From Phytobacter palmae (GTDB lineage Bacteria; Pseudomonadota; Gammaproteobacteria; Enterobacterales; Enterobacteriaceae), in assembly GCA_900112785.1 (NCBI GenBank), contig FONB01000002.1, positions 124,001-188,000 on the forward strand: 64,000 nucleotides of DNA, in the 5' to 3' direction. Below the pieces are notes generated by a model, which was not told where the DNA came from, did not search any database, and saw nothing but the letters and a program-made list of their open reading frames with translations. This document shows, piece after piece, positions 1-64,000 of the stretch; position 1 is the first letter of the stretch, and every line of letters starts with the position of its first letter. The translations under genes were made by a program, and so were the position numbers.

Positions 1-219
1 GTTCCACGTACCGGGAGGTGCCGCAACATAGCCTGCAGGTTTCGGATTTTTGGGGTCGCGCACGTCAACGATAGAGAAGCCCTGAGAGACCATGTGGCCG
101 ATCCAGGCAAAGCCACGGTGCACCATCAGCTGTACGCCGTCAGGGCGACCGCCCTGGTCACTATGGCCAATCAGCCGCATATTACGGCTGTATTCCGGGC
201 GTGGAAGTTCAGTTGCCAT
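1..219 (-). CDS. LVIVD-repeat (beta-propeller-like) protein, 3' part outside the window
   Basis: The first 73 codons are visible; the gene runs off the left edge. The product starts MATELPRPEYSRNMRLIGHS and contains the stretch GFSIVDVRDPKNPKPAGY, which looks like one LVIVD-type repeat (a bacterial WD40-like propeller motif). There is no signal peptide in the visible part. An AAGGAA ribosome site lies just upstream of the ATG at 219. It follows the sugar-binding protein gene on the same strand after 91 bases that hold a REP palindrome, so it may be the last gene of the importer operon. Function is unknown; the family call rests on a short segment. Confidence 0.6.
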   Translation of the reverse strand, partial: MATELPRPEYSRNMRLIGHSDQGGRPDGVQLMVHRGFAWIGHMVSQGFSIVDVRDPKNPKPAGYVAAPPGTWN

Positions 220-269
220 TGTTGTTCCTTGTAAACGGGGCACGGCCTGATGCCCTCCCCTGACTATCT

Positions 270-300
270 CCCGGATCAGGCGTTTACGCCGTCATCCGGG
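270..300. repeat. REP-type palindrome
   Basis: CCCGGAT (270-276) and ATCCGGG (294-300) form the arms, with an inner AGGCG/CGCC pairing. This is the typical enterobacterial REP shape. It sits between the sugar-binding protein gene and the LVIVD gene, where it could protect the 3' end of the upstream message. Confidence 0.75.
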
Positions 301-310
301 GCAATGTCCG

Positions 311-1375
311 TTACTTGTTTTTGGCTTCCAGCGTCGCAAACCAGGGGGCGATAAAATCTTCGGTCTGGCCCCAGCCCGGAATGATTTTCGCCAGGGACGC
401 CACGTTCACCGCACCTGGTTGAGCCGCCAGCAGCGCCTGCGGAATGGCGGCCGCTTTAAAGTCATAGGTCGCAGGTGTCTGTTCACCGGCAATCTTATTG
501 GCAACCAGGCGCACGTTAGTGGCGCCAATCAGTTTAGGATCCACCGCCACACTCACTTTCCACGGGCTGTTGGATTCGCGCATCAGTTGCAAATCCTGGT
601 TAGAGACGTCAATGCTGTAGAGTTTGATCTCAGTACGCCCGTTCTCTTTCAGCGCTTTATATGCCCCCTGGCTAAAGGCATCCCAGGTGCCCCAGATTGC
701 GTCAATCTGCCCTTTCGGGTATTTCGCCAGCACCGCGCCCACTTTGTTGGCGGTATCGCCCTGCACGTCGGAGGAGACCGCGCCGATGGATTCCAGCTCT
801 TTAATGCCCGGATACTCTTTGAGCAGCTCAGCATAGGCTGCCTGACGGCGTTCCATTGGCGGGAAACCGGCCACCCACAGTTTAATGATGTTGGCTTTCC
901 CGTTGAAATCTTTAGCCAGCGCGCCGAAGGAGAGTCTGGTCAGGGAGGCGTCATCCTGTTGAGTGACGGTTACGCCCGGGATTTCACCATTAACAGCGGT
1001 ATCAAAGACCGACACTTTGATCCCGGCATCAACCGCTTTTTTAATCAGCGCGGTGGAGTACGGATCACGGCCCTGAGAGAGGATAATGCCATCATATTTT
1101 TGGGTAATAGCCTGGTTCACAAAGTCCTGGAATTTAGCGTCATCGCCATTACTCAGGAAGGTACTAATTTTAAACCCGAGTTTTTTGCCTTCCTGCAACG
1201 CGCCGGAAACAAACTGAGTGGTGTTGTCATCGGAACCGAGGTTACGAATCAGCGCAATGCGAATCGGCCCGCTGTGGTTAGCAATGGCGTCCGGAACCGG
1301 TGCAGGCGTAGCCGCATAACCCGGCAGCGCGCTCAGTAATCCCAGCGTCAGTAAAGAGAGTGCTATCTTTTTCAT
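311..1375 (-). CDS. Periplasmic sugar-binding protein of an RbsABC-type importer
   Basis: This 354-residue protein has a clear signal peptide (KK, hydrophobic core, cleavage near residue 21 after GYA) and the periplasmic-binding-protein type 1 fold seen in RbsB, XylF and TorT. The N-terminal strand IRIALIRNLGSDDNTTQF and the hinge region KYDGIILSQGRDPYSTALI fit this family. It would deliver its ligand to the permease and ATPase encoded directly upstream in the same operon, with a 19-base gap to the permease. It is somewhat longer than RbsB (about 296 residues), nearer the TorT/XylF size. The substrate cannot be read from sequence. Confidence 0.85.
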   Translation of the reverse strand: MKKIALSLLTLGLLSALPGYAATPAPVPDAIANHSGPIRIALIRNLGSDDNTTQFVSGALQEGKKLGFKISTFLSNGDDAKFQDFVNQAITQKYDGIILSQGRDPYSTALIKKAVDAGIKVSVFDTAVNGEIPGVTVTQQDDASLTRLSFGALAKDFNGKANIIKLWVAGFPPMERRQAAYAELLKEYPGIKELESIGAVSSDVQGDTANKVGAVLAKYPKGQIDAIWGTWDAFSQGAYKALKENGRTEIKLYSIDVSNQDLQLMRESNSPWKVSVAVDPKLIGATNVRLVANKIAGEQTPATYDFKAAAIPQALLAAQPGAVNVASLAKIIPGWGQTEDFIAPWFATLEAKNK

Positions 1376-1393
1376 CTGTTATCCCCTGAATAA

Positions 1394-2389
1394 TTAACGA
1401 CGCTGGAAGTAAGTCAACGCAAGGGCACCAGCCAGCACCAGCCCCTTAATAATGTCCATGGCGTAATACGGAACGGAGAGCATCACCAGTCCGTTGGAAA
1501 GCACGCCGAGAATCACTGCCCCCACCAGCGTGCCGAGCGCATTCGGCTTGCCGGAGCCTGCCAGCGAGAAACCAATCCATGCCGCCGCGACCGCATCCAT
1601 CAGGTAGCCGCCACCGGCGTTCACCTGCGAAGAGCCGATGCGCGAAGCCAGCAAAATGCCGCCTAACCCCGCCAGCAGGGAGGCAATGACATAGGCCGCC
1701 ACTTTGTAGCGAGTGGTGCGAATACCGGATAAGCGCGCCGCTTCCGGGTTACCGCCAATGGCATACATGCGGCGACCATGGGTGGTCAGCGACAGACCAA
1801 GCTGTGCCACGACAGTGACCACCAGCATAATAATGACGATAGTTGGCACCTGGCCCAGCAGGCTGAAGGCGGCAGGAATGGTCCCTTCGGCCATATCACC
1901 GTTCGGCAGCACCATGTTTTCGGTGATCGAGCCGCCGTAGCTGTAGGTCATCGCCACCCCCTGAATCACAAACAGGCTGCCGAGGGTTGCCAGCATGTCC
2001 GGAATACGCAGCACCACAATCAGGAAGGCGTTAAACAGGCCCACCAGCGTACACAGCGCCAGCGTTACCAGAATCGCTTCGGTGGTGCCGAAGCCATGCC
2101 AGACAAACAGAGAGATCACCAGCGCGTTCGCCAGTGAAGCGGTTGAACCGACGGAGAGATCAAAACCGCCGATGGTCAGCGAAATGGATACCCCAACCCC
2201 AATTACCGTGACGATGGCAATGGAACGTAAAATGTTGATGATGTTGAACGGGTCGAGGAAGTTATCCGATGCCAGACCAAAGATGACCACCAGCGCGACA
2301 ACCGTCAGCAGCATGCCCCATTTATAAAGAAAATCGAAAAACTGCTGACGGGTTGACACCGCAGCCTTAACTGAAAGGGCTTTGCTCAC
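1394..2389 (-). CDS. Sugar ABC transporter permease (RbsC type)
   Basis: This 331-residue polytopic membrane protein of the BPD_transp_2 family has the family motif GGFDLSVGSTASLANAL near residue 80 and about eight to ten hydrophobic segments. I place the start at the GTG at 2389. That codon overlaps the TGA of the upstream ATPase gene as GTGA, the usual translational coupling in these operons, and the residues further upstream read as out-of-frame ATPase sequence. A single permease gene suggests a homodimer in the inner membrane. Confidence 0.9.
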   Translation of the reverse strand: MSKALSVKAAVSTRQQFFDFLYKWGMLLTVVALVVIFGLASDNFLDPFNIINILRSIAIVTVIGVGVSISLTIGGFDLSVGSTASLANALVISLFVWHGFGTTEAILVTLALCTLVGLFNAFLIVVLRIPDMLATLGSLFVIQGVAMTYSYGGSITENMVLPNGDMAEGTIPAAFSLLGQVPTIVIIMLVVTVVAQLGLSLTTHGRRMYAIGGNPEAARLSGIRTTRYKVAAYVIASLLAGLGGILLASRIGSSQVNAGGGYLMDAVAAAWIGFSLAGSGKPNALGTLVGAVILGVLSNGLVMLSVPYYAMDIIKGLVLAGALALTYFQRR

Positions 2390-3888
2390 GCTGCCGTTCC
2401 TCCGGTGGAAAAATAAAGTAAAGTCTCTTCGCGGGCCTCCTCGCCCTTCACTTCTGCGACAATGCGCCCGTCCCAGAGCACACAAATGCGGTCGCACAGG
2501 CCCACCAGTTCGGAAAACTCCCCGGAGGCATAAATCACGCCTTTTCCTTCCCGCGCCAGCCCGTCAATCAGCTGGAACAGGTCGGTTTTGGCTTTTACGT
2601 CAACCCCTTTGGTCGGCTCGTCAAAAATAACGACGTTGGCATTGCCGCGCAGCCATTTACCAATCGCCACTTTTTGCTGGTTACCGCCGGAAAGGCGACG
2701 CAAGGTTTGCCCCGGCCCGGTAGCGCGCACGCCGACGCGGGCAATCACCTCCTGCGCCCAACGCCAGGCCTTGCGATGGCCGAACAGACTCCAGCGGGAG
2801 AACGAGTTATCCGCGCTGACCGAAAGATTCATGGCAATAGGCTCTTCAATGAAGATACCCTCTTTGCGCCGCTCTTCCGGCACCAGCGCCAGACCGCGAA
2901 TCACGGAATCCGCCGGGTCACGTGGTCGCCACGGCTGGCTGTTAAGTTCGCCGCGTGTCACTTTACTTTTGCTCGCGCCAAAGAGCGCCTTGCACAGTTC
3001 GGTCTTTCCTGCTCCGGCAAGACCCGCGATGCCCAAAATTTCCCCTTTGCGCAGGCGCAGAGAGATATCTTTTAGCAGTTGCTCGTCATGCAGGCCATCG
3101 ATGCTCAACAGGACTTCATCGCTATGCGGTGGCCGGCGCGGCGGATAGATATCGCTCAGTTCATGACCGAGCATCTTCTCGACGATTTGCTCGCCGCTGA
3201 GTTCCGCCATCGGGCCAGACTCAATCAGCTTGCCGTCACGCAAAACGGTCAGGGTGTCACAAATCGCTTTTAGCTCATGAATGCGGTGAGAGATAAACAC
3301 CACGCCGATACCCTGTTGTTGCAGGCGTCGTACCACGGTAAACAGGCGCTCGCTCTCGTGTTGATCGAGGGGCGCGGTGGGTTCATCGAGAATCAAAAAG
3401 CGGCAGTGATGAGACAACGCGCGTGCCAGTAGAATTTGCTGCTTCTCCGCCAGCGTGCAGGTATCGATAGAGCGACGCACATCCAGCGACACGTCCAGTT
3501 GCGCCAGGGCCTCCTGCGCGAGCTTGCGCATTTCTCCCCAGCGCCAGGCATGCCCCGCCTCCGCCAGTCTGTCGAGCATGATGTTTTCCGCAATCGACAA
3601 GCCGGGGATCAGCGCCACATCCACTTCCTGTTGTACCAGATGAATGCCTAGCTGTTTGGCGTCACGCGGGCTACGGATGGCAACCGGCTGACGATTAATA
3701 ACAATCTCGCCTTCGTAGTGATCGTGAGTGCCGCACAAGACCGCCATCAGGGTCGATTTTCCTGCGCCGTTCGCACCCGTGAGCGCATGCACGGAACCGC
3801 CGCGCAGAGTGAAATCGACGTGCGACAATGCGCTGAACCCGCCAAACGCGAGGCTGATAGTGCGCATTTCGAGGTGGTTAGTGCTCAT
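2386..3888 (-). CDS. Sugar ABC transporter ATP-binding protein (RbsA type, duplicated)
   Basis: This 500-residue protein is a tandem of two ABC domains, as in RbsA, XylG and MglA. The first half has Walker A GANGAGKST (38-46) and Walker B FLILDEPTAPLD (about 165-175), with the degenerate signature CTLAEKQQ. The second half has Walker A-like GLAGAGKTE (289-297), signature LSGGNQQKV (399-407) and DEPTKGVD (423-430). It is the first gene of the minus-strand importer operon. Its promoter region (3889-4048) is shared with divergent hcxA. Confidence 0.93.
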   Translation of the reverse strand: MSTNHLEMRTISLAFGGFSALSHVDFTLRGGSVHALTGANGAGKSTLMAVLCGTHDHYEGEIVINRQPVAIRSPRDAKQLGIHLVQQEVDVALIPGLSIAENIMLDRLAEAGHAWRWGEMRKLAQEALAQLDVSLDVRRSIDTCTLAEKQQILLARALSHHCRFLILDEPTAPLDQHESERLFTVVRRLQQQGIGVVFISHRIHELKAICDTLTVLRDGKLIESGPMAELSGEQIVEKMLGHELSDIYPPRRPPHSDEVLLSIDGLHDEQLLKDISLRLRKGEILGIAGLAGAGKTELCKALFGASKSKVTRGELNSQPWRPRDPADSVIRGLALVPEERRKEGIFIEEPIAMNLSVSADNSFSRWSLFGHRKAWRWAQEVIARVGVRATGPGQTLRRLSGGNQQKVAIGKWLRGNANVVIFDEPTKGVDVKAKTDLFQLIDGLAREGKGVIYASGEFSELVGLCDRICVLWDGRIVAEVKGEEAREETLLYFSTGGTAA

Positions 3889-3906
3889 CCGACGCGAGTT
3901 CCTGAT

Positions 3907-3920
3907 AAATAAGTTTATTT
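3907..3920. promoter_or_regulatory. AT-rich inverted repeat before the sugar ABC operon
   Basis: AAATAA (3907-3912) and TTATTT (3915-3920) form a perfect inverted repeat 19 bases upstream of the ATPase start codon. It could be an operator for an unlinked regulator, since no regulator gene adjoins this operon. AT-rich palindromes of this length also occur by chance. Confidence 0.3.
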
Positions 3921-3989
3921 GACGAATTTTTCACAGGCCGCCTTGACTGGCAACGACAGAAAAGGCATAAGATAAAGCAAAATAATATT

Positions 3990-4013
3990 AGCCATCCGGA
4001 TGTCCAGACATAA
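3990..4013 (+). promoter_or_regulatory. Candidate tandem MetJ (met box) sites upstream of hcxA
   Basis: Three adjacent 8-mers, AGCCATCC (3990-3997), GGATGTCC (3998-4005) and AGACATAA (4006-4013), each match the met box AGACGTCT at 5 of 8 positions. MetJ needs at least two tandem boxes, so the arrangement is right but the match is weak. They end 35 bases before the hcxA ATG. Confidence 0.3.
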
Positions 4014-4048
4014 CATCGGGTTAGCGATAGTACATAAGGACACAACAA

Positions 4049-5137
4049 ATGAGCAATACGAATATTCGCGTCGTCACTGGCCCGGCTAACTACTTCTCTC
4101 ACGCAGGAAGCCTTGCGCATCTCCATGATTTTTATACGGCTGAGCAGCTTTCCCGTGCGGTGTGGATTTACGGTGAGCGCGCCATTGAAGGGGCTCGTCC
4201 GTTCCTGCCGGAGGGCTTTAACGCACCTGGCGCGAAGCATCTGTTGTTCAAAGGTCATTGCAGCGAACATGACGTGGCGGAACTGGCGCAGTTATCCGGT
4301 GACGATCGTGCGGTAGTGATTGGTGTGGGCGGCGGTGCTCTGCTCGATACGGCCAAAGCGGTGGCGCGTCGTCTTGCTTTACCTGTCGTTGCCATCCCGA
4401 CCATTGCGGCCACCTGCGCGGCCTGGACACCGCTCTCCGTCTGGTACAACAACGCCGGTCAGGCGCTGCATTTTGAAATTTTTGACGACGCCAATTTCCT
4501 GGTGCTGGTCGAACCGCAGATCATTCTTAATGCCCCTGCGCAATATCTGCTGGCGGGGATCGGCGATACGCTCGCGAAATGGTATGAAGCAGTCGTGCTG
4601 GCGCCCGCACCGGAAAACCTGCCGCTGACGGTACGTCTGGGGATTAACAACGCGCTGGCGATTCGCGATGTGCTGCTGGCCAGTAGCGAAGAGGCGCTGG
4701 CAGATCAGGCGCGTGGCGAAGTAACGCAGGTATTTCGTGACGTGGTGGATGCGATTATCGCCGGTGGCGGCATGGTGGGGGGGCTCGGCGAGCGCTATAC
4801 CCGTGTAGCCGCAGCCCATGCGGTGCATAACGGTCTGACGGTGTTGCCACAAACAGAGAAATTCCTGCACGGTACTAAAGTGGCCTACGGCATTCTGGTG
4901 CAAAGTGCCCTGCTCGGCCAGGATGAGGTACTGGCGCAGTTAGTGAACGCCTATAAGCGTTTCAACCTGCCCACCACGCTGGCCGCTCTTGATGTGGACA
5001 TCAACAACCATGCAGAGCTGGACCGTGTGATTGCCCATACCCTGCGTCCGGTAGAGTCCATTCACTATCTGCCAGGCGAGTTGAGCCCGGCCAGGCTGCG
5101 CGCCGCATTCGAAAAAGTCGAGCATTTCACCCGCTAA
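4049..5137 (+). CDS. hcxA: Hydroxycarboxylate dehydrogenase A (iron-containing alcohol dehydrogenase family, YbdH)
   Basis: This 362-residue protein has the glycerol-dehydrogenase-like fold. It shows the NAD(P)-binding glycine motif GVGGGALLDTAK (92-103) and the metal-binding triad D173 (IGDTLAKWYE), H257 (AAAHAVHNG) and H274 (FLHGTKVAYG). Sequence and position beside cstA-ybdD match E. coli ybdH, reported as an NADPH-dependent reductase of 2-oxo acids such as 2-oxobutyrate. AAGGA precedes the ATG. In E. coli it neighbours ybdD directly; here a TetR/SDR pair separates them. It converges on the TetR gene with one base between the stop codons. Confidence 0.88.
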   Translation: MSNTNIRVVTGPANYFSHAGSLAHLHDFYTAEQLSRAVWIYGERAIEGARPFLPEGFNAPGAKHLLFKGHCSEHDVAELAQLSGDDRAVVIGVGGGALLDTAKAVARRLALPVVAIPTIAATCAAWTPLSVWYNNAGQALHFEIFDDANFLVLVEPQIILNAPAQYLLAGIGDTLAKWYEAVVLAPAPENLPLTVRLGINNALAIRDVLLASSEEALADQARGEVTQVFRDVVDAIIAGGGMVGGLGERYTRVAAAHAVHNGLTVLPQTEKFLHGTKVAYGILVQSALLGQDEVLAQLVNAYKRFNLPTTLAALDVDINNHAELDRVIAHTLRPVESIHYLPGELSPARLRAAFEKVEHFTR

Positions 5138-5138
5138 T

Positions 5139-5726
5139 TCAGGCAGGCCATAAGGCCATGGCTGAGCGGGCAATACTCAGCAAGTTTTCACGGCTCGCGC
5201 CATCGCGGGCCTGAATAGACATCCCCTGCTGAATACTGACATAAAGGCGTGTCAGTGCTTCGACGTCTACCGAACCGGGCAAGTCCCCCTGTTTTTGCGC
5301 CTGTTCCAGCCGCGTTTTTAACAGAGAAAGACCCGCGGCACGCATGCGGCGCACCACTTCCCCCAGCCTGTCATTACCTTCACTGCCCACCGCCGACAGC
5401 GTGACCATACAGCCGTGCGGCATATCGGTTTTTGTCAGCATGTCAGCAGAACGCTCCAGCCACAGCCACACCGCCTGACGTGGCGACGGTTCGGTAGTCA
5501 TATGCCCCCAGATAACGGGTGCAACGGACTGCTCGTAATGGAGCAATACCTCTTCGTATAACTCTTCTTTGCTACCAAATGCCGCATACAGACTGGGGGA
5601 TTTAATGCCCATCGCCTCGTATAAATCATTCATGGACGTAGCGGTATAGCCCTTCTGCCAGAAGATTTTCATCGCCTGGTTCAGGGCTTCGGTACGGTCA
5701 AACTCGCGTGGTCTTCCCCGGCTCAT
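5139..5726 (-). CDS. TetR/AcrR-family transcriptional regulator
   Basis: This 195-residue protein has an N-terminal TetR helix-turn-helix: GRPREFDRTEALNQAMKIFW, then GYTATSMNDLYEAMGIKSPS and LYAAFGSKEELYEEVLLHYE. The C-terminal half resembles the ComR/YcfQ-like subgroup. I choose the ATG at 5726 (MSRGRP) because GGAGG lies six bases before it; the ATG five codons upstream has no such site. It is divergent from an SDR gene, the usual arrangement for a local repressor of an oxidoreductase. The effector is unknown. Confidence 0.85.
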   Translation of the reverse strand: MSRGRPREFDRTEALNQAMKIFWQKGYTATSMNDLYEAMGIKSPSLYAAFGSKEELYEEVLLHYEQSVAPVIWGHMTTEPSPRQAVWLWLERSADMLTKTDMPHGCMVTLSAVGSEGNDRLGEVVRRMRAAGLSLLKTRLEQAQKQGDLPGSVDVEALTRLYVSIQQGMSIQARDGASRENLLSIARSAMALWPA

Positions 5727-5750
5727 GGTGGCCTCCAACATTTTGTGCTG

Positions 5751-5820
5751 ATCGACATATTAATACCATTGACGGGCACAGGGAAGTGCGTTTACTTTAA
5801 TTGTGTATCAATCGACACAT
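5751..5820. promoter_or_regulatory. Divergent TetR/SDR promoter region with repeated ATCGACA
   Basis: Two copies of ATCGACAyAT occur at 5751-5760 and 5811-5820, one nearer each gene. The second lies within TGTGTATCAATCGACACA, an imperfect inverted repeat. They are plausible half-sites for the TetR-family protein encoded alongside. A weak -35 (TTGACG, 5769-5774) lies between them. Confidence 0.35.
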
Positions 5821-5839
5821 AATTAATTCAGGAGTCACC

Positions 5840-6583
5840 ATGTCATCTTCACTTGCTGGTAAACGCGCGCTGGTTACGGGCGCAAGTCGCGGTTTAGGTA
5901 AAGCCATCGCTCTGTCATTAGCCCGCGCCGGGGCAGACGTGGCGATAACATTTGAAAAGTCTGTCGAAAAAGCGCAGGCCGTAGCCGATGAAATCCGCGC
6001 CCTGGGCCACAACGGTGTGGCCATTCAGGCCGACAGCGCGAGTCCACAGGCGATTCGCCAGGCGGTAACCCACGCGGTCGAGAAACTGGGCGGGCTGGAT
6101 ATTCTGGTCAATAACGCGGGAATCGCCCGGGGCGGGCCGCTGGAAGAGATGTCTGATGAGGATATCGATGCGCTAATCAACGTGAATATTCGCGGTGTGG
6201 TTATCGCGACCCAGGCGGCGATTGCCCATCTGCCGGAGGGCGGGCGCATTATCAACATCGGCAGTTGCCTCGCCAGCCATGTCCCACTGCAAGGAATTGC
6301 GGTCTATGCAATGACCAAATCCGCACTCAACTCATTAACGCGCGGTCTGGCGCGGGATCTTGGCCCACGAGGGATTACCGTCAATCTGGTGCATCCGGGC
6401 CCCACCGACAGTGACATGAACCCGGCAGATGGTGAAGGTGCAGAAACCCAGCGTCAGCTGATTGCCCTTGGGCATTACGGTAAGGCAGAAGATATCGCCG
6501 ATGCGGTAACCTTCCTGGCAAGCCCGGCAGCAAAACATATCACCGGGACCGGAATTGATGTAGATGGTGGCCTCAACGCCTGA
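5840..6583 (+). CDS. Short-chain dehydrogenase/reductase
   Basis: This 247-residue classical SDR has the cofactor motif TGASRGLG (13-20), NNAG (91-94), catalytic Ser142, Tyr156 and Lys160 (YAMTK), and a C-terminal GTGIDVDGGLNA. That is the usual length for the FabG-like group. The start is the ATG at 5840, preceded by AGGAG at 5830-5834; the longer frame begins inside the promoter. It is very likely controlled by the divergent TetR regulator. Such TetR/SDR pairs often respond to aldehydes or quinones, but the substrate cannot be told here. Confidence 0.88.
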   Translation: MSSSLAGKRALVTGASRGLGKAIALSLARAGADVAITFEKSVEKAQAVADEIRALGHNGVAIQADSASPQAIRQAVTHAVEKLGGLDILVNNAGIARGGPLEEMSDEDIDALINVNIRGVVIATQAAIAHLPEGGRIINIGSCLASHVPLQGIAVYAMTKSALNSLTRGLARDLGPRGITVNLVHPGPTDSDMNPADGEGAETQRQLIALGHYGKAEDIADAVTFLASPAAKHITGTGIDVDGGLNA

Positions 6584-6597
6584 GGCTGGCAGGTATG

Positions 6598-6617
6598 CCT
6601 CTGCCGCCCGGCAGAGG
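6598..6617 (+). terminator. GC-rich hairpin after the SDR gene
   Basis: CCTCTGCC (6598-6605) and GGCAGAGG (6610-6617) form a perfect 8-bp stem with a 4-base loop, 14 bases past the SDR stop. No T-run follows, so it may act as an mRNA-stabilising stem or a bidirectional terminator between the convergent SDR and ybdD genes. Confidence 0.5.
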
Positions 6618-6706
6618 TAACGCGATAGCAAACGCGCCTTTTGAAGAACGAACCGCCGTTTATGACGCCGGGCAGGACTAAATGAGCGCTGTCTGCCCAA
6701 AGAGGG

Positions 6707-6904
6707 CTAACAGCACTTCGCCCCGCCTTTGCCGCCGTAACGTGCCTCTTGCCGTTCGCGGAAAAACTCTTCATAAGTCATCGGCGTCTGATCGGGATGG
6801 GTGATGCGCATATGCTCAACGTAGTTGTCATAGTCCGGCACGCCAATCATCATTTTGGCGGCCTGGCCTAAGTATTTGCCTGCTTTTGAAAGGGTGTCGA
6901 ACAT
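6707..6904 (-). CDS. ybdD: YbdD small cysteine-tailed protein, partner of CstA
   Basis: This 65-residue protein starts [21 protein letters not shown] and ends GGKGGAKCC, nearly the E. coli YbdD sequence (YjiX/YbdD family, DUF466). The family is encoded next to CstA/BtsT-type pyruvate transporters and appears to be needed for their function. Start at the ATG at 6904; the upstream in-frame residues come from a repeat. It follows cstA on the same strand after 103 bases that include a GGGGAGAGG palindrome. Confidence 0.92.
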
Positions 6905-6934
6905 AGTTCTTCTCTCACTGCGCCTTACTCCAGT

Positions 6935-6954
6935 CCTCTCCCCGAGGGGAGAGG
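6935..6954. repeat. CCTCTCCCC/GGGGAGAGG intergenic palindrome
   Basis: CCTCTCCCC (6935-6943) pairs perfectly with GGGGAGAGG (6946-6954) between cstA and ybdD. Related sequences recur near 9335, 9720, 27905, 33137 and 41465, so this is a dispersed repeat family in this genome. Confidence 0.6.
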
Positions 6955-7007
6955 AAGGAGAAGTGCATCTGGCCGGGCAAGCATCAACGCCTACCGGCAA
7001 CGGTTAA

Positions 7008-9113
7008 TTAATGTGCGCTTTTCGCCTGAGTGACAATCTCATCAAGGTTTGATGGCATTGGCTCATAAGGACGCTCTTGTGACGTTGGCTTGTCGATTTT
7101 CAGTGACGCCATCGCCGTTTTCACCGAGTAAAACGCCAGCACCACAACCACCACCATAAAGAAAATGGTCAGCCCGGCATCCAGGCGGTTGTTAAATACC
7201 AACTGGGAAAGCTGTGACTGGGTGTACTGTGCCGGAATCTTACCACTGTCGATCATCGCCTGGAACTTATTGGCAATCGCCAGGAAACCGACTTTGTTAT
7301 CCGGGCTGAACGCTTTCTGCCAGCCTGCGGTCAGGGTACAAATCAGCAGCCAGGCCGTGGGCAACAGAGCCACCCAGGCGTAACGCTGACGTTTCATCTT
7401 GAACAGTACGACCGCGCAGAGCATCAGCGCCATTCCCGCCAGCATCTGGTTAGCAATACCGAACAGCGGCCACAGTGTGTTAATCCCGCCTAACGGATCG
7501 ACCACGCCCTGATGGAGGAAGTAGCCCCAGGCGAGGACGCAGAGCGCTGTCGCAATCAGGTTTGCCGGTAAGGAGTCGGTCCGTTTCAGATTCGGTGAAA
7601 TCACCCCCAGCAAGTCCTGTAGCATAAAGCGTGCGGCACGCGTACCGGCATCCACCGCCGTCAGAATGAACAACGCTTCAAACAGAATCGCGAAGTGATA
7701 CCAGAACGACACATCCATCATGCCGCCCAGCGCGCCGTGCAGGATATACGCCATCCCCACCGCCAGCGTTGGCGCACCGCCCGCACGGGAGATAATCGAC
7801 TGCTCGCCTACTTCTGTGGCGATCTGTTTTAACGTGTCCGGGGTAATGCTAAAGCCCCAGCCGCTGACCACCTGTGCCGCTGATGCCACCACATCGGTCG
7901 TCCCGGCAGGTGCCAGCACCGCCATCGGGCTATTCATCGCAAAGTAGACGCCCGGGTCGATGATACAGGCCGACACCAGCGCCATGATGGCGACGAACGA
8001 CTCCATCAGCATACCGCCATAACCGATAAAGCAGGCCTGGCCTTCGTTCGCCAGCATTTTCGGCGTGGTGCCAGAGGAGATTAGCGCATGGAAACCCGAC
8101 ACCGCGCCGCAGGCAATGGTAATAAACAGGAACGGAAACAGGTTCCCCGTCCAGACCGGCCCGGTGCCATCGACGAATTTCGTCAGCGCGGGCATGGTCA
8201 GTGTCGGGCGCATAATCAGAATACCAATCGCCAGTCCAATGATGGTGCCGATTTTCAGGAAGGTGGAAAGGTAGTCACGCGGCGCCAGCAACAGCCAGAC
8301 CGGCAGTACGGCGGCCACAAAACCATAACCCACCAGCATCCAGGTCAACTGCACACCGGTGAAATCAAAGAACGGAGCCCAGGTCGGGCTTTCCGCCACC
8401 CATCCACCGGAAATAATCGCAAAAATCAGGAAAAACAGACCAATCACGGAGACTTCACCAATGCGTCCTGGACGCAGGTAGCGGATGTAGATCCCCATGA
8501 AAATCGCCAGCGGAATAGTAAAGGCAACGGTATAAGTTCCCCACGGACTGTGGGTCAGGGCTTTTACGACGATCATCGCCAGCACCGCCAGGATGATCAC
8601 CATGATCATAAACGTCGCCACCAGCGCGATAACCCCAGCCGTTGGCCCCATCTCCTCTTTGACCAGTTCGCCCAGAGAACGCCCGTCACGGCGGGTAGAG
8701 ACGAACAGCACCATAAAGTCCTGTACCGCCCCGGCGAGCACCACCCCGGCGAGGATCCAGATCATGCCCGGCAGATAGCCCATCTGCGCCGCCAGCACTG
8801 GCCCCACCAGCGGCCCTGCCCCGGCAATGGCCGCAAAATGGTGACCGAACAGCACTTTTTTATCCGTTGGCACGTAATCCAGCCCGTCGTTGTATTTCAC
8901 AGCAGGCGTTATACGGCCGGGATCGACGGCCAGTACGTTTTTGGCGATGTATAAACCATAAAAACGATAGGCAATCAGATAGATACAAACTGCGGCAACG
9001 ACTATCCACAAGGCGTTGATCTGCTCACCGCGATTAAGTGCGATGTAGCCAAGAGCAAACGCCCCGACAACGGAGAGTAATGCCCAAATAAGGTATTTCC
9101 CTGAGTTATTCAT
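7008..9113 (-). CDS. cstA: CstA, carbon-starvation pyruvate/peptide transporter
   Basis: This 701-residue protein has the same length as E. coli CstA. It is a very hydrophobic polytopic inner-membrane protein (about 16-18 segments) with family landmarks such as PAVKYNDGLDYVPTDKKVLF near residue 90 and FGHHFAAIAGAGPLVGPVLA just after it. CstA takes up pyruvate and perhaps peptides during carbon starvation, and is under cAMP-CRP control in E. coli. It stands between entH and ybdD as in E. coli. I did not find a convincing CRP site in the upstream 130 bases. Confidence 0.95.
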   Translation of the reverse strand: MNNSGKYLIWALLSVVGAFALGYIALNRGEQINALWIVVAAVCIYLIAYRFYGLYIAKNVLAVDPGRITPAVKYNDGLDYVPTDKKVLFGHHFAAIAGAGPLVGPVLAAQMGYLPGMIWILAGVVLAGAVQDFMVLFVSTRRDGRSLGELVKEEMGPTAGVIALVATFMIMVIILAVLAMIVVKALTHSPWGTYTVAFTIPLAIFMGIYIRYLRPGRIGEVSVIGLFFLIFAIISGGWVAESPTWAPFFDFTGVQLTWMLVGYGFVAAVLPVWLLLAPRDYLSTFLKIGTIIGLAIGILIMRPTLTMPALTKFVDGTGPVWTGNLFPFLFITIACGAVSGFHALISSGTTPKMLANEGQACFIGYGGMLMESFVAIMALVSACIIDPGVYFAMNSPMAVLAPAGTTDVVASAAQVVSGWGFSITPDTLKQIATEVGEQSIISRAGGAPTLAVGMAYILHGALGGMMDVSFWYHFAILFEALFILTAVDAGTRAARFMLQDLLGVISPNLKRTDSLPANLIATALCVLAWGYFLHQGVVDPLGGINTLWPLFGIANQMLAGMALMLCAVVLFKMKRQRYAWVALLPTAWLLICTLTAGWQKAFSPDNKVGFLAIANKFQAMIDSGKIPAQYTQSQLSQLVFNNRLDAGLTIFFMVVVVVLAFYSVKTAMASLKIDKPTSQERPYEPMPSNLDEIVTQAKSAH

Positions 9114-9149
9114 AGCGATTATCCGTGTGCGTAAAAGGAGATGTTACAT

Positions 9150-9166
9150 TTTGTTTCTAGAACAAA
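9150..9166. promoter_or_regulatory. Inverted repeat upstream of cstA
   Basis: TTTGTT (9150-9155) and AACAAA (9161-9166) flank TCTAG, 36 bases upstream of the cstA ATG. It could be an operator or part of the leader. No known regulator motif was matched. Confidence 0.25.
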
Positions 9167-9470
9167 TCGCCAGTTTTAACAACATTGAAACATTGGAATT
9201 TCGTTATCGCGCCGGGCATTTATTTCAGTGTGCTACGCGGATCACTTATGCGAGGTATATGAGTGAGAATGGGGGGGAAGAATGAGAGGGGGAAGCGGGT
9301 TTGGATTTTGGGGAAGGGTGCGGCCTGTTCCCCTCACCCTTTCCCTCTCCCCCAGGCTGAGGAATCCCCAGGAATATGACATTTTACAGCGATAACGCAG
9401 CGCAATAAGAATAATACCGTCACCGCGATCACAGGGTCCGGCTGAAAATCGATGAGACGTTGACGGCTGA

Positions 9471-9634
9471 CCGGGGCCGCCCGCAGGAAAGCGGGCGGAG
9501 GGGATAGCCTGCAAGGATGTAGGCTGGTCCCCGACCCGAAAGTCAGACGACATAAGTCGAATGCACCGCGCCAGCGGCGATTTTCCTGGCCGGGAGCCCG
9601 GGTCGCCAGGGCGGTGGCGGTGAACCGCCCTGGC
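9471..9634. ncRNA. Structured GC-rich element, possible C4-like phage antisense RNA relic
   Basis: The 643-base gap 9114-9756 has no convincing gene but holds a dense run of hairpins. CCGCCCGC/GCGGGCGG (9477-9484 with 9491-9498) has an AGGAAA loop. GGGGA/TCCCC (9500-9504 with 9528-9532) encloses AGCCTGC/GTAGGCT. CCGGGAGCCCGG (9590-9601) is palindromic. GCCAGGGCGGT/ACCGCCCTGGC (9605-9615 with 9624-9634) is a perfect 11-bp stem. Consecutive GC hairpins of this kind recall the C4/P4 CI immunity RNAs of P1- and P4-type phages. The strand is not clear. The flanks (9300-9360, 9700-9750) carry the CCCTCACCC..CTCTCCC repeat; 9168-9300 holds nothing I recognise. Confidence 0.4.
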
Positions 9635-9756
9635 ACGTTCACAGGTTCTGGTGTTACAGAAAAGCAAGGAACATAAGGTGAACGGAATGCCCCTCAGAGC
9701 CGCATGTTCCCCCCCTCACCCTGCCCCTCTCCCCGGAGGGACGAGGAGCAGTTCCA

Positions 9757-10170
9757 CTACCCCATCACCGCTGTACTCAACCGGCAGGTACAGCAGCGCC
9801 GTCCCTGCTCATCAAACACCACAATCTCCCAGCTCTGGTTCAGACGCCCCAGATGCAGTGGCTGGCAGACGGCACGCACTTTACCCTGTGACACCGCACG
9901 GTGATGGGTGGCATTCAGTTCAGTTCCCACCACACACTGACCATCGACAGTCATCATGTATCCGGCCATTGACCCAAGCGTTTCCGCCAGCGCGGCGGAA
10001 GCTCCGCCATGCAGCAAACCAAAAGGTTGATATGTGCGGGCATCCACCGGCATTTCGGCTTCCAGCACATCATCACCCAGACGGGTGTAGACAATCCCTA
10101 AATGGTCGACCAGGGTACGGGCACTGGTGGCATTGAGTTCATCAAGCGTTAAACGACGCTTCCAGATCAT
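9757..10170 (-). CDS. entH: EntH, enterobactin proofreading thioesterase (YbdB)
   Basis: This 137-residue hotdog-fold thioesterase has the catalytic segment [18 protein letters not shown], with His54 and the catalytic Glu63 at the positions used in E. coli EntH. It frees EntB and EntF carrier domains from wrongly loaded aryl groups. The ATG directly abuts the entA stop codon (10171), so it is the last gene of entCEBAH. It faces the structured element at 9471-9634. Confidence 0.95.
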
Positions 10171-10917
10171 TTATGCCCCCAGCGTTGAACCGCCATCCAC
10201 CACAATATCCTGCAACGTGATGTGGCTGGCATAGTCAGACGCCAGGAACAATATGGTACTGGCTATCTCTTCCGGGCGGGCAATCTTACCCAGCGGGATG
10301 CCAAGCTTGAACTGCTCGCCAAAACCGGCAATGCGCTTCTGTTCCGCATCGCTGCTGGTCCACAGCGTTCGCTGCATATCGGTATCGGTGGAGCCAGGTG
10401 ACACCACATTCGCCCGCACGCCGCTGGCGGCCAGCTCAAGCCCCACCGTCAGCGCCAGACTTTTCAGCGCCGCTTTCGACGCGCCATAAGCGCTCATACC
10501 GATACGCGGCGTGTGCGCGGCATCAGACGCCACGGTGACAATCGCCCCGCCCCGCTGCTGGCGAAACTGCGCCATGGTCGCCTGAAACAGATTAAACGCA
10601 CCGCCAACATTGACAGCAAACGTCTCCTGCCACTCCTCCTGCGAAAGTGCATCCGTTGCCCCCATGCGCAAAATGCCCGCCGCGTTGACCAGCACATCCA
10701 GCCGCACGTTCTGCGCCAGCACCCGAGGGCAAACTCGCGAAACCTGCTCTGCGTCGGCAATATCCAGTACCTCGGTGGCGAAAGGGTAATGCTCCCCCGC
10801 AAAAGCGCGATCAAAACCGATGACCCTGGCGCCTGCCCCGGTGAAGGCGATGGCGGTGGCATAACCGATACCCTTTCCGGCCCCGGTCACCCAGACAGTT
10901 TTTCCTGAAAAATCCAT
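10171..10917 (-). CDS. entA: 2,3-dihydro-2,3-dihydroxybenzoate dehydrogenase
   Basis: This 248-residue SDR is identical in length to E. coli EntA. It has the cofactor loop TGAGKGIG (11-18), NAAG (78-81), Ser131, Tyr144 and Lys148 (YGASK). It oxidises 2,3-dihydro-DHB to 2,3-dihydroxybenzoate. The start is the ATG at 10917 (MDFSGKTVWVTG), whose A is also the last base of the entB stop codon (TAATG). The upstream ten in-frame residues read through entB sequence in another frame. Confidence 0.96.
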   Translation of the reverse strand: MDFSGKTVWVTGAGKGIGYATAIAFTGAGARVIGFDRAFAGEHYPFATEVLDIADAEQVSRVCPRVLAQNVRLDVLVNAAGILRMGATDALSQEEWQETFAVNVGGAFNLFQATMAQFRQQRGGAIVTVASDAAHTPRIGMSAYGASKAALKSLALTVGLELAASGVRANVVSPGSTDTDMQRTLWTSSDAEQKRIAGFGEQFKLGIPLGKIARPEEIASTILFLASDYASHITLQDIVVDGGSTLGA

Positions 10918-11768
10918 TAATTGACCTCGCGGGACAGCAGCGTCCACCAGGCATCGATGGTCGGGTTTTTCGCCAGCATGACAAAATCGATATCACCATG
11001 TACTTTGCGCCAGCGCGCTGCCAGCGCCATCATGCGCACGGAATCCAGCCCGTAATCAATCAGGTTTTCATCATCGTAAGGCTCGTCGGATTCATCCAGC
11101 AGCGGCAAAATCTGCGCACGTAACGCCGCCTTGCTGGCAGGCACCGGCAACAACGCTTCGGTCATTACCACGCGCCCGGAACGGCCTGCCACATATTTCA
11201 GTGACATCAGATGCTCTTCCCGGCTGAAATCCGCCAGCGCATCGGCCACCATAAAGGGCTTGATATCGCGCATAAAGGCGTCAGTCGCGGTCGTCATGCA
11301 ACCGATATGTGCGTACACACCGGTGATGATGAGCTGGTTGCGGCCGGTCTCTTTGAGCATCTGCTCCAGCGGCGAACGGTGGAAGGCACTGTAACGCCAC
11401 TTCACCAGCACCGTATCGGCTTCGTCCGGGGTCAGCGCCGCCACAATTTGCTGCTGTTCAGGCGAGCGGGTCAGACCCGGCCCCCACATGTCGTTGAGCA
11501 GCGCACGATCGTCCTCACTCTGCTCTTTTGGCTGTGCCGTGTAATAAACCGGAATATTGTGCTGCTTACAGAACTGGCGCAGCGCGGCAATATTGGCAAC
11601 CACCTTTTCCATCATCGGGCAGTTTTCGCCCCAGAAATTGAGGAAATACTCCTGCATATCATGAATCAGCAAGGCGGCGCGTTCAGGTTCAAATGCCCAT
11701 TGCACTTTGTTATCCGGAATATCATTCGCAGTCGGCAGTGCGTAGCCGTTCAGTTTGGGAATTGCCAT
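10917..11768 (-). CDS. entB: EntB, isochorismatase / aryl carrier protein
   Basis: This 283-residue protein has two domains. Residues 1-210 form the isochorismatase (AALLIHDMQEYFLNF with the catalytic Asp37, and VKWRYSAFHRSPL near 122). Residues 215-283 form the aryl carrier, with the phosphopantetheine Ser243 in NLIDYGLDSVRMMALAARW. The first half makes 2,3-dihydro-DHB from isochorismate. The second carries DHB loaded by EntE and is activated by EntD. It is two residues shorter than E. coli EntB. It lies 12 bases after entE. Confidence 0.96.
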   Translation of the reverse strand: MAIPKLNGYALPTANDIPDNKVQWAFEPERAALLIHDMQEYFLNFWGENCPMMEKVVANIAALRQFCKQHNIPVYYTAQPKEQSEDDRALLNDMWGPGLTRSPEQQQIVAALTPDEADTVLVKWRYSAFHRSPLEQMLKETGRNQLIITGVYAHIGCMTTATDAFMRDIKPFMVADALADFSREEHLMSLKYVAGRSGRVVMTEALLPVPASKAALRAQILPLLDESDEPYDDENLIDYGLDSVRMMALAARWRKVHGDIDFVMLAKNPTIDAWWTLLSREVN

Positions 11769-11780
11769 CTTTTCTCCTCG

Positions 11781-13394
11781 TTACGCCCGGGCGCGTTCTG
11801 CCAGCCACTGGCGTAATTGTTTCTTATCCACTTTGCCTACCGGAGTCAGCGGCAGGGCCTCCAGAGACTCAACGCGATCGGGCAGTTTAAAATCAGCCAC
11901 GCCTTGCTCACGCAGGAAACGTCGAATCTCCACTGCCCGTATCGGCTGTTTCACCACCAGATATGCGCAGCTTTTTTCCCCCAACAGACTGTCTTCCATA
12001 CTGACCAGCGCAGCGTGGATCACCGCCTCATGGCGCAGCAGTAAATTCTCAATCTCTTCGGCGGCAATCTTCTCGCCGCCCCGGTTGATTTGATCTTTCT
12101 CGCGCCCCTGCACTGTGATATAACCCGCGTCGTCAATGGAAATCAGATCGCCGGAGCAGTAGAAGCCATTGGCGTCAAAGGCGCTGGCGTTATGTTCCGG
12201 GCTGTTAAAATAGCCCCGAAAGGTATACGGCCCACGCGTCATCAGGCGGCCCACCTGGCCACGCGGCAGTGGATGACCCTTTTCATCCGCCACCCAGACT
12301 TCATCATCCGGGCACATCGGGCGGCCCTGGGTGTTGAAAATGCGCTCCGGTGTGTCATCCAGCGCGGTGTAGTTCACCAGCCCTTCCGCCATACCAAAGA
12401 CCTGCTGTAACTGGCAGCCAATCTCCTCAGGAATACGTGCTGCCAGGGTGGCAGACAGGCGTGCCCCGCCTACCTGCAATAGCGTAAGCGAGGCCAGTTG
12501 CCTCTTGTCTGCCCCGTCGGCAATCGCCTGTAACCACAGGCTGACCGCAGGCGGCACCAGAGAGGTGACGTTGATGCGATGCTGCTCAATCAGCGGAAAA
12601 CAGAGCGTTGCGCTGGGATCATGTGCCAGCACCACACGGCCACCCGCCAGCAACACACCCAATGAACCTGGGGAGCTCATCGCATAGTTGTGGGCGGCAG
12701 GCAGCGCGTTGAGGTAACGGGTATCCGCCGTAATCGCGCAGATTTCATTGCTGCGACGGATACTGTAGTAATAGTCATTGTGGGTACGTGGAATGAGCTT
12801 CGGCGTGCCGGTACTGCCGCCAGAAAGCTGAAAGAAAGCCACTTCATCGGCAGGTGTCGGCGTGGCGATAAAATTATCTGCCGGGCACTGGATCGCGGCC
12901 GCTAACGATTTATCACCGCTGTCGTTGAGAAATAGCGATACGCGTACCGAAGCATGTTCAGCAATAAACTCCTGCCAGAAGAGATCGGTAGCAAAGAGCG
13001 CATGCGCACGGTCAGCAATCAGCAATGCCGGTTTGATCTGCAAGGCATAGGCGTTAAGTTCAGTGCGCTGGTGGCTGAACAGCGCATTTACCGGCGCGAC
13101 GCCGATTTTGAGCAGCGCAAAAAAGGTGATGTAAAACTCCGCCACATTGCCGAGTTGTACCAGCGCCGTTTCGCCGCGCTGAATGCCCTGCGCCTGCAGC
13201 CTGTTTGCCAGGTTGTCAGAAGCCTGATGCAGTTGCTGATAAGTAAACGTGCGTTCGCCATCAATCACTGCTACCGCATCGCTTTGCGCGTGGCGACTTA
13301 AGATGTCGGTCATCGGCAAATCCAGCCAGTAACCTTTTTCGCGGTAGCGCGTGGCGAATTCATCCGGCCAGCGGGTAAAGGGAATGGTCATCAT
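11781..13394 (-). CDS. entE: EntE, 2,3-dihydroxybenzoate-AMP ligase
   Basis: This 537-residue adenylating enzyme of the ANL family has the P-loop [20 protein letters not shown] (191-210), the A5-type [12 protein letters not shown], the A7/A8 region [10 protein letters not shown] and [14 protein letters not shown], and the C-terminal Lys motif [13 protein letters not shown]. It activates DHB with ATP and loads the aryl carrier domain of EntB. It is one residue longer than E. coli EntE because of a doubled Met start. Six bases separate it from entC. Confidence 0.96.
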
Positions 13395-13400
13395 CGCTCC

Positions 13401-14576
13401 TTAATGCAGGCCAAAAACATTGAGCATGGTGGACAGTTTGACGCCGGTTTCGCGCCACTCCGCCGCTGGTGATGACGCCGGCACAATGCCCGCACCGGCA
13501 AATAATCGAACGCGGTTTTCGTGAATGTGCGCACAGCGGATAGTGACGACCCACTCACCATTGCCTTCGGCGTCGCACCAGCCGACAATGCCGCCAAACA
13601 ACTCGCGCTCAAACGGCTCCAGCCCGGCAATCAGCTTTTTCGCCGCCTGGTGAGGGAAACCGCTCAGCGCTGGCGTGGGGTGCAACAGACAGGCGAGGCT
13701 CAGGGCGTTCTCATCCGCTAGCGCTGTGCCTTCAATGGGCGTAGCCAGGTGCCACAGCGTCGGAGTAGTCACCAGTTGTGGGGTATCCGGCATACTCAGC
13801 GCACGGCTGCGCGGCGCCAGCATGGCTTTCATCGCCTGGGTGACCAGTTCATGCTCATGACGATCTTTTTCCGATGCCAGCAGTCTGATACCCGCTTCGC
13901 GGTCCAGCATGTCATCCGGCTGACGTCGCGCCGACCCGGCAAGCGGCAGAGAGCTGAATTGTTCGCCCTCTTTACGCAGTAACAGTTCCGGGCTTGCTCC
14001 CAGTAACACCGCCCCTCGCGACAGCGGAACATGGAAGTTAAAGCTCGCCGGGTTCTGGGCAATCAGGCGCTCCAGCAGCACACCGCTGTCGAGAGGCGCA
14101 TCGGTGGTAATATCAATCAGGCGCGAGAGGACAATTTTGTCCAGCTCTGGCGTGGCGGTCAGCGCAGCTCCCCGGGAAACCATATCCATAAAGACATCCT
14201 GCTGCGGGATCTCCGTACGCCTTGTGACGCCGGGGGTATCGTGCCCGGAGAAGTAACGGGAGGAACGCTGCTTAGACGGACGCGAAAAGGTCTGCCAGGA
14301 CGCGGGAATAAAGAGTTCAGACGGCCGGGTGGTATCAAAAGGGATGGCCCCCACCACGACTGGATTGGCGATGCCCCGCGCTTTAGCCCCGGCAAAAGCC
14401 TGTTTCAGTTTTTGCTGGAACCTGCTGTCCGGGCTATCCCCATCCACCGCCGGTTCACTGATACGGGCAAAACAACCCGATGTGGTGAAACTACGAAAGG
14501 GCGACATAAAGAAGAACTGGTCCGATGCCAGGGTTTTTGCCGCCTGTTGAACTTCCTCAGCCAATGACGTATCCAT
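13401..14576 (-). CDS. entC: EntC, isochorismate synthase
   Basis: This 391-residue protein has the same length as E. coli EntC, and its whole C-terminal two thirds is a chorismate-binding domain. Landmarks are [13 protein letters not shown], the stretch ATPIEGTAL and the C-terminal [16 protein letters not shown], typical of isochorismate and anthranilate synthases. It converts chorismate to isochorismate, the first committed step. It is the first gene of the operon, with a Fur-box-like site 33 bases upstream of its ATG and GGAGGA before the start. Confidence 0.96.
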
Positions 14577-14608
14577 ATCATCCTCCAGGAAATGATAAAT
14601 ATATTACG

Positions 14609-14623
14609 AATGATTATCATTTG
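14609..14623. promoter_or_regulatory. Fur box of entC
   Basis: GAATGATTATCATTTG holds the core AATGATTATCATT, a close match to the centre of the Fur consensus GATAATGATAATCATTATC. It sits 33 bases upstream of the entC ATG, where bound Fur-Fe would cover the promoter. Confidence 0.85.
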
Positions 14624-14723
14624 AATTTTGGTTTAGTAAGCTAAAGCGAAAGACCCGGCATGTCAACCAGCGCACCCGCCTCTCTTGCGACTAACGCTTG
14701 CATCCATCATGCACAATGATGAA

Positions 14724-14736
14724 AATGAGAAGCATT
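14724..14736. promoter_or_regulatory. Fur box of fepB
   Basis: AATGAGAAGCATT matches the inner Fur hexamer array AATGATAATCATT at 11 of 13 positions. It lies 28 bases before the fepB start, matching the two-site arrangement known at the E. coli entC-fepB promoter region. Confidence 0.7.
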
Positions 14737-14764
14737 AACTTCAACAAAAACAGGACGTGACCTC

Positions 14765-15724
14765 GTGAGACTCCCTTTGCTATGCCGTAAGGCCCTTATC
14801 ATATTGGGTATTTTTGTTTTCGGACTTTCCGCAGCCACCGCCGCCGACTGGCCGCGTCAGGTGAATGACAGCAAAGGCAGCCATACGCTCGACCATAAAC
14901 CTCTGCGCATTGTCTCCACCAGCGTGACGCTGACAGGTTCACTGCTGGCTATCGATGCCCCGGTTATCGCCAGCGGCGCCACCTCACCGAACAACCGATT
15001 CGCCGACGATCAGGGCTTTTTGCGCCAGTGGGGCGAGGTGGCCAAATCGCGCAATGTCGCACGTATTTATATTGGCGAGCCTAACGCCGAAGCCGTTGCA
15101 GCCCTGATGCCGGATCTGATCCTCATCAGCGCTACCGGGGGTGACTCAGCGTTATCTCTTTACGATCAGCTCTCAACGATTGCCCCGACCCTGGTTATCA
15201 ATTACGACGATAAAAGCTGGCAAGCCCTGCTCACCCAACTGGGCGAAATCACCGGCCAGGAAAAACAGGCCGCAGCCCGTATTGCTGAGTTTGATAAGCA
15301 GATGGCCGATGTAAAAGCACGCATAAAACTGCCGCCGCAGCCGGTTAACGCGCTGGTTTATAACCCGGCGGCGCACAGCGCGAACCTGTGGACCACCGAT
15401 TCCGCCCAGGGCAAGCTGATGCAGGAACTGGGGTTCACCCTCGCCACGCTACCGGAAGGGTTACAGACGCTGCAAAGCCAGGGTAAACGTCACGACATCG
15501 TGCAACTGGGCGGCGAGAACCTGGCGGCCGGTCTGAACGGCGAAGCGCTCTTCCTGTTCGCCAGCGATCAGAAAGAGGCTGACGCGCTGAATGCCAACCC
15601 GTTGCTTGCCCATTTAAGCGCTGTGCGGAACAAACGTGTTTATGCGCTTGGCGCCGAAACGTTCCGTCTCGATTACTACAGTGCGACGCGGGCATTAGCG
15701 CGGCTGTCCGCACTGTTTGGCTAA
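14765..15724 (+). CDS. fepB: FepB, periplasmic ferric-enterobactin-binding protein
   Basis: This 319-residue protein has a signal peptide (cleavage near AATA-ADWP) and the TroA/BtuF-like binding fold. Landmarks shared with E. coli FepB include [39 protein letters not shown] and [20 protein letters not shown]. It accepts ferric enterobactin after FepA transport and passes it to FepDG. The start is a GTG at 14765 with AGGA at 14752-14755. It is divergent from entC and convergent with entS. Confidence 0.95.
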
Positions 15725-15773
15725 GACCTTCCGGCTGGCGCTACGCTTCGCCGGGCGAAGCCCACACCCGTCG

Positions 15774-15805
15774 CCCGGGTCAGGCGCTAGCGCCGCCATC
15801 CGGGG
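15774..15805. repeat. REP element overlapping the 3' end of entS
   Basis: CCCGGGT (15774-15780) and ATCCGGGG (15798-15805) flank the perfect palindrome GGCGCTAGCGCC (15783-15794). The entS stop codon lies at 15780-15782, so the last EntS residues (DGGASA) are read from the REP. It also lies between convergent fepB and entS. Confidence 0.8.
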
Positions 15806-17036
15806 ACGCTACCGGAATCTGACGGAACTGACGCAATTTGCGTAATATCAACACCAGCACCACGCCCACTATTGCCAGTACAAAACCACTGCTACTGGCC
15901 GACGCCGCTGGCGTCATAACGACGCCAAGCCCGCCCAGCACCGCCGCGCCAGTCGCATCGCCCGTCACGTTTTGCGCCGTCCACAGCCCATTGATACGTC
16001 CCAGCATCGCTTCCGGCGTTTGCGTCTGAATCAGCGTGTACTGCAACAGGGAACTGATCGCGCTCAGCCAGCCAAACAGGGCCAGAAACGCCGCACCTAA
16101 TACCCAGTACGGCATCAGGCTGAATAAGCCAATGGCGACGAAGGCCCCCACGCTGCTACACAGCATCAACAGGCCCGGACGCGGATGTTGCGCCAGCCGC
16201 CCACTGGTTAATGCCCCGGTCGCCGCGCCAAGCGGGATTGCCGCATACAGCACGCCAATTTGCGCCGCCGAGATATGCCACTCAACGGCCAGTGCGGGAT
16301 AAAGCACGCGCACAGCGCTGGCCATGGTCAACAGGGCTCCCAGCAGGGCAATACCGCCGATCAGTGGGCTGTTAAATAAAAAGCGAATCCCCGCCACCAG
16401 CGAAGACAATGGATGTTCACGCGGTTGTGGTGGTGGTGGCAACACAGGCAAGCTCAGCAACGGCAACAGGGTGATAAACGTCCCTGCAGCCGCCAGCCCG
16501 TAGTTCCAGGCCACCCCGCCTGTTGCCAGCAACAGACCACCGCACATCGGGGAAATCACCGAACCCAGGCGTACCGTCAACATAGTGATCGCCCCGGCCT
16601 GCATCAAATTTTCACGCCCGACCAGCGCTGGCGTCGCCGCCAGCAGCGCGGTCACTCCCAGTGACGCGAAAAAACCATCCCATAAGCCAAGTAAATAAAT
16701 CGCCAGCAGAGACGGTTCCGGCAGTAGCGCATTAAGCCACAGGCCAATGAAGCCAATACCGCAGGTACCGCGCGCCAGCAGGATCAATTTCTTACGCTCA
16801 TAGCGGTCGGCAAGCACGCCCCCGGCCATCAGCCCCACGAACATCGCGCCGCCGGTCAGGGTAACGGAGAGACCCACTTGCCAGCTTGAACCGGTCATCG
16901 CCTGAATCTGTACTGGTACGGCAACACCCAGCAAACCCAGCGATAAGATAGAGATAAAACGGGCGAGAAATACGGCACGAAAGGCCGGATGCGTCTTCAA
17001 AAGGCTTACATTCAGCAGCCGGGATTGTTGGTTCAT
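15780..17036 (-). CDS. entS: EntS, enterobactin exporter (MFS)
   Basis: This 418-residue major facilitator protein has about twelve membrane segments. It includes the loop motif [19 protein letters not shown] between segments 2 and 3 and [16 protein letters not shown], as in E. coli EntS (416 residues). It moves enterobactin across the inner membrane. The last residues differ from E. coli because the gene ends inside a REP palindrome. It is divergent from fepD across a strong Fur box. Confidence 0.95.
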
Positions 17037-17111
17037 TACAACGCCTTAAGGCAATCTTTTTTTATTCATTCCATGGCGTGCATGGTAACATAGACAAACA
17101 AGATCGATAAC

Positions 17112-17130
17112 GATAATTACTATCATTATC
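17112..17130. promoter_or_regulatory. Fur box between entS and fepD
   Basis: GATAATTACTATCATTATC matches the 19-bp Fur consensus at 16 of 19 positions, and GATAAC just upstream (17106) extends the hexamer array. It lies 17 bases before the fepD ATG and 76 before entS, so it should control both. Confidence 0.92.
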
Positions 17131-17146
17131 AAGTCAGGAATGTTCT

Positions 17147-18151
17147 ATGTCGTTTCCTCGTTCCCCGAGGCGTATCGTCACGCTCCTCGGGTTGGTGATT
17201 CTGCTTATTGTGGCAATGGCGCTCAGTATGCTGGTCGGTGCAAAAGCGATGCCCGCCAGCGTGATCCTGGATGCGCTGACAGGCACCTGCCAGAGCGCAG
17301 ACTGCACCATCATTCGCGACGCACGCTTGCCAAGAACGCTGGCCGGGTTACTCGCGGGCGGCGCGCTCGGTCTGGCGGGTGCGCTGATGCAAACCCTCAC
17401 CCGCAACCCGCTGGCCGATCCAGGCCTGCTGGGCGTAAACGCCGGAGCCAGTTTTGCGATTGTCCTCGGCGCCGCTCTTTTTGGCGCCGCCTCCCCCGTC
17501 GAACAACTGGCGCTGGCCTTTTGTGGTGCGCTGGTGGCCTCGCTGATTGTCGCCTTCACCGGCAGCCAGGGGGGTGGACAACTCAGCCCGGTACGCCTGA
17601 CGCTGGCGGGCGTGGCACTGGCCGCCGTGCTGGAAGGGCTTTCCAGCGGGATTTCGCTACTCAATGCCGATGTCTACGATCAGTTACGCTTCTGGCAGGC
17701 CGGCTCGCTGGATATTCGTACCCTGCAAACGTTGAAAATTGTCCTGCTGCCGGTGTTGCTGGCCGCGACTGTTGCGCTGCTGTCCAGCCGGGCGCTGAAC
17801 AGCCTGAATCTGGGCAACGATACCGCCACCGCGCTTGGCAGCAAAGTGGCGCACACACAGCTTTCTGGTCTGCTGGCTATTACCGTACTTTGCGCCAGTG
17901 CAACGGCAGTAGTCGGCCCCATCGCTTTTATCGGGCTGATGATGCCGCACCTTTCACGCTGGCTGGTGGGGGCCGATCACCGCTGGTCGCTGCCGGTCAC
18001 CCTTATTGCCACCCCGGCTTTGCTGCTGTTTGCCGATATTGTTGGCCGTCTGCTGGTGCCAGGTGAGCTGCGCGTGTCGGTTGTGAGCGCCTTTATTGGC
18101 GCACCGGTCCTGATTATTCTGGTTCGTCGCGTACGCGGAGGTGGTCTGTGA
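17147..18151 (+). CDS. fepD: FepD, ferric-enterobactin permease subunit
   Basis: This 334-residue FecCD-family permease has about nine to ten membrane segments. It carries RLPRTLAGLLAGGALGLAGA, NPLADPGLLGVNAGASFAI and GPIAFIGLMMPHLSRWLVG, the last holding the cytoplasmic coupling helix that meets FepC. It forms a heterodimer with FepG. It is the first gene of fepDGC, directly downstream of a strong Fur box. Confidence 0.96.
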   Translation: MSFPRSPRRIVTLLGLVILLIVAMALSMLVGAKAMPASVILDALTGTCQSADCTIIRDARLPRTLAGLLAGGALGLAGALMQTLTRNPLADPGLLGVNAGASFAIVLGAALFGAASPVEQLALAFCGALVASLIVAFTGSQGGGQLSPVRLTLAGVALAAVLEGLSSGISLLNADVYDQLRFWQAGSLDIRTLQTLKIVLLPVLLAATVALLSSRALNSLNLGNDTATALGSKVAHTQLSGLLAITVLCASATAVVGPIAFIGLMMPHLSRWLVGADHRWSLPVTLIATPALLLFADIVGRLLVPGELRVSVVSAFIGAPVLIILVRRVRGGGL

Positions 18152-19140
18152 TCGCCCCGTCCCGTCGTCTGATAATCAGTTGTCTGCTGATGCTGCTGGC
18201 AGGCCTGCTCTTTACCCTCTGGGGTCTGCGCAGTGGCGCGGTTATGCTGGATAGCCGCCAGGTCATTGATGCGCTTACGGGGAGTGCGCCGCGCGCCATG
18301 CAGCTTGTCGTCATTGAGTGGCGATTGCCCCGCGTACTGATGGCGCTGCTGATTGGTGCCGCGCTGGGCGTCAGCGGCGCTATCTTTCAGTCACTGATGC
18401 GAAACCCGTTAGGCAGCCCGGATGTGATGGGCTTTAACACCGGGGCGTGGAGTGGCGTGCTGGTGGCGATGGTGCTTTTTGGGCAGCATCTGACGGCGAT
18501 TACGCTCGCCGCCATGGCGGGCGGCATTCTGACCTCGTTTATCGTCTGGGCTCTGGCGTGGCGAAACGGCATTGAAACCTTCCGCTTGATTATCGTCGGT
18601 ATTGGCGTGCGGGCGATGCTGATGGCCTTTAATACCTGGCTGATTTTACAGGCCTCGCTGGAAACCTCGCTTACTGCCGGGCTGTGGAACGCGGGATCGC
18701 TCAACGGTTTGACCTGGGCGAAAACTTTCCCGTCTGCCCCCTTTATTCTGCTGATGTTTATTGGCGCGGCATTGCTTTCCCGCCGTATGCGACTACTGGA
18801 GATGGGGGATGACAGCGCCTGTGCTCTTGGGGTAAGTGTTGAGCGCTCACGCCTGCTGCTGATGCTGGTGGCCGTCGTCCTGACCGCCTCTGCCACAGCG
18901 CTTGCCGGCCCTATTTCGTTTGTCGCGCTCGTCGCGCCGCACATTGCCCGGCGCATCAGCGCCACCGCGCGCTGGGGCCTGACACAATCGGCCCTCTGCG
19001 GTGCCCTGCTTCTGCTGGCTGCGGACATCTGCGCACAGCGGCTGTTTATCCCTTATCAGTTGCCGGTGGGCGTTGTCACCGTCAGCATTGGCGGTATCTA
19101 CCTTATCGCCTTGTTAATTCAGGAGTCCCGCAAGAAATGA
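18148..19140 (+). CDS. fepG: FepG, ferric-enterobactin permease subunit
   Basis: This 330-residue FecCD permease is paralogous to FepD, with LPRVLMALLIGAALGVSGAI, NPLGSPDVMGFNTGAWSGV and GPISFVALVAPHIARRISA. It starts with a GTG overlapping the fepD stop as GTGA and ends in an ATGA overlap with fepC, so translation of the three genes is coupled. Confidence 0.95.
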   Translation: MIAPSRRLIISCLLMLLAGLLFTLWGLRSGAVMLDSRQVIDALTGSAPRAMQLVVIEWRLPRVLMALLIGAALGVSGAIFQSLMRNPLGSPDVMGFNTGAWSGVLVAMVLFGQHLTAITLAAMAGGILTSFIVWALAWRNGIETFRLIIVGIGVRAMLMAFNTWLILQASLETSLTAGLWNAGSLNGLTWAKTFPSAPFILLMFIGAALLSRRMRLLEMGDDSACALGVSVERSRLLLMLVAVVLTASATALAGPISFVALVAPHIARRISATARWGLTQSALCGALLLLAADICAQRLFIPYQLPVGVVTVSIGGIYLIALLIQESRKK

Positions 19141-19937
19141 TCGATACTCAGGCCCGTTTGCGAGGCGAACAGTTAACCCTGGGCTACGGTAAGAAAATTG
19201 TCGCCAGAGACTTGAGTGTCTCGATTCCCGACGGCCATTTTACGGCGATTATTGGGCCGAACGGCTGCGGAAAATCAACGCTGCTGCGCACCCTGAGCCG
19301 ACTGATGACGCCAGAAAAAGGCCATGTTTATCTCGACGGCGAACAGATCCAGCGTTTTGCCAGCAAAGAAGTGGCGCGCCGGGTCGGGCTACTGGCGCAA
19401 AATGCCACCACGCCAGGGGATATTACCGTTCAGGAACTGGTCGCCCGTGGCCGTTATCCGCACCAGCCGCTGTTTACCCGCTGGCGTCGGGAAGATGAAC
19501 TGGCTGTCACCCGCGCTATGCGTGCTACGGGAGTCGATACGCTGGCGTCGCAGAGTGTGGACACACTGTCAGGCGGGCAGCGGCAGCGCGCGTGGATAGC
19601 GATGGTGCTGGCACAAGAGACCTCCATCATGCTGCTTGATGAGCCAACCACATGGCTTGATATCAGCTACCAGATAGATCTGCTGGAGTTGCTCAGTGAG
19701 TTAAACCGTGAGCAGGGCTATACGCTGGCGGCGGTGCTGCATGATTTGAACCAGGCCTGTCGCTATGCCACCCATTTGATTGCCCTGCGGGACGGCAAAA
19801 TTGTGGCGCAAGGCGCGCCGAAAGAGATTGTCACAGCGGAGCTTATTGAAGCGGTATACGGTTTGCGCTGTATGATTATTGAAGATCCGATTGCCGGTAC
19901 GCCGCTGGTGGTGCCACTTGGCCGACGGTCGCTTTGA
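19137..19937 (+). CDS. fepC: FepC, ferric-enterobactin ABC ATPase
   Basis: This 266-residue ABC protein has Walker A GPNGCGKST (40-48), signature LSGGQRQRAWIAM near 143, Walker B IMLLDEPTTWLD, and switch His in AAVLHDLNQACRY. That places it with the siderophore/cobalamin importers. It powers ferric-enterobactin uptake through FepDG. It is a few residues shorter than E. coli FepC (271). In E. coli fepE lies next; here REP-type hairpins and then entF follow at once. Confidence 0.96.
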   Translation: MIDTQARLRGEQLTLGYGKKIVARDLSVSIPDGHFTAIIGPNGCGKSTLLRTLSRLMTPEKGHVYLDGEQIQRFASKEVARRVGLLAQNATTPGDITVQELVARGRYPHQPLFTRWRREDELAVTRAMRATGVDTLASQSVDTLSGGQRQRAWIAMVLAQETSIMLLDEPTTWLDISYQIDLLELLSELNREQGYTLAAVLHDLNQACRYATHLIALRDGKIVAQGAPKEIVTAELIEAVYGLRCMIIEDPIAGTPLVVPLGRRSL

Positions 19938-19943
19938 TATTGT

Positions 19944-20014
19944 CCCGGATGCGGCGTCGCCTTATCCGGGCTACGGCTGATTTGTAGCCCCGGTAAGCGC
20001 CCGCGCTACCGGGG
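19944..20014. terminator. REP palindrome and bulged hairpin between convergent fepC and entF
   Basis: The first palindrome has arms CCCGGAT (19944-19950) and ATCCGGG (19964-19970). The second has CCCCGGTA (19988-19995) with TACCGGGG (20007-20014) and an inner GCGC/GCGC, giving a 12-bp stem with one bulged A. Together they separate the two converging units, probably ending or protecting both messages. The E. coli fepE gene is missing from this spot. Confidence 0.6.
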
Positions 20015-20029
20015 ACATTCTCCTGACAA

Positions 20030-23000
20030 TTACCCTAACAACTCCCGTACTACCGGGCCGATGGCTTCAAACGCCTGCGGTGAAATGATATCCACGTGGG
20101 CGCAATCCTGGCGGTAGACATCCAGTTCACCCACCCACGGCGCCCAGGCCTTTTGTGGACTCATCCCAGGTGTCAGCGTGCGTTCAGCGACGAACAATGT
20201 CGCTTTACCGTCAAACTTCACGCTATGCGCCGTGGTCAGCAGACGTACCGCATCGCCATAGTTGCCTTCAATGGCGGCAAAGAGTTCCGTCGAGGCTTGC
20301 CCTTTTTGCGCCGCCAGGAAGGCCTGCCGCTCGCGCTCGATTTCCGCCAGCACGTCCGGGTCCAGCCCGTTGGCCTCTTTCTCCGCCCAGTTCTGCGTCT
20401 CCGGCGGCCAGGTATCCAGAAGCCCTAAAAAGGCCACTGTTTCCCCACGCGCATGCAAGCGGGCAGCAACCCCCTGCGCCAGCGTTCCGCCCAGCGAGTA
20501 GCCGAAGAGGTAATATGGCCCACGTGGCTGTCGCGCCAGCAGTGTCGCAAGATGATGTTCGCACACCTCATCCAGCGTGGCGGCCTGCTGCATCGGCCCC
20601 TCAGGACGCGGTGACTGGATGCCTGTAATCCCCCAGCGCGGCGAGAGGTAGCGCGCCAGCACGCTGAACTGCCAGGCAAAGCCGGAAGCCGGATGGAAAC
20701 AGAACAAGACGGGGCCATCACCGTCACGCAGGGGCAAAAGAGTTTCCAGTCCGAGTTGACTGTCGGCCTGTGCCTGCGTCAGCAGGGCCGCCAGTTTCTC
20801 AACAGTTGATGCAACCATAATTTGTCCAGCCGTCACCGGGCGATCAAACGTCTGGCTCAGCTGTGCGGCCAGGCGCATCGCCAGTAAAGAGTGGCCGCCA
20901 AGAGCAAAAAAATCGGCCTGCGCATGGTGAACTTCGCAACCGAGCAGCGAGTAAAAAGCTTGTGCGATCCGGGTTTCCACCCCCGCCTGCAGCGCCCGGC
21001 CGACCTGCTCACGCGCGGGCTCAGGCAGAGGCAGCGCTTTTCTGTCGAGCTTACCGTTGGCGCTCAGCGGAAGTTCGCTTAATTGCAACAGCACCACCGG
21101 TACCATATGCGGTGGTAGCTGCGTACTAAGTTGCTCGCGTAGCGCAGTGAGATTAAGCGGCAGGCCGCTCTCTGAGACCACATAGCCCACCAACTGGCGC
21201 GCATCGCCATTGCCAGCCGCCGCCTGATTCAGTACGCAGGCATGGGCGACGCCCTGCGCGACATCCGCCAGCGTCTGTAACGCTTTATCGATCTCACCGA
21301 GCTCAATACGCTGCCCGCGAATTTTGAGCTGGTCATCGCTGCGTCCCAGATATTCCACCGCGCCGTTATCCAGCCATTGTGCCACGTCACCGGTGCGGTA
21401 CATCCGCTCGCCGGGGGCAAACGGGTCAGCAATAAAGCGGCTGGCGGTCAAATCCGGTCGTCTCAGATAGCCTTGCGCCAGTTGGATACCGGTCAGATAC
21501 AAATCCCCCGCCACACCCGGCGGCACCGGCTGCATCATACTGTCCAGAATCCGCAGACCGGTATTCCAGACCGGGTAACCAATCGGCACGCTGTTACCCT
21601 TCACTGCCGCCAGTTCATCGCCGAAGGCCGGATACCAGCTCACGTCGACGGCAGCCTCAGTAGGCCCGTAGAGGTTGTGCAAAGGGGCGCCGGTCAGCTG
21701 TTCCCACTCGCGGCACAGGGCCGCCGGAAGCGCTTCGCCGCTGCAAAATACCTTGTTCAGGGTACGACAGCTTTCCTGCGCCGTTTCTGGCGTCAGTGAC
21801 GTAACAAACGCGGCCAGCATGGAGGGTACGAAGTGCGTGGTGGTTACACCAAAACGGGCAAAAAAGCGTTGCAAAGCCTGCGGGTCACGGTGTGCCTCGG
21901 GTTCGGCCATCACCAGTTGAGCACCCGCTATAAACGGCCACCAGAACTCCCACACGGAGACATCAAAACTGCACGGCGTCTTTTGCGCCACCACATCCTG
22001 TGCGTTGAGCGGATAGTGGTTTTGCATCCACAACAGACGGTTCACGATAGCGGTCTGTCCGACCATCACCCCTTTTGGCCGCCCGGTAGAGCCCGAGGTA
22101 AAAATAATATAGGCGGTGTGTTCCGGGCGGGACAGCGCCAGAGGTTCTCCCCCCGTCGTCGCCAGCGGCGCGGTGTAGCTAAGGTGAGCGAGTCCTGGCA
22201 GATTGTTAAAACGCGCAAGCTGGTCATCAGAGGTGATAAGCAGACGCGGCCGGGCATCTTCCAGCATCATGTGCAGCCGCTCATCCGGATAACCCGTATC
22301 AAGCGGCAGCCAGGCGGCCCCGGCTTCAACAATGCCATGCAGTGCCAGCGTCAGGAACACGGAGCGCGGTAGCGCGACGGCAACGCTGTCACCAGGCTTA
22401 ACGCCACGCTCACGCAGAAGGCGGGCCAGCGCCACCACCTGCTCACGCATTTCCCGGTAGCTAAACTGCCAGTGCGCATCGGTCAGCGCCGGGGCATCCG
22501 GCGTTTTTGCCGCCTGTTCTGCCACCAGTTGGCTTAGCGTTGTGGAGGGCAACATCATGCCGGTATCGTTAATCTTTTCGATTCGCTGCCACTCGTCGGT
22601 GGAGATCAGCCGGGCCTCACCGCAGCGAAGCGTCGGCTCCGCAGCAAACTGGTTCAGCAGGTCGTGCAAACGGGCCACATGGCAATTGAGCACGCTTTGC
22701 TCGTAGCGGCTGCGGTTAGCCAGCACTTCCAGCGTCAGGCCGCCCTCTTCGTCCGGGAAGAGCGCAATCTCCAGATCGTTAACCGGCCCTGTTGCCAGGG
22801 TGTGGGTTTGCCCGGCAATGCCGTCAACATCCAGCAGGTAATCAAACATTTTGACATTAAAAACCGGGCCAAAAAGCGGCTCATCGCCGGTAGCACGTCC
22901 CGCGTCACGCAAGATCTGCTCGGCATCATAGCGCTGATGGCGGCGCATCTTTTTCAGTTGCCCGGCAAGCGCACTGGCCAGTTCTGCCAGGGTTTGCGTC

Positions 23001-23905
23001 TCGTCAATGTGTACGCCCAGCGGCAGTACATTGAGCACCGGCCCGGTTGCGGTCAGCGCCGCCGAACCCATGCGCCGCATAAAAATAAACCCGGCGGCAT
23101 AATCCAGCCGCCCACAAAGTCGCCCTAGCCACAGCGCAACCAGCGCTAACGCCAGATCGGCCGGCTGACACTGGCTCGCCGCCTGGGTCAGGCGACGGAA
23201 AGCGGCGGTATCAAGGCGACATTGCAGGCGCAGAATATCGGTCGTCACCGCACGACCCGCCAGAGGCGCTGGCGACAGGGAAACCGGTTCAGGCAGGGTG
23301 CGTTGTTGCTCCGCCCAGAAGGCCTTGTCTCGCTGCCATGCCTCGCTTTCCCGGTAGCGCTGGTACTCCTCCACCACCGCAGAAAATGGCGTAAATGGCG
23401 TCGGCGGGATGGCATCACCCGCACGAAGGGCGCGATAAATGGCGGCGATCTGGCGGGTAATGGCAGGGAAACTAAAGCCATCCACCAGTAAATGGTGATA
23501 ACGCTGATACCAGTACCAGCGACAGGTATCGACCTGAATAAGCAGATGACAGAAAAGCGATTTACCGCTGTCCGCGCGAAGATCCTGCGCAAGATCAGCC
23601 TGCATTAAAGCCAACGCGGCCGCGTGCGGGTCGGCGTGATGTCGAACATCCATCAACTGCGGCCGGGCAAATACCACGTTATCGTCCGGTTGCTGCCAGA
23701 CGTCGCCATTCTCTTCCACAAAGCGCATACGCAGCGTGTCGGCCTGCGACAGCCCTTCGACAATGGCCTGCGCCAGCAACGGCGCATCCAGTTCGCCATC
23801 CAGCCCGACATAGTGGGCCACGCTCCAGGCGTTGGGTAACGTAGAGAGTTTTTCGGCCATCCAGATCCCCGGCTGCGCGGCCACGAGGGGTAAACGTGTG
23901 GTCAT
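20030..23905 (-). CDS. entF: EntF, enterobactin non-ribosomal peptide synthetase
   Basis: This 1291-residue protein (E. coli 1293) has the order condensation - adenylation - carrier - thioesterase. The condensation domain (about 1-430) has HHLLVDG at 137-143. The adenylation domain (about 460-960) has YIIFTSGSTGRPKGVM, YGPTEAAVD, GDVAQWLDNG and NGKLDRKALP. The carrier domain (about 970-1045) has the pantetheine Ser in FFALGGHSLLAM. The thioesterase (about 1055-1291) has GYSLGGT and the late His in DCAHVDIIS. It activates L-Ser, joins it to DHB from EntB and cyclises three units into enterobactin. It follows ybdZ by ten bases. Confidence 0.97.
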   Translation of the reverse strand: MTTRLPLVAAQPGIWMAEKLSTLPNAWSVAHYVGLDGELDAPLLAQAIVEGLSQADTLRMRFVEENGDVWQQPDDNVVFARPQLMDVRHHADPHAAALALMQADLAQDLRADSGKSLFCHLLIQVDTCRWYWYQRYHHLLVDGFSFPAITRQIAAIYRALRAGDAIPPTPFTPFSAVVEEYQRYRESEAWQRDKAFWAEQQRTLPEPVSLSPAPLAGRAVTTDILRLQCRLDTAAFRRLTQAASQCQPADLALALVALWLGRLCGRLDYAAGFIFMRRMGSAALTATGPVLNVLPLGVHIDETQTLAELASALAGQLKKMRRHQRYDAEQILRDAGRATGDEPLFGPVFNVKMFDYLLDVDGIAGQTHTLATGPVNDLEIALFPDEEGGLTLEVLANRSRYEQSVLNCHVARLHDLLNQFAAEPTLRCGEARLISTDEWQRIEKINDTGMMLPSTTLSQLVAEQAAKTPDAPALTDAHWQFSYREMREQVVALARLLRERGVKPGDSVAVALPRSVFLTLALHGIVEAGAAWLPLDTGYPDERLHMMLEDARPRLLITSDDQLARFNNLPGLAHLSYTAPLATTGGEPLALSRPEHTAYIIFTSGSTGRPKGVMVGQTAIVNRLLWMQNHYPLNAQDVVAQKTPCSFDVSVWEFWWPFIAGAQLVMAEPEAHRDPQALQRFFARFGVTTTHFVPSMLAAFVTSLTPETAQESCRTLNKVFCSGEALPAALCREWEQLTGAPLHNLYGPTEAAVDVSWYPAFGDELAAVKGNSVPIGYPVWNTGLRILDSMMQPVPPGVAGDLYLTGIQLAQGYLRRPDLTASRFIADPFAPGERMYRTGDVAQWLDNGAVEYLGRSDDQLKIRGQRIELGEIDKALQTLADVAQGVAHACVLNQAAAGNGDARQLVGYVVSESGLPLNLTALREQLSTQLPPHMVPVVLLQLSELPLSANGKLDRKALPLPEPAREQVGRALQAGVETRIAQAFYSLLGCEVHHAQADFFALGGHSLLAMRLAAQLSQTFDRPVTAGQIMVASTVEKLAALLTQAQADSQLGLETLLPLRDGDGPVLFCFHPASGFAWQFSVLARYLSPRWGITGIQSPRPEGPMQQAATLDEVCEHHLATLLARQPRGPYYLFGYSLGGTLAQGVAARLHARGETVAFLGLLDTWPPETQNWAEKEANGLDPDVLAEIERERQAFLAAQKGQASTELFAAIEGNYGDAVRLLTTAHSVKFDGKATLFVAERTLTPGMSPQKAWAPWVGELDVYRQDCAHVDIISPQAFEAIGPVVRELLG

Positions 23906-23915
23906 TCGCGTCTCC

Positions 23916-24119
23916 TTAACAGGCGTGGTGCGCCGGGGTTAAACTCTGCCAGTGGGCCTTAAGCCAGGCGTTACACACCTCCTGCGAGGCGGGCTGACAC
24001 ACGACGTGCCATCCATGCGGTAACGCACACTGTTGTGGCCACAGGCTGAACTGCTGCTGCGCGTTTTGCAGAATAAAAAATTGCCCCTGCTGGTTATCGA
24101 AGGGGTTGCTGAATTCCAT
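23916..24119 (-). CDS. ybdZ: YbdZ, MbtH-like activator of EntF
   Basis: This 67-residue MbtH-family protein has the family signature SLWPQQCALPHGWHVV and a C-terminal WLKAHWQSLTP. MbtH-like proteins bind the adenylation domain of their NRPS and raise its activity or solubility. It lies between fes and entF exactly as in E. coli, 24 bases after fes and 10 before entF. It is slightly shorter at the C-terminus than E. coli YbdZ (72). Confidence 0.94.
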   Translation of the reverse strand: MEFSNPFDNQQGQFFILQNAQQQFSLWPQQCALPHGWHVVCQPASQEVCNAWLKAHWQSLTPAHHAC

Positions 24120-24143
24120 ACCAGGCTCCTGTCGTAATTGCGC

Positions 24144-25358
24144 TTATTGCGCCGCGCGCGTCAGAGGCTGCCAGAGGGTCATGAGCCCTGCGGTCAATCC
24201 ACCGCGCCAGCAAAGCGCATCATGTCCGCCGTCAACCTGACGCCAGAAAACCGTCCGCTGTGTGTGTTGCAACTGGGCATAAAGGGCCAGATTGGCCCGA
24301 AAAATAATCGGCTCGCGCACGCCTGCCTCCAGCACTATCCGCAACCCCTGCGCCGACAACTCGCCGCGTTTAAGTTGTTCGATAAGCAGGCCATCTTGTT
24401 GCCCGCCTCGATCCGGCCACCAGTAGGAGCCAGACTGACTTAGCACGCAGCCAAAACGGTGCGGCCAGTTCAGGGCGGCATACAACGATGACAAACCGCC
24501 AAAACTCTGTCCGGCCACGACCGTGCGACCCGCATCATCGCTAAAGGGGGTTGTCGCCCGCACTTGCGGTAACAGCTCCTGCTGAACCGCCAGCCAGAAA
24601 TCAGGGTTGCACGGCAGCTCCTTGCTGCGGTGGGCCATATCGATCACATCGATTAGCACATAGACCGCAGGCGGCAGTAATCCCTGCGCGGTGAGCGCTG
24701 CCAGCGCGGGCCAGACAGGCATGCTTTCGGCCCAGAACTGACCGTCGAGCAGTATCGCCATCGGGCGTTCGGCGCTGTGGTCATCACCAGTGGTGTACAC
24801 CCATACGCGGCGACGGTTATTCAGGCGCTGGCTTTGCCATGTCAATACTGTCGCCGGGGTGTATGCCGTAGCGGGCAGATCCCACCCCGGCTGATGTGGC
24901 GCGCCGGGCATCGCCAGTGGCGACACGGGATGGCCTCTCCCGCCACGCCAGGAATGGGGGTTAAGCGGATCGGCAATGGCGCGCGGCAGTAGCTTGCGCC
25001 AGCCTTCGCGCAGTGCCGCACGGTCCGGTGGTATCCGGGCAAAAACCTGGGGTGAAAAGTCGTCCGTCCGGTCAGAGGGGATCAGGCAATAGCTTCCGCG
25101 CCAGCCTGCTTCCAGTCGCGTTTGCCAGCACCAGATATCCGTGCCGGGCATGCGCGTCAGCGACTGTGGCATCGTCTGCTGATGGTGGTCAGTTACGCCA
25201 GTGATGTAGATCCAGACATGCTTAATACTGGAGGTGGTTTCTGTTCCTGCCGGGTCACGCCACCAGAAGGTAACCTGATAATGTCCCTCGCTTTCGGGAC
25301 GCCACTCCGGCCCCTCTTTTGCCTTCCACCAGGCCTCGCTTCCCGCTATCGACGTCAA
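24144..25358 (-). CDS. fes: Fes, enterobactin/ferric enterobactin esterase
   Basis: This 404-residue alpha/beta-hydrolase has the nucleophile elbow VAGQSFGGLSSLYA, a late His in QVDGGHDALCWRGG, and the conserved N-terminal half WWRDPAGTETTSSIKHVWIY. It hydrolyses ferric enterobactin in the cytoplasm to release iron. The best start is a TTG at 25358 (MTSIAGSEAWW, aligning with E. coli MTALKVGSESWW), with GAGG nearby and no in-frame ATG before an upstream stop. It is divergent from fepA across a Fur region. Confidence 0.94.
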   Translation of the reverse strand: MTSIAGSEAWWKAKEGPEWRPESEGHYQVTFWWRDPAGTETTSSIKHVWIYITGVTDHHQQTMPQSLTRMPGTDIWCWQTRLEAGWRGSYCLIPSDRTDDFSPQVFARIPPDRAALREGWRKLLPRAIADPLNPHSWRGGRGHPVSPLAMPGAPHQPGWDLPATAYTPATVLTWQSQRLNNRRRVWVYTTGDDHSAERPMAILLDGQFWAESMPVWPALAALTAQGLLPPAVYVLIDVIDMAHRSKELPCNPDFWLAVQQELLPQVRATTPFSDDAGRTVVAGQSFGGLSSLYAALNWPHRFGCVLSQSGSYWWPDRGGQQDGLLIEQLKRGELSAQGLRIVLEAGVREPIIFRANLALYAQLQHTQRTVFWRQVDGGHDALCWRGGLTAGLMTLWQPLTRAAQ

Positions 25359-25410
25359 CGCTATAACCTCATTTTTTCTGTGGAAACTTTTGCTTGCAGA
25401 TCAAGAAATA

Positions 25411-25440
25411 TTGATAATATTATTGATAACTATTTTCATT
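25411..25440. promoter_or_regulatory. Fur-regulated divergent promoter region of fes and fepA
   Basis: An AT-rich run holds GATAATATTATT followed by ATTGATAACTATTTTCATT (25422-25440), overlapping Fur hexamers close to the sequence known at the E. coli fes-fepA promoter. It lies 53 bases from the fes start. The rest of the 176-base fepA leader holds a CGCGCT/AGCGCG stem (25457-25462 with 25469-25474). Confidence 0.8.
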
Positions 25441-25616
25441 TGCAATAGCGTATTGCCGCGCTTTCGCGAGCGCGTCTTTCATATTCACAATGCCCTCTTT
25501 TGCGGATTTTCTCAGGATGAGCCCCTTCGCAACTGAATGGCAATGGCATGCCGTATTTCTTACCCTTCTGGGGATGGATCGCGTGGGAATGCGGCAAGAA
25601 AAGCAGGAAAAAAACA

Positions 25617-27893
25617 ATGAAAAACAAAATGCGTTCCCTGACCCTGTTGGTCAATCTGGGAATATACGGCGTTGCTTTACCCGCATTCGCAGCGGAGACG
25701 AACACCGACGAAACAGCCAGTAATGATGACACCGTTGTTGTTACCGCTGCGCAGCAAAATCTGCAGGCGCCAGGGGTATCCACCATCACCGCGGATCAGA
25801 TCCGCAAAAACCCACCGGCCCGCGATGTTTCCGAAATCATCCGTACGATGCCCGGTGTAAACCTGACGGGTAACTCTACCAGCGGTCAACGTGGCAATAA
25901 TCGCCAGATCGATATCCGCGGTATGGGGCCGGAAAATACGCTTATCCTGATCGACGGTAAGCCGGTAACCAGCCGCAACTCTGTTCGCCTTGGCTGGCGC
26001 GGCGAGCGTGATACCCGTGGCGATACCAGTTGGGTTCCGCCAGAGATGATCGAGCGCATTGAGGTTCTTCGTGGCCCGGCTGCAGCCCGTTATGGCAACG
26101 GTGCGGCGGGCGGCGTGGTGAATATCATCACTAAAAAATCGACCGATCAGGCATGGCACGGCTCGTGGAACAGCTATTTCAATGCGCCTGAGCACAAAGA
26201 GGAAGGTTCGACCAGACGTACGGATTTTAGCCTGACCGGCCCGCTGGGCGACAGTGTCAGTTTCCGTCTCTACGGCAATCTTGATAAGACCCAGGCCGAT
26301 GCCTGGGATATCAACCAGGGCCACCAGTCGCAGCGTACAGGGACTTATGCCAACACCCTCCCGGCCGGGCGAGAGGGCGTCATTAATAAAGATATCAACG
26401 GCGTCGTTCGCTGGGACTTCGCGCCCTCACAGTCTTTAGAACTGGAAGCAGGCTACAGCCGCCAGGGCAACCTTTACGCCGGGGATACGCAGAACACCAA
26501 TACCAACCAGCTGGTAAAAGATAATTACGGCAAAGAGACAAACCGTCTCTATCGCCAGACCTACTCATTGACCTGGAACGGTGGCTGGGATAATGGCGTG
26601 ACCACCAGCAACTGGGCGCAATATGAACATACGCGTAACTCCCGTACGCCAGAAGGCCTGGCGGGCGGTACTGAGGGGATCTTCGATACTACCGCCACGC
26701 AGAAGTATGTTGATGCCGATCTGAGTGATGTCACGTTACACAGTGAAGTGAATCTTCCACTGGATTTGTTGGTTAACCAGACTCTGACCCTGGGCACAGA
26801 GTGGAGCCAACAGCGCATGAAGGATATGCTCTCCAACTCTCAGACCTTCCTGGGCGGCAATATTCCTGGTTCCAGCAGCACTGGCCGCAGCCCCTACTCG
26901 CAAGCAGAGATTTTCTCCCTGTTTGCTGAGGACAATATGGAGCTGACCGATACCACCATGCTGACCCCCGCATTGCGTTTCGATCATCACACCATTGTCG
27001 GCGACAACTGGAGTCCATCACTCAACCTGTCTCAGGGGCTCGGCGATGACTTTACGCTGAAAATGGGTATCGCCCGTGCATATAAAGCGCCAAGCCTGTA
27101 CCAGACCAACCCGAACTACATTCTGTACAGTAAAGGTCAGGGCTGCTACGCCACCGGCGCCGCCACCGGCATCGGCTGCTATATGATGGGTAACGATGAT
27201 CTGAAAGCGGAAACCAGCATCAATAAAGAAGTGGGGCTGGAGTTCAAGCATGAAGGCTGGCTGGCGGGGGTGACCTGGTTCCGCAATGATTACCGCAACA
27301 AAATTGAAGCAGGCACTGAACCCTTTGGCCGGACCTCCATCAGCAATAAAGGGAAAACAACTTACACCGATATCTATCAGTGGGAAAACGTCCCTAAAGC
27401 AGTGGTGGAAGGCCTGGAAGGCACGTTGAACGTCCCGGTTAGCGAGACCATTAACTGGACGAACAACATCACTTACATGCTGCAAAGTAAAAACAAAGAG
27501 ACGGGTGAACGTCTGTCAATCATTCCGGAATACACGCTGAACTCAACGCTGAGCTGGCAGGTTGTGCAGGATGTTTCCGTGCAGTCCACCTTTACCTGGT
27601 ACGGCAAGCAAGAGCCGAAGAAATACAATTATCAGGGCAAACCGGTTACCGGCTCGGATAAGCAATCCATCAACCCTTACAGCATCGTCGGCCTGAGCGC
27701 GACCTGGGATGTGACGAAAAACGTCAGTCTGACAGCGGGCATAGACAACATCTTCGACAAGCGTTTATGGCGTGAAGGCAATGCACAGACCACCGGTAGC
27801 ACAACCGATGTTTCTTATATGCGTGGCGCGGGTGCGTACACCTATAACGAATCCGGCCGCACCTGGTATATGGGTATCAACACCCACTTTTAA
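25617..27893 (+). CDS. fepA: FepA, TonB-dependent ferric-enterobactin receptor
   Basis: This 758-residue outer-membrane receptor has a signal peptide ending LPAFA-AETN, a TonB box DDTVVVTA, a plug domain (about 45-180: QIDIRGMGPENTLILIDGKP, RIEVLRGPAAARYGNGA) and a 22-strand barrel ending in YMGINTHF with the terminal Phe. The start chosen is the ATG at 25617 (MKNKMRSLTLL), with AGGA at 25605-25608; the longer frame runs back through the leader. It is larger than E. coli FepA (746), the difference being in loops. entD follows. Confidence 0.96.
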   Translation: MKNKMRSLTLLVNLGIYGVALPAFAAETNTDETASNDDTVVVTAAQQNLQAPGVSTITADQIRKNPPARDVSEIIRTMPGVNLTGNSTSGQRGNNRQIDIRGMGPENTLILIDGKPVTSRNSVRLGWRGERDTRGDTSWVPPEMIERIEVLRGPAAARYGNGAAGGVVNIITKKSTDQAWHGSWNSYFNAPEHKEEGSTRRTDFSLTGPLGDSVSFRLYGNLDKTQADAWDINQGHQSQRTGTYANTLPAGREGVINKDINGVVRWDFAPSQSLELEAGYSRQGNLYAGDTQNTNTNQLVKDNYGKETNRLYRQTYSLTWNGGWDNGVTTSNWAQYEHTRNSRTPEGLAGGTEGIFDTTATQKYVDADLSDVTLHSEVNLPLDLLVNQTLTLGTEWSQQRMKDMLSNSQTFLGGNIPGSSSTGRSPYSQAEIFSLFAEDNMELTDTTMLTPALRFDHHTIVGDNWSPSLNLSQGLGDDFTLKMGIARAYKAPSLYQTNPNYILYSKGQGCYATGAATGIGCYMMGNDDLKAETSINKEVGLEFKHEGWLAGVTWFRNDYRNKIEAGTEPFGRTSISNKGKTTYTDIYQWENVPKAVVEGLEGTLNVPVSETINWTNNITYMLQSKNKETGERLSIIPEYTLNSTLSWQVVQDVSVQSTFTWYGKQEPKKYNYQGKPVTGSDKQSINPYSIVGLSATWDVTKNVSLTAGIDNIFDKRLWREGNAQTTGSTTDVSYMRGAGAYTYNESGRTWYMGINTHF

Positions 27894-27904
27894 GCACCAA
27901 CCTT

Positions 27905-27926
27905 CCCTCTCCCTTCGGGGAGAGGG
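27905..27926. repeat. CCCTCTCCC-TTCG-GGGAGAGGG hairpin between fepA and entD
   Basis: A perfect 9-bp stem (27905-27913 with 27918-27926) is closed by a UUCG-type tetraloop, a very stable RNA fold. There is no T-run. It belongs to the dispersed GGGGAGAGG family and could cut entD expression or stabilise fepA mRNA. Confidence 0.6.
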
Positions 27927-27943
27927 CGGGCGTGAGGCGACAT

Positions 27944-28606
27944 ATGCACACCGTTCACTCCACGCTGCCCCTCCATTCCCACCAGGTCCACCTCGTCACC
28001 TTCGACCCCTCCACCTTTGCGGATCGCGACCTTTTATGGCTACCCCATCATGACCGCTTAACCCACGCCGGGCGCAAACGGAAAAGTGAACACCTGGCCG
28101 GGCGCATTGCCGCCGTACATGCCTTGCGCAAATATGGTCATCAGGCAGTACCCGGTATCGGCTCAGGCGGTGAACCGCTCTGGCCCGCCGGACTTTACGG
28201 CAGCATCAGCCATACCGGGCAGACCGCCGCCGCTGTTGTTTCATCTGCCTGTGTCGGCCTGGATGTGGAGAAGGTGTTCACTGCCCAAGTGAGTGCAGAG
28301 ATTGTTGAGAGCATCGTGAATGCCGAAGAATACACGTTGTTGCAACAAACCCCACTTCCCTTTACGCTGGCGTTATCGCTAACTTTTTCAGCAAAAGAGA
28401 GTCTTTTCAAAGCCTTTTCCGCCATCACCCTTCCCTTCCCCGGCTTTCACAGCGCGCAGCTTATCGCACTGAATGACCGGTCGCTCACCCTGCGCATAAC
28501 CGGGAAATTTAGCTATCATCATGCAGGCATGTGCGTTGATATTGCATGGATTGCGCATGAAACCATGGTCATCACGCTGGCATCGGGTCTCCCTGCAGGA
28601 TCGTGA
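27944..28606 (+). CDS. entD: EntD, 4'-phosphopantetheinyl transferase
   Basis: This 220-residue Sfp-type PPTase has the magnesium/CoA motifs GLDVEK (105-110) and FSAKESLFKA (148-157), plus GSISHT (86-91). It attaches phosphopantetheine to EntB and EntF carrier domains. The start is placed at the ATG at 27944, preceded by GAGG; a GTG four codons upstream is possible. It is slightly longer than E. coli EntD at the C-terminus (ASGLPAGS). It lies 50 bases after fepA. Confidence 0.94.
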   Translation: MHTVHSTLPLHSHQVHLVTFDPSTFADRDLLWLPHHDRLTHAGRKRKSEHLAGRIAAVHALRKYGHQAVPGIGSGGEPLWPAGLYGSISHTGQTAAAVVSSACVGLDVEKVFTAQVSAEIVESIVNAEEYTLLQQTPLPFTLALSLTFSAKESLFKAFSAITLPFPGFHSAQLIALNDRSLTLRITGKFSYHHAGMCVDIAWIAHETMVITLASGLPAGS

Positions 28607-28676
28607 TCCTTTTCTCCTTTTAAGAAATTTGCTGCGCAAACCGTAGACAGTTCGCCATTGCCGTTTTATCGTTAAC

Positions 28677-29665
<989 letters not shown>

Positions 29666-29678
29666 GGGCGGAGATGTT

Positions 29679-30287
29679 ATGTCGTTAAAACAATGGGGTG
29701 CTGCATTCGTAGGGTGCACCACCCTGTTGCTGACGGCCTGCACGGTGGTGGATCTGGATGATAATGGCAAGCCGATAATGCCTGCCGATCCGAATGCGAA
29801 AGCCAGCTTCGATAACATGACACCACAGCAGATCGCGCAACAAACATGGCAAGAACGCGTCATCGACGCCGCCCACAAGCATGCACTGGACGCCACCGCA
29901 CTGACTACACAACTGAAGGCAACAAGCGATAAACCTCAAAGCGTGTTTGTTCGCCTGACGAGTAAGGTTGAACGTGTCGATGTCAGTAATGAACGCGAAC
30001 AGAAACTGGTTATCACTTTCAACGGCCAGCCGCTGGAAGTACAGACTGGACCGGTTATTCAGGGCAACGCCATTCGCGATGCCACAGGCTTTAAATTTGA
30101 AGACTTTACCAACCAGGTTCAGTTTGCGCAGTTATCACGGGCTTACAACCGCGAAACCATTAAGCACTTACCCAAAGTTGATGACAGTTGGGCGGGCAAA
30201 CAGGCCACTGTGCTGATGGCCGTCACCATTAAGGGCGGTAAGGCAACAGATGCTGCGGCACTGGAGTTGAAACAGGAGGCACAGTAA
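29679..30287 (+). CDS. DUF2291 periplasmic lipoprotein of a sugar importer
   Basis: This 202-residue protein has a lipoprotein signal LLLTAC (lipidated Cys21), then residues VVDLDDNGKPIMP, a helical NMTPQQIAQQTWQERVID and a beta-rich C-terminal half ending VAV-type ITIKGGKATDAAAL. The DUF2291 family is found inside RbsABC-like operons but has no firm role. It sits between the binding protein and the ATPase, whose ATG overlaps this stop codon (TAATG), so it is translated with the importer. It may anchor or tune the binding protein. Confidence 0.75.
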   Translation: MSLKQWGAAFVGCTTLLLTACTVVDLDDNGKPIMPADPNAKASFDNMTPQQIAQQTWQERVIDAAHKHALDATALTTQLKATSDKPQSVFVRLTSKVERVDVSNEREQKLVITFNGQPLEVQTGPVIQGNAIRDATGFKFEDFTNQVQFAQLSRAYNRETIKHLPKVDDSWAGKQATVLMAVTIKGGKATDAAALELKQEAQ

Positions 30288-31813
30288 TGAGCGATGTACC
30301 TGTGGATGACATTATTCTGCGTACGCGCGGCATATCGATGCTCTTTCCTGGCACCGTCGCGCTGGACAACGTGGACTACAACGTCTGGCGCGGCAAAGTG
30401 AATGTGATCATCGGTGAGAATGGCGCAGGGAAATCTACCCTGATGAAAATCCTCGCGGGTGTACAGCAACCGAGCCTGGGTGATATCGAACTGAATGGCA
30501 AACCGGTAGAGATTTCCAGCACCCGCGCCGCTGCTGCGCTGGGTATCGGCATGGTGCACCAGGAGCTGAATCTGTTTGAAAACCTCAATGTTGCCGAGAA
30601 CATTTTCCTGGGGCGCGAGTTACAAAAAGGGATTGCCCCCATCAACGAGGCCGAACAGGAAAAGCGGACCGCAGAGCTATTAAAACGTCTCGACCAGCCC
30701 ATTTCGCCGAAAGAGCTGGTTGGTAACCTGAAAGTAGGCCAGCAGCAGTTAGTGGAAATCGCCAGGGCGCTGGCGGAAGACGCGGACATTCTGATCCTGG
30801 ATGAGCCCACGTCAGCGCTGAGCAAAACGGAAGTGGAGATCCTCTTTCGCGTGATCCGCGAGCTGACCCGCCAGGGGGTGTCGATTATCTATATTTCACA
30901 CCGTCTGGAAGAGCTAATGGCCATTGGCGATGTCATCACCATTCTGCGCGATGGCAAGTTTCAGGCCGAAGCGAAAGTGTGCGACATCGACGTGCCGTGG
31001 ATCGTGCGTGAAATGCTCGGCAGCGATCCGGTGAGCAATTTTCTGGCGCCGGGCCGTACTTTTGGCGCACCGGTGCTGGAAGCGGAGCATATCACCTGCG
31101 TTAACAGCGCGGGTAATACGGTGGTGGACGATGTCACCTTTAAAGTGCACAGCGGTGAAATTGTCGGTATTTACGGCCTGATGGGCGCGGGGCGCACGGA
31201 GCTGTTCGAATGCATGCTCGGGACCGAACGCAACTACCTGGGCAAACTGTGGCTCGACAGCAAACCCGTGCCGCAGCGACTGGCAACGGCGGATCGTATC
31301 CGTATGGGGATGAGCCTGGTACCGGAAGACCGCAAACGTACCGGAATCTTCCCGATATCGTCGGTGGCGACCAACCTGACTATCGCCAGCCTGTGGCGGC
31401 GATTGCAGCGTGGAATCACCATTTCGCAAAAAGATGAGCAGGCGGTGGTGGCCAGTACGATTGGCAATCTGTCGATTAAGGTCTCAACGCCGGAGGTTGA
31501 AATCCAGGCGCTGAGCGGCGGTAACCAGCAAAAAGTGGTTATTGGACGCTCGCTGTTAACCAACCCGAAAGTCCTGTTTCTGGACGAACCGACGCGCGGG
31601 ATTGACGTAGGGGCAAAAGCCGACGTCTTTCGCATGATGGTGCAACTCTCCGAACAGGGGATCGCAGTGGTCTTTTCCACCTCCGATCTGAAAGAAATCA
31701 TGGCGGTATCTGACCGCATTCTGGTGATGTCCGGCGGCAAACTCACCGCCGATATCGTGCGCGATCGGGCCGAAGAATCGGCACTGGTAACGGCAAGTGC
31801 TCAGGGGTTCTGA
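30287..31813 (+). CDS. Sugar ABC transporter ATP-binding protein (RbsA type)
   Basis: This 508-residue tandem ABC protein has first-half Walker A GENGAGKST (43-51) and ILILDEPTSALS. The second half has GLMGAGRTE, signature ALSGGNQQKVVIGRSL and FLDEPTRGIDVGAK. The GLMGAGRTE loop and EDRKRTGIF are standard for the second half of RbsA/MglA proteins. It should energise uptake of the sugar handled by the adjoining isomerase, kinase and transketolase. Confidence 0.93.
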   Translation: MSDVPVDDIILRTRGISMLFPGTVALDNVDYNVWRGKVNVIIGENGAGKSTLMKILAGVQQPSLGDIELNGKPVEISSTRAAAALGIGMVHQELNLFENLNVAENIFLGRELQKGIAPINEAEQEKRTAELLKRLDQPISPKELVGNLKVGQQQLVEIARALAEDADILILDEPTSALSKTEVEILFRVIRELTRQGVSIIYISHRLEELMAIGDVITILRDGKFQAEAKVCDIDVPWIVREMLGSDPVSNFLAPGRTFGAPVLEAEHITCVNSAGNTVVDDVTFKVHSGEIVGIYGLMGAGRTELFECMLGTERNYLGKLWLDSKPVPQRLATADRIRMGMSLVPEDRKRTGIFPISSVATNLTIASLWRRLQRGITISQKDEQAVVASTIGNLSIKVSTPEVEIQALSGGNQQKVVIGRSLLTNPKVLFLDEPTRGIDVGAKADVFRMMVQLSEQGIAVVFSTSDLKEIMAVSDRILVMSGGKLTADIVRDRAEESALVTASAQGF

Positions 31814-31814
31814 T

Positions 31815-32903
31815 ATGAAAACAACACAGTCTGTGGCAGTGGCACCGCGCGCAAGCGCATCGCTGTCACGCGAAAGCATTCTGCTTCTCTTGTTAAAGCT
31901 GCGTACTTTTATCGCGCTGTTCCTGATTGTTGGCTTCTTTACCGCCACGGTGCCCGGCTTCCTCTCAACGGGCAGCCTGGTCATCATGATTAAACATATC
32001 GCCATTAACGCCTTCCTGGCGCTGGGCATTACGTTTGTCATCATCACCGCCGGGATCGATTTGTCCATCGGCGCAACGCTGGGCCTGTGCGGGATGATCG
32101 CCGGCTGGATGATCACTAAAGGCATCGTTCTGCCGATGTTTGGCATCGCCATCTTCCCCAGCGTCTGGGTGATTGTGCCGCTGGTGTTGCTGACTGGCGG
32201 CTTAATTGGGGCGGTGAATGGCTGGATAATCACCCGCTATAATGTCGCGCCGTTTATCTGCACGCTCGGTACGATGTATGTTCTGCGTGGCGCCGCGATG
32301 CTCACTTCCGACGGGCAAACCTTCCCGGGGCTGTCCGGCAATCCGCTGCTGGGCAATACCGGGTTTGATGAGATTGGCGCCGGTACGCTGTTTGGCATTC
32401 CGTGGGCTATCTGGCTGATGATCGTACTGGCGGTGGTGATTGCCTATGTCGCGCGTCGCCTGCCCTTTGGCCGCCACGTTTATGCCATCGGCGACAACGA
32501 GCGTGCGGCAGAGCTTTCCGGCGTGAAAGTGAAGCAGGTAAAAATCTGGGTCTATACCATCTCCGGGCTCTGCGCGGCGCTGGCCGGGATTGTGGTCTCA
32601 GCACAGTTGCTGGCGAGCCACCCGGCGAACGGTACAGCCTTTGAAATGAATGCCATCGCCGCCGTGGTCCTTGGCGGGACCTCACTGGCAGGCGGTCGCG
32701 GCACCGTGCTGGGGACACTGATCGGTGCCTTTGTTATCGGTTTCCTCGCCGACGGTCTGGTGATGATGGGCGTGAGCGAATTCTGGCAGATGGTGATTAA
32801 AGGTATCGTAATTATCGTTGCAGTCATCATCGATCAGATGCAGAACCGTATGCAGCAAAAAGCGGCGGTAGTTGCGCAAAAAGCAGTGATAGAAAGTAAG
32901 TAG
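31815..32903 (+). CDS. Sugar ABC transporter permease (RbsC type)
   Basis: This 362-residue membrane protein of the BPD_transp_2 family has the motif TAGIDLSIGATLGLCGMIAG near residue 80, GWIITRYNVAPFICTLGTMY, and the C-terminal AVVLGGTSLAGGRGTVLGT. The ATG at 31815 lies one base after the ATPase stop codon. It ends the importer unit, and a strong hairpin follows directly (32905-32950). Confidence 0.93.
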   Translation: MKTTQSVAVAPRASASLSRESILLLLLKLRTFIALFLIVGFFTATVPGFLSTGSLVIMIKHIAINAFLALGITFVIITAGIDLSIGATLGLCGMIAGWMITKGIVLPMFGIAIFPSVWVIVPLVLLTGGLIGAVNGWIITRYNVAPFICTLGTMYVLRGAAMLTSDGQTFPGLSGNPLLGNTGFDEIGAGTLFGIPWAIWLMIVLAVVIAYVARRLPFGRHVYAIGDNERAAELSGVKVKQVKIWVYTISGLCAALAGIVVSAQLLASHPANGTAFEMNAIAAVVLGGTSLAGGRGTVLGTLIGAFVIGFLADGLVMMGVSEFWQMVIKGIVIIVAVIIDQMQNRMQQKAAVVAQKAVIESK

Positions 32904-32904
32904 T

Positions 32905-32950
32905 TTTATCGGTTTGGCCTGGGTTTCTCAGGCCTCAGATAACCGATAAA
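32905..32950 (+). terminator. Long stem-loop after the sugar permease gene
   Basis: TTTATCGGTT (32905-32914) pairs perfectly with AACCGATAAA (32941-32950), and GGCCTG (32916-32921) with CAGGCC (32929-32934). The stem begins two bases after the stop codon and should end or protect the importer transcript. Confidence 0.7.
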
Positions 32951-33093
32951 ACCACCAGAGTGGATGGAACGGCGTAGATACTGTGAACGTCTTCAACCTT
33001 TTTAGCCACGGCTGATTCGTTTTCCCGCATGACCACCACAGCGACATCTGTGTGCCCCCTGGCGCAGAGCGTGCAGCGAGGGGTTTGAATCCA
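32935..33093 (-). pseudogene. Remnant of a phage Icd-like (host cell division inhibitor-like) gene
   Basis: The frame reads CTLCARGHTDVAVVVMRE followed by NESAVAKKVEDVHSIYA, which resembles the C-terminal part of the Icd-like/Ash-type proteins that litter enterobacterial genomes. The upstream part of the frame is repeat-derived (LPLPRGEGWGEG), so no intact gene is present. It fills much of the 320-base gap between the permease and the regulator gene; the remainder holds repeats. The homology is from memory of the family and needs a search. Confidence 0.4.
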
Positions 33094-33136
33094 CGCTGAA
33101 ATCGGTGAGATGCAGACCCGATTCCCCTCACCCCAG

Positions 33137-33200
33137 CCCTCTCCCCGGGGGAGAGGGAGAAAACCGGTCGTAGTCCGGGTAAGCGCAGCGCACCCGGGAC
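33137..33200. repeat. GGGGAGAGG palindrome and REP-like palindrome
   Basis: CCCTCTCCCC/GGGGGAGAGGG spans 33137-33157. GTCCGGGT (33173-33180) pairs with ACCCGGGAC (33192-33200) around GCGCAGCGC. Both lie just past the end of the SorC-type gene. Confidence 0.6.
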
Positions 33201-33223
33201 TCCCGGAGGCGGCGTAACCCAGG

Positions 33224-34177
33224 TCAGCCATTGCTCACCAGGCTACGCGCCGTGGCGTAATCCGTGATCAGGACATCAAGGTAATTTCCCTGCAGCGCGC
33301 CGCGAACAGCATTGTGCTTTTCCGGCCCGCCCGCGAGACCGATAACCTGCTTACAGGCGCGGATTTGTTCCAGCTCCATGCCAATAACCGGGTCTTCTTC
33401 CTGGCTAAGGACCGGTTTGCCCTCCCGATCGTAGTAATGCAGACAGATATCCCCCACCGCGCCGCGTTCGGACAGCAGATGCAACATATCTTCGTTGTAA
33501 TAGTTGCCGGAGTTTTTGAGTAACTGTGATGGTTCCAGCTCGCCAATTCCGACAATCGCCACATCGACCTCGGCAAATTTTGCCACAACCGCCGCCACGT
33601 CCGGGCTATTGACCAGACGTGCGCGCTCTTCAACGGAGTGCTCAATACTCTGCGAAGGCAGCAGCCAGGCCGGGCAGCCTAAATATTCCGCCAGTTGTTG
33701 AGTCAAAATAGTCGCCTGCACATTACCGTTTGGCCCAACACCGCCCAGCAGTTGGATAACCCCCTGAGCGCGAATATTCTGCGGATGCATTTCATCGACC
33801 ATGCAGCGAATGGTGCTACTCCAGGCGGAGATCCCCACCAGGTCTTCCGGACGGACGCGCGTTTCCATATAGTGTGCCGCCGCACTGCCGATGGCATGTT
33901 TTATTTGTGCATTGCTGGCCTCTTCACCCACATCCACGACAATGGCCTGACGAATGCCATACTGCTGCTCAATGGCCTTCTCCAGCGACACGAAAATATT
34001 GGTGGGCTGTACCACGGTGATTTTCACCAGCCCTTCTTTTTGACAACGCGTCAGCGCGCGTGAGACAAATGACTGTGACAAGTTCAGCAACGAGGCAATC
34101 TCTGACTGCTTTTTATTCTCGTTGTAGTAAAGCGTGGCGATTTTCACCAGCAAACGCTGCTCATCCTGCTTTGACAT
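33224..34177 (-). CDS. SorC/DeoR-type sugar-responsive regulator
   Basis: This 317-residue protein has an N-terminal helix-turn-helix (ATLYYNENKKQSEIASLLNL, then SQSFVSRALTRCQKEGLVKI) and a C-terminal sugar-phosphate-binding domain of the SorC type. That domain contains VGISAWSSTIRCMVDEM, QLLGGVGPNGNVQA and VIGLAGGPEKHNAVRGALQG. The start is placed at the ATG at 34177 with GGGGA upstream; the longer frame has no ribosome site. It lies between the importer and the catabolic genes and is divergent from the latter. It likely binds the TGAATA-type operators and responds to a phosphorylated intermediate. Confidence 0.85.
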   Translation of the reverse strand: MSKQDEQRLLVKIATLYYNENKKQSEIASLLNLSQSFVSRALTRCQKEGLVKITVVQPTNIFVSLEKAIEQQYGIRQAIVVDVGEEASNAQIKHAIGSAAAHYMETRVRPEDLVGISAWSSTIRCMVDEMHPQNIRAQGVIQLLGGVGPNGNVQATILTQQLAEYLGCPAWLLPSQSIEHSVEERARLVNSPDVAAVVAKFAEVDVAIVGIGELEPSQLLKNSGNYYNEDMLHLLSERGAVGDICLHYYDREGKPVLSQEEDPVIGMELEQIRACKQVIGLAGGPEKHNAVRGALQGNYLDVLITDYATARSLVSNG

Positions 34178-34340
34178 TGGTTTCCCCTTGAATCTTCTCC
34201 TGTCATTTTTATTCATACCCGAATAGATAACAAGCCGCACAATGCCGGATGGGATGATCCAAATGTGATCGTATTCTCCTTTCTTCCATATTGCTCGCAC
34301 AAGGCGTAGACAAACCCCAGGACAAGGCATATCTTTATCT

Positions 34341-34376
34341 ATGAATAATAAATCAGTAGTGAATATATATTCAAAG
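34341..34376. promoter_or_regulatory. Operator copy 2 of the apiose-type cluster
   Basis: TGAATAATAAATCAGTAGTG is followed by GAATATATATTCA, matching the block at 28677-28712 at about 31 of 36 positions. It lies in the 315-base divergent region between the regulator gene and the transketolase genes; the rest of that region holds operator copy 3 and an isolated TGTGA (34264). Confidence 0.65.
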
Positions 34377-34449
34377 CATTAACAACCTGACGTTTGACTT
34401 TGCGAAATCGACCGCAAAATGGTGCGCAGGTGCGCTTTTTCACCCTGAC

Positions 34450-34463
34450 TGAATATTTATTCA
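34450..34463. promoter_or_regulatory. Operator half-element copy 3
   Basis: TGAATATTTATTCA is the exact reverse complement of the TGAATAAATATTCA in copy 1. It lies 29 bases before the transketolase ATG, a typical repressor position overlapping or just after the promoter. Confidence 0.6.
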
Positions 34464-34492
34464 AAATAGATTATAAATTCATGAGGTGGACT

Positions 34493-35323
34493 ATGAATCC
34501 GTTTTCGCTCTCTGTAGCGGAGCTTGAAAAAAAAGCACGCGCCGTACGCCGTCGCATCATCGTGCTGAATGCCGAAAGCCCGGCAGGCGGGCACACGGGT
34601 GCAGACCTATCCCAGGTTGAGCTGCTGACTGCGCTCTACTTCCGTATTCTGAACTGTTCGCCAGAGCTGAAAGACAGCGATGAACGCGACATTTACATCC
34701 AGTCAAAAGGTCACGCGGTGGGCGGTTATTACTGCATCCTGGCGGAAGCCGGATTTATCCCTGTTGACTGGCTTTCAACCTATCAGCATCCCGATTCGCA
34801 TCTGCCGGGCCATCCGGTAAAACATAAAACGCCGGGTATTGAACTCAATACCGGCGCACTGGGCCACGGCCTGCCAGTTGCCGTCGGTATAGCTCTGGCG
34901 GCCAAACGCAGCAACAGCAAACGCCGGGTGTTTGTCGTGACCGGCGATGGTGAACTGGCTGAGGGCAGCAACTGGGAAGCCGCGCTGGTCGCCGCCCATT
35001 ACCAGCTCGACAATCTGGTCATTATTAACGACAAGAATAGCCTTCAGCTGGCCGGCCCGACCAAAGAGATCATGAACACCGATCCGCTGGACGAAAAATG
35101 GCGCGCCTTCGGCATGCAGGTAACCGAGTGTAATGGTAACGATATGGCTGATGTGGTGGCGACGCTGGAAGGATTGCAGCCTGCCGGGAAACCGCACGTT
35201 GTGATTGCTTATACCACCAAAGGCGCTGGCATCTCCTTTATTCAGGGGCGTCCGGAGTGGCACCACCGGGTGCCGAAAGGGGAAGAAGTTGAACTGGCTC
35301 TGGAGGAACTGAAAGATGAGTAA
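34493..35323 (+). CDS. aptA: Split transketolase, N-terminal (TPP-binding) subunit; probable apulose-4-phosphate transketolase large subunit
   Basis: This 276-residue protein matches the first third of transketolase. It has GGHTGADLSQ (32-41, His34), QSKGHAVGG (His74), TGALGHGLPVAVG (120-132), and the thiamine diphosphate motif GDGELAEGSNWEAA (151-164) ending NDKNS (179-183). The start is the ATG at 34493 (MNPFSLSV) after GAGGTGG; the longer frame would run through operator copy 3. It overlaps the C-terminal subunit gene by eight bases. Split transketolase with an ApsI/ApsK-like pair points to D-apiose, where the enzyme turns apulose-4-P and glyceraldehyde-3-P into xylulose-5-P and DHAP. Confidence 0.7.
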   Translation: MNPFSLSVAELEKKARAVRRRIIVLNAESPAGGHTGADLSQVELLTALYFRILNCSPELKDSDERDIYIQSKGHAVGGYYCILAEAGFIPVDWLSTYQHPDSHLPGHPVKHKTPGIELNTGALGHGLPVAVGIALAAKRSNSKRRVFVVTGDGELAEGSNWEAALVAAHYQLDNLVIINDKNSLQLAGPTKEIMNTDPLDEKWRAFGMQVTECNGNDMADVVATLEGLQPAGKPHVVIAYTTKGAGISFIQGRPEWHHRVPKGEEVELALEELKDE

Positions 35324-36257
35324 TAGCGAACATCTCGCAACGGTGATGGTAAATGCGTTTATCGATGCCGTTGACCGTGGCGTAGACCTGGTGCCGGTGG
35401 TGGCAGATTCCACCTCCACGGCCAAGATTTCACCTTTTATGAAGAGGTTTCCGGGTCGCCTGGTGAACGTGGGTATCGCCGAGCAAACGCTGGTGGGTGC
35501 CGCCGCAGGGCTTGCCATTGGCGGAAAAGTCGCGGTGACCTGTAATGCCGCGCCATTTTTGATCTCGCGGGCCAATGAACAGATCAAAGTGGACGTTTGC
35601 TACAACAATACCAACGTCAAACTGTTTGGCCTGAACGCCGGTGCCAGTTATGGCCCGCTGGCCAGTACGCACCACAGTATTGACGATATTTCCGTGCTAC
35701 GCGGTTTTGGCAACATCGAAATTTACGCCCCCTCCTGCCCCGTTGAATGCCGTCAGATAATCGACTATGCGCTGGATCACGTCGGCCCGGTCTATATCCG
35801 TCTGGACGGCAAAGCGCTGCCGGAACTGCACGATGAAGGCTACCAGTTCAGGCCTGGCGAGATTGATGTGCTGCGCGAAGGGAAAGACGTTGCGCTGGTG
35901 GCGATGGGATCAACAGTCCATGAAATTGTCGCCGCCGCCACACAACTGGCAGAAGCCGGTATTGAGGCCAGTGTTATCAGTGTACCGTCTATTCGTCCAT
36001 GCAATACCTCGCAGTTACTGGCCGCACTGAAAACCTGTAAAGCTGTCGTCAGCGTTGAAGAGCACAACGTCAACGGTGGCGTGGGCAGCCTGGTCGCCGA
36101 AGTGCTGGCAGAAGCCGGATACGGCATCCCGCTTTGCCGCCTCGGCATCCCTGATGGTCAATATGCTATCGCCGCCGATCGGGCCTCCACCCGCGCACGC
36201 CATGAGATTGACGCCGCAGGCGTGGTGAAAAACGCCCGTGAACTGCTGGCACGGTAA
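35316..36257 (+). CDS. aptB: Split transketolase, C-terminal (pyrimidine) subunit; probable apulose-4-phosphate transketolase small subunit
   Basis: This 313-residue protein covers the pyrimidine and C-terminal transketolase domains. It has VADSTSTAKISPFMKRFPGR, then VNVGIAEQTLVGAAAGLAIG with the catalytic Glu of the cofactor site, LNAGASYGPLASTHHSIDD, and a C-terminal ligand-sensor-like part (VALVAMGSTVHEIVAAATQL). It complements the preceding subunit, and the two ORFs overlap by eight bases (ATGAGTAA). It is homologous to the C-terminal halves of paired transketolases annotated in many sugar operons, so the sugar specificity is inferred from context. Confidence 0.7.
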   Translation: MSNSEHLATVMVNAFIDAVDRGVDLVPVVADSTSTAKISPFMKRFPGRLVNVGIAEQTLVGAAAGLAIGGKVAVTCNAAPFLISRANEQIKVDVCYNNTNVKLFGLNAGASYGPLASTHHSIDDISVLRGFGNIEIYAPSCPVECRQIIDYALDHVGPVYIRLDGKALPELHDEGYQFRPGEIDVLREGKDVALVAMGSTVHEIVAAATQLAEAGIEASVISVPSIRPCNTSQLLAALKTCKAVVSVEEHNVNGGVGSLVAEVLAEAGYGIPLCRLGIPDGQYAIAADRASTRARHEIDAAGVVKNARELLAR

Positions 36258-36292
36258 TAAAAATAATAAAGAGCAACTTACTGGAGAGAGCA

Positions 36293-37711
36293 ATGTCCCG
36301 AATTCCCCAACAACTGACCATGGCGGTTATCATTGGTAACCGTGGATTTTTCCCGAGTTACCTGGTGGCAGAGGCCCGTGAACAGGCGGTTGCCCTGTTT
36401 GGCCGTCTTGGCATCAAAACCATTATGCTCGACGAGACCCAGACCGAACTCGGCGGCGTTGAAACCCGCCAGGATGCCAAAACCTGTGCCGAACTGTTCC
36501 GCGCCCACCGTGATGAGATTCATGGCGTGGTTGTGCTTCTGCCAAACTTCGGCGATGAAAAAGCGGTGGCGGAAACCCTTCGCCTGTCGGGTCTGAACGT
36601 CCCGGTACTGGTACAGGCAGAAGAAGATAATCTGGATAAGATGGGGCTGGCGACGCGCCGCGACAGCTTCTGCGGCAAGATCTCCTTGTGCAACAATCTG
36701 CGCCAGTACGGCATCCCGTTCACCCTGACCACACAGCACGTTTGCGCCCTGAGCGGTGAGGTTTTTGAACAGGATCTGAGGCGTTTTGAGCAAATCTGCC
36801 GCGTGGTGAGCAGCATGCGTGGCGTTCGAGTGGGGGCCATCGGCGCACGTCCGGCCGGTTTTAATACCGTTCGTTACAGCGAAAAATTGCTTGAGCGCCT
36901 GGGCATTGCAGTGGAAACCCTGGATCTGTCCGAAGTCTTCACCCGTATCAAATTACTGCGCGATGACGATATCCGCGTTGATGAGAAACGCCGACTGTTG
37001 CTCGATAACGCCGACGCCAGCGGTATCGCCGCTGACAAACTGCTCACCATGGCGAAACTGTTTGTGGTAATCAGCGAATGGGTTATCGCCAACGATATCG
37101 ACACCACGGCCATTCAGTGCTGGACCTCATTGCAGGAAAACCTGGGCATTAACGTCTGCTCCATCATGAGTGTGATGTCCGGTCAATTGATGCCATCAGC
37201 CTGTGAAGTCGACGTGATGGGTGCGCTTTCTATGTACGCGCTGGCAAGCGCCAACATGAGTCCGGCCTCGATTGCCGACTGGAATAACAATTTTGGCGAT
37301 GATCGCGACAAATGTGTGCTCTTTCACTGCGGTAACTTTGCTGCTGCCAGCCTGGAAACTCCACATATGGGCACCGCCGATATTATCGGTACCACCGTGG
37401 GTAAAGAGAACACCTGTGGCGCAGTACATGGTCGACTGAAATCCGGCCCCCTCACCTATTTTCGTCTGAGCACCGACGATTTGACCGGGGAAATCAAAGC
37501 CTATGTGGGCGAAGGCAAATCCGTCGACGATCCGCTGGATACCGTCGGCTGCCGCGCGGTTATACAGGTTCCGCATCTGGAAGAGTTACTGACCTACATC
37601 TGCCGTAACGGTTTTGAACACCACGTGGCGATGAACCATGCGGCCAGCGGCGCCATCCTGCATGAAGCCTTTACGCGCTATCTCGGTGTTGATACTTACC
37701 TGCACCAGTAA
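36293..37711 (+). CDS. apsI: FucI/AraA-fold isomerase; probable D-apiose isomerase
   Basis: This 472-residue protein resembles the L-fucose/L-arabinose isomerase superfamily. An N-terminal Rossmann-like part (MAVIIGNRGFFPSYLVAEAR, VVVLLPNFGDEKAVAE) is followed by a C-terminal metal-binding barrel region with SVMSGQLMPSACEVDVMGAL, LFHCGNFAAA and HHVAMNHAASGAI. Short for FucI (about 590), it fits the isomerase of the non-oxidative D-apiose route (apiose to apulose). It lies 35 bases after aptB with GGAGAG before the ATG. A different pentose cannot be excluded without a search. Confidence 0.65.
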   Translation: MSRIPQQLTMAVIIGNRGFFPSYLVAEAREQAVALFGRLGIKTIMLDETQTELGGVETRQDAKTCAELFRAHRDEIHGVVVLLPNFGDEKAVAETLRLSGLNVPVLVQAEEDNLDKMGLATRRDSFCGKISLCNNLRQYGIPFTLTTQHVCALSGEVFEQDLRRFEQICRVVSSMRGVRVGAIGARPAGFNTVRYSEKLLERLGIAVETLDLSEVFTRIKLLRDDDIRVDEKRRLLLDNADASGIAADKLLTMAKLFVVISEWVIANDIDTTAIQCWTSLQENLGINVCSIMSVMSGQLMPSACEVDVMGALSMYALASANMSPASIADWNNNFGDDRDKCVLFHCGNFAAASLETPHMGTADIIGTTVGKENTCGAVHGRLKSGPLTYFRLSTDDLTGEIKAYVGEGKSVDDPLDTVGCRAVIQVPHLEELLTYICRNGFEHHVAMNHAASGAILHEAFTRYLGVDTYLHQ

Positions 37712-37742
37712 CGTGTGCACATGGGCATGATGGAGAAATACC

Positions 37743-39254
37743 GTGTCGAAAGATATTGTCATTGCGCTTGATGAAGGGACGACCAACGCAAAAGCTGTCG
37801 CGCTGGATGAACAGGGCAACGTGGTGGCGAAAAGTTCGCGCTCGTTGTCGATCCAGACACCACGCGAGGGCTGGGTAGAGCAGTCCGGCGAACTGCTGTT
37901 GCAGGCATCGCTGGCGGTAACAGGCGAGGTCATTGCGCAGGTTGGCGCCGAACGCGTAGCCGCGCTGGCGGTCAGCAATCAGCGGGAAACGGCCATTGGC
38001 TGGTATCGCGCAAGCGGGGTGCCATTAGGTCCGGCCATCTCCTGGCAATGCTCGCGCACGGCAGATTTTTGTCATGCCCTGCGTGAGCAAGGTCAGGAAG
38101 CGAAAATTAAAGCGGTGACGGGTCTGCCCGTCGCCCCGCTGTTTTCTGCGTCCAAAATGTGCTGGCTGCTCAATTCGGTGCCCAATGGTCAGGCGCTGGC
38201 AGAGCAAGGCGAAATTTGCCTGGGGACGATAGACAGTTGGCTGCTCTGGCACCTGACGGCGGGCGAGGCGTTTTGCTGCGACTACTCTAACGCTTCGCGC
38301 ACACAACTACTGAATCTCAACACCGCCGACTGGGACGCGGAGATGCTGGCGCTCTTTCGGCTCCCCCGTCAGGCATTACCCGCAATTCGCCCCTCCAGCG
38401 GGTTATTTGGTTATACGAAAGGGCTGGGTGCAATTCCGGATGGTATCCCGGTGATGGCGATGATTGGCGATTCGCACGCGGCATTATTCGCCCACAGCCT
38501 TGGCGCCGCCGGGTGTGTGAAAGCAACGTACGGTACCGGTTCATCGGTGATGGCTCCGGTGGCATCCGCGCAGTGTGACGTGAAATCGCTGGCGACCACC
38601 GTGGCCTGGCACGATGGCGAGCGGCTGGTGTATGGGCTGGAGGGCAACATTCCCCATACTGGCGACGCCGTGGCATGGATGACGGAAAGCACCGGCTTAA
38701 GCGAATTGCCGCAAGCGGAACTGGCGCAAGCCCTGAATTCACTGCCTGCCTCGGTGGAGTCAACGCTTGGCGTCTATTTTGTTCCGGCACTGACGGGGCT
38801 GGGCGCGCCGTGGTGGGACGAAGATGCGCGTGGTCTGATCCATGGTCTGAGTCGTGGGGTCAAGCGCGCGCATCTGGTGCGTGCGGCGCTGGAATCCATC
38901 GCCTATCAAATTGCCGACGTAGTGGTTGCCATGCGCCAGCACGGCGATTTTGCTTTAAAAGCACTGATGGTCGATGGTGGTCCCACTAAAAACGACTGGC
39001 TGATGCAGTATCAGGCGGACCTGCTGGGTTGCCCGGTGATGCGCAGCGACGTCCCGGAGTTATCGGCAATGGGGGCCGCACTTCTGGCACGTAAAGCACT
39101 ATTGCAGGTCGATAGCGAACAGCTTCGCCAGTATCTTCCTGAGCATGTGACCTTTACACCGGACGACCTGCGCCACGGTAGATTGCAAAATCGCTGGCAT
39201 GACTGGCAAAGCGCCGTGCAGCTTGCCCGCAGACAGAAAACGCAGGCAGGTTAA
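37743..39254 (+). CDS. apsK: FGGY-family carbohydrate kinase; probable D-apulose kinase
   Basis: This 503-residue kinase has the N-terminal phosphate loop ALDEGTTNAKAVALD (9-23), GPAISWQCSRT, YGTGSSVMAP and the C-terminal GGPTKNDWLMQYQADLLG, typical of glycerol/xylulose-type FGGY enzymes. It starts with a GTG at 37743, GGAG lying seven bases upstream. In the proposed route it phosphorylates apulose to apulose-4-phosphate, the substrate of the split transketolase. It is the last gene of the unit; the first hok/sok repeat begins two bases after its stop codon. Confidence 0.68.
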   Translation: MSKDIVIALDEGTTNAKAVALDEQGNVVAKSSRSLSIQTPREGWVEQSGELLLQASLAVTGEVIAQVGAERVAALAVSNQRETAIGWYRASGVPLGPAISWQCSRTADFCHALREQGQEAKIKAVTGLPVAPLFSASKMCWLLNSVPNGQALAEQGEICLGTIDSWLLWHLTAGEAFCCDYSNASRTQLLNLNTADWDAEMLALFRLPRQALPAIRPSSGLFGYTKGLGAIPDGIPVMAMIGDSHAALFAHSLGAAGCVKATYGTGSSVMAPVASAQCDVKSLATTVAWHDGERLVYGLEGNIPHTGDAVAWMTESTGLSELPQAELAQALNSLPASVESTLGVYFVPALTGLGAPWWDEDARGLIHGLSRGVKRAHLVRAALESIAYQIADVVVAMRQHGDFALKALMVDGGPTKNDWLMQYQADLLGCPVMRSDVPELSAMGAALLARKALLQVDSEQLRQYLPEHVTFTPDDLRHGRLQNRWHDWQSAVQLARRQKTQAG

Positions 39255-39293
39255 GAGTTTGGGTGCATGAGGTTTAAACCTGACAAGATGGGT

Positions 39294-39313
39294 TGCGGGG
39301 ATTGCTCCCCGCA
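39294..39313 (-). terminator. Terminator hairpin of hok copy 1
   Basis: TGCGGGG (39294-39300) and CCCCGCA (39307-39313) pair with an ATTGCT loop just past the hok stop. It also faces the 3' end of the kinase gene, so it may serve both strands. Confidence 0.6.
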
Positions 39314-39315
39314 GT

Positions 39316-39477
39316 TCAGATTAGCGACTTCTTCGGTTCGTAAGCGAGACTAGCTTTAAACTCAATACCACGTTGCCTGTAGCTCATCTCGCAAAGCGAG
39401 TCGCGTACTAACAGCGTGAAACCCAGTGCCGTTATACACAGCACCACGATCGCCACCAGGGCGTACTTTGTCAGCAT
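39316..39477 (-). CDS. Hok-family type I toxin (HokE-like), copy 1
   Basis: This 53-residue protein has one membrane helix ([20 protein letters not shown], 5-24), the conserved Cys after RDSL, and the tail [12 protein letters not shown]. It matches HokE closely but has three extra residues (SLI). The start is the ATG at 39477; an in-frame upstream ATG (39513) would give a Mok-like leader fusion, as in other hok loci. Hok peptides depolarise the inner membrane when freed from Sok control. It lies in a direct repeat and is probably the duplicate, since copy 2 is nearer E. coli HokE. Confidence 0.9.
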
Positions 39478-39481
39478 GTCA

Positions 39482-39570
39482 TTGCCTGCGTGCAATAAAG
39501 AGACTAACATCCAACCTGTCCAGGGTTCGGATGTAAGCCTCAGGTTGATAACACTATCTCCTGGGGCTTT
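39482..39570 (+). ncRNA. Candidate Sok antisense RNA and promoter, copy 1
   Basis: Opposite to hok, a promoter-like pair TTGCCT (39482-39487) and TAACAT (39505-39510) with 17-base spacing would start an RNA near 39517, antisense to the hok leader. AACCTG (39513-39518) can pair with CAGGTT (39541-39546). Exact ends are not known. The remaining leader to 39695 is part of the repeat; 39696-39873 is AT-rich promoter DNA of the importer. Confidence 0.5.
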
Positions 39571-39873
39571 CACCTTTCTGAACCCTGCAAATGCCTGGCT
39601 CAGAAAGCCTCAGGCACCCGCGAGAATGCTACCCGTTTACTTCCCTGCAGACGAATAAAGCTGTATTTCTATCCAGCTAATTTCTCTTTTTCAGAAAAGA
39701 TAAAAAACGCTAAAACCCGGACCGCTTTTTCGGCTTCATTTTCATAGCCAAATAATCTGGTTTATTCCCTAAGCGCATAAATAAAGACGAATTTAAACTT
39801 TAAGAAAAATCGGAAGCAGCCTAATTTAACGATACAAAATAATCACACTTAATTAACTTTACAGGGATCTCAT

Positions 39874-41442
39874 ATGGCCAAAAAACTGCTCCCCCTCGTC
39901 ATCATGACACTGCTTTCTGCCACCAGCTATGCTGCGACGCCACCGGATACCCTGGTTGTTGCACAAGGGCTGGACGATATTGTCAGCCTGGACCCGGCAG
40001 AGGCCAATGAGCTTTCCAGTATCCAGACCGTACCCAGTCTCTATCAGCGCCTGGTTCAGCCTGACCGTGAGAATCCGGAAAAAATTAACCCGGTGTTGGC
40101 AGAAAGCTGGCAGCCTGATGCGGCAGCCAAAACCCTGACTATCAAACTAAAGAGTGATGCGAAGTTTGCCTCCGGCAACCCGCTGCGCCCGGAAGACGTG
40201 ATTTTCTCCTACACCCGCGCGGTCACCATGAATAAATCCCCGGCCTTTATTCTGAACGTCCTGGGCTGGGAACCGGACAATATCGCCAGCCAGTTAAAGA
40301 AAATCGATGATCATACGATTCAGTTGCGCTGGACGGCGGATGTCAGCCCGGCGGTAGCACTGAATATTCTCTCTACCCCTATTGCCTCAATAGTGGATGA
40401 GAAGCTGGTGAGCGCGAACATCAAAGATAATGATTTTGGTAATGCCTGGCTTAAGCTGCACTCTGCGGGTAGCGGAGCATACAAAATGCGCGTTTATCAA
40501 CCGCATCAGGCTATCGTACTGGACGCCAATGCCACCTCACCGGGCGGCGCGCCAAAACTGAAAAATATCATTATTAAAAACGTGCCGGATCCGGCCTCCC
40601 GTCGTCTGTTAATTCAACAAGGCGATGCCGATGTGGCGCGCGATCTCGGCGCCGATCAGATCAGCGCGTTAACAGATAAAAAAGGCATTAAGGTGCTGAG
40701 TATTCCGTCTGCTGAGCAGAACTATCTGGTCTTTAACACCGGCAACAGCGCGAACCCGTTACTCAACAACCCGGCATTCTGGGAAGCGGCGCGCTGGCTG
40801 GTCGATTACGACGGCATCACCAAAGATTTGCTGAAAGGGCAATATTTTGTCCACCAGAGTTTCCTGCCGGTCGGCCTGCCTGGCGCGCTGGAAGATAACC
40901 CGTTTAAATTCGATCCGGCGAAAGCAAAAGAGATCCTCGCAAAAGCGGGGATTAAAGATGCGCACTTCACGCTGGACGTTGAAAACAAACCGCCTTTCAT
41001 CACTATCGCCCAGTCCATGCAGGCCAGTTTTGCCCAGGGCGGTGTGAAAGTGGATCTGTTACCCGCTGCGGGTAGCCAGGTCTATGCGCGCGTGCGTGCC
41101 AAACAGCATCAGGCGGCAATTCGTTTGTGGATCCCGGATTACTTTGACGCCCACTCCAATGCCAGCGCCTTCGCCTACAATGACGGTAAATCCAGTACGG
41201 TTGCCGGGTTAAATGGCTGGCAGATCCCCGAATTGAACAAAGCAACGCTCGCGGCGGTCGCCGAGCCGGATGCTGCTAAACGTCTGGAACTGTACAAAAC
41301 AATGCAGCAAGAGTTGCAGCACAAATCTCCTTATGTCTTTGTTGATCAGGGGAAAACGCAAATCGTGGTGCGTGATAATGTGAAAGGTTATCAGCAAGGG
41401 TTAAATGCGGATATGGTGTGGTATGACCGCGTAACCAAGTAA
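39874..41442 (+). CDS. Family 5 (DppA/NikA-type) solute-binding protein
   Basis: This 522-residue protein has a signal peptide (cleavage after SYA, residue 20), then TLVVAQGLDDIVSLDPAEAN and the family region LAESWQPDAAAKTLTIKLKS with RPEDVIFSYTRAV. That is the classical peptide/nickel-binding fold. It opens a five-gene importer operon bracketed by hok/sok repeats. AGGGA precedes the ATG. The ligand could be a peptide, an opine or a metal chelate; compact ATPases downstream lean to the nickel/opine side, but this is weak. Confidence 0.88.
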   Translation: MAKKLLPLVIMTLLSATSYAATPPDTLVVAQGLDDIVSLDPAEANELSSIQTVPSLYQRLVQPDRENPEKINPVLAESWQPDAAAKTLTIKLKSDAKFASGNPLRPEDVIFSYTRAVTMNKSPAFILNVLGWEPDNIASQLKKIDDHTIQLRWTADVSPAVALNILSTPIASIVDEKLVSANIKDNDFGNAWLKLHSAGSGAYKMRVYQPHQAIVLDANATSPGGAPKLKNIIIKNVPDPASRRLLIQQGDADVARDLGADQISALTDKKGIKVLSIPSAEQNYLVFNTGNSANPLLNNPAFWEAARWLVDYDGITKDLLKGQYFVHQSFLPVGLPGALEDNPFKFDPAKAKEILAKAGIKDAHFTLDVENKPPFITIAQSMQASFAQGGVKVDLLPAAGSQVYARVRAKQHQAAIRLWIPDYFDAHSNASAFAYNDGKSSTVAGLNGWQIPELNKATLAAVAEPDAAKRLELYKTMQQELQHKSPYVFVDQGKTQIVVRDNVKGYQQGLNADMVWYDRVTK

Positions 41443-41520
41443 GTGAATGATTGCGCCCGTGACCCTCTCTCATTACGGGGGAGGGTTATCATTTAAGAAT
41501 GATGTTATTAAGAGTTAGTC

Positions 41521-42543
41521 ATGTCTCACATCTCACCCAGGCTGTTACGGGTTATCCAGACCCTGATAATCCTCGTCCTGACGTTGTTTGGTCTGTTACT
41601 GGTTACCTTTTCACTCTCGGCACTCTCGCCCGTTGACCGTGTGCTGCAAATTGTCGGCGACCACGCCAGCCAGTCGACCTACGATCAGGTCCGTCACCAG
41701 CTCGGGCTGGATCAACCGCTTCCCGTGCAGTTCTGGCACTATTTGCTGAGCCTGTCTCACGGTGATTTAGGCACCGCCAGCGCTACAGGGCAACCAGTCT
41801 TACAGGATTTACTCTCCGCGTTTCCTGCCACGCTGGAGCTGGCCACCCTCGCATTGATTATCGGCACAGCGCTGGGTATTTTCGCAGGCGTGTTATGCGC
41901 TCGTTTTGCCGGTTCCCCGCTGGATCTGGCGGTGCGCACCTTTACCCTACTCGGTAACTCAGTCCCCATCTTCTGGCTCGGTCTGTTAATGCTGGCGCTG
42001 TTCTACGCTAACCTGCAGTGGAGCGCAGGTCCCGGCAGGCTGGATGATATTTATCAGTACACTGTCACTGCGCAGACCGGCTTTGTACTGATTGATACCT
42101 GGCTTTCCGGCGACAGCCAGGCATTCAGAAATGCCCTGAGTCATATGGTGCTTCCGGTCACCCTGCTCGCCTATTATGCTCTGGCCAGCATTACCCGCCT
42201 GACCCGCTCGGCCTGCCTGGGCGAGTTGAATAAAGAGTACATCTTGCTGGCGCGCGCAAAGGGGGCTGGCGAGATGACAATCATGCTGCGCCATATCCTA
42301 CCGAATATTCGGGGCACACTCCTGACCGTGGTCGCGCTGTCGTATACCAGCATGCTGGAAGGCGCGGTGCTGACCGAAACCGTCTTTTCCTGGCCGGGGA
42401 TTGGCCGCTATCTTACGACCGCGCTGTTTGCTGGCGACACCACCGCAATCATGGGCGGTACGCTGGTTATCGGTGTCTGCTTTGTCCTGATAAACAATCT
42501 CGCCGACCTGCTGGTACGGCTCACTGATCCGAGGATTCGCTAA
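41521..42543 (+). CDS. DppB/NikB-type ABC permease
   Basis: This 340-residue protein has six membrane segments, an N-terminal periplasmic region with VRHQLGLDQPLPVQFWHYL, and the EAA-type loop (LARAKGAGEMTIMLRHILPN) near residue 255. It forms the import channel with the next gene, whose ATG overlaps this stop codon (TAATG). A 78-base gap after the binding-protein gene contains a CCCTC/GAGGG hairpin that may lower permease expression. Confidence 0.92.
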   Translation: MSHISPRLLRVIQTLIILVLTLFGLLLVTFSLSALSPVDRVLQIVGDHASQSTYDQVRHQLGLDQPLPVQFWHYLLSLSHGDLGTASATGQPVLQDLLSAFPATLELATLALIIGTALGIFAGVLCARFAGSPLDLAVRTFTLLGNSVPIFWLGLLMLALFYANLQWSAGPGRLDDIYQYTVTAQTGFVLIDTWLSGDSQAFRNALSHMVLPVTLLAYYALASITRLTRSACLGELNKEYILLARAKGAGEMTIMLRHILPNIRGTLLTVVALSYTSMLEGAVLTETVFSWPGIGRYLTTALFAGDTTAIMGGTLVIGVCFVLINNLADLLVRLTDPRIR

Positions 42544-43376
42544 TGCCGACGACTCTCTTTTTACGCCGTCTGCGCCATTCGCCCGCGGGTTTTAGCGGAT
42601 TGATTATCGTGGGATTACTCCTGCTGGTTGCCGTACTGGCACCCTGGCTGGCGCCGCAAGACCCCAACTGGCAGGATGCCGCATCGCGCTTACAGCCCCC
42701 CTCGGCCGCCCATTGGCTTGGAACCGACAGCTATGGTCGTGACTTGCTGTCACGACTTATTTACGGCACGCGTCCGGCGCTGGGGCTGGTAGCCCTGGTC
42801 ACTATTATTACGCTGCCTGCCGGTTTGCTGGTCGGCATTCTCTCTGGTTATTACGGTGGCTGGCTGGAACGTGTGCTGATGCGCTTTACCGATGTGGTCA
42901 TGTCAATGCCGCGTCTTATCCTCGCGTTCGCATTTGTCGCCATGCTTGGCCCGGGCCTCGTCAATGGCGCACTCGCACTCGCGCTGACCACATGGCCTGC
43001 CTATGCGCGGCAGGCACGCAGCGAGATCCAGCGTCTTCGCCACAGCGATTATCTGGCAGCGGCAGAGATGATGGGGATCCGCGGCTGGCGGTTATTGCTG
43101 GGGCATATTCTGCCGCTCTGCCTGCCGTCAGCGATTGTACGTCTGGCCCTGGATCTGGCGGGCATCATCCTCGCCGCCGCCGGGCTGGGATTTTTAGGCC
43201 TGGGGGCACGCCCACCGATGGCGGAATGGGGAGCCATGATCGCCGATGGCATGCAGGTTATCTTCGATCAGTGGTGGATTGCCGCCGCTCCCGGTGCGGT
43301 CATTTTACTGGCAAGTCTTGCATTTAACCTGTTGGGCGATGGCCTGCGCGATGTACTGGAGCCACAGCATGACTGA
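42543..43376 (+). CDS. DppC/NikC-type ABC permease
   Basis: This 277-residue membrane protein has the family start LLLLVAVLAPWLAPQDPN-like segment, AHWLGTDSYGRDLLSRLIYG (about 58-77) and the EAA loop SDYLAAAEMMGIRGWRLLLG. Its last eight bases overlap the first ATPase gene (ATGACTGA), indicating coupled translation. Confidence 0.92.
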   Translation: MPTTLFLRRLRHSPAGFSGLIIVGLLLLVAVLAPWLAPQDPNWQDAASRLQPPSAAHWLGTDSYGRDLLSRLIYGTRPALGLVALVTIITLPAGLLVGILSGYYGGWLERVLMRFTDVVMSMPRLILAFAFVAMLGPGLVNGALALALTTWPAYARQARSEIQRLRHSDYLAAAEMMGIRGWRLLLGHILPLCLPSAIVRLALDLAGIILAAAGLGFLGLGARPPMAEWGAMIADGMQVIFDQWWIAAAPGAVILLASLAFNLLGDGLRDVLEPQHD

Positions 43377-44205
43377 AAAACGGATTGTCGTATCGGGGCT
43401 TAATGTCGATTATCCCGGCGCCCGCGTGGTTAATAACCTGAACTTTACCCTGGGAAATGAGCGCCTCGCGCTGGTGGGCGAATCTGGCTCCGGTAAATCA
43501 ATGACCGCCCGCGCACTGATGGGGCTGGTACGTAAACCCGGCATAGTCAGCGCCAGTGAACTGAGCGTATCCGGGCACAATTTACTGACCCTTGAAAATA
43601 AAGCATGGCGCGCACTGCGCGGCAATGGCATTGCGATGGTATTACAAGACCCACGCTATGCGCTCAATCCAGTACAAACTGTGTTTGCACAACTGGACGA
43701 AGCTCTGACGCTCCACCAGCGTCTGAACCGTAAACAGCGGCTGGAAAAAATAAACGAAGCATTGCGCGCTGTGGAGCTGGAACCTGCGGTATTGCAACGC
43801 TATCCCGGAGAGCTTTCCGGTGGTATGGGCCAGCGCGTGATGATCGCTATCGCGCTGGTTAACGATCCCCAGGTGCTGGTTGCGGATGAACCCACCTCAG
43901 CCCTTGACGCGCGCCTGCGCAATCAAATCCTTGAACTGCTGGTGGCGCAATGTGAACAGCGGAAAATGGCCATGCTGCTTATCAGCCACGATTTGCCGCT
44001 GGTCGCGCAGCATTGCCATCGCGTACTGGTTATGTACCAGGGGCAAAAGGTGGATGAAATGCCCGCCAGCGAACTCCCTAATGCCACGCATCCTTACACG
44101 CGCACGTTGTGGACCTGCCGTCCGCAGGCGCAAACCTATGGTCAAATGCTCCCGACGCTTGACCGCAGCCAAATTTTTACGGAGTCAGATCATGGCCATC
44201 GCTGA
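43369..44205 (+). CDS. DppD/NikD-type ABC ATPase
   Basis: This 278-residue protein has Walker A GESGSGKSM, signature LSGGMGQRVMIA and Walker B VLVADEPTSALD, followed by LLISHDLPLVAQHCH. It is shorter than DppD/OppD (about 330) and close to NikD, lacking most of the C-terminal oligopeptide extension. The start is the ATG at 43369 (MTEKRIVV), inside the end of the permease gene. It overlaps the next ATPase gene by 14 bases. Confidence 0.9.
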   Translation: MTEKRIVVSGLNVDYPGARVVNNLNFTLGNERLALVGESGSGKSMTARALMGLVRKPGIVSASELSVSGHNLLTLENKAWRALRGNGIAMVLQDPRYALNPVQTVFAQLDEALTLHQRLNRKQRLEKINEALRAVELEPAVLQRYPGELSGGMGQRVMIAIALVNDPQVLVADEPTSALDARLRNQILELLVAQCEQRKMAMLLISHDLPLVAQHCHRVLVMYQGQKVDEMPASELPNATHPYTRTLWTCRPQAQTYGQMLPTLDRSQIFTESDHGHR

Positions 44206-44896
44206 AATTCGCCATCTGGAGGTAAGCTTCGGGGAAAAAACTGTCGTCCGCGATGCCAGTTTTACCCTCGAACAGGGCGAGACGTTTAGTCTGATTGGCG
44301 CATCAGGCTGTGGCAAATCAACGCTGATGCGGGTACTGGCTGGGCTGCAGCGCGAATGGCGAGGCGAAATGTCACTGTTCGGTTCAGAGATAAAAGCGGG
44401 CGTACGTTACCAGGGAGCATTGCGACGCAACGTACAAATGGTTTTTCAGGATCCGTATGCTTCACTGCACCCCAACCACACGCTGTACCGCACTCTCGCG
44501 GAACCGCTACAGATCCACCGCGAGAAAGCGCCAGAGCAGCGGGTCCGCACAGCACTGGAAGAGGTGGGGCTTCCTGCGGATGCGGCCAGACGCTACCCGC
44601 ATCAACTTTCTGGTGGACAGCGTCAGCGCGTAGCGATCGCCCGGGCGCTATTGTTGCGCCCGCAAATTCTTCTGCTTGATGAGCCGACATCGGCGCTGGA
44701 TATGTCAATCCAGGCAGAGATCCTCAACTTACTGAACCGCCTGAAAGCCCAGCACAAAATGAGCTATTTGTTGGTTAGCCACGATGCGGACGTCATTGCG
44801 CATATGTCTGACCGGGCCGCCTTGATGGCGAACGGCAAAATCGAACGCTTTTTTGACCGGGATGCGCTGGCTCGTGGCGAACACCGTATGGGGTAA
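44192..44896 (+). CDS. DppF/NikE-type ABC ATPase
   Basis: This 234-residue protein has Walker A GASGCGKST, signature LSGGQRQRVAIARAL and Walker B ILLLDEPTSALD, with SYLLVSHDADVIAHMSD. It is compact like NikE (268) and lacks the C-terminal extension of DppF. The start is the ATG at 44192, preceded by GGAG; the longer upstream frame is a shadow of the previous ATPase. It ends the operon, nine bases before the second hok/sok repeat. Confidence 0.9.
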   Translation: MAIAEIRHLEVSFGEKTVVRDASFTLEQGETFSLIGASGCGKSTLMRVLAGLQREWRGEMSLFGSEIKAGVRYQGALRRNVQMVFQDPYASLHPNHTLYRTLAEPLQIHREKAPEQRVRTALEEVGLPADAARRYPHQLSGGQRQRVAIARALLLRPQILLLDEPTSALDMSIQAEILNLLNRLKAQHKMSYLLVSHDADVIAHMSDRAALMANGKIERFFDRDALARGEHRMG

Positions 44897-44940
44897 ATGA
44901 AATGGGTTTGGGTGCGTGAGGATCCTACCTGATAAGCGGA

Positions 44941-44964
44941 ATTGCGGGGATTGCTCCCCGCAAT
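44941..44964 (-). terminator. Terminator hairpin of hok copy 2
   Basis: ATTGCGGGG (44941-44949) pairs perfectly with CCCCGCAAT (44956-44964) around an ATTGCT loop. It follows the hok stop codon and probably also ends the importer operon on the other strand. Confidence 0.65.
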
Positions 44965-44973
44965 TCAGATTAG

Positions 44974-45126
44974 CTACTTCTTCGGTTCGTAAGCGAGAAC
45001 AGCCTTAAACTCCGTATCCCGTTGTTTGAACGTCATCTCGCAAAGCGAGTCCCGTACCAACAGCGTGAAACCCAGTGCCGCCATACACAGCACCACGATC
45101 GCCACCAGGGCGTACTTTGTCAGCAT
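44974..45126 (-). CDS. hokE: HokE-type toxin, copy 2
   Basis: This 50-residue protein has the exact length of E. coli HokE, which lies between entD and ybdK there too. It has one membrane helix (residues 5-24), Cys31 after RDSL, and the C-terminal [12 protein letters not shown] identical to E. coli. The start is the ATG at 45126; an in-frame ATG 11 codons upstream belongs to the leader. The position and tail suggest this is the ancestral copy. Confidence 0.92.
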
Positions 45127-45130
45127 GTCG

Positions 45131-45220
45131 TTGCCTCCGTGCAAAAAAGAGACTAACATCCAACTTGTTCAGGGTTGGGATGTAAGCCTCAGGTTGATAA
45201 CACTATCTCCTGGGGCTTTC
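45131..45220 (+). ncRNA. Candidate Sok antisense RNA and promoter, copy 2
   Basis: TTGCCT (45131-45136) and TAACAT (45154-45159), spaced by 17 bases, are the same promoter elements as in copy 1. AACTTG here replaces AACCTG of copy 1, and pairing with CAGGTT is kept through a G-U pair, which suggests the RNA fold matters. The RNA ends are not known. Confidence 0.5.
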
Positions 45221-45363
45221 ACCTTTCTGAACCCTGCAAATGCCTGGCTCAGAAAGCCTCAGGCACCCGCGAACATCCTAACCTCTTCATTTCCTTTGCA
45301 CGAAAGAAAAGCTGTATTTATATCCAGTTAACTTCACTTTTCAGAATAGGTTCAGGCGTGACG

Positions 45364-46704
45364 CTATGACTTCGCCAGGCTGCCAAACTGCCCGAGCACG
45401 GCATCAAAAATCGCCAGCCCTTTTTGCACTTCTGCAGCACTCATGGTGCACGGCGGTACCACGTGAATACGGTTTTCGGCGATGAAAGGCAAAATACCCG
45501 CCTGGAGCAACGCACCTTTGATCGCCGCCATATCGGCCGCGGCTACTGGCGTTTTCGCCACGCGGTCGGTGACCAGTTCCAGCGCCTGGAACATTCCACG
45601 CCCACGCACATCGCCGATCAACGCATGTTTCTGCGCCAGTGACGTCAGGCCTGCGCGCAGCACGCCGTCCCCTACCGTCGCCGCGTTTTCTACCACTTTT
45701 TCCTCTTTCATCGCATCGAGGGTGGCAACAATCGCCGACATCGCCAGCGGATGACCGGAATAGGTCAGGCCGCCTGCAAAGAAGTGGTCGTCAAAATAGT
45801 GCGAAATTTTCCCGGAGATAATGACGCCGCCCGCCGGTACGTAACCCGCATTGACGCCTTTTGCAAAGGTGATGAGATCAGGAACAATGCCATCCTGCTC
45901 GAAGGCAAACCAGCTCCCGGTGCGGCCAAAACCGGCCATCACTTCATCGACAATCAGTACAATGCCAAACTCATCGGCCAGTGCACGCACGCCTTGCATA
46001 TAGCCTTTTGGCGGCACCAGAATCCCGGCGGTGCCCGGTACGGACTCCAGCAGGATGGCAGCAACAGAATTCGGCCCTTCACACTCAATCATCCGGCGCA
46101 GATGCGCCAGTGCGCGCTGGCACTCTTCTTCCTCGGTCGTGGCGTTAAATTCGCTGCGATACAGGTACGGGTTAAAGAAGTGAACGTGCCCACGGGCATA
46201 TTCGTTCGGGATACGGCGGGAGTCGCCCGTTGCCACAATAGCGCTGCCGGTATTCCCGTGGTAGGAACGGTATGCAGAAAAAATCTTGTCGCGCCCGGTG
46301 TACATACGCGCCATACGCATGGCGTTCTCGTTGGCGTCGGCACCGGCGTTAGTAAAGAACACCTTGCTAAAGCCTTCGGGTGCCAGGTCTACGATGCGTT
46401 TTGCCGCTTCACCGCGCGCGAGGTTTGCCGTCGCCGGCGCGATAGTGGTCAGCTCTTCCAGTTGTGCCTTCATTGCCGCCAGAACGCGCGGATGTTGATA
46501 ACCGATATTGACGTTTACCAGTTGGCTGCTGAAATCCAGATACGTGTTGCCATCGTAATCCCACAATTCGCACCCTTTGGCACCGGCGATCACCAGCGGA
46601 TTGAGGCTGCCTTGCATCGACCATGAATGGAACACATACGAACGGTCCAGCTGACGTACATCATCGTTGGTTATCGCCATCTCGCTCTGAAGTGCCAGTT
46701 TCAT
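45364..46704 (-). CDS. Class III PLP aminotransferase, probable taurine (or omega-amino acid) aminotransferase
   Basis: This 446-residue class III enzyme has TNAGADANENAMRMAR (118-133), YRSYHGNT (145-152), the DEVMAGFGRTGSWFAFE segment (253-269) and the PLP lysine K282 in ITFAKGVNAGYVPAGG. This group includes taurine:pyruvate/2-oxoglutarate and beta-alanine aminotransferases. It is divergent from an IsfD-like SDR and near an amino acid importer and MocR regulator, as in the taurine-nitrogen clusters of Klebsiella, so sulfoacetaldehyde is the likely product. AAGGAG precedes the ATG. Another omega-amino acid donor is possible. Confidence 0.78.
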   Translation of the reverse strand: MKLALQSEMAITNDDVRQLDRSYVFHSWSMQGSLNPLVIAGAKGCELWDYDGNTYLDFSSQLVNVNIGYQHPRVLAAMKAQLEELTTIAPATANLARGEAAKRIVDLAPEGFSKVFFTNAGADANENAMRMARMYTGRDKIFSAYRSYHGNTGSAIVATGDSRRIPNEYARGHVHFFNPYLYRSEFNATTEEEECQRALAHLRRMIECEGPNSVAAILLESVPGTAGILVPPKGYMQGVRALADEFGIVLIVDEVMAGFGRTGSWFAFEQDGIVPDLITFAKGVNAGYVPAGGVIISGKISHYFDDHFFAGGLTYSGHPLAMSAIVATLDAMKEEKVVENAATVGDGVLRAGLTSLAQKHALIGDVRGRGMFQALELVTDRVAKTPVAAADMAAIKGALLQAGILPFIAENRIHVVPPCTMSAAEVQKGLAIFDAVLGQFGSLAKS

Positions 46705-46767
46705 ACCCTGCTCCTTTCATACCGTTGTTGTTGATTCCATCATGCGGCGCGCCACCCACAGTCAGGT

Positions 46768-46829
46768 AGAGCCAGTCTTGTTAGCGGCATGTGACACACG
46801 TGTCACATATTTACTCACCAACTGGCTCT
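46768..46829. promoter_or_regulatory. Divergent promoter region with nested inverted repeats
   Basis: A perfect inverted repeat TGTGACAC-AC-GTGTCACA (46790-46807) lies at the centre. It is flanked by AGAGCCAGT (46768-46776) and its reverse complement ACTGGCTCT (46821-46829). AGAGCCAGT recurs at 50875-50883 before the MocR gene. The central palindrome resembles a CRP site but has eight rather than six bases between TGTGA and TCACA. Confidence 0.5.
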
Positions 46830-46857
46830 GTCTCTCCTGCGCGCGCGTTTTTTATAG

Positions 46858-47655
<798 letters not shown>

Positions 47656-47677
47656 TCGGTCACGGGGCCATGAGTAA

Positions 47678-47745
47678 CCCGGATAAGGTGCGTTAAGCAC
47701 CGTATCCGGGATTTGCGTTCCCCGGTGACGCTATGTTTACCGGGG
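47678..47745. repeat. Two hairpins (REP type) between isfD and the ABC ATPase gene
   Basis: The first is near-perfect: CCCGGATA (47678-47685), GGTGC/GCACC inside, TATCCGGG (47703-47710). The second is CCCCGGT (47720-47726) with ACCGGGG (47739-47745). They separate two converging units. Confidence 0.7.
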
Positions 47746-47763
47746 TAACGACAGGGAGGAAAA

Positions 47764-48525
47764 TTAGCGGCTGGATTGCAAGAACTTACGTACCCGATCC
47801 GAATCCGGATTAGTAAAGAATTTCTCTGGTGATGCCTTCTCAATCAGTAAGCCTTTCTCCAAAAACACCACCTCATCTGACACCTGGCGGGCAAAGTCCA
47901 TCTCGTGCGTCACCACCACCATCGTATAACCTTCGGCGGCGAGGTTTTTCATTACCCCCAGAACCTCATTGACCAGTTCAGGATCCAGCGCCGAGGTCGG
48001 TTCATCGAACAAAATCACCTCCGGCGACATCGCCAGCGAACGGGCAATCGCCACACGCTGTTTCTGCCCACCGGAGAGGGTAATCGGATAGACATCCGTT
48101 TTATGGCTCATCCCGACCTTCTCTAACTGGCGGCGACCAATTTCATCGGCCGCGTCCCGCTTCATGCCTTTTACGTGGATCAGCGCTTCGGTCACGTTTT
48201 GCAGTACCGTCAGATGTGGCCACAAATTAAAACTCTGGAACACCATCCCTACGCGTTCGCGGATTTTTGACAGATCTTTGTGCGACATCGGCTTGCCCGA
48301 GGCGTCATCCACGCCAAGCCGCTGACCACTGATACGGACTTCGCCGCGATCGGGCTGCTCCAGCCAGTTCATACAGCGCAACAAGGTCGATTTTCCCGAA
48401 CCGGAAGAACCGAGAATACTGACCACCGTGCCCTTCTCCACCGTCAGGTTGATATCACGTAATACTTCAATGTTATCAAACTGCTTGGACAGGTTCTTAA
48501 CGCTAACCGCACTTTGTTCAGGCAT
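47764..48525 (-). CDS. Polar amino acid ABC transporter ATPase (GlnQ/HisP type)
   Basis: This 253-residue protein has Walker A GSSGSGKST (39-47), Q-loop VFQSFNLWPHLTV, signature LSGGQKQRVAIARSL, Walker B VILFDEPTSALD and switch TMVVVTHEMDFARQV, all diagnostic of the GlnQ family. It is the last gene of the importer operon and overlaps the preceding permease gene by eight bases. The context suggests taurine or a related amino compound as cargo, but this family mostly carries amino acids. Confidence 0.93.
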   Translation of the reverse strand: MPEQSAVSVKNLSKQFDNIEVLRDINLTVEKGTVVSILGSSGSGKSTLLRCMNWLEQPDRGEVRISGQRLGVDDASGKPMSHKDLSKIRERVGMVFQSFNLWPHLTVLQNVTEALIHVKGMKRDAADEIGRRQLEKVGMSHKTDVYPITLSGGQKQRVAIARSLAMSPEVILFDEPTSALDPELVNEVLGVMKNLAAEGYTMVVVTHEMDFARQVSDEVVFLEKGLLIEKASPEKFFTNPDSDRVRKFLQSSR

Positions 48526-49183
48526 GGGTCATTCCTCTCTTATTTCCATATTGGCTTAGTCGTTTAATCAGCAATTCAAGTAAAATACTGATGCCCCAGT
48601 ACAGCGCTATGGCGACGATAAAGGCATTAAACGGAATAAAATACGTTGACTGCACGCTATTCGCGGCGGCGGTGATCTCCTGTACGGTAATAATGCACAG
48701 GAAAGCCGTGTCTTTCAGACAGATAATTAACTGGTTGCCCATAAGCGGCAGCGCAGAGGAGAAAATATTGGGCAGGATGATACGCTGAAAAATTTTATAG
48801 CGAGAAAAACCCTGCGACACAGCGGCTTCGATATAACCCGCAGAAAATATACGACGCTGGCTGCGTAATATTTCAAAGAAATAGGCACCATGATAAATTA
48901 CCAGCGCCAGAAGGCCGGCAGTCCAGGCTTCCATACTAATACCCAACTGCGGCAGACCGTAATAAAGTAAATAGGCCAGAATCAAAAAGGGAACAGCGCG
49001 CATCAGGCTGACAAACGCAATAATTATTCTGTCAATAACGCGATTTTGGTATTCCATAATGTAGCACAGCACTATGCCGATAAATAAACCGACAACTGCT
49101 GCAATAATAAACAACTCAAGCGTTGAAAGCAGGCCATTGAAAAAACTCTCGCGTGCTGACCAGACAATACTCCACTGACTCAT
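48518..49183 (-). CDS. Polar amino acid ABC permease (HisM/GlnP type)
   Basis: This 221-residue membrane protein has about five segments, with MRAVPFLILAYLLYYGLP and the EAA loop EAAVSQGFSRYKIFQRIILP. Its base use is more AT-rich than that of the genes around it (many ATA, TTA and AAT codons), hinting at a different origin or weak selection. It lies 14 bases after the partner permease gene. Confidence 0.9.
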   Translation of the reverse strand: MSQWSIVWSARESFFNGLLSTLELFIIAAVVGLFIGIVLCYIMEYQNRVIDRIIIAFVSLMRAVPFLILAYLLYYGLPQLGISMEAWTAGLLALVIYHGAYFFEILRSQRRIFSAGYIEAAVSQGFSRYKIFQRIILPNIFSSALPLMGNQLIICLKDTAFLCIITVQEITAAANSVQSTYFIPFNAFIVAIALYWGISILLELLIKRLSQYGNKRGMTHA

Positions 49184-49197
49184 ATACCCTCCTGCTT

Positions 49198-49839
49198 TTA
49201 TCGCGCCAGGCGCTTCGCTTTACGTTCCGCCATGCCCTGCAATTTCAGCAACAAGCCGATAATGATGACGTAGAGCAATCCCGCCGCCAGAATGGGAGAC
49301 AGGGGTTCATAGGTCACCGAAGAGATGCGGTTGGTGACACGGGTCAGATCGACCACGCCAATTATCGCTATCGCCGGGCTGCCTTTGATCAGAAACGACA
49401 TCTCATTGACCAGCGCAGGCAGGCTTTCAATCCACATTTGCGGCAGCATGATGTAACGAAAATAGGTCCAGCGCCGCATACCGACAGATTCGGCGGCCTC
49501 ACGCTGTTCGCGAGGGAAGTTACGAAATGCGTTACGCCAGATTTCGGCATTAAATGCGGAGGTATTAAGCGTTAATGCCACAATCGCCGCCGCTGTTTTA
49601 TCCAGGTTTATCCCAAGCGTCGGCAGCGATAAGAACAGGAACAGTACCAGCGTCACCAACGGTGTAGCGCGCGCCAGACTGATATAGACCACCAGCGCCT
49701 GGTCGACGACCGGGATTTTCATCATACGAATAAAGGCGATCACCAGACCGATAACCACCCCGAACGCGATAGCCACGCCCGAAATCCAGAGGGTCGTCCA
49801 TGCGCCTTCAATTAATAACTGCCATGCCATTGAATCCAT
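49198..49839 (-). CDS. Polar amino acid ABC permease (HisQ/GlnP type)
   Basis: This 213-residue membrane protein has LARATPLVTLVLFLFLSLPT and the EAA loop EAAESVGMRRWTYFRYIMLP. With the other permease it forms the inner-membrane channel. The gene follows the binding-protein gene after 46 bases that contain a strong hairpin. Confidence 0.92.
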   Translation of the reverse strand: MDSMAWQLLIEGAWTTLWISGVAIAFGVVIGLVIAFIRMMKIPVVDQALVVYISLARATPLVTLVLFLFLSLPTLGINLDKTAAAIVALTLNTSAFNAEIWRNAFRNFPREQREAAESVGMRRWTYFRYIMLPQMWIESLPALVNEMSFLIKGSPAIAIIGVVDLTRVTNRISSVTYEPLSPILAAGLLYVIIIGLLLKLQGMAERKAKRLAR

Positions 49840-49860
49840 GGTGCCCCCCTTCTTTAACTG

Positions 49861-49878
49861 GCGGCGGTTGCCCGCCGC
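49861..49878 (-). terminator. Intercistronic hairpin after the binding-protein gene
   Basis: GCGGCGG (49861-49867) and CCGCCGC (49872-49878) form a 7-bp stem with a TTGC loop, between the binding-protein gene and the permease genes. Such stems commonly keep the binding protein in excess by partial termination or 3'-end protection. Confidence 0.6.
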
Positions 49879-49885
49879 AATGAAC

Positions 49886-50734
49886 TTATAAGCCTGCTAA
49901 CTTGTGAAACTGATCGGCACTGGTGATCGGCTCTTTCGGCAGATCGTAGGTTTCGCCGAACCATTTTTTCTGCAGCTCAGCCAGCTTGCCAGTTTCGGTC
50001 ATGTGATTCATAAATTTGGTCATGAATGCCAGTAATTCCGGGGAGCTTTTGGAGATTGGCCATGCCATATAGCCAGGGCCAGAGACCGGCAGCCCCTTGG
50101 CAAAGACTTTTGGCTTCGCTTTCACCAGGTCGTTGACGGAGATAACCACGTTAATCACGTAATCGACGCGTTTGTTGGCGAGGTCAGCATAGGCTTCCGG
50201 GTAAGATTGATATTCCACAACCGGGCCAAGTTTACCGCCGACTTTCTCCAGCATCGCTTTCAGTTCTGGCAGACGTGCCAGCAATGCGCTACCCGCCTGA
50301 ACGCCTACTTTTTTACCGCTCAAATCAGCAATGGTATTTAATGTTTTGTCATCCGCGCGTTTCACAAAATAATGTTGTGCAGAGGCCCACGGCGGCGTGA
50401 AATTAAAAACATTAAGACGTTCATCGGTAATCACCGCGCCGGTTAAGGCCATATCGTATTGCCCGGTAGACACGGCAGCGAGCAGGCCTGTCCAGGGTAA
50501 AATACTTTGGTTGATATTGAATTTTGCGTATTTACGCAACTCGTCGAGCATATCCTTGTTAAACCCTTCCGATTTACCATCTTTCATAAAGTTAAACGGT
50601 GCATAGTCATCTTCGGTCGCCACTTTCAATGTGCCAGACTTTTCGATTTCCGGTAAATCAGCTGCGACTGCGTGTAAAGAAAAAGCCAAAGTGAACATGG
50701 CTGCAAGACAATATTTGCCGAATACTTTTTTCAT
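49886..50734 (-). CDS. Periplasmic amino acid-binding protein (family 3)
   Basis: This 282-residue protein has a signal peptide (cleavage near HAVAA-DLPE), then GTLKVATEDDYAPFNFMKDG and GFNKDMLDELRKY, and LTGAVITDERLNVFNFTPPW, the ligand-binding landmarks of the family. It is the first gene of the importer operon and is divergent from a MocR-type regulator gene. The ligand is not readable; taurine is an inference from the neighbours. Confidence 0.9.
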   Translation of the reverse strand: MKKVFGKYCLAAMFTLAFSLHAVAADLPEIEKSGTLKVATEDDYAPFNFMKDGKSEGFNKDMLDELRKYAKFNINQSILPWTGLLAAVSTGQYDMALTGAVITDERLNVFNFTPPWASAQHYFVKRADDKTLNTIADLSGKKVGVQAGSALLARLPELKAMLEKVGGKLGPVVEYQSYPEAYADLANKRVDYVINVVISVNDLVKAKPKVFAKGLPVSGPGYMAWPISKSSPELLAFMTKFMNHMTETGKLAELQKKWFGETYDLPKEPITSADQFHKLAGL

Positions 50735-50806
50735 TTCTCTACCCTTAATTAAATATGCCAGAAAGGTTCATCCCAGACATGCTGGAACCATTGCAATAAA
50801 TATGCC

Positions 50807-50883
50807 GACTGCGTTTCTTGACCGCTCTTTTGTGACTGCGTTTTTACAATAGGGAGCCTTTTTGCTTTCTGAATAGAGCCAGT
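50807..50883. promoter_or_regulatory. Candidate MocR operator: direct repeats GACTGCGTTT and an AGAGCCAGT element
   Basis: GACTGCGTTT occurs twice in direct orientation (50807-50816, 50834-50843; 27 bases apart) in the divergent region between the binding-protein gene and the MocR gene. MocR regulators such as GabR and TauR bind direct repeats. AGAGCCAGT (50875-50883) is shared with the aminotransferase/SDR promoter region. Confidence 0.5.
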
Positions 50884-50967
50884 TTCGGCAAATGAATGTG
50901 TCAGATAACGGGAAGCTGGTATGGAATTTGCTCAAATATATTCAGGTCTTTTCCAGCGGAGTGCGTC

Positions 50968-52431
50968 ATGATTCGTCACCTTTTGCATGTCAATTTTGAT
51001 GGTCAGCGTGGTTTACAGGAACAGGTGCGTGAATCGCTGATAAACGCCATCCTGAGCGGTATTTTTCCGGCAGACACCCCTCTTCCCTCATGTCGCCAAC
51101 TCGCTGGTCAGCTTAATGTTTCTCGCAATACCACGGCGCTGGTATTTGAAAGTCTGGTTAACGAAGGGTATCTGGTCAGCCGCCCACGCAGCGGGTACTA
51201 CCTGCACCCGGATTACTACCATGCCGGTCAAAACGTGTCGCAGAGTGCACCTGAATGCGAAAGCGCTGCACCACGATGGAGCAACCGCCTGCAAATCACG
51301 CCCAGCCAGCAGGAATCTATTCTCAAACCCGCTGGCTGGATGCACTATCGTTACCCGTTTATTTACGGCCAGCCAGATACGCAACAGTTCCCCCTCGCCT
51401 TCTGGCGCGCTGCGGCAAACTGGCTGCACGGCGGCGTACGTGACCCGTCCTGGGTTATCGATCATATCGATCAGGATGTTCCCATGCTGGTTGAGCAGAT
51501 CCGCACGAGGGTGCTGCCCAAACGCGGTATCGTGGCCGCACCGGACGAAATTCTCATCACGCTGGGTTCACAAAACGCCCTCTATTTGCTGACCCGTCTG
51601 TTGATGTCACGACAGACGCGCGTGGCGGTCGAAAACCCGGGATTTCGTGAAGCGATCAATACGTTCCTGCTTAACGATACCCATATCGTTCCCCACCCGG
51701 TTGATGAAGAGGGTATTGTGCTGGGTGAAACGCCCTGCGATTACTACTACGTGACGCCGGGCCATCAGGTGCCGACGGGCGTTACCATGAGTAAAGCACG
51801 CCGGGTACAGCTGCTCGAATACGCGACCCGGCATGACGCGGTGATCATTGAAGATGACTACGACTCGGAGAGTAACTTTACGCAAAACCCTTTACCGGCG
51901 CTGAAAGCCAGCGATCGAAGCGGGCGCGTTATCTATGTCAGCAGCCTGTCAAAAGCGCTCTCACCTGGCCTGCGGCTGGGGTTTATGGTGGCCGCCCCGG
52001 AAATCATTGACGAAGCCCGTGCGTTGCGTCGCCTGGTCTATCGCCATCCGCCAACCAACATTCAATATCAGATGGCCCATTTTCTGGCTCAGGGCCATTA
52101 CGAGACCCACCTGCGCCGCTACCACGAAGACTCCGCGCGCCGCTGGGATACCCTGCATAATGCGCTGCAAACCTTTTTACCCGAATGCAAAACATTCGGC
52201 GGCAGCGAGCATGCCAACGCCTTCTGGCTGAGTACACCAAAGCATATCAGCACCCAACAGCTCACCTGGCGCGCGGCCCATGCGGGGGTATTGATTGAAC
52301 CGGGGGCACGGCATTTTCTTGATGACGCGCCACCAGATAACTATTTCCGTATGGGTTTTCATGCCATTAACCCGGATGCCATTGTGCCCGGCGTGGAAGT
52401 GCTGCGTGGACAACTGGAACAAATCGGATAG
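50968..52431 (+). CDS. MocR-family (GntR-aminotransferase fusion) regulator, TauR-like role
   Basis: This 487-residue fusion has an N-terminal GntR winged helix (LQEQVRESLINAILSGIFPA, then LPSCRQLAGQLNVSRNTTAL, about 15-75) joined to a fold-type I aminotransferase domain with IIEDDYDSE (about 293-301) and the PLP lysine K329 in SSLSKALSPGLRLGF. Such proteins (GabR, TauR, PdxR) sense an amino compound through PLP and switch on its uptake and catabolism. The ATG at 50968 has GGAG upstream. It is divergent from the amino acid importer and probably controls it and the aminotransferase/SDR pair. Confidence 0.88.
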   Translation: MIRHLLHVNFDGQRGLQEQVRESLINAILSGIFPADTPLPSCRQLAGQLNVSRNTTALVFESLVNEGYLVSRPRSGYYLHPDYYHAGQNVSQSAPECESAAPRWSNRLQITPSQQESILKPAGWMHYRYPFIYGQPDTQQFPLAFWRAAANWLHGGVRDPSWVIDHIDQDVPMLVEQIRTRVLPKRGIVAAPDEILITLGSQNALYLLTRLLMSRQTRVAVENPGFREAINTFLLNDTHIVPHPVDEEGIVLGETPCDYYYVTPGHQVPTGVTMSKARRVQLLEYATRHDAVIIEDDYDSESNFTQNPLPALKASDRSGRVIYVSSLSKALSPGLRLGFMVAAPEIIDEARALRRLVYRHPPTNIQYQMAHFLAQGHYETHLRRYHEDSARRWDTLHNALQTFLPECKTFGGSEHANAFWLSTPKHISTQQLTWRAAHAGVLIEPGARHFLDDAPPDNYFRMGFHAINPDAIVPGVEVLRGQLEQIG

Positions 52432-52502
52432 TTCGCGTAAAAGCGGGTTTGGAGGGCATGCCTATACTTATCCAAAACCTCACAAGGAAAGGATAAGACA
52501 AT

Positions 52503-53621
52503 ATGCCTCTACCCGATTTTCACGTTTCCACCCCTTTTACCCTGGGTATTGAACTTGAGTTGCAGGTCGTTAACCCGCCAGGATACGACCTGAGTCAGGA
52601 CTCCTCACGACTGATCGATGCGGTAAAAGCGCAGCTCAAAGCCGGTGAGGTCAAGCATGACATCACGCAAAGCATGCTGGAAATTGCGACCGGGGTCTGC
52701 CGCGACATCAACCAGGCGTCACACCAGTTTTCTGCCATGCAGCAGATCATTTTGCAGGCGGCAAACGAGCATCATGTACAGATTTGCGGCGGTGGTACGC
52801 ACCCTTTTCAGAAATGGCAGCGTCAGGAGATCAGCAACGATGAGCGTTATCACCGGACGCTGGAAATGTTCGGCTACCTGATGCAGCAAGCGACAGTTTT
52901 CGGCCAGCATGTGCATGTAGGGTGTCCGAGTGGCGATGACGCCATTTACCTTCTCCATGGGTTATCACGCTTTGTACCGCATTTTATCGCGCTTGGCGCC
53001 GCGTCCCCCTATGTGCAGCGAACCGATACCCGTTTCGCCTCATCGCGACTGAATATTTTCTCCTCTTTTCCGGACAATGGCCCCATGCCCTGGGTCAGTA
53101 ACTGGCAAGAGTTTGAAGGATTATTCCGTCGCCTCAGCTATACCAGCATGATTGAAAGCATTAAGGATTTGCACTGGGATATTCGCCCGAGTCCCCATTT
53201 TGGCACCGTCGAGGTGCGGGTAATGGATACACCATTGACCTTATCGCATGCGATTAATGTCACCGGTTTTATTCAGGCTATTGCCCACTGGCTGCTGGCA
53301 GAGCGCCCGTTCAAACATCAGGAACGTGATTACCTGCTCTATAAATTCAACCGTTTTCAGGCCTGTCGTTTTGGTCTTGAGGGGATCATCACCGATGTTC
53401 ATACTGGCGAGCAGCGTAAGATAGCCGACGATATTGAACGGATGCTGGAAAAAGTTGCGCCGTGGGCGGATAAGCTCAATGCGGGCAGCGCTATCGCTGA
53501 ATTGATGAATTTCGTCAAACGAGGGAAAAGCGAATCGCAACTGATGCGCGACTTTGTTGCCGACGGCGGTTCGCTGATTGGGCTGGTGCAAAAACATACC
53601 GAGATTTGGGCGGCGGGCTAG
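52503..53621 (+). CDS. ybdK: YbdK, carboxylate-amine ligase (weak glutamate-cysteine ligase)
   Basis: This 372-residue protein of the GCS2 family (E. coli YbdK, 372) has the N-terminal [25 protein letters not shown], and [27 protein letters not shown] and [12 protein letters not shown]. coli YbdK has low gamma-glutamylcysteine synthetase activity; its physiological role is not settled. It marks the right end of the accessory region, since in E. coli it lies beside hokE and entD. Confidence 0.95.
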
Positions 53622-53692
53622 AACAGTACCGGGAGATTGCACCCTTACGCACTTTCCCGGACAATATCGCTTTTAACAACCGATTAACTGTT

Positions 53693-53938
53693 ATGAAGCA
53701 CCCACTGGAAACATTAACCACCGCGGCAGGTATTCTGCTGATGGCCTTCATCTCGGTCTTGCTGCTACCCGCCCCTTCCCTGGGGCTGGTACTGGCGCAA
53801 AAACTGATGGATACCTTCCATTTCCAGGACCTGAATCAGCTCTATACCGTGCTGTTTTGTCTGTGGTTTCTGCTACTTGGCATTATCGAGTTCTTTGTTT
53901 TGCGCTTTATCTGGCGCCGCTGGTTTTCACTGGCTTAA
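53693..53938 (+). CDS. ybdJ: YbdJ small inner-membrane protein (DUF1158)
   Basis: This 81-residue protein has two hydrophobic helices (about 9-35 and 50-72) and starts MKHPLETLTTAAGILLMAF, closely matching E. coli YbdJ (82). The start is the ATG at 53693; no strong ribosome site is seen, but the product aligns only from here. It follows ybdK as in E. coli. Function unknown. Confidence 0.9.
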   Translation: MKHPLETLTTAAGILLMAFISVLLLPAPSLGLVLAQKLMDTFHFQDLNQLYTVLFCLWFLLLGIIEFFVLRFIWRRWFSLA

Positions 53939-54065
53939 GCCGATGAAATCCCGCAGGCCAGGTTTGCTTGCCCGCCCGGGCATCCATAACCTGGAGCAGG
54001 CGTTTGCGCCGCCGTGCGGGGCATCTCCGTCAGGCGGCGCTTCGCTTACCTGACCTGCCTGTTAG

Positions 54066-54092
54066 CCCGGATAAGCGCAGCGCCATCCGGGG
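54066..54092. repeat. REP element between ybdJ and ramA
   Basis: CCCGGAT / ATCCGGGG arms with inner GCG-CA-GCGC lie between the convergent ybdJ and ramA genes. The preceding 120 bases (53941-54060) hold further imperfect GC-rich palindromes (GCCCGGGC, GGCGGCG). Confidence 0.65.
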
Positions 54093-54099
54093 TTACACG

Positions 54100-54441
54100 T
54101 CAATGCGCTCGTGGATGATTCTCTTTGCGCCAGACACCCGGCGGCTGATTGAAGGTACGGGTAAAGATCCGGGTAAATGTCTGTTGCGAATCAAAGCCAT
54201 ATTTCAGGCAAATATCGTAGACCTTGTCATTGGTATTGAGTAAATCCCGCGCCGCCAGTGACAGTTTGCGTTCGCGAATATAGCGCCCCAGACTTTCACC
54301 TTTGTAATGCAAAAACAGCCGTTGCAGATGCCATTTTGAGTACCCGGCATGGCGCGCGATGTCATCAATACGCAATGGTTGGTGTAAATTGTCGTCGATC
54401 CACTCGACGATAGTGTCGATAACCTGAGCGGAAATAGTCAT
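54100..54441 (-). CDS. ramA: RamA, AraC-family activator of multidrug resistance
   Basis: This 113-residue protein is the compact MarA/SoxS/Rob type with two helix-turn-helix units (about 22-45, IDDIARHAGYSKWHLQRLF; and about 74-98, VYDICLKYGFDSQQTFTRIF). It starts MTISAQVIDTIVEWIDDNLH and ends KENHPRAH, as in RamA of Enterobacter, Klebsiella and Salmonella. It activates acrAB-tolC, micF and related genes. It lies 36 bases after romA and may be read from the romA promoter and one inside romA. Confidence 0.96.
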   Translation of the reverse strand: MTISAQVIDTIVEWIDDNLHQPLRIDDIARHAGYSKWHLQRLFLHYKGESLGRYIRERKLSLAARDLLNTNDKVYDICLKYGFDSQQTFTRIFTRTFNQPPGVWRKENHPRAH

Positions 54442-54477
54442 ACAGCGCTCCTCCTCTCTGCTCTTCGAAATAAACCG

Positions 54478-55578
54478 TTATTCCCACCAGGCGTGGAAGC
54501 TCTGGGCGTTATCCGCCGCATGAACCGCCTCGCCGAGTGTGGGCGTTAACAATCGATACCCTTTGCCGAGGCTTGCTGCCGCCAGACGTTTATAAGGATC
54601 GTCCCAGGTATGTTTTGCCAGCACGAATCGTCCGGCGTGGCCCGGCAGTACCGCCCGCGCATTTAACTCCTCCGCTGCTTGCGCCGTTTCCTCCGGCATC
54701 ATGTGAATGTACTTCCAGTCCTGGTCGTACTGACCGTTTTCAAGGATCGCCAGATCCACCGAACCAAATTGCTCGCCGATGGCCTTAAAGTGCGGCCCAT
54801 AGCCGGTATCACCGCTGTAATAGAGCGTGCGATCCGGGGTGACGAACATAAAACTCGCCCACAACGTCTGGTTGCGTTTAAGACCGCGCCCTGAAAAGTG
54901 GCGCGCTGGCAACACATACACATCCAGCTCACTGCTAAATGTGATTTTCTGCTGCCAGTCCGCTTCCTGGATGATGTCCGGGTTCATGCCCCAGTAGCGC
55001 AGGTGCGATCCCACGCCCAGCGGGGTGATCACCCGTTTGATTTTTGGCATCAGCCCCCTGATGGTGGCGTAATCCAGGTGGTCGTAGTGGTCATGGGAAA
55101 TGATCAGCAGATCGATCTCCGGCATGGCCTCCGCCGTCCACGGATAGTCGCCGTCAAAGGCTTTATTCAGAAATGAAAACGGCGCGGCGTAATTGCTCAG
55201 CACCGGATCGATAAGAATGCGTTTCCCGGCCAGTTGCAGATACCAGGAGGAGTGACCCAGCCATATCACCGTGTCCTGCTCCAGCGGCAGGCTTGCCAGG
55301 TCGGTCTTTATCATCGGTAAGGGTCGCTGCGGGCGCGCATTTTCCCGGCGGGTGGTTAAAAACTCCCATATTGCCGCCAGCATGCTTTTCTGCCCGGTGT
55401 AGCTGGGCGTAGGTAACTGGTTATGGAATTCACCGTCCCGGTATTGCGGAGACTGCTCAACCCTGGTCAGTTGCTCGCCCTGTGGGCGCTGACCAAATCC
55501 GGCATTTAAAACAAAAGGCAAACTGGCAGCAGACACAATGAGCATAATAAGAACCACGCTTAGTAAGAGACGATTCAT
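54478..55578 (-). CDS. romA: RomA, metallo-beta-lactamase-fold outer-membrane-protein regulator
   Basis: This 366-residue protein has an N-terminal hydrophobic segment (about 4-24, probably a membrane anchor or signal) and a beta-lactamase-fold domain (MBL, UlaG/NAPE-PLD-like) with the metal-binding motif SHDHYDHLDY (161-170), plus LPGHAGRFVLAKH and a C-terminal MPEETAQAAEEL region. In Enterobacter and Klebsiella romA precedes ramA and was linked to lower outer-membrane protein levels. Its promoter region holds the RamR operator. Confidence 0.93.
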   Translation of the reverse strand: MNRLLLSVVLIMLIVSAASLPFVLNAGFGQRPQGEQLTRVEQSPQYRDGEFHNQLPTPSYTGQKSMLAAIWEFLTTRRENARPQRPLPMIKTDLASLPLEQDTVIWLGHSSWYLQLAGKRILIDPVLSNYAAPFSFLNKAFDGDYPWTAEAMPEIDLLIISHDHYDHLDYATIRGLMPKIKRVITPLGVGSHLRYWGMNPDIIQEADWQQKITFSSELDVYVLPARHFSGRGLKRNQTLWASFMFVTPDRTLYYSGDTGYGPHFKAIGEQFGSVDLAILENGQYDQDWKYIHMMPEETAQAAEELNARAVLPGHAGRFVLAKHTWDDPYKRLAAASLGKGYRLLTPTLGEAVHAADNAQSFHAWWE

Positions 55579-55644
55579 ACCCTGATCCGAGAAAATGTCC
55601 CTTCCGCTGGGACATTGACAATTGAAAGTAGGCTGGACTTGATT

Positions 55645-55664
55645 ATGAGTGAGTAAGCACTCAT
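55645..55664. promoter_or_regulatory. RamR operator between romA and ramR
   Basis: ATGAGTGAGTAAGCACTCAT is a perfect 7-bp inverted repeat with a six-base centre, the form described for RamR sites (ATGAGTG-N6-CACTCAT). It lies 67 bases from the romA start and 117 from ramR, so RamR should repress romA-ramA and itself. Confidence 0.9.
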
Positions 55665-55780
55665 TATAGAAATGAATAGAAAGTCGTCAAGATGATTTTC
55701 AATCTTTGATGTTCAGCGTTGCAGCGTCACAGAGGGCATGGTTCAATCGTGGTTTTTCTTAATGAGAGAGGGAAAGTGTA

Positions 55781-56371
55781 GTGGCTCGTCCGAAGAGTGA
55801 AGATAAGAAAATGGCATTACTGGATGCGGCGGCTGTCGCTATCGCGCAAACCGGCATTGCCGCCTCGACCGCGGTGATTGCCCGTAACGCGGGCGTAGCG
55901 GAGGGCACCCTGTTTCGTTATTTCGCCACCAAAGACGATCTGCTTAATGCTCTCTACCTGCATCTCAAATCTGATCTTTGCCAGACCATGATCGACAGCC
56001 TCGACCGTTCAGTCAGCGATCCCAAAATACACACCCAGTCCATCTGGAACAGCTATATCGACTGGGGCATCCGTCATCCCTCTGCACATAACGCGATTCG
56101 CCAGATTTCGGTGAGCGAAAAAATCACCCCCGAAACGCGCCAGCAGGTTATGGATATGTTCCCTGAGCTGCATGAAATCTGCCACCGCTCGGTGAGGCCT
56201 GAATTTCTCTCCGAAGCGCTCTCACCGTTTGGCGATGCCATTTTTCTGACGCTGGCGGAAACCACGATGGAGTTCGCCAGCCGCGATCCGCAAAAAGCAA
56301 AAGAGACCAAACGGCTGGGCTTTGAAGCGATGTGGCGCGCGCTCACCGTGGATAGCAGTGATGGACAGTAA
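55781..56371 (+). CDS. ramR: RamR, TetR-family repressor of ramA
   Basis: This 196-residue TetR protein starts [20 protein letters not shown], with the recognition region [20 protein letters not shown] and [16 protein letters not shown], matching RamR. It represses romA-ramA and releases DNA when it binds bile acids or drugs; loss of function gives multidrug resistance. The frame here is intact. The stop codon overlaps the next gene (56361) by 11 bases. The start is GTG (MARP), as annotated in relatives. Confidence 0.94.
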
Positions 56372-56729
56372 AACGCTGCAGGAGACCGCACGTCGTATTG
56401 CGCTGGAGCTGCCGTTCACTGAACTTTGCTGGCCGTTTGGCCCGGAACACGACATATTCAAAGTTGGCGGCAAAATTTTCATGATGACCACCACCGCCCA
56501 TGGCCGGCCCATGGTGACCCTGAAATCAGATCCGCAAAAATCCCTGCTTAATCAACAGATTTATCGCAGCATTACGCCCGGTTATCACATGAATAAAAAG
56601 CACTGGATCTCGATTTTTGCCGGCGATGATATCACCGAAGATCTGCTCGTCGATCTGATTAACGACTCGCGGGATCTTGTGGTCAATACGCTGGCGAAAA
56701 AAGATCAGCAACGCCTGCGTCCACGCTGA
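56361..56729 (+). CDS. YjbR/MmcQ-family DNA-binding-like protein
   Basis: This 122-residue protein has the YjbR fold signatures [27 protein letters not shown] and [15 protein letters not shown]. MmcQ/YjbR proteins have a CyaY-like fold and unclear function. The start is the ATG at 56361, inside the end of ramR (11-base overlap), so it is translationally coupled to the repressor. A hairpin terminator follows. Confidence 0.85.
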
Positions 56730-56744
56730 CTGTTCGGAAAACGT

Positions 56745-56773
56745 AAAACGCGCTACCGTAGCGTTTTGCTTTT
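56745..56773 (+). terminator. Terminator of the ramR unit
   Basis: AAAACGC (56745-56751) pairs with GCGTTTT (56761-56767), followed by GCTTTTCT. It has the shape of a rho-independent terminator between the ramR-yjbR-like unit and the PhzF-family gene. Confidence 0.6.
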
Positions 56774-56791
56774 CTGACAGGAGTACGCACA

Positions 56792-57589
56792 GTGGAGCTT
56801 GAGATTTACCAGGTTGATGCTTTCAGTACTCGCCCTTTTTCCGGTAATCCGGCGGGCGTGTGCATTACTCCCCAGGGTCTTGAAACCACCGTCATGCAGC
56901 AGATAGCGGCGGAGATGGCTGTATCCGAGACCGCATTTCTGGCACTTGATAACTACCGCCTGCGCTGGTTTACCCCCAGGGCAGAGGTCGACTTATGCGG
57001 TCATGGCACGCTCGCCACAGCCCATATTCTTCGCCAGACCGGGCAGCTTGCCGTTGGTGAAAGTGTTGTCTTCACTACCCTCTCCGGGCCGCTTAAAGCC
57101 ACCGCCAGCCCTGACACTATCGAACTGGATTTCCCGCTCTTAGTGCCGGATATGCGCTTTACCCCGGACGACGCCTTGCTGGATGCGCTGGGTCTCGACG
57201 CGAGCCATGTCTCTGCCTGCGGAAAGTTTGGCCCCAAAGTGATGATGGTGGTGGATGACGCGCAGGTAGTTGAACAACTCAAACCCAGGTTTCAGGCGCT
57301 TGGCGCGCTGCCCGGGCGGGGCGTGGCTATTACCGCTCCGGGTTCTGGTAAATATGATTTTATCTCTCGCTACTTCGCGCCGTGGGTGGGAGTGAATGAA
57401 GATCCCGTGACCGGCTCCGCACATTGCGCGCTGGCAGCATACTGGGGAGTACGTCTGGATAAACGTAGCCTCTGTGCATGGCAGGCCTCGCCGCGTGGCG
57501 GCGAATTGCACATTGCGCTTACCTCAGAAGGCAGGGTAGCGCTGGCAGGCCAGTCGCATACGGTTCTGGCTGGCACGCTCTATCTTTGA
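56792..57589 (+). CDS. PhzF-family isomerase/epimerase-like protein
   Basis: This 265-residue protein has the PhzF/DapF fold: VDAFSTRPFSGNPAGV at the start, SETAFL with the catalytic Glu46, VDLCGHGTLATAH (67-79) and VNEDPVTGSAHCAL in the second half. Homologues include E. coli YddE; most have no proven substrate. It starts with GTG at 56792 with AGGAG nine bases upstream. It converges on the MmyB-type regulator gene. Confidence 0.9.
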   Translation: MELEIYQVDAFSTRPFSGNPAGVCITPQGLETTVMQQIAAEMAVSETAFLALDNYRLRWFTPRAEVDLCGHGTLATAHILRQTGQLAVGESVVFTTLSGPLKATASPDTIELDFPLLVPDMRFTPDDALLDALGLDASHVSACGKFGPKVMMVVDDAQVVEQLKPRFQALGALPGRGVAITAPGSGKYDFISRYFAPWVGVNEDPVTGSAHCALAAYWGVRLDKRSLCAWQASPRGGELHIALTSEGRVALAGQSHTVLAGTLYL

Positions 57590-57596
57590 AAAACCG

Positions 57597-58469
57597 TTAG
57601 CCGTGCTCCGCCAGCCATGCCAGCGCCTTCTCACCCTGCTCATCTATCGGTAAATAGACCAGCAGTCGCGAACCGTTACGCGGCGCTGAAAACCAGTACA
57701 TCTGCTGCAAAGAAAATTCGCCCAACTCGGGATGAGTAAAGGTTTTCAACTGATTCTCTACGCCTCGCACGTCATAGTGCTTATGCCATAGCGAGGCAAA
57801 CTCTTCCGATACCGCGCAAAAGCGCGCCAGCTTCGCTTCCCACAGCGGATCGCCCCGGTGCTCCGCCATTGCCGCGCGGAAATAGGCAACAAATGTCGGC
57901 AGCACGCTCTCTTTACGCCCGATACGGCTGCGCCACGTCGGATTCGTCAGATAGAGATAGATACAATTGCGCTCATCGTCAGGTAATTGGTGAAAATCTA
58001 CGCCCATCATCCGCGAAAACGCTTCATTCCACGCCACAATATCAAAATTGGGCTTTTGAATACTGGCCGGTTGTGGCAACAGGCTATCGAGCATTTTACG
58101 CGCCCCGACGCTGATACCTTCACACTGCGGCACGGAGGGCGTCTCCGCAGGCGTCAGTCCCGCCAGCAAAAAAAGATGACGGGTTTCAGTTGCTGAACAC
58201 TCCAGCGCACTGGCGATCGCCTGCATCACGCTGGCAGACGGATTCACGTCCCTCCCCTGCTCCAGCCAGGTATACCAGGTCACGCCAACATCCGCGAGTA
58301 ACGCCACCTCTTCACGCCGTAAGCCTGGTGTACGACGCCGCCCGCTGCGCGGCAGGCCAAGACGCTGCGGATCAAGGCTTTCCCGGCGGGAGCGTAAAAA
58401 AGCGCCGAGCTGTTTTCGGTTCTCATCCTGTACGCTCAACAGAGGGGCTCGTTCCGACATCAGGCTCAT
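57597..58469 (-). CDS. XRE/MmyB-type transcriptional regulator
   Basis: This 290-residue protein has an N-terminal helix-turn-helix (TPGLRREEVALLADVGVTWY, then TWLEQGRDVNPSASVMQAIA, about 50-90) and a C-terminal MmyB-like ligand-binding domain (PNFDIVAWNEAFSRMMG, near 145; HPELGEFSLQQMYWFSAPRN near 250). GGAGG lies just before the ATG. It is divergent from an MFS exporter gene with an 8-bp inverted repeat between them, and so likely represses both, with release by a lipid-like or drug ligand. Confidence 0.88.
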   Translation of the reverse strand: MSLMSERAPLLSVQDENRKQLGAFLRSRRESLDPQRLGLPRSGRRRTPGLRREEVALLADVGVTWYTWLEQGRDVNPSASVMQAIASALECSATETRHLFLLAGLTPAETPSVPQCEGISVGARKMLDSLLPQPASIQKPNFDIVAWNEAFSRMMGVDFHQLPDDERNCIYLYLTNPTWRSRIGRKESVLPTFVAYFRAAMAEHRGDPLWEAKLARFCAVSEEFASLWHKHYDVRGVENQLKTFTHPELGEFSLQQMYWFSAPRNGSRLLVYLPIDEQGEKALAWLAEHG

Positions 58470-58493
58470 AAAACCTCCAGCATGGTAGTGCCA

Positions 58494-58519
58494 GTACCAG
58501 TATAAGCAAGAACTGGTAC
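58494..58519. promoter_or_regulatory. Inverted repeat operator between the MmyB-type regulator and the MFS gene
   Basis: GTACCAGT (58494-58501) and ACTGGTAC (58512-58519) form a perfect 8-bp inverted repeat with a 10-base centre in the 107-base divergent promoter region. It is the most likely binding site of the adjoining regulator. Confidence 0.7.
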
Positions 58520-58576
58520 CCGTTTTAAGTATCAGCGATGCTACGTCTATCCGATGAATGACGCAATGGAGTTACC

Positions 58577-59998
58577 ATGAATACGTCAGTTGTTTCACCC
58601 GGTCGTGCGGGCTTGTTGTTACTGTTGACCGGGCAGATGCTGCCGATGATCGATACTTCGATCACCAACGTCGCCCTCGATTCCATCACGTTATCGCTGC
58701 ATACCAATACGACGCAACTCTCCCTGATTGTGGCGCTGTATGGCGTTGCGTTTGCCGTCTGCCTGGCGATGGGCAGCAAACTGGGCGATAACTTTGGCCG
58801 CCGTAAAATGTTTTTGTGGGGTGTAGCGCTGTTCGGTATCGCCTCTCTGCTGTGCGGTGTTGCAAATTCCATCACTGCCCTGCTCGCGGCGCGTACCCTG
58901 CAAGGCATGAGCGCGGCGCTGATCATGCCGCAAATTCTCGCAACGCTGCATGTGACCCTCAAAGGCCCGGCCCATGCCCGCGCTATCAGCCTGTACGGTG
59001 GTATTGGTGGCGTGGCGTTTATTATCGGACAGATGGGGGGCGGCTGGCTGGTGTCGGCAAATATTGCCGGACTCGGCTGGCGAAACGCCTTTTTTATTAA
59101 CGTGCCCATCAGCCTGCTGGTGCTGGCATTAAGCCATCGTTATGTCCCGGAAACCCGTAATGAAACCCCCACGCGCATTGACTGGCAGGGCACATTCGCG
59201 CTGGCGCTCATCTTATGTTGCCTGCTCTTCCCGCTCTCTCTCAGCCCGGATTTAGGCTGGCCGTGGCAAAGCCAGGCGGCATTACTGGCGATAATTCCGC
59301 TAACGCTCTGGATGCGCGCTGGCGCACTGCGTCAGGAACGACAAGGATTACATCCGCTGATGCCCCCGCGCTTACTCAAACTACCCAGCATTCGTTTCGG
59401 CCTGTTGATTGCGTTGCTGTTTTTCTGCGCCTGGTCCGGCTTTATGTTCTGCATGGCGCTCACCTTACAGGCAGGTGTCGGAATGGCGCCGTGGCAATCC
59501 GGCAACAGCTTCGTGGTATTAGGATTGGCCTACTTCGCCTCGGCCTGTTATGCACCGAAACTGATCGCCCGTCACAGCCTGCGAACCATTCTGCTCAGCG
59601 GCATTGCGGTGCAAATAAGCGGCCTGGTAGCTCTGTTTGCCACGATCGGGTTGACTCACGGCCATCTCAACGCCATAAACCTTGCACCGTCCACCGCGCT
59701 TATTGGTTACGGCCAGGCGCTGATCGTGAACAGTTTTTACCGTATCGGGATGCGTGATATCGCCACCCAGGACGCAGGGGCAGGCAGTGCGATTCTCAGC
59801 ACCCTGCAACAGGCCACCCTGGGACTTGGCCCGGCAGTGCTCGGCGGGCTGTTTTTGCATCTGCTCAACCTCACCCGGGGCAATTACAACGAAGCGCTGG
59901 GCGGGTTTTTAGTGGCAGAAATCGTGATGATGCTGCTGCTTGCCGTCGCCGCGATTGGCGCGCGTCAGCAGCTCGCGCCACGCTGCCCGGCAAACTAA
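58577..59998 (+). CDS. MFS drug exporter (EmrB/QacA type, DHA2)
   Basis: This 473-residue protein has about 14 membrane segments. It has the DHA2 start LLLLTGQMLPMIDTSITNVA, motif A-type GSKLGDNFGRRKMFLWGVAL, RTLQGMSAALIMPQ, and GGIGGVAFIIGQMGGGWLVS in segment 5 (motif C region). It probably pumps out cationic drugs or lipophilic compounds by proton antiport. The ATG at 58577 has GGAG upstream. Expression should depend on the divergent MmyB-type protein. Confidence 0.9.
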   Translation: MNTSVVSPGRAGLLLLLTGQMLPMIDTSITNVALDSITLSLHTNTTQLSLIVALYGVAFAVCLAMGSKLGDNFGRRKMFLWGVALFGIASLLCGVANSITALLAARTLQGMSAALIMPQILATLHVTLKGPAHARAISLYGGIGGVAFIIGQMGGGWLVSANIAGLGWRNAFFINVPISLLVLALSHRYVPETRNETPTRIDWQGTFALALILCCLLFPLSLSPDLGWPWQSQAALLAIIPLTLWMRAGALRQERQGLHPLMPPRLLKLPSIRFGLLIALLFFCAWSGFMFCMALTLQAGVGMAPWQSGNSFVVLGLAYFASACYAPKLIARHSLRTILLSGIAVQISGLVALFATIGLTHGHLNAINLAPSTALIGYGQALIVNSFYRIGMRDIATQDAGAGSAILSTLQQATLGLGPAVLGGLFLHLLNLTRGNYNEALGGFLVAEIVMMLLLAVAAIGARQQLAPRCPAN

Positions 59999-60003
59999 GG
60001 CGA

Positions 60004-60873
60004 TCACCTTTTTGACGGCAGGCGTGCCACCAGTCGCCAGCGAAACCAGAGTTGCGCGACCAGAATCAGCACGCCGCCGATGATTTTTTGCAGCGGCAGG
60101 CGTTCGCTGTACCAGATCGCGGCAACGATCACCGTCAATAGCGGTTCAAGTACCATAATGATGGCGGCGCTGGCAACGGCGGCATATTTCTGCCCTTGCA
60201 GTTGCAGACCAAAGCGCAGACTGGTGGCAATGAGAATACTGGCCACCAGCCACAGTGCAGTGGTGGCAGTAAACGGCTGCGTCCAGTGTTCGAAGAAAAG
60301 TGAGATCAACACCCCCGCCAGCCCCGTCACCGCCAGTTGAACCGCAGTGAGCGGGAGGAGCGGGACGTCGCCGGCAATGCGGCTGGTGTAGCAAAACGAA
60401 ATGGATTGCACAAAAGCGGTCAACAGGAACCAGCCCTGGCTGGGATGGAAGACAATCGGCGTATGCAGACTGAGTAATGCCAGGCCAATAAAGGCAAGCG
60501 GCAGGCATTCCCAGTACGCACGAGCCGGACGCACCCCCATCATGCCCCAGGCGACCAGCGGCACAAACAGCATCGAGAGGCTCATGATAAACGCCCCTTC
60601 GCCCAGCGATGGTGTTGTCGATACTGACCAAATCCACAGGCACAGGTTGAGCGCCATCCACAGGCCGCTGATCAACACCTGCCGCAGTTTTGCCAGCGCT
60701 ATACGCTGCCCCCGACAAAACGGTAGCAACACCAGTGCCGCACCTAAAAAACGCAGCCCCAAAAAGGCAAAGACCGGCATGCCGGATATGGCCTCGCGGG
60801 AAAAGATCCAGCCACAGGCCGCAATCATGGTGGTGATGACCAGGAACAGTTCAGCTTGACGTTGCCGGTTCAT
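60004..60873 (-). CDS. EamA/DMT-family transporter
   Basis: This 289-residue protein has ten membrane segments in two EamA repeats (about 5-140 and 150-285), with FLGLRFLGAALVLLPF in the first and LEPLLTVIVAAIWYSERLP in the second. Such proteins export amino acids or metabolites; the substrate is unknown. The start is placed at the ATG at 60873 (MNRQRQAELF), with GGGAG nine bases upstream, rather than the ATG 18 codons earlier. It converges with the MFS gene across five bases. Confidence 0.87.
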   Translation of the reverse strand: MNRQRQAELFLVITTMIAACGWIFSREAISGMPVFAFLGLRFLGAALVLLPFCRGQRIALAKLRQVLISGLWMALNLCLWIWSVSTTPSLGEGAFIMSLSMLFVPLVAWGMMGVRPARAYWECLPLAFIGLALLSLHTPIVFHPSQGWFLLTAFVQSISFCYTSRIAGDVPLLPLTAVQLAVTGLAGVLISLFFEHWTQPFTATTALWLVASILIATSLRFGLQLQGQKYAAVASAAIIMVLEPLLTVIVAAIWYSERLPLQKIIGGVLILVAQLWFRWRLVARLPSKR

Positions 60874-60898
60874 TGGCAAAGCTCCCAACATATAAAAA

Positions 60899-60916
60899 GC
60901 CAGCGAAAAGGCTGGC
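60899..60916 (-). terminator. Rho-independent terminator of the LacI-type gene
   Basis: GCCAGC and GCTGGC form a 6-bp stem with a 6-base loop, with T-runs on the minus strand on both sides. It lies 22 bases past the LacI-type stop and separates it from the DMT gene, which must have its own promoter. Confidence 0.8.
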
Positions 60917-60937
60917 AAAAAAATCACATCACTCTAA

Positions 60938-61918
60938 TCAGGCGCTGGCCCGGGAAATATACTGCCAGTCCATCATAATCCGCTCTGCCGGGGCCTCGGG
61001 GTTATCTATTTTATTGAGCAGTAACCCCACGGCTTTGCGGCCAATCTCTTTTGACGGTTGATAGACGGTCGTCAGCGGTGGCGTAACCATTTCTGCCAGC
61101 TCTGTGCCATCAAACCCGACCACTGCAATGTCCTGTGGCATTTTCAGTCCGGCTTCATGGATAGCCAGTACGGCCCCCGCCGCGAGAGTATCCGACACGG
61201 CAAATACCGCATCGGGACGTTCACTGTGGCGCAGCAAAGCCTGCATGGCGGCTTTCCCGGCGCTAAAACTCAGGTCGCTCGCGTACTCAACAACCGCATA
61301 ATCGCACTGGTGTGCGTTAAGTCCGCTGTGGTAGCCCTCTTCACGCGAGCGGGCATATTTATAGCTGAGATCGTGGTTAATCAGCGCAATACGCTGACAG
61401 CCGCGCGCCAGTAACTGGTCAATCACACATTGCGCCGCACCAACATCGTTAATGCCCACACAGGAGACATCGCCGTCATCGGCATATTCCGCGCACTGCA
61501 CCCAGGGGGCGCTACCAATAAGCGTCGCCAGCTCCGGCAATCTTGAGGAGGCGTCCATCGTAATAATGCCGTCGACAATTTTCCCGGAAAGCAGGTTCAG
61601 CGCCGAGCGGGAGCGCTCCATGTCCGAACCGGTATTGCACAGCAGAATACGAAAACCGTTTTTCTCCGCTTCCTCTTCAATCCCTTTCACCACCTCGGCA
61701 CAAAACGGGTTGGCGATATTGGAAACCAGCACCAGAATCATTGAGCTGCGGGCGGTACGAAGCTGGCGCGCCAGCAGGTTCGGCTGATAGTTGCTTTCGG
61801 CAATAGCTTTGAGCACGCGCTCGCGGTTTTTAGCTTTAACGGATTCACTGTTATTGAGCACGCGCGAAACGGTCGCGACGGAAACGCCAGCCAGCCTGGC
61901 GATTTTTTGAATGGACAT
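60938..61918 (-). CDS. LacI/GalR-family regulator
   Basis: This 326-residue protein has the N-terminal LacI headpiece SIQKIARLAGVSVATVSRVL (2-21) and hinge YQPNLLARQLRT, and a periplasmic-binding-protein-like effector domain (LVLVSNIANPFCAEVVKGIE; DAVFAVSDTLAAGAVLAIHE; VVGFDGTELAEMVTPPLTTV). It lies downstream of the Gfo/Idh and TIM-barrel genes on the same strand and probably represses that sugar operon. The inducer is unknown; the neighbours suggest an inositol- or sugar-like compound. Confidence 0.9.
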   Translation of the reverse strand: MSIQKIARLAGVSVATVSRVLNNSESVKAKNRERVLKAIAESNYQPNLLARQLRTARSSMILVLVSNIANPFCAEVVKGIEEEAEKNGFRILLCNTGSDMERSRSALNLLSGKIVDGIITMDASSRLPELATLIGSAPWVQCAEYADDGDVSCVGINDVGAAQCVIDQLLARGCQRIALINHDLSYKYARSREEGYHSGLNAHQCDYAVVEYASDLSFSAGKAAMQALLRHSERPDAVFAVSDTLAAGAVLAIHEAGLKMPQDIAVVGFDGTELAEMVTPPLTTVYQPSKEIGRKAVGLLLNKIDNPEAPAERIMMDWQYISRASA

Positions 61919-62041
61919 AACGTCGATATTTCCTGCGGTTAGCGTCTGGCTAGCAGGCTACCACAACGTCGGATGGCATGCACGACGCACACCGGGCGCC
62001 GCAGGCAACCCCGGAAGGCGTATGGGGCGCCAGGTTTGTCC

Positions 62042-62065
62042 TGGATGCGGCTACGCCTTATCCGG
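62042..62065. repeat. REP-type element between the dehydrogenase and LacI-type genes
   Basis: TGGATGCGG-CTA-CGCCTTATCCGGG has REP form in a 202-base gap (61919-62120). The rest of the gap holds further GC-rich imperfect palindromes (GGGCGCCG, GGGGCGCC) and no gene. Confidence 0.6.
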
Positions 62066-62120
62066 GCTACGCACTGCCCTGGTCGGGTAAACAAAGCGCC
62101 ACCCGCCAGGGCAACCCGTA

Positions 62121-63269
62121 TCAATAGGCGACAGTCACCCACTTTTGCTGCTGATGGCTTTGTAAAATGGCATCGATAATAAACATCACGTTGGCCCCGT
62201 CGTAAAACGAGGCAAATCGCGCCTCGTCACGCGCAGGCATTTTCCCGTCCTGTACCGCACGATAGAAATTCAGCATCATATTTTTAAACGCATCCGGCCA
62301 GCCTTCGATATGCCCCCCCGGGAAATGGGCGCTGGCGGCGACATCCGGCGACATCAGCCCTGGGTCATCAGTCAGTATCTGGTTAGGCTGCTGGCGATGG
62401 CCAATCCACAGTTGCTGTGGCACTTCCTGGTCCCAACCCAGTGAGCACTCACTACCGTTTACTTCAAAACTCAGGCGATTTTTCCGCCCCGCACTCACCT
62501 GCGACACGCTAAAGCAGCCCTTACTGCCGTCATCAAAACGTACCAGCACCGATCCGGCATCCTCGGTGGTGACAGGTTTATCTTCCAGCTCTGCCCCCGG
62601 CTGCCCATAGGTAAAGGTTGCGGCCTCGCGGCTGGCTTTACGTGTCGGCCAGACAATAGAGAGATCTGCCATCACCTGAGTAATGCGCCGCCCGGTCACA
62701 AACTGCAGGGTATCGCACCAGTGCGAGCCGATATCGGCTACCGCCCGCGATGGGCCGCCGGATGCCGCGTCCACACGCCAGTTATAGTCCGTTTCCAGCA
62801 GCATCCAGTCCTGCAGATAGCTGCCGTAGACGGAAAAGAGCCGCCCCAGACGCCCGGACTGACGCAAACTCGCCGCCTGCTGAACCATCGCAAACTGGCG
62901 ATAGACAAAACTGACGCCGTGTACCACCTTTGCCTGCTCTGCCAGCGCCACCAGTTCTCGCGCCTCTTCGGCCGTCATGCACAGCGGTTTTTCTGAAAAC
63001 AGATGCTTTCCGGCCCGCAAAACCTGGCGGTTTATATCCGCATGTAAATGGTTGGGCGTGCAGTTATGCACCACCTGTAACCCCGGATGCGCCAGCAGCG
63101 CCTCCACATTGTTATACGCATGCGGTACGCCGAGCTGCCGCGCCTTTTGCTGGGCGTCCGCCAGCTTCGCATCACACAGCGCCACCACCTCAACAAAGCC
63201 CAGCCGCCGAATAGCTTCAATATGCGCCGGGCCGATAAACCCGCTGCCGATAATCCCGACCTGAATCAT
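62121..63269 (-). CDS. Gfo/Idh/MocA-family dehydrogenase
   Basis: This 382-residue oxidoreductase has the NAD(P) motif GIIGSGFIGPAH (5-16), HNCTPNHLHADI, the catalytic-type EKPLCMTAEEA (about 94-104), and DIGSHWCDTLQFVTG in the C-terminal domain. The family oxidises or epimerises sugars and inositols via 3-keto intermediates. It overlaps the upstream TIM-barrel gene by four bases (ATGA), a pair often seen in inositol, gluconate and glycoside catabolism. Substrate unknown. Confidence 0.9.
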   Translation of the reverse strand: MIQVGIIGSGFIGPAHIEAIRRLGFVEVVALCDAKLADAQQKARQLGVPHAYNNVEALLAHPGLQVVHNCTPNHLHADINRQVLRAGKHLFSEKPLCMTAEEARELVALAEQAKVVHGVSFVYRQFAMVQQAASLRQSGRLGRLFSVYGSYLQDWMLLETDYNWRVDAASGGPSRAVADIGSHWCDTLQFVTGRRITQVMADLSIVWPTRKASREAATFTYGQPGAELEDKPVTTEDAGSVLVRFDDGSKGCFSVSQVSAGRKNRLSFEVNGSECSLGWDQEVPQQLWIGHRQQPNQILTDDPGLMSPDVAASAHFPGGHIEGWPDAFKNMMLNFYRAVQDGKMPARDEARFASFYDGANVMFIIDAILQSHQQQKWVTVAY

Positions 63270-64000
63270 TCCACACTCCCCAGCCCTAACATATTGCGCA
63301 CGCTGCGCCGGTCTTCTTGCCCGGCGGCAAAATCATCAAACGCATGTTCCGACACAGGAATAATGTGACGGCGAATGAACTCACTTCCTTCCCGCGCGCC
63401 AGCCTCCCCCGCTTTCAGGCAGCACTCCCACTCCAGCACCGCCCAGCCGTCATAACCGTACTGCGTGAGCTTGCTGAACACCGCGCCAAAATCGATTTGT
63501 CCGTCGCCCGGCGAACGAAAACGGCCAGGCCTGTCGACCCAGCTTTGATAGCCGCCATACACGCCACTGCGGCCCTCCTTCCGGTACTCCGCATCCTTGA
63601 CATGGAATGCCTTAATCCGCTCATGGTAAATATCGATAAAGGCCAGATAATCAATCTGTTGAAGATGAAGATGGCTTGGATCATAAAGAATATTGCAGCG
63701 CGGGTGGTTGTCTACGCCATCAAGAAAACGTTCAAAGGTGACGCCATCATGCAGGTCTTCACCGGGGTGTATTTCATAGCACAGGTCCACACCCTGCTCA
63801 TCAAAGCAGTCCAGCACGGGCCGCCAGCGGCGGGCCAGTTCAGCAAATGCCTCTTTAAACAACAGGGCATTGTGGGGCGGCCACGGGTAGAGATAAGGCC
63901 AGGCCAGCGCGCCGGAAAAGGTCGCATGGGCGCGTAACCCGAGGTTATTTGAGGCCCGCGCCGCCTGATATAACGTTTCTGTCGCCCAGGCCTGACGCGC
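63266..64000 (-). CDS. Sugar phosphate isomerase/epimerase (TIM barrel), N-terminal part outside the window
   Basis: At least 244 codons are in the window; the frame stays open to the right edge (… ATFSGALAWPYLYPWPP … upstream of residues often called as start), so the gene is incomplete. It has metal-site landmarks of the AP endonuclease-2/IolE-like family: CYEIHPGEDLHDG, NILYDPSHLHLQQIDYLAFI, IKAFHVKDAEY and DGWAVLEWECC. It works with the coupled Gfo/Idh dehydrogenase on a shared sugar-like substrate. Confidence 0.88.
   Translation of the reverse strand, partial: ARQAWATETLYQAARASNNLGLRAHATFSGALAWPYLYPWPPHNALLFKEAFAELARRWRPVLDCFDEQGVDLCYEIHPGEDLHDGVTFERFLDGVDNHPRCNILYDPSHLHLQQIDYLAFIDIYHERIKAFHVKDAEYRKEGRSGVYGGYQSWVDRPGRFRSPGDGQIDFGAVFSKLTQYGYDGWAVLEWECCLKAGEAGAREGSEFIRRHIIPVSEHAFDDFAAGQEDRRSVRNMLGLGSVE

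Follow-up and report, generated by a model that had tools for sequence, protein, structure and literature searches.

A TRIP1-family repeat in the cstA-entH gap of Phytobacter palmae, with an RNA-like fold and CsrA-type hairpin loops among its relatives

The gap between cstA and entH in a 64,000-nucleotide stretch of the Phytobacter palmae genome (hereafter, the window) holds a strongly structured, multi-copy repeat unit of ~300 bases (9390-9690), which is almost certainly a Phytobacter copy of the TRIP1 family or superfamily. That the element is a mobile repeat is well supported. The fuller account, in which a non-autonomous mobile repeat encodes a CsrA-binding RNA, is in our judgement evenly poised.

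Extent, copies and family of the repeat

For the + strand of 9400-9680, the predicted folding energy is -132.5 kcal/mol, whereas 200 dinucleotide shuffles average -103.4 kcal/mol (sd 5.0; z = -5.86) and none of them is equally stable; the - strand folds more weakly (z = -4.49). The first-pass annotation had described several hairpins at 9430-9660 with no sound reading frame, possibly a multi-copy noncoding element. The hairpins were recovered, with perfect stems of 11 and 8 bp and further arms (Table 1). The element is present within those limits, but its real extent exceeds them, with the core at 9436-9594 and a 3' part that runs to ~9687. The absence of a sound ORF was also confirmed, as the two ORFs that span the element (141 and 102 aa) are both antisense. 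Neither has a match in NCBIfam or Pfam, and a single match to PHROGs was at chance level (E = 0.22). With antisense ORFs only and no convincing family match, a protein-coding reading was rejected.

Table 1 Features of the repeat unit and of a related copy in the window
Feature	Position	Strand	Basis or remark
Left REP-like repeat, CCCCTCACCCTTTCCCTCTCCCC	9330-9352	+	Direct repeat of 9712-9734, 91%, 382 bp spacing
5' part of repeat unit, GGCTGAGGAATCCCCAGGAAT...TTTTACAGCGATAAC...	9353-9435	+	Common to other Phytobacter copies; partly in Leclercia and Enterobacter copies
Weak promoter-like site, TTTACA-18-AAGAAT	9383-9412	+	Within 5' part
Conserved structured core (model R1)	9436-9594	+	cmsearch, 169.2 bits; 24 of 46 pairs changed on both sides
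Long-range closing stem, GAAAATCG (9444-9451) / CGATTTTC (9578-9585)	9444-9585	+	Perfect inverted repeat, 126 nt apart
Hairpin H1, 8-bp perfect stem (9477-9484/9491-9498), loop AGGAAA (9485-9490)	9477-9498	+	Perfect inverted repeat
Hairpin H2, 7-bp stem (9506-9512/9519-9525), CsrA-site-like loop AAGGAU (9513-9518)	9506-9525	+	Read from sequence
11-bp perfect hairpin (9605-9615/9624-9634), outside modelled core	9605-9634	+	Relatives keep stem; sequence partly covarying
3' stem GTTCAC (9637-9642) / GTGAAC (9678-9683), then GGAA	9637-9687	+	Conserved family-wide
Right REP-like repeat	9712-9734	+	Direct repeat of 9330-9352
Truncated TwoAYGGAY-type (type II) copy, then directly a REP-like repeat	32973-33145	+	Earlier read as an Icd-like remnant

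Variants of the 3' stem in the family include GCTCTG..GAGCGCAA, and the 3' ends of 127 copies are GUGAACGGAA-like in 101 and GAGCGCAA-like in 18. No intrinsic terminator of the element was found, nor a conserved upstream promoter; promoter scores are slightly above those of shuffles, and their position is not fixed.

The multi-copy nature of the element holds well beyond what the sequence alone could show. By blastn, a second copy with 92% identity was found in the same genome, and R1, a covariance model of the 158-nt core, finds three copies there, the third being diverged. Congeners yielded more blastn matches, with 9 in P. diazotrophicus DSM 17806 and at least 18 in P. ursingii ATCC 27989T. 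R1 counts were 10 in P. diazotrophicus, 28 in P. ursingii, 19 in Entomohabitans, and 36 in genome G013. Of 149 Enterobacteriaceae genomes sampled, 47 contained copies; the copy counts in this search are lower bounds because at most 20 candidates per genome were scored.

The TRIP1 repeats of E. coli were reportedly described by Rudd in 1999. They are GC-rich, intergenic repeats of about 265 bp, several per genome, which are reported to fold stably into a 'double Y' and have been assigned no function (PMC10888264). At the published K-12 coordinates (NC_000913.3; PMC10888264), R1 matches TRIP1a (915016-915281) with 164.5 bits and TRIP1c (2229122-2229394) with 163.0 bits; TRIP1b, which lacks 125 internal bp, gave no R1 match, as expected. 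The TRIP1a score is not independent because the sequences used to train R1 included a TRIP1a orthologue, whereas the homology by blastn is. By low-identity blastn, 4,430 of 5,426 complete E. coli genomes carry diverged copies on the chromosome. The best matches, in the tauA-mmuM and yegH-asmA gaps, have 74-76% identity to the window copy over 84-89%, and others lie at lysO-aqpZ and proX; K-12 has only a remnant at yegH-asmA. A near-identity search of E. coli returned no copy because the family is ~75% identical. With a more sensitive query, 1-10 matching places were found per E. coli genome, compared with 3-28 in Phytobacter. The element thus shares sequence and structure with K-12 TRIP1a and TRIP1c, as well as an intergenic site, repetition within genomes and variability between strains.

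REP-like repeats flank the window copy on both sides (9330-9352 and 9712-9734), and four REP-like matches with three or fewer mismatches were found in the window, where 0.03 were expected. Exact copies of the REP-like pattern CCCTCACCCNNNCCCTCTCCC number 9 in the window's genome and 91 and 92 in the congeners, with none for the reversed control. The number of TRIP1-type copies is also lowest in the window's genome (3, versus 10 and 28). In 9 of 10 Phytobacter copies the aligned 3' end is followed by a REP at a distance of 20-22 nt; in a wider set, 57 of 119 copies have a REP-like sequence at their borders, as the window copy does. The orthologous gap of P. diazotrophicus (G001) has one REP and lacks the element, so the insertion is polymorphic, and that of P. 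ursingii has neither. No REP-associated transposase was found in the window's genome; its four Y1_Tnp matches all represent one near-identical IS200-like protein and are without REP flanks. A plasmid origin was considered and rejected, as the 14 matching records are all typed non-mobilizable and several are chromosome-sized.

The element occupies 61 gaps in the named genomes. Convergent gaps account for 33 of these, tandem gaps for 27 and a divergent gap for 1, whereas the other gaps at the same loci divide into 45, 149 and 78 (classes from simple ORF calling, in which short ORFs across the core were ignored). The orientation of the element in tandem gaps is random, with 15 sense and 12 antisense cases. 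Such a distribution would be expected of a repeat that is tolerated at gene ends and excluded from promoters.

Conserved fold, hairpin loops and kinship with TwoAYGGAY

The fold was derived from an alignment of 19 diverse cores, in which RNAalifold predicted 46 pairs, 24 of them with compensatory changes on both sides; 95.4% of the cells pair in this consensus. Its covariation score was 0.389, compared with 0.130 for shuffled alignments and 0.04-0.07 for slid structures. The closing helix is paired in all 19 sequences, though it is mostly invariant. Applied to the window, R1 reports the core (Table 1) and no other real match. Across 108 distinct copies, the paired columns contain 101 G-U and 37 A-C cells, an excess that points to an RNA folded from the + strand of the window.

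Two hairpins of the core carry the loops of most interest. An ANGGA hexaloop is present at H1 in 101, at H2 in 86 and at both in 84 of 106 distinct copies, and these loops stay while the hairpin stems vary: mean entropy is 0.15 bits in the A and GGA loop columns and 0.94 in the other unpaired columns, with the N positions free. ANGGAN hexaloops are the ligand of RsmE in NMR structures, and the SELEX consensus of CsrA is RUACARGGAUGU (PMC7652899), which the H2 form of P. ursingii copies, CUACAAGGAUGU, matches at 11 of 12 positions. CsrA-type loops are thus a property of the family, and H2 of the window copy (AAGGAU) conforms as well. Its H1, however, has only AGGAAA where the family consensus is AGGGAU, so the window copy may be a weakened member. 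Judging from these loops, typical members could bind CsrA, a reading that we hold neither more nor less probable than its opposite. In E. coli, the cstA leader is recognised as a target of CsrA (PMC7652899). The element is situated upstream of cstA (stretch 9114-9435 of the window) yet is oriented away from that gene, and its position beside a CsrA-linked gene is probably a coincidence.

The family also reaches an RNA already in Rfam. In cmscan of relatives, matches to TwoAYGGAY (RF01731) adjoin TRIP1-family copies, and R1, which was not trained on TwoAYGGAY-type copies, detects them (e.g., L013 1753-1910, E = 6e-15). Above-threshold RF01731 matches fall on same-strand R1 matches in 18 of 19 cases, compared by eye (G004, 6 of 6; G091, 8 of 8; G045, 4 of 5). 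Given that R1 recovers TwoAYGGAY RNAs, the homology extends to the superfamily level, and TRIP1 and TwoAYGGAY appear to form a single superfamily. RF01731 had no match up to E = 10 in the window's whole genome, the window copy included, which is therefore not filed as TwoAYGGAY but is merely related to it. The two types frequently form head-to-head pairs whose cores are 48-94 nt apart, and such inverted pairs occur in many genera. Genome G013 has arrays of them at several chromosomal sites (L011, L017, L022, L027 and L032), with a period of ~640 bp. TwoAYGGAY was proposed as a CsrA-binding RNA in RMfam (PMC4333381).

Proposed mechanism and rival explanations

In the account that we consider best, the repeat would travel with, or insert beside, REP-like sequences in Phytobacter. 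Its + strand would give a folded RNA whose two ANGGA hexaloops, ~28 nt apart, could be bridged by a CsrA dimer; the transcript would come from a weak promoter of its own or from read-through of a neighbouring gene. Binding of CsrA by transcripts of several to dozens of copies might leave less CsrA free, or might shelter the transcript. While the repeat's mobility is well supported, we infer its transcription, the binding of CsrA, the effect of this binding and the moving agent. Counting against the account are the lack of a conserved promoter and of an intrinsic terminator, the AGGAAA loop of H1 in the window copy, which departs from the ANGGA form, and the random orientation in tandem gaps, which would fit inert DNA equally well. 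CsrB-type sponges have many CsrA sites, and the presence of only two per RNA here also counts against it, as does the search for a mobilising enzyme in the window's genome, which found none. The broader proposal, that the TRIP1/TwoAYGGAY superfamily consists of mobile, RNA-encoding selfish repeats that titrate CsrA, with copy number setting the level of free CsrA and each head-to-head pair supplying two CsrA-binding RNAs from a single site, is tentative, and we think it unlikely as a whole.

REP and REPIN elements are recognised in a single-stranded DNA form by an HUH (Y1) transposase, and the repeat could likewise be purely selfish DNA, its GGA loops being transposase contacts with no RNA function. 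This reading is favoured by the REP-like flanks at a fixed distance in Phytobacter, the head-to-head inverted pairs in many genera, the polymorphic insertion, the gene-end sites with random orientation within tandem gaps, and the lack of a conserved promoter. On the other side, the hexaloop of two different hairpins has the exact CsrA form, no REP-associated transposase was found in the window's genome, where the Y1 proteins look IS200-like and are without REP flanks, and the excess of G-U over A-C cells suggests selection on RNA, though G-T also pairs in DNA. We rate purely selfish DNA as somewhat unlikely. REP/BIME elements are also described as protectors of mRNA 3' ends or blocks to read-through, and the strong preference for convergent and tandem over divergent gaps (33, 27 and 1), together with the very stable fold, would suit a 3' UTR element that shields the end of the upstream mRNA or stops convergent read-through. 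A role of this kind is nevertheless very doubtful, as the element is antisense in 12 tandem gaps versus sense in 15, with the window copy among the antisense cases, and protection alone would need no conserved ANGGA loops.

The first-pass annotation had likened the element to a relic of the C4 antisense RNA of P1/P4-like phages, citing an Icd-like remnant elsewhere in the window. Several stem-loops within a short noncoding stretch do recall C4, but the comparison did not stand up to cmscan, which found no C4 at the gathering threshold in the window and, with the cutoff relaxed to E = 10, nothing for RF01695 in 9200-9800. The C4 model recognised a genuine C4 on another contig (G000:C8:10225-10312, 82.4 bits), which served as a positive control and is probably in a prophage. 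No similar record was found in the phage collection, and a phage origin of the element was dropped. For the supposed Icd remnant (32935-33093), comparison with NCBIfam, PHROGs and Pfam gave no match; the site instead holds the truncated type II copy of Table 1, identical at 138 of 150 bases (92%) to the 5' part of a copy on contig C17 and adjoined by a REP-like repeat at 33125-33145. With the Icd remnant unsupported and the true C4 and phage comparisons as described, a C4 relic is, judged by these models, vanishingly improbable. No Rfam family matched the window element above its gathering threshold, and weak matches to CC3664, microRNAs and RsmY in 9200-9800, all with sub-gathering scores, were taken as chance. 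Elsewhere in the window, two sok antitoxin RNAs (RF01794) were identified on the - strand (39466-39619 and 45115-45268; 94 and 102 bits), indicating two hok/sok-type loci.

Relation to known systems

TRIP1 has been in the E. coli literature since 1999 without a function, and TwoAYGGAY is an orphan of Rfam. Their kinship, the covariation-supported fold and the CsrA-type loops offer one hypothesis for both that can be tested in a laboratory strain. If mobile repeats do titrate a global regulator, the copy number of a strain would be regulatory variation that gene annotation misses.

The window element shares with E. coli TRIP1 a homologous core and fold, intergenic sites and several copies per genome, and differs in being ~75% identical, located at cstA-entH and flanked by REP-like sequences; the family also reaches 28-36 copies in other genera. 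With TwoAYGGAY it has in common two adjacent hairpins with GGA loops, and in relatives the Rfam matches agree in place and strand with copies of the family. The window copy is itself unmatched by RF01731, which represents a sister type that has diverged and is frequently found head to head with TRIP1-type copies. The resemblance to C4 (RF01695) goes no further than being a structured noncoding RNA; there is no model match and the two are unrelated. CsrB, CsrC and RsmX/Y/Z also present ANGGA hexaloops on hairpins, but they have many such loops and the element core has two, and the element consists of interspersed mobile copies known here from their sequences. REP/BIME and REPIN elements are similarly interspersed, palindromic, located at gene ends and found in inverted pairs, and REP-like sequences lie at the borders of the Phytobacter copies; the element is set apart from them by being about ten times longer and by its covarying, multi-stem, RNA-like fold.
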